A stretch of 7,186 nt of DNA from the NCBI GenBank assembly GCA_024643945.1, contig JAHELX010000318.1, forward strand, positions 1 through 7,186, given 5' to 3'. How positions within the stretch are numbered: the first letter of the stretch is position 1; every line of letters starts with the position of its first letter. A program made the position numbers and the translations under genes. Below the pieces are notes generated by a model that ran no database searches, was not told the origin of the DNA, and was given only the letters and a program-made list of their open reading frames with translations. Below are positions 1 through 7,186 of the stretch, one piece after another. This stretch comes from Anaerolineales bacterium. GTDB lineage: Bacteria > Chloroflexota > Anaerolineae > 4572-78 > NAK82.

Positions 1-60
1 GCCTCCTCAGTCATCGCAGCCTCTGTTGGTGCTTCCTCAGTTGGCGCGGCTTCTGTCGGT
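1..60. repeat. 30-bp imperfect tandem repeat in the lipoprotein linker
   Basis: Positions 1-30 and 31-60 are two 30-bp units that match at 23 of 30 positions, and a further partial unit begins at 61. They encode the decapeptide repeat of the lipoprotein linker. Most of the differences are third-position changes, so the peptide pattern is kept while the DNA has drifted. The array may continue to the left of the window. Confidence 0.6.
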
Positions 61-191
61 GCTTCTGCAACCGGGGTCGCTGCGGCTGGCGCTTGCTCCT
101 GGCCCGAGGGGGCACAACTGGCAATGCCTGCGACCAGCAGCATCAAAATGGCCATAAGCGTCAGTGCTTTAAGAATTCTGTTGTTAAGCAT
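1..191 (-). CDS. Lipoprotein N-terminus, probable ABC-transporter substrate-binding protein (partial)
   Basis: Only the first 63 codons are in the window; the gene continues past the left edge. The protein starts MLNNRILKALTLMAILMLL: a short positive n-region, a hydrophobic segment of about 15 residues, then the lipobox IASC with the lipidated cysteine at residue 26. This predicts a secreted, membrane-anchored lipoprotein. After it comes a flexible linker of Ala, Pro, Thr and Glu with a decapeptide repeat (APTEAAPTEE, then APTEAAMTEE). Such linkers are common in Chloroflexota solute-binding lipoproteins, which is why a substrate-binding role is proposed; the folded domain is not visible, so another lipoprotein type remains possible. 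The ATG has a strong Shine-Dalgarno (AGGAGGAGG) a few bases upstream. It follows the aminotransferase on the same strand after a 125-bp gap, so it could be the last visible gene of the cluster or have its own promoter. Confidence 0.75.
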   Translation of the reverse strand, partial: MLNNRILKALTLMAILMLLVAGIASCAPSGQEQAPAAATPVAEAPTEAAPTEEAPTEAAMTEE

Positions 192-316
192 GATCCTCCT
201 CCTCTTCGTGGCAGGATGGCTCTCGCGGAAAACTAGCCATTGCACCTAATTCACTCTTTGGTTGTCGAGATGTATGTGGCATCACCCCCTTTCTTACAGT
301 TGGACACAACAGGCTT
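192..316 (-). other. Intergenic region between aminotransferase and lipoprotein genes
   Basis: This 125-bp gap has no gene. On the minus strand it holds the lipoprotein Shine-Dalgarno (195-203) and a small hairpin, with arms 216-221 and 235-240 (ATGGCT/AGCCAT) and a 13-base loop. No run of T follows the hairpin, so it is not a convincing intrinsic terminator. A very weak promoter-like pair on the minus strand (TCGACA at 263-268 and TGCAAT at 239-244, 18-bp spacer) could serve the lipoprotein gene, but the match is poor. Whether the lipoprotein is co-transcribed with the upstream cluster cannot be decided from this sequence. Confidence 0.4.
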
Positions 317-1687
317 TCAGGCAGTTCCCAGACCGTACTTGCGAGAGGTCTCGGCGATGGCCTCTTCGACGATGTCGCAAGCCATAGCGAAGGTGTTCTG
401 AGGCATGTTCAGCGCCGGGTAGAGGCGCAGCCACCACAGTCCCTCTTCGTGGACTGGCAGCAGCCCACGTCGAATGCACTCAAAGTGGATCTCCCGTGTC
501 AACTCTTGGGCCGGCTCCTTAGATATCTTGTCTTTGACGAATTCGAGAGCGATGTACAGTCCTTTGATTCGTACATCGCCGACAAGCTGGTATCTGGACG
601 CGAGCGGTCCCAGCCTGTCCATAGCGAATCGTTCCAGGTCTGCGACATGGTCAAGGACGTGGTCGCGCTCCATGACTTCGATGCCCTTGAGTGCTCCGGC
701 ACAGGCTGCCGGGTGCCAGGCAAACGTGCCGCCCAGGTAAAGCTCTGAGTCGGCAAGCAATTCTTCGCTGCCTAAGACGGCGCCGATGGGGAGCGCGCCG
801 CCCGAAAGCGCCTTAGCCAGGGGCATACTATCTGGCTCCACATCCCAGTGCTCCATGCAGAACATTTTGCCAGTCCGGCCAAATCCGGTCTGCACTTCGT
901 CGGCGCAGAGATACCAGCCGTACTTGTCGCACAGGACACGCAGCCGTGGAAAATAATCGTCAGGAGGGATGATGACACCCGCCTCTCCCTCGACGGGTTC
1001 AATCAACACGCCCGCAATCTGATCGGCGGTGGTTTCGTAGCGCAGAATGATGTTCTCGATATAATCCAGGCACCACAGATTGCAGTCAGGATAGGTCAGT
1101 TTGAAGGGGCAGCGGTAGCAGTAAGGATAAGGGGCATAGATGTAGCCCACCATAAACTGCTTGATACCGCGCGTAATACCTGGCTCCAGCGGACCGGCCG
1201 CGCCGGTGCCGTAGTTGCCGCCGTGGAACCCGCCGTAGAAGCTGATGACGAAAGGCCGGCCCGAGGCCTCACGCATCAAGCGTACGGCCGACTCGACGGC
1301 CTCAGTACCTGTCGTATCGGGTGCCACGCGGGTCAACCGCCCGGGAGAGATGGCGACAAGCTTTTCGGCCAGTGGGAAGAGATGGGTAAAGGTTACATAG
1401 TCGGTGCACTCGATGCCCGACTCCCAGAGGGCGTCAATGGTCGCCTGGGTTACCTCCTCGTGCGCAGCACCCAGCAGGGTCGAGGCCCAGCCGGTGACCG
1501 TGTCTATGAATCGGTTGCCGTCCACGTCCTCCAGTATCCAGCCCTTTTTGCGCCGCACGATGAACGGCACGTCCTTGTCGGCATACCATCCTTTGGAGAA
1601 GAGTTTCTTTTCTCGCTCCAGGTAAAGACGGCTATTAGGACCGGGTGGCAACACAATCACTTGTGGGGTGCTCCACCTGCTATGCAT
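317..1687 (-). CDS. Class-III PLP-dependent aminotransferase (456 aa)
   Basis: This is a fold-type I, class-III (omega-type) aminotransferase, the family of 4-aminobutyrate, acetylornithine and similar transaminases; it is expected in the cytoplasm. The whole family signature is present: TGTEAVE (126-132) for phosphate binding, GGFHGG in the following loop, LIEPVEGEAG (228-237), DEVQTGFGRTG with the pyridine-binding Asp263, the Schiff-base lysine Lys292 in MPLAKALSGG, and GGTFAWHP with Thr321. A four-cysteine insert, CYRC then CNLWC (Cys190, 193, 202, 206), marks a subtype. The ATG at 1687 is chosen because GGAGG lies 9 bases upstream. The longer reading frame starts at a TTG at 1732 and would add 15 unremarkable residues. 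The gene lies 129 bp downstream of the corrinoid gene on the same strand, so it probably handles the amine or amino acid released by demethylation. The exact amino donor cannot be read from the sequence. Confidence 0.92.
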   Translation of the reverse strand: MHSRWSTPQVIVLPPGPNSRLYLEREKKLFSKGWYADKDVPFIVRRKKGWILEDVDGNRFIDTVTGWASTLLGAAHEEVTQATIDALWESGIECTDYVTFTHLFPLAEKLVAISPGRLTRVAPDTTGTEAVESAVRLMREASGRPFVISFYGGFHGGNYGTGAAGPLEPGITRGIKQFMVGYIYAPYPYCYRCPFKLTYPDCNLWCLDYIENIILRYETTADQIAGVLIEPVEGEAGVIIPPDDYFPRLRVLCDKYGWYLCADEVQTGFGRTGKMFCMEHWDVEPDSMPLAKALSGGALPIGAVLGSEELLADSELYLGGTFAWHPAACAGALKGIEVMERDHVLDHVADLERFAMDRLGPLASRYQLVGDVRIKGLYIALEFVKDKISKEPAQELTREIHFECIRRGLLPVHEEGLWWLRLYPALNMPQNTFAMACDIVEEAIAETSRKYGLGTA

Positions 1688-1696
1688 TGTGGGCTT

Positions 1697-1701
1697 CCTC
1701 C
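1697..1701 (-). promoter_or_regulatory. Ribosome binding site deciding the aminotransferase start
   Basis: On the minus strand GGAGG, within the longer purine tract GGGGAGGAAG (1694-1703), lies 9 bases before the ATG at 1685-1687. It supports this start over the upstream in-frame TTG at 1730-1732. Confidence 0.65.
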
Positions 1702-1766
1702 CCTCTCTCGTGGCCTTTCTCTGGCTGGTCAACGCACAAGGCCTGTCCTCGGGTCGAATTCAAGCC

Positions 1767-1794
1767 AAAACCACCCCGGGTGCATACGGGTTTT
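1767..1794 (-). other. Intergenic hairpin between corrinoid and aminotransferase genes
   Basis: Arms AAAACC (1767-1772) and GGTTTT (1789-1794) form a 6-bp outer stem. Inside it is an alternative short palindrome, CACCCCGGGTG (1772-1782). On the transcript strand the inner hairpin is followed by a short GTTTTGG, which is too weak for a clear terminator. It might limit read-through or mark a processing point; this is inference. Confidence 0.3.
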
Positions 1795-1816
1795 CTTCTC
1801 CCATCAGGTGTTCAGG

Positions 1817-2473
1817 CTATGCCGGGGCACCGACGAGCCTCTTGGCGAGAGCGACCGCAGCGATGGCATCTTCAGCATAACCATGGGCGCCGATCTTCTC
1901 GGCCCAGCTCGGGGTGATTGGCGCGCCGCCGACCATCACCTTCACCTGGTCGCCGAGCCCTGCCTCTTTGAGTTCCTCAATGATCTTTTGCTGCTCCGGC
2001 ATGGTCGTCGTCAGCAGTGCCGACGCTCCGATCAACGTCGCCTTCTTCTCCTTGGCCGCGGCAACAAAATCGGCTGCCGACTTATCAACGCCGATGTCAA
2101 TGACCAGAAAGCCGTGAGCGGTGAGCATGGTCCCCACCAGTGTCTTGCCAATCTCATGCAAATCGCCCTTCACCGTTCCGAGCACCACCCGGCCCAGCAC
2201 CTCCCGCTCCTGGTTCCTGGCCAGGGCTGGTTCCAAGATGGCCAGAGCCGCCTTCATGGCTTCGCCCCCTATAATCAGATCGGGCAGGAAGTACTCCCCG
2301 GACGAAAACATCTCGCCAACACGATTGATGCCCGGAGTGAGTCCCTCATTGATGCAGGCTAGAGGATCGAGGCCCTGATCTAGCGCCTGCCTGGCCAGTT
2401 CCGCCGCTTCCTCTGGCTCACCGTCTATCACCGTCTGGGCCAATTTGCTGAAGATCTCTTCCTTTGATGACAT
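1817..2473 (-). CDS. Corrinoid (B12-binding) methyltransferase partner protein, MtgC/MttC-like (218 aa)
   Basis: This small cytoplasmic protein carries a cobalamin cofactor that takes a methyl group from the MttB-type enzyme and passes it to a second methyltransferase. Residues 1-85 form the helical cap domain (GEMFSSGEYFLPDLI around 53-67). Residues 90-215 form the Rossmann-like B12 domain with the DxHxxG motif DLHEIG (104-109), where His106 is the lower cobalt ligand, plus SALLTTTM (151-158) and the VGG loop (181-183). The size is usual for the MtgC/MttC/MtbC group. The start is the ATG at 2473, with AAGGAGG 5 bases upstream. A longer frame begins at 2575, inside the end of methyltransferase B as ATGCCTGA, but its extra 34 residues look unstructured and cover an intergenic hairpin. 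It lies directly downstream of two MttB-family genes and is probably shared by both. Confidence 0.95.
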   Translation of the reverse strand: MSSKEEIFSKLAQTVIDGEPEEAAELARQALDQGLDPLACINEGLTPGINRVGEMFSSGEYFLPDLIIGGEAMKAALAILEPALARNQEREVLGRVVLGTVKGDLHEIGKTLVGTMLTAHGFLVIDIGVDKSAADFVAAAKEKKATLIGASALLTTTMPEQQKIIEELKEAGLGDQVKVMVGGAPITPSWAEKIGAHGYAEDAIAAVALAKRLVGAPA

Positions 2474-2478
2474 CGCGT

Positions 2479-2485
2479 CCTCCTT
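2479..2485 (-). promoter_or_regulatory. Strong ribosome binding site of the corrinoid gene
   Basis: AAGGAGG on the minus strand lies 5 bases before the ATG at 2471-2473. It is a near-perfect Shine-Dalgarno and decides the 218-residue start over the upstream ATG at 2575. Confidence 0.75.
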
Positions 2486-2523
2486 ATGGGTTTGTCTTTT
2501 GATTCCTGTTGACCGCTGGAATT

Positions 2524-2561
2524 GTGGGGCAGCCTTTCTAGGCTGCTCAGGCAGGCCCCAC
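2524..2561 (-). other. Intercistronic hairpin between methyltransferase B and corrinoid genes
   Basis: Outer arms GTGGGGC (2524-2530) and GCCCCAC (2555-2561) pair perfectly over 7 bp. Inside, AGCC (2531-2534) and GGCT (2541-2544) extend the helix around a 6-base loop, with a 10-base bulge on one side; alternatively, GCAGCC and GGCTGC pair over 6 bp. No T-run follows on the transcript strand, so this is not an ordinary terminator. A likely role is to protect or separate the downstream message so that the corrinoid protein is made in a different amount from the enzyme. Confidence 0.5.
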
Positions 2562-2567
2562 GATTTC

Positions 2568-4019
2568 TCAGGCATTCAGCTCCCGCCCTGCAACATCCAG
2601 AATAGCCCGTAATTCGGCCCTGACTGCCTCATCCAGGGGTTGGGGTTCGTGCTCTGCCAGGATCCGGTCCAGCCTGGCCCTCGCCCTGCGTCGAATATCG
2701 GGCACAACCGTTCCGTCAAGTGAGGACCTGGGATGGCTCAGTCCTGGAATCCATATGTCCCGCACGTGCCGCCGCGTGTGCTGTTGGGCCAGGAAATGGC
2801 CGCCGGGGCCAACGGCTGCAGTCACATCCAATGCCAGGCCTTCAGCGCTGGTGTCTACCCCCTCGGCCAGGACGCGATGCGTGTGGTAGATCTCGTCATC
2901 GAAGATGATCTGTTCCGGCACCAGCAGGGTGGAGGCCCGGAGCATGCCTCCCCCGGTGACTATTTCGGCGCCGGCCAGGGGGACCATCAGCGTCGTATAG
3001 ACGCTATCCCGGCCCAGTTGCCAGGTGGCCGGCTCGGAACTATCCATGCCGAACGCGCCTGCCAGTGTCGGGACGCCCCAATCGTGAGCCATTTGCACCG
3101 CTGCTGTGTTGCACAGGTATTTCTGGGGGATGCTGACGATATAGTCAGCGGAGCGAGGGTCCATCAATGAAGCGAGGAGCGAGTGAAACACCGGGGCGCC
3201 AGGGGCAACCAGTTGCATCAATACCATAGCACTGACCACCTCGGCGTTGCCCACCACCAGAGCGCCGCCGGGCGTCGCCGGCGCCGTGGACCCCAGGGTC
3301 GGCATGGCCATAAAGCCCACCGGAATCCCCGCCTCGGCATATACCATCCCGGCTTCAATCCCCTCCTTGTCCTGCGCCAGGGGGGCAATGGTGCAGATCA
3401 AAACGGAGAAGGGAGGCCGAGCCCGCATCTTCTGTCTGTCACCGGCAATCACCTCCCCCATACGCACTGCGTACTGCGCCGGTTTTTCCCCCATGACGGT
3501 CTCGGTCTGCACGTGCTTGACCGTGTTATTGAAACTGGCATCCAGCTCGTGCAGGGGGGCCAGTCGCCCGTAATCCTGGGCACTGACCATCGGCCAGTAG
3601 AAGGCAACCGACGAGAGATAGTCCGCCACCCGCGCCATCCTGGCCACGTCTTCCTTGCAAGAGGGGCGTTGCTTCCCTGTCTCGAAATCAACGGTCAGCG
3701 TCCCGCAGCCATCGGTCCCAAAATAGGTGCTCGTGCCATCGAGAACCAGATCGCCCCCCTCAGCCCGCCCAGACAGCAGGTAGGAACGCGGCGCGTGGCT
3801 CATCGCCTCTGTCACCAATTCCGGTGGTAATCTCACGATCTGACTATCCAGGTCCACCCGGGCCCCGTGTTCGGCAAACACCGCCAGGGCCTTCTCGGAG
3901 GGAAACCTCACTCCAACCTGCTCCAGGAGGTGCAGCGTGGCCGACTTGATTGCCTGAAGTTGATCGGCACTCAATACCTGCAGATGAAACTTGGGCTGAA
4001 TCGGCTTGATATCAGGCAT
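2568..4019 (-). CDS. MttB-family (trimethylamine methyltransferase superfamily) protein B, non-pyrrolysine (483 aa)
   Basis: The MttB superfamily are TIM-barrel enzymes that transfer methyl from methylated amines to a corrinoid protein. Pyrrolysine-free members include glycine betaine (MtgB), carnitine (MtcB), proline betaine (MtpB) and gamma-butyrobetaine (MtyB) methyltransferases. Family features here are the N-terminal helix with LLEQVGVRFPSE (31-42), GTDGCGTLTVDFETGKQRPS (101-120), GIPVGFMAMPTLGSTAPAT (231-249) and the C-terminal GHFLAQQHTRRHVRDIW (407-423). There is no internal stop, so no pyrrolysine. Where paralogue A has SSDAKELDAQAGFEK, B has DSSEPATWQLGRDSV (326-340), which implies a different substrate or role. 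It starts at an ATG preceded by AGGGAGG and lies 20 bp after the end of A, so the two are almost certainly co-transcribed. The precise substrate is unknown. Confidence 0.9.
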   Translation of the reverse strand: MPDIKPIQPKFHLQVLSADQLQAIKSATLHLLEQVGVRFPSEKALAVFAEHGARVDLDSQIVRLPPELVTEAMSHAPRSYLLSGRAEGGDLVLDGTSTYFGTDGCGTLTVDFETGKQRPSCKEDVARMARVADYLSSVAFYWPMVSAQDYGRLAPLHELDASFNNTVKHVQTETVMGEKPAQYAVRMGEVIAGDRQKMRARPPFSVLICTIAPLAQDKEGIEAGMVYAEAGIPVGFMAMPTLGSTAPATPGGALVVGNAEVVSAMVLMQLVAPGAPVFHSLLASLMDPRSADYIVSIPQKYLCNTAAVQMAHDWGVPTLAGAFGMDSSEPATWQLGRDSVYTTLMVPLAGAEIVTGGGMLRASTLLVPEQIIFDDEIYHTHRVLAEGVDTSAEGLALDVTAAVGPGGHFLAQQHTRRHVRDIWIPGLSHPRSSLDGTVVPDIRRRARARLDRILAEHEPQPLDEAVRAELRAILDVAGRELNA

Positions 4020-4022
4020 GAT

Positions 4023-4029
4023 CCTCCCT
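4023..4029 (-). promoter_or_regulatory. Ribosome binding site of methyltransferase B
   Basis: AGGGAGG on the minus strand lies in the 20-bp gap after the stop of methyltransferase A. It is 3 bases from the ATG at its near end and 6 bases if the AGGG part pairs. It shows that B has its own initiation signal within the operon. Confidence 0.6.
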
Positions 4030-4039
4030 CTGAATTATG

Positions 4040-5476
4040 CTACCGTGGCTCGAAGTGAAAGTCTGACCCTGCGTAGCGGCGCACGATGTGCTCCAGTTCC
4101 GCCTCGACCCTGGCGGGCAGGGGCGGCGGATGGTGCTGAGCCAGGATATCCTGGGCTTTGCGGCGGCAGACTTGTTCGATGGTCTCGTTCTTCTCGTGCC
4201 ACGTCTCGTAGGCATCGCGGCTCAGGATGCCGGGCTGCCAGTGCTCGCGAAAGGTACGCCGGGTGTGTTTTGCTTTCAGGAAATTGCCGCGGGGGGTGTT
4301 GGCCTTGATGAGGGCCACCTCCTCGTCGAGATCGTGCAAGGTGATGCCCTGCATCATCCGTCGCAGCCCGGCGATAAACTCGTCGTCCATGATCATCTGC
4401 ACGTACGAGATAGTGGAACCGGCGTCGGTCGCGCCGACGCCGTAAATGATGTTGGCTCCTTCCAGCAGCAGGGGGACCGCGGTGACTGCCTTTTCAAAAC
4501 CAGCCTGAGCGTCCAGTTCCTTGGCATCGGACGAAAGTCCGCCGCACATAGAGAGCATTCCATAGTAACGCGCCATCAAGGCAGCCCCGCTGTTGACCAT
4601 CCCCCGCTCCGGCGCGCCCAGGGGCAACAACCCGGTGCGCATATCGAGCACCGCCGACACGCTGCCGTATAATAAGGGCAGGCCGGGGTAGAGGATCTGC
4701 AGGGCAGCGATCCAGGCCAGAATGTCGGCGTTGATCACGACCAACTCGCCCAGGAGCGTGGCCGGCGCCGAGGCGCCCCCCATCGCCATGCTGAGCAGGG
4801 TGATAGGGACACCGTGCTCGGCCCAACGCAACATGCAGCGCACGTTCTCCGGGGTAAAATAGCCTGGGCTGATGGGACAATACAGCGTGGCGAAGTTGGG
4901 GTGAGTACGGAAGGCTTCTTCACCTCCAGCGACGGCAGCCAGCATCTCTACGGCCGCGTCCACCCGCTCCGAGGATAGGGTGCGGTGAACCACCGGCTTG
5001 CTGGTACAGCGCAGCAACTCGGCGATTTCGACCAGGTCTGAACAATCGCCCTGGTCGGTGGCAGTGACGGTGGGGCGGACGATGTCCACCTGTGGTAGCG
5101 CATCCTGCAGAAGCACCAGATCACGCACGTCCTGCCGGGTGGCGGGCCGCCGCATCCCGGTCTGCAGGTCAAACACATTAACCGGCGTGCCGGCACCCAT
5201 AAAGCAGGGGCCGCGCTCAGGCGTACCAAGAGGTGCCGGTGTTTCTCCGGTCCGGGTGTAGAGCTTCACGTCGTGGGGCAGGTGAGCCATAGCTGTTTCC
5301 AGCAGTTCCGGTGTCACTCGAACCATTTGTGACTGCTGATCGACCGGGAAACCGGCGGCTTCGAGGCGGGCCAAGACGCTCGGTTCGGGCACACAGAACC
5401 CCACTTCGCTCAGGATCTCGACCGATTTTTCGTGAACCAGCTCAGCGATAGAATCAGGCAGACGGTTGGTTAACAT
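4040..5476 (-). CDS. MttB-family (trimethylamine methyltransferase superfamily) protein A, non-pyrrolysine (478 aa)
   Basis: A full-length MttB-superfamily methyltransferase, expected to demethylate a quaternary or tertiary amine and load the methyl on the downstream corrinoid protein. Recognisable blocks are the N-terminal helix HEKSVEILSEVGFCVPEP, FMGAGTPVNVFDLQTGMRRP (about 92-111), HGVPITLLSMAMGGASAPAT (about 221-240), SSDAKELDAQAGFEK (315-329), the glycine-rich GANIIYGVGATDAGSTIS, and the C-terminal GNFLKAKHTRRTFREHWQP. It has the classical DAK motif seen in many pyrrolysine-free homologues. It ends with TAG used as a true stop and has no in-frame internal TAG. The ATG at 5476 is preferred; a GTG two codons upstream (5482) is the alternative. 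Neither has a clear Shine-Dalgarno, unlike the other cluster genes. It is the first enzyme gene after lrp. Confidence 0.92.
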   Translation of the reverse strand: MLTNRLPDSIAELVHEKSVEILSEVGFCVPEPSVLARLEAAGFPVDQQSQMVRVTPELLETAMAHLPHDVKLYTRTGETPAPLGTPERGPCFMGAGTPVNVFDLQTGMRRPATRQDVRDLVLLQDALPQVDIVRPTVTATDQGDCSDLVEIAELLRCTSKPVVHRTLSSERVDAAVEMLAAVAGGEEAFRTHPNFATLYCPISPGYFTPENVRCMLRWAEHGVPITLLSMAMGGASAPATLLGELVVINADILAWIAALQILYPGLPLLYGSVSAVLDMRTGLLPLGAPERGMVNSGAALMARYYGMLSMCGGLSSDAKELDAQAGFEKAVTAVPLLLEGANIIYGVGATDAGSTISYVQMIMDDEFIAGLRRMMQGITLHDLDEEVALIKANTPRGNFLKAKHTRRTFREHWQPGILSRDAYETWHEKNETIEQVCRRKAQDILAQHHPPPLPARVEAELEHIVRRYAGSDFHFEPR

Positions 5477-5482
5477 TGCCAC

Positions 5483-5685
5483 TCAATTGTGCCAACTTAC
5501 TGGTCGGTTTGGCTAGTACCCCATCAAACGTGATCTGAAGACTGGAAACAGACGCCATGGGGGTCAGAATTGCCCGTCAAATCAGCCTTGACGGGGCACC
5601 AGGTACCCCAGCAAACGTGATCTGAAGACTAGAAACAGACGCCATGGGGGTCAGAATTGCCCGTCAAATCAGCCTTGACGGGGCA
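5483..5685. other. lrp-methyltransferase A intergenic region
   Basis: This 203-bp gap has no gene. Most of it (5516-5685) is the 87-bp tandem repeat. The remaining bases just before methyltransferase A (5483-5515) show no convincing promoter or Shine-Dalgarno on the minus strand. If methyltransferase A has its own promoter it must lie inside or overlap the repeats; otherwise the operon is read through from the lrp promoter. Confidence 0.6.
5516..5602. repeat. 87-bp tandem repeat, copy 1
   Basis: This unit begins with GTACCCCA and is followed directly by a second copy. The two copies differ at only 3 positions (5524 T/G, 5544 G/A, 5600 C/T against 5611, 5631, 5687). Inside, CCCGTCAA (5573-5580) and TTGACGGG (5588-5595) form a perfect 8-bp stem with the 7-base loop ATCAGCC. 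With one bulged base the stem extends by the flanking GC and TG. The unit also contains CCATGG and the oppositely oriented ACCCC and GGGGT tracts, so more pairing is possible. No open reading frame or T-run accompanies it. Confidence 0.92.
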
Positions 5686-5689
5686 CTAG
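5603..5689. repeat. 87-bp tandem repeat, copy 2, containing the lrp stop codon
   Basis: This is the second unit of the tandem pair, followed by the first five bases of a third (GTACC at 5690-5694). Its hairpin arms are at 5660-5667 and 5675-5682. The lrp stop codon TAG (5686-5688 on the minus strand) lies at its right edge, so in the lrp transcript the hairpin starts immediately after translation ends. The GTACC boundary occurs at all three unit junctions, as expected of a duplication by slippage or unequal exchange that started at the end of lrp. Confidence 0.92.
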
Positions 5690-6189
5690 GTACCTGCCTC
5701 CCGGCTTTGCAAGTCGATGCGGAATCTGTGATCCGTTCGAGGCGACTCTGCCTCACCCCAGCGGTAGGATAGTTTGTACATTTTGAGGATCATAAACGTT
5801 TCGGTCCGCTGCACTCCCGGAACTAACTGCAACTTCTGATTGAGGAAAGAGACAAAATGATCCATGTCTCTGCAATAGACTTCGACGAACAGGTCGAACC
5901 CGCCGGAGGCCATAAAAAGGTAGCTAACCTCGGGGAACTGGGCGATCTGTTGAGCCACGGCATCGACCTTTCCTGCCTGGACGGTAACTCCGATCATCCC
6001 GGCTGCATTCCAGCCCAGGAACTGGGGCTCTACAATGCCGACGATTTGCAGCACTCCGCTATCAATCAGCCGCCGAACGCGATGGCGTACAGACCCTTCG
6101 GAGATGCCTAACTCGGCAGCGATGTCGGTGTATGGTGTCCGTCCGTCGTACTGGAGGCGGGTGATAATGGCTCGATCGATTTTATCCAT
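5686..6189 (-). CDS. Lrp/AsnC-family transcriptional regulator (167 aa)
   Basis: A DNA-binding feast/famine regulator. The N-terminal winged helix-turn-helix covers about residues 1-50 (IDRAIITRLQYDGR, then DIAAELGISEGSVRHRVRRL). The C-terminal RAM ligand-binding domain covers about 62-140, with GGFDLFVEVYCRD (96-108) and VPGVQRTETFMILK (123-136). A polar tail of about 20 residues (147-167) goes beyond the usual family end. The start is the ATG at 6187-6189, preceded by a weak AAAGGG. The upstream promoter carries palindromes, so autoregulation is likely. It is first in a row of same-strand genes for methyl transfer and transamination, so it probably controls them in response to an amino acid or methylated amine; the ligand is not identifiable from sequence. 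Confidence 0.93.
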   Translation of the reverse strand: MDKIDRAIITRLQYDGRTPYTDIAAELGISEGSVRHRVRRLIDSGVLQIVGIVEPQFLGWNAAGMIGVTVQAGKVDAVAQQIAQFPEVSYLFMASGGFDLFVEVYCRDMDHFVSFLNQKLQLVPGVQRTETFMILKMYKLSYRWGEAESPRTDHRFRIDLQSREAGT

Positions 6190-6237
6190 GCGCCCTTTTC
6201 CGCTTGCCTTCTTCTCGCCCTCTGCTTATCCTAGACT

Positions 6238-6266
6238 ATATTATCAGATTTCGTAAGATAAGTCAA
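6238..6266 (-). promoter_or_regulatory. Promoter of lrp (sigma70-like)
   Basis: On the minus strand the -35 box is TTGACT (6261-6266), then a 17-bp spacer, then the -10 box TAATAT (6238-6243). GATAAT two bases earlier is an alternative -10 with a 15-bp spacer. The predicted start near 6231 leaves a leader of about 42 bases before the lrp ATG. A TTTCGTAA half-site (6249-6256) lies inside the spacer, where a bound regulator would block RNA polymerase. Confidence 0.65.
6249..6256. promoter_or_regulatory. Putative Lrp operator half-site (site 1)
   Basis: TTTCGTAA matches the right arm of the palindrome at 6303-6319. Its left arm is degenerate (3 of 7 matches). The implied centre, 6249, is 32 bp from the centre of the next site. 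It sits in the spacer of the lrp promoter. Confidence 0.45.
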
Positions 6267-6271
6267 GGCTT

Positions 6272-6290
6272 TTCAACGAAATTCGTTGAA
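6272..6290. promoter_or_regulatory. Putative Lrp operator palindrome (site 2)
   Basis: TTCAACGAAATTCGTTGAA is a perfect inverted repeat with 9-bp arms around one central base (6281). It lies directly upstream of the lrp -35 box. The core ACGAA-N-TTCGT is shared with site 3. Lrp/AsnC proteins typically bind such short palindromes as dimers. Confidence 0.65.
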
Positions 6291-6302
6291 TTTTGCGTTA
6301 TT

Positions 6303-6319
6303 TTTACGAATTTCGTAAA
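6303..6319. promoter_or_regulatory. Putative Lrp operator palindrome (site 3)
   Basis: TTTACGAATTTCGTAAA is a perfect inverted repeat with 8-bp arms around a central T (6311). Its centre is 30 bp from that of site 2, about three helical turns, so both sites face the same side of the DNA. It lies between lrp and the divergent acetyltransferase gene. Confidence 0.65.
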
Positions 6320-6391
6320 TCTGAAATGACAATCCAAGGACAAGATGACTTTACACAACGGTTGCGCAGTAGGCCCAAGCGGTTACCGGCT

Positions 6392-6418
6392 TTGATTTTG
6401 TAGGTGTTTTGATATAAT
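6392..6418 (+). promoter_or_regulatory. Putative promoter of the GNAT gene
   Basis: A perfect -10 hexamer TATAAT (6413-6418) lies 48 bases before the acetyltransferase ATG. The best -35 is TTGATT (6392-6397) with a short 15-bp spacer, so the -35 call is less sure than the -10. The operator sites near lrp are more than 70 bp upstream of this promoter. Confidence 0.5.
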
Positions 6419-6466
6419 GAGGGCAATAACAAGTTGCGTCCAGGGTCGAAACCGTCGGGGGCTATT

Positions 6467-7186
6467 ATGAACATCCGTCCTATGATATCATCTGATCTGG
6501 AATTTGCGGCGACGCTAACTGCCAATGAAGGTTGGTTGAGCGAGACAAAGGAAGACTTTGAGGGCTTTCTGCTGTACGACCCGAACGGTTGCTTCGTAGC
6601 CGAGGAGAATGGAGATCGTATCGGGATGTGTGTGGCGACTGCCTATGGAGAGTCCGGCTTCCTGGGCGAACTCATTGTCCGCAAGGACATGCGGGGACGT
6701 GGGATAGGAACGCGGCTCATGCAGCACGCCCTTGCCTACCTCAGCCACCGGGGTGTACGGAGCATTTACCTGGATGGGGTGGAAAGCGCGATTCCCCTCT
6801 ATGAGAGGCTTGGGTTTCGGAAGGTCTGCCGATCCCTTAGATTCTCGGGGAGGGTGCGCGCCGCTCGTTATTCGGGGGTCCGGGCCATGACCCCTGCACA
6901 CCTGGCTGTAGTCGCCGAAATGGATCGGGGGGCATTCGGGGCGGATCGCTCTTTCTTTTTGCAGCGATGGCTGTCCTTGCATCCCCATCTTTGTAAAGTG
7001 CTTGAGTTGGAGGGACGGATTAGGGGCTTCGTCACGGGCCGGGCGAGGGCTGACCTGATTTCCGTTGGCCCCTGGGTCGTTCAATCACACGTGGCACGCC
7101 CTGGCCAACTGCTGGAAACGCTCGCGGCCGAAGGAGAGGGCTTCAACCTCGCCGTTGGTGTCCTCGAAGCGAACTCGCATGCGGTG
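6467..7186 (+). CDS. GNAT-family N-acetyltransferase, two-domain (partial, first 240 aa)
   Basis: The frame is open from the ATG at 6467 to the right edge, 240 codons, with no stop; the gene is truncated by the window. The N-terminal GNAT domain (about 1-125) has the acetyl-CoA binding motif A, VRKDMRGRGIGTRLM (71-85), with the RGRGIG pyrophosphate loop, and the late motif LYERLGFRKV (111-120). A second part (about 138-240) resembles the extra C-terminal acetyltransferase-like domain of YitH-type proteins, with GFVTGRARADLISVGPW (187-203). It would acetylate an amine-bearing small molecule or a protein; the substrate is unknown. The start has only a weak GGGGGC upstream. It is divergent from lrp and may or may not share its control. 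Codons and motifs support this strand; the open frame on the opposite strand (6515-7084) shows no family motif. Confidence 0.88.
   Translation, partial: MNIRPMISSDLEFAATLTANEGWLSETKEDFEGFLLYDPNGCFVAEENGDRIGMCVATAYGESGFLGELIVRKDMRGRGIGTRLMQHALAYLSHRGVRSIYLDGVESAIPLYERLGFRKVCRSLRFSGRVRAARYSGVRAMTPAHLAVVAEMDRGAFGADRSFFLQRWLSLHPHLCKVLELEGRIRGFVTGRARADLISVGPWVVQSHVARPGQLLETLAAEGEGFNLAVGVLEANSHAV

Follow-up and report, generated by a model that had tools for sequence, protein, structure and literature searches.

Is pyrrolysine needed for a bacterium to demethylate a quaternary amine all the way to the primary amine? The locus described here, a stretch of 7,186 nucleotides analysed as a whole (the window) and coming from an Anaerolineales bacterium, lets one ask this question. 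It carries genes for two MttB-family methyltransferases (A and B), one corrinoid protein, a class-III aminotransferase (AT) and an Lrp regulator, all intact and all on the minus strand in the ORF list, in the order Lrp, A, B, corrinoid protein, AT and the start of a lipoprotein gene (table 1). The core is of a familiar type, and the module is a variant of the known three-component methyltransferase systems; what is unusual is the attached transaminase.

The reading we favour, to which we give close to even chances, is an Lrp-controlled operon through which an N-methylated compound is used anaerobically. Import of this substrate would fall to an ABC transporter of family 5 (a type assigned to the window by prediction), and A, together with its paralogue B, would load methyl groups, in sequence or in parallel, onto the single corrinoid protein in its Co(I) state. 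An MtgA-type protein presumably encoded elsewhere would hand these methyl groups to tetrahydrofolate (THF), and a RamA-type ATPase, presumably also encoded elsewhere, would keep the corrinoid reduced. AT would then transaminate the demethylated product of A and B, so that the carbon skeleton could be used too. The window would hold most of this operon. All enzyme activities in the module are predicted from sequence, and the succession of demethylation and transamination is plausible.

Table 1. Features of the window, with the evidence for each.
Feature	Position	Strand	Evidence
Lrp/AsnC-family regulator	5686..6189	-	PF13404 + PF01037 (Pfam)
MttB-family methyltransferase A	4040..5476	-	PF06253 E 4e-75; Ser317 at pyrrolysine position
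MttB-family methyltransferase B	2568..4019	-	PF06253 E 3e-66; Gly324 at pyrrolysine position
Corrinoid (B12) protein, 218 aa	1817..2473	-	PF02607 + PF02310; ATG 2473 behind GGAGG
Class-III PLP aminotransferase (AT)	317..1687	-	PF00202 E 4e-84
Lipoprotein N-terminus	1..191	-	ATG at 191, ORF leaves window; signal + lipobox-like sequence
Promoter-like site + operator-like palindromes, 5' of Lrp gene	6238..6317	-	TTGACT-17-TAATAT; palindromes
87-base tandem duplication, Lrp-A interval	5516..5694	.	TRF

ORFs and Pfam matches agree with the initial annotation, which had described a tandem pair of distinct MttB-family genes (B starts 20 bases past the end of A), one B12 protein and a class-III AT on one strand behind Lrp. 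It had missed the lipoprotein-like gene 3' of AT on the same strand. Domain matches are nearly full-length and close homologues are many; therefore, these genes are not chance ORFs. ORF A is listed as 5482-4040 from a GTG, with the ATG at 5476 the likelier start; AT is listed from a TTG at 1732, and its ATG at 1687 is likelier because the best AT homologues are mostly of 456 aa. Gaps of 94-129 bases follow B, the corrinoid gene and AT, so co-transcription is only putative.

Two MttB-family proteins and one corrinoid protein

PF06253 matches cover profile positions 37-494 of 500 in A and 30-491 in B, that is, a full-length domain in both, and the two proteins share 30% identity over 457 columns. 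By this domain and by the lack of a pyrrolysine codon, both belong to the non-pyrrolysine branch of the MttB superfamily (COG5598/PF06253). When A is aligned to Pyl-MttB (7xcl) and MtgB (9yce), the codon at MttB Pyl334 is TCG (Ser317; codon 4534-4532), and B has Gly324 at this position. In-frame stops, including the TAG typical of the pyrrolysine trimethylamine methyltransferase MttB, are absent from both ORFs, and the two proteins score 391.9 and 361.8 bits against TIGR02369 (Pyl-MttB), below its cut-off of 525 bits. TCN stands at the pyrrolysine position in all 14 distinct copies of A located by a motif search (the copies of loci L010, L013 and L016 were not located). The module is thus pyrrolysine-free, as first described, and corrinoid-dependent demethylation without pyrrolysine finds support in the protein families (PF06253, PF02310 + PF02607). 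An Rfam PYLIS_3 match (58.6 bits) lies within A, with the Ser codon as its first codon, and recurs in five of the eight relative loci searched, always inside A and never at a B gene; as this codon reads TCG in place of the model's UAG, we rejected the match as a sign of pyrrolysine and read it as coding homology.

The view of A and B as paralogues travelling together with one corrinoid gene is also upheld. Among the best 120 homologues of each, 17 coincidences of contig size were found against 1.7 expected (15 of the 17 with an agreeing source), and in a tree both sets are monophyletic. That tree was built without MtpB, MtcB, MtyB and MthB sequences; its branches are long, and where A and B stand with respect to MtgB and Pyl-MttB is unsure. 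AlphaFold models, both from shallow alignments, have a mean pLDDT of 58.9 for A (17 rows) and 38.4 for B (15 rows).

The corrinoid protein matches MttC of 7xcn (E 3e-54) and contains DLHEIG, which we take to be the axial-His motif. Its scores lie below the cut-offs of both TIGR02370 (212.2 versus 215.3 bits) and its best NCBIfam model, MtgC (227.7 versus 310 bits). Successive genes encode the substrate methyltransferases (A and B) and the corrinoid protein of a three-component system, and the three proteins would work together, with the corrinoid protein common to A and B.

Several described systems resemble this core. The glycine betaine:THF system MtgABC of Desulfitobacterium hafniense (MtgB PDB 2qne/9yce) likewise combines a non-pyrrolysine MttB-family enzyme with an MtgC-like corrinoid protein; in contrast, the window has two MttB paralogues, an Lrp gene and AT in a row, a family-5 transporter (judging by relatives), neither MtgA nor RamA, and none of MtgB's proposed betaine contacts. 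In Eubacterium limosum, as envisaged for the window, several MttB paralogues (MtpB, MtcB and MtyB) go with one corrinoid protein (MtqC) and THF, whereas there each enzyme has its own quaternary amine, according to the available text of PMC8604678, in which 'aminotransferase' and 'transamin' have 0 occurrences. The trimethylamine system Pyl MttB-MttC (7xcl/7xcn; PMC9842639, available part) shows full-length homology to A and B; G110-T111, M249, Y364 and G372 of Pyl-MttB correspond to G98-T99, M232, Y347 and G355 in A, and B retains only G110 and M249. Finally, in the glycine betaine cluster of strain DCMF a single MtgA is accompanied by several corrinoid proteins and several substrate methyltransferases, and stepwise demethylation of glycine betaine to sarcosine has been proposed (PMC9768040, available part), so the earlier statement that described systems stop at the once-demethylated product was too strong. 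Unlike in the favoured reading of the window, the sarcosine is cleaved reductively, the transporters are BCCT, and the same part of that paper describes no transaminase route.

The conserved unit and its surroundings

The unit conserved in Anaerolineae relatives is Lrp, A, corrinoid protein and family-5 ABC transporter. The corrinoid gene lies downstream of A in 11 of 16 A loci (of the remaining five, four lie on contigs whose end falls in A or no more than 1.8 kb from it, and one has a truncated A). B stands between the two genes in five of these 11 and is not there in six, and in seven a family-5 binding-protein gene, recognized by BLAST against L002 and L013, in which SBP_bac_5 is present, directly follows the corrinoid gene. 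The window's AT type was found at 0 of the 16 A loci, several of them on short contigs, and no AT occupies the expected place in the seven loci whose next gene visibly encodes a transporter protein; a single locus (L001) has an AT in the operon, of a different subfamily (36% versus the window's AT). These loci therefore give no support for the A-B-corrinoid-AT block as a conserved whole, for B as for AT. Family-level searches around G233 (1 of 4 genomes) and G002 (3 of 38) returned loci L003, L015, L006 and L010 and none further. For the lipoprotein N-terminus, Pfam and NCBIfam gave no matches; because 7/11 relatives have a family-5 transporter protein gene at this place, it is, by position only, probably the binding protein of such a transporter.

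An Lrp-like ORF lies 5' of A in 13 of the 16 loci (the match in L005 spans only 58 aa), and the regulator is probably local and autoregulatory. Upstream of the Lrp gene are the perfect palindromes TTTACGAAATTCGTAAA and TTCAACGAATTTCGTTGAA and two WACGAAWTTCGW sites, both perfectly palindromic. The promoter-like match runs from 6266 to 6238 (the window has 2 such matches versus 2.5 expected); its spacer agrees with the palindromic motif ACGAAWTTCG at 8/10 positions, and this motif (at least 7/10) lies within the Lrp promoter spacer in 10 of 12 relatives. The tandem duplication between Lrp and A (2.1 copies, 96%) contains the inverted repeat CCCGTCAA/TTGACGGG.

As for helper functions, neither the RamA-type activator nor the MtgA-type methyltransferase that the initial annotation had called for is in the window, but their families occur in relatives (RACo_C_ter in 9/10 genomes, Pterin_bind in 10/10) and adjoin the operon in L013. 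AcsB (acetyl-CoA synthase) is present in 7/12 relative genomes. At L013, activator-like and MtgA-type genes are divergent from Lrp, which is followed by A, the corrinoid gene, the transporter and three further MttB genes. The MtgA-type protein scores 300.7 bits against PRK07535, above the cut-off of 259; the activator, with scores of 277.9 for AcsV and 122 for RamA, falls short of the cut-offs of both models. In G001, G002 and G005 the activator/pterin-protein pairs adjoin acetyl-CoA synthase, and we rejected the idea that they are dedicated to the operon. L013 also has a sarcosine-oxidase-like FAD enzyme, only distantly like pipecolate and sarcosine oxidases, and then a saccharopine-dehydrogenase-like gene. 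Such genes match carboxynorspermidine-type models weakly, and we do not regard lysine catabolism as proven.

The aminotransferase and the rival readings

AT is a class-III aminotransferase by PF00202, and its best NCBIfam model, PRK05769, gives 349.9 bits, below the substrate-specific equivalog cut-off of 552. A general tendency of class-III ATs to neighbour MttB genes is supported: in 12 genomes chosen for carrying A, 12 of 86 class-III ATs lie within 3 kb of MttB (1.69 expected), against 1 of 99 class-I/II ATs (Fisher p 7e-4). These 12 pairs include the L001 locus itself, and two of the ATs are a tandem pair. Ten of the 12 neighbouring ATs were compared with the window's AT; none belongs to its subfamily, and the neighbours represent at least five other subfamilies. 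It is conceivable, if rather unlikely, that Anaerolineae repeatedly joined MttB-type demethylases to class-III ATs, that demethylation to the bare amine followed by transamination is a general anaerobic route, and that the window exemplifies it, A and B removing successive methyl groups. If this is true, N-methylated omega-amino acids or polyamine-like compounds would yield both methyl groups, to the Wood-Ljungdahl pathway, and a carbon skeleton.

The most serious rival, a real possibility that we nevertheless rank below the favoured route, is that A (and B), the corrinoid protein and the transporter carry out betaine demethylation only, AT being an unrelated amino-acid or polyamine enzyme that landed beside the transporter. 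The seven loci with a visible transporter gene, all with a core lacking AT, fit this account. So do the AT relatives of 62-65% identity, which a search of 396 Anaerolineae-class genomes (with up to four candidates scored in each) located in eight: they sit in transporter/OCD/AT clusters, and neither MttB nor corrinoid genes were found in their flanks of 4-20 kb. Against it stand the position of AT, between the corrinoid and lipoprotein genes on the same strand, and the excess of class-III ATs near MttB. Moreover, an AT homologue and an A homologue both occur on contigs of 17628 bases, and an AT homologue and a B homologue on contigs of 29734 bases; from equal contig size, the window's AT type would lie beside A or B in two metagenome contigs. 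Over all contigs, 0.46 such coincidences are expected and 8% of simulations give at least two; a figure of 0.005 applies only to contigs >10 kb, a threshold set after the fact. Our literature search, thin in subscription journals, brought up no paper whose title or abstract deals with an MttB-aminotransferase module, and the available parts of PMC9999580 and PMC9723716 mention both MttB and aminotransferase, for separate things.

A plain glycine betaine system, with A as the MtgB equivalent, is improbable. A has about 30% identity to MtgB over its full length, MtgC is the corrinoid protein's best model (below cut-off), and Chloroflexi non-pyrrolysine MttB homologues are labelled mtgB in the available part of PMC6081815. 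However, the four MtgB contacts proposed from docking (Y94, N199, R309 and H345; PMC6855144) are all changed, to T, C, M and Y in A and to C, C, L and T in B. At an equal 30% identity to Pyl-MttB, A retains the Pyl-MttB residue set given above, and relatives have a family-5 ABC transporter where the DCMF betaine cluster has BCCT. Class-III ATs act on omega-amines and are not known to act on glycine, which also argues against this system. That the class-III enzyme is instead an amino-acid racemase, converting the enantiomer of an amino acid that arises by demethylation or is imported alongside, we hold to be a long shot: among its three best PDB matches are two amino-acid racemases from the same fold family, the top match being an alanine/serine racemase (246 bits), but the second match, a hypothetical 4-aminobutyrate aminotransferase, is nearly equal (240 bits), and PRK05769 is an aminotransferase family, though scored below cut-off.

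For the favoured route, our guess at the substrate class is omega-amino-acid betaines or polyamine-like compounds, both likelier than glycine betaine; examples, equally guesses, are gamma-butyrobetaine (to GABA), delta-valerobetaine and N-epsilon-trimethyllysine (to lysine). For most of the thousands of proteins in the MttB superfamily, no substrate has been assigned (PMC8604678, available part). Two MttB enzymes with a transaminase and a probably dedicated transporter would offer a direct way to find new MttB substrates. Some methylated nitrogen compounds otherwise serve as precursors of methane, and the module may also bear on how uncultured Chloroflexota use methylated nitrogen compounds.

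Gene content and the pyrrolysine position

The initial annotation had proposed a demethylation module that dispenses with pyrrolysine, comprising two MttB paralogues, one corrinoid protein and a transaminase, and open reading frame and domain calls found these genes where it had placed them. Intergenic gaps measure 94 bases after the second MttB-family gene (B), 129 after the corrinoid gene and 125 after the aminotransferase gene (AT). The near-perfect tandem duplication holds an inverted repeat (CCCGTCAA...TTGACGGG) in each copy.

Genes and other features of the window
Feature	Coordinates	Strand	Remarks
Lrp/AsnC regulator (Lrp)	6189-5686	minus	first in transcription order
MttB-family gene A	5476 (ATG) to 4040	minus	second in transcription order
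MttB-family gene B	4019-2568	minus	starts 20 bases past A
Corrinoid protein	2473-1817	minus	next after B
Class-III aminotransferase AT	1687-317	minus	next after corrinoid gene
Lipoprotein, first ~60 residues	from 191	minus	last gene in row
Gene with two GNAT acetyltransferase domains (PF00583, PF18014)	6434-7186	plus	divergent; extends past window end
87-base tandem duplication	5516-5694		between Lrp and A
PYLIS_3 match	4435-4534	minus	within A

A and B are 30% identical to each other, and each is about 30% identical to pyrrolysine MttB and to the glycine betaine methyltransferase MtgB alike; both miss TIGR02369 (391.9 and 361.8 bits, cut-off 525). The absence of pyrrolysine is borne out, with Ser317 (TCG) in A and Gly324 in B at the position equivalent to Pyl334 of MttB. 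A motif search of the window and 20 loci found TCN there in every A-motif copy (16, or 14 once the duplicates L030 = L003 and L052 = L006 are removed), a count without L010, L013 and L016, which the pattern missed. Rfam PYLIS_3, the pyrrolysine insertion sequence of mttB, matches A at 58.6 bits, beginning precisely at the Ser317 codon, where the model has UAG. It also matches within A in five of the eight relative loci searched (L001, L002, L004, L012, L013), and at no B gene in those eight. Some PF06253 matches in relatives' genomes (G006, G001, G233, G005, G004, G007) carry one in-frame stop (TGA, TAA or TAG).

Among the MttB active-site residues named in the available text of PMC9842639, Gly110-Thr111, Met249, Tyr364 and Gly372 are kept in A as G98-T99, M232, Y347 and G355, which are present in 17/17 rows of the A alignment, whereas B retains Gly110 and Met249 only. 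Chloroflexi homologues are labelled mtgB in the accessible part of PMC6081815. This label is unsupported for A and B because all four betaine contacts proposed for MtgB from docking (PMC6855144, as far as available; its residue numbers run one below the PDB alignment, and the letters agree once shifted) are replaced in both.

A conserved core in relatives

Scanning genome contigs with the A alignment gave 18 loci, from which two matching over short stretches only (L017, L018) were dropped; the 16 retained include L016, whose A is truncated. An Lrp-like ORF lies upstream of A in 13 loci (in L005 over 58 residues only); it is absent from L001 and L007, and L011 shows just 192 bases there. The corrinoid gene follows A in 11 of the 16. 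No such gene is seen in L016, nor in L003, L005, L011 and L014, where the contigs end less than 1.8 kb from A or inside it. The interval from A to the corrinoid gene holds B in five of the 11 (L001, L002, L004, L010, L015), twice in L002 and together with a flavoprotein-like gene and an aminotransferase gene in L001. In another five no gene intervenes (L006, L008, L009, L012, L013, the last two with further MttB genes downstream), and in L007 a polysaccharide-deacetylase-family gene (2518-3318) does. Since six of the 11 loci thus have A and the corrinoid gene without B between them, A appears to be the core enzyme, to which B adds a specificity, whether for another methylation state or for another substrate.

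Next after the corrinoid gene comes a family-5 binding-protein gene in seven of the 11 loci (Pfam finds SBP_bac_5 in L002 and L013, and BLAST to those two identified the remainder), with DppB-like genes downstream in five of the seven; at this point L001, L006 and L007 are cut off, and an MttB gene takes the place in L012. The A genes (10 rows) and the operon B genes (7 rows) each form a monophyletic group (100/100) in a 39-row tree. A occurs in at least 3/298 sampled genomes of the class Anaerolineae, with up to five candidates scored per genome. The two genes travel together in metagenomes too, because the best 120 homologues of each share contig sizes in 17 cases against 1.7 expected, with the source agreeing in 15.

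Two perfect palindromes around ACGAAWTTCG lie upstream of the window's Lrp, as does a promoter-like TTGACT-17-TAATAT whose spacer fits this motif at 8 of 10 positions; the automated choice fell on other hexamers, flanking a perfect site. Before Lrp, 10 of 12 relatives have the motif between -35- and -10-like hexamers with 7 or more of 10 positions matching (9 or 10 in seven). The motif was derived from the very sequences then scored, and for L003 and L008 the start codons were placed by hand. L008 yielded no hexamer pair upstream of Lrp, and L015 scored 6, below the threshold. Shuffled stretches of the same size reach 7 in 9.5% and 8 in 1.2%. We infer a putative autoregulatory Lrp operator.

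Aminotransferase: partner or passenger

The expectation that the whole A-B-corrinoid-aminotransferase block would be conserved failed: only L001 of the 16 A loci has an aminotransferase in the operon, 36% identical to AT. The main rival reading is a demethylation operon with AT as a passenger. Homologues 62-65% identical to AT, found in at least 8/396 class genomes with up to four candidates scored in each, lie in clusters with binding-protein and permease genes of spermidine/putrescine look (Pfam assigns just SBP_bac_8 and BPD_transp_1), a gene of the ornithine-cyclodeaminase family, other aminotransferases and saccharopine-dehydrogenase-like genes. No MttB or corrinoid gene was found in their 4-20 kb of flanks, which counts against a coupling of AT to MttB. 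AT itself scores best with PRK05769 in NCBIfam (350 bits, cut-off 552); in the PDB an alanine/serine racemase comes first, followed by a hypothetical 4-aminobutyrate aminotransferase and then a broad-specificity racemase.

Among its 22 best homologue clusters (at least 73%, P0241-P0262; two fragments excluded), one lies on a 17,628-base contig, a size common to an A homologue, and one on a 29,734-base contig, common to a B homologue. Simulation expects 0.46 coincidences for any contig size (8% of runs gave at least two) and 0.005 above 10 kb; both coincidences exceed that cut, which was set after the fact.

More generally, 12/86 class-III aminotransferases have an MttB gene no more than 3 kb away, against 1.69 expected from random placement, and the same holds for 1/99 of class I/II (Fisher p 7e-4), with genome sizes rounded, many genomes fragmented, one of the 12 (L001) located through A and two forming a tandem pair. 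These figures cover 12 relatives selected for carrying A (the genomes of L001-L004, L006, L008-L010, L012, L013, L015 and L016), all with MttB genes (2 to 22 matches each). Nineteen aminotransferases (AT, 10 of the 12 MttB neighbours, one 3.7 kb from MttB, and seven from three of the eight MttB-free clusters) form seven groups at 45% identity; MttB neighbours fall in five, and AT in a sixth with those of MttB-free clusters.

Neighbouring genes in the MttB-aminotransferase clusters suggest no single substrate but several classes: omega-amino acids, polyamine-like compounds or carnitine-like betaines. They include a methylmalonate-semialdehyde-type aldehyde dehydrogenase (over cut-off) and a sarcosine-oxidase/GcvT-type flavoprotein in L099, an acyl-CoA ligase in L093, and a 3-hydroxyacyl-CoA-dehydrogenase-type gene with a CoA-transferase in L094. 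In L097:5634-17450, agmatine-deiminase-like (247 bits) and N-carbamoylputrescine-amidase-like (324 bits) genes, both below cut-off, are interleaved with MttB-family genes, a saccharopine-dehydrogenase-like gene and an aminotransferase, possibly a catabolic cluster for N-methylated guanidino compounds or polyamines. L095 carries non-pyrrolysine MtmB homologues on a Chloroflexota chromosome: an MtmB-family gene (12524-13891; PF05369, 305 bits, full-length open frame) and a second ORF of similar look (13944-15371), with an MttB-like gene, a corrinoid gene and two aminotransferases close by.

Candidate methyl-transfer partners and proposed pathway

For the window's corrinoid protein, searches hit MttC from the solved MttB-MttC complex (E 3e-54) and, below cut-off, MtgC-like models. 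Families of the RamA-type activator and MtgA-type methyltransferase suggested initially were sought in relatives' genomes. RACo_C_ter (RamA/AcsV type) occurs in nine of 10 relatives (G003 is the exception) and Pterin_bind, a broad family, in all 10; AcsB is present in 7/12. The adjacent pairs of these genes in G001, G002 and G005 sit next to an AcsB gene and probably work for acetyl-CoA synthase. Standing divergently beside Lrp, A, the corrinoid gene and the transporter in L013 are an activator-like gene, which stays below cut-off for both AcsV (277.9 bits) and RamA (122), and an MtgA-type gene, which clears the PRK07535 cut-off (300.7 bits against 259). Further on come three additional MttB genes, a DAO-family FAD enzyme, a saccharopine-dehydrogenase-like gene and, by reading of the ORFs, transporter ATPases. 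L013:6106-21425 with L086:279-8066 is a fuller version of the operon.

The individual parts are already known, as are mttB/mtgB-annotated genes in Anaerolineae (PMC11264602, in the part available); no literature search turned up paired MttB genes together with Lrp, a transporter and a class-III aminotransferase. A carrier common to A and B, as proposed here, has a precedent in E. limosum, where MtpB, MtcB and MtyB use MtqC (available text of PMC8604678). The best reading remains a pathway in which the operon's transporter would import the substrate, A and B would strip one or more N-methyl groups onto one corrinoid protein, the methyl groups would pass to THF by transfer in trans, and AT would transaminate the demethylated product.
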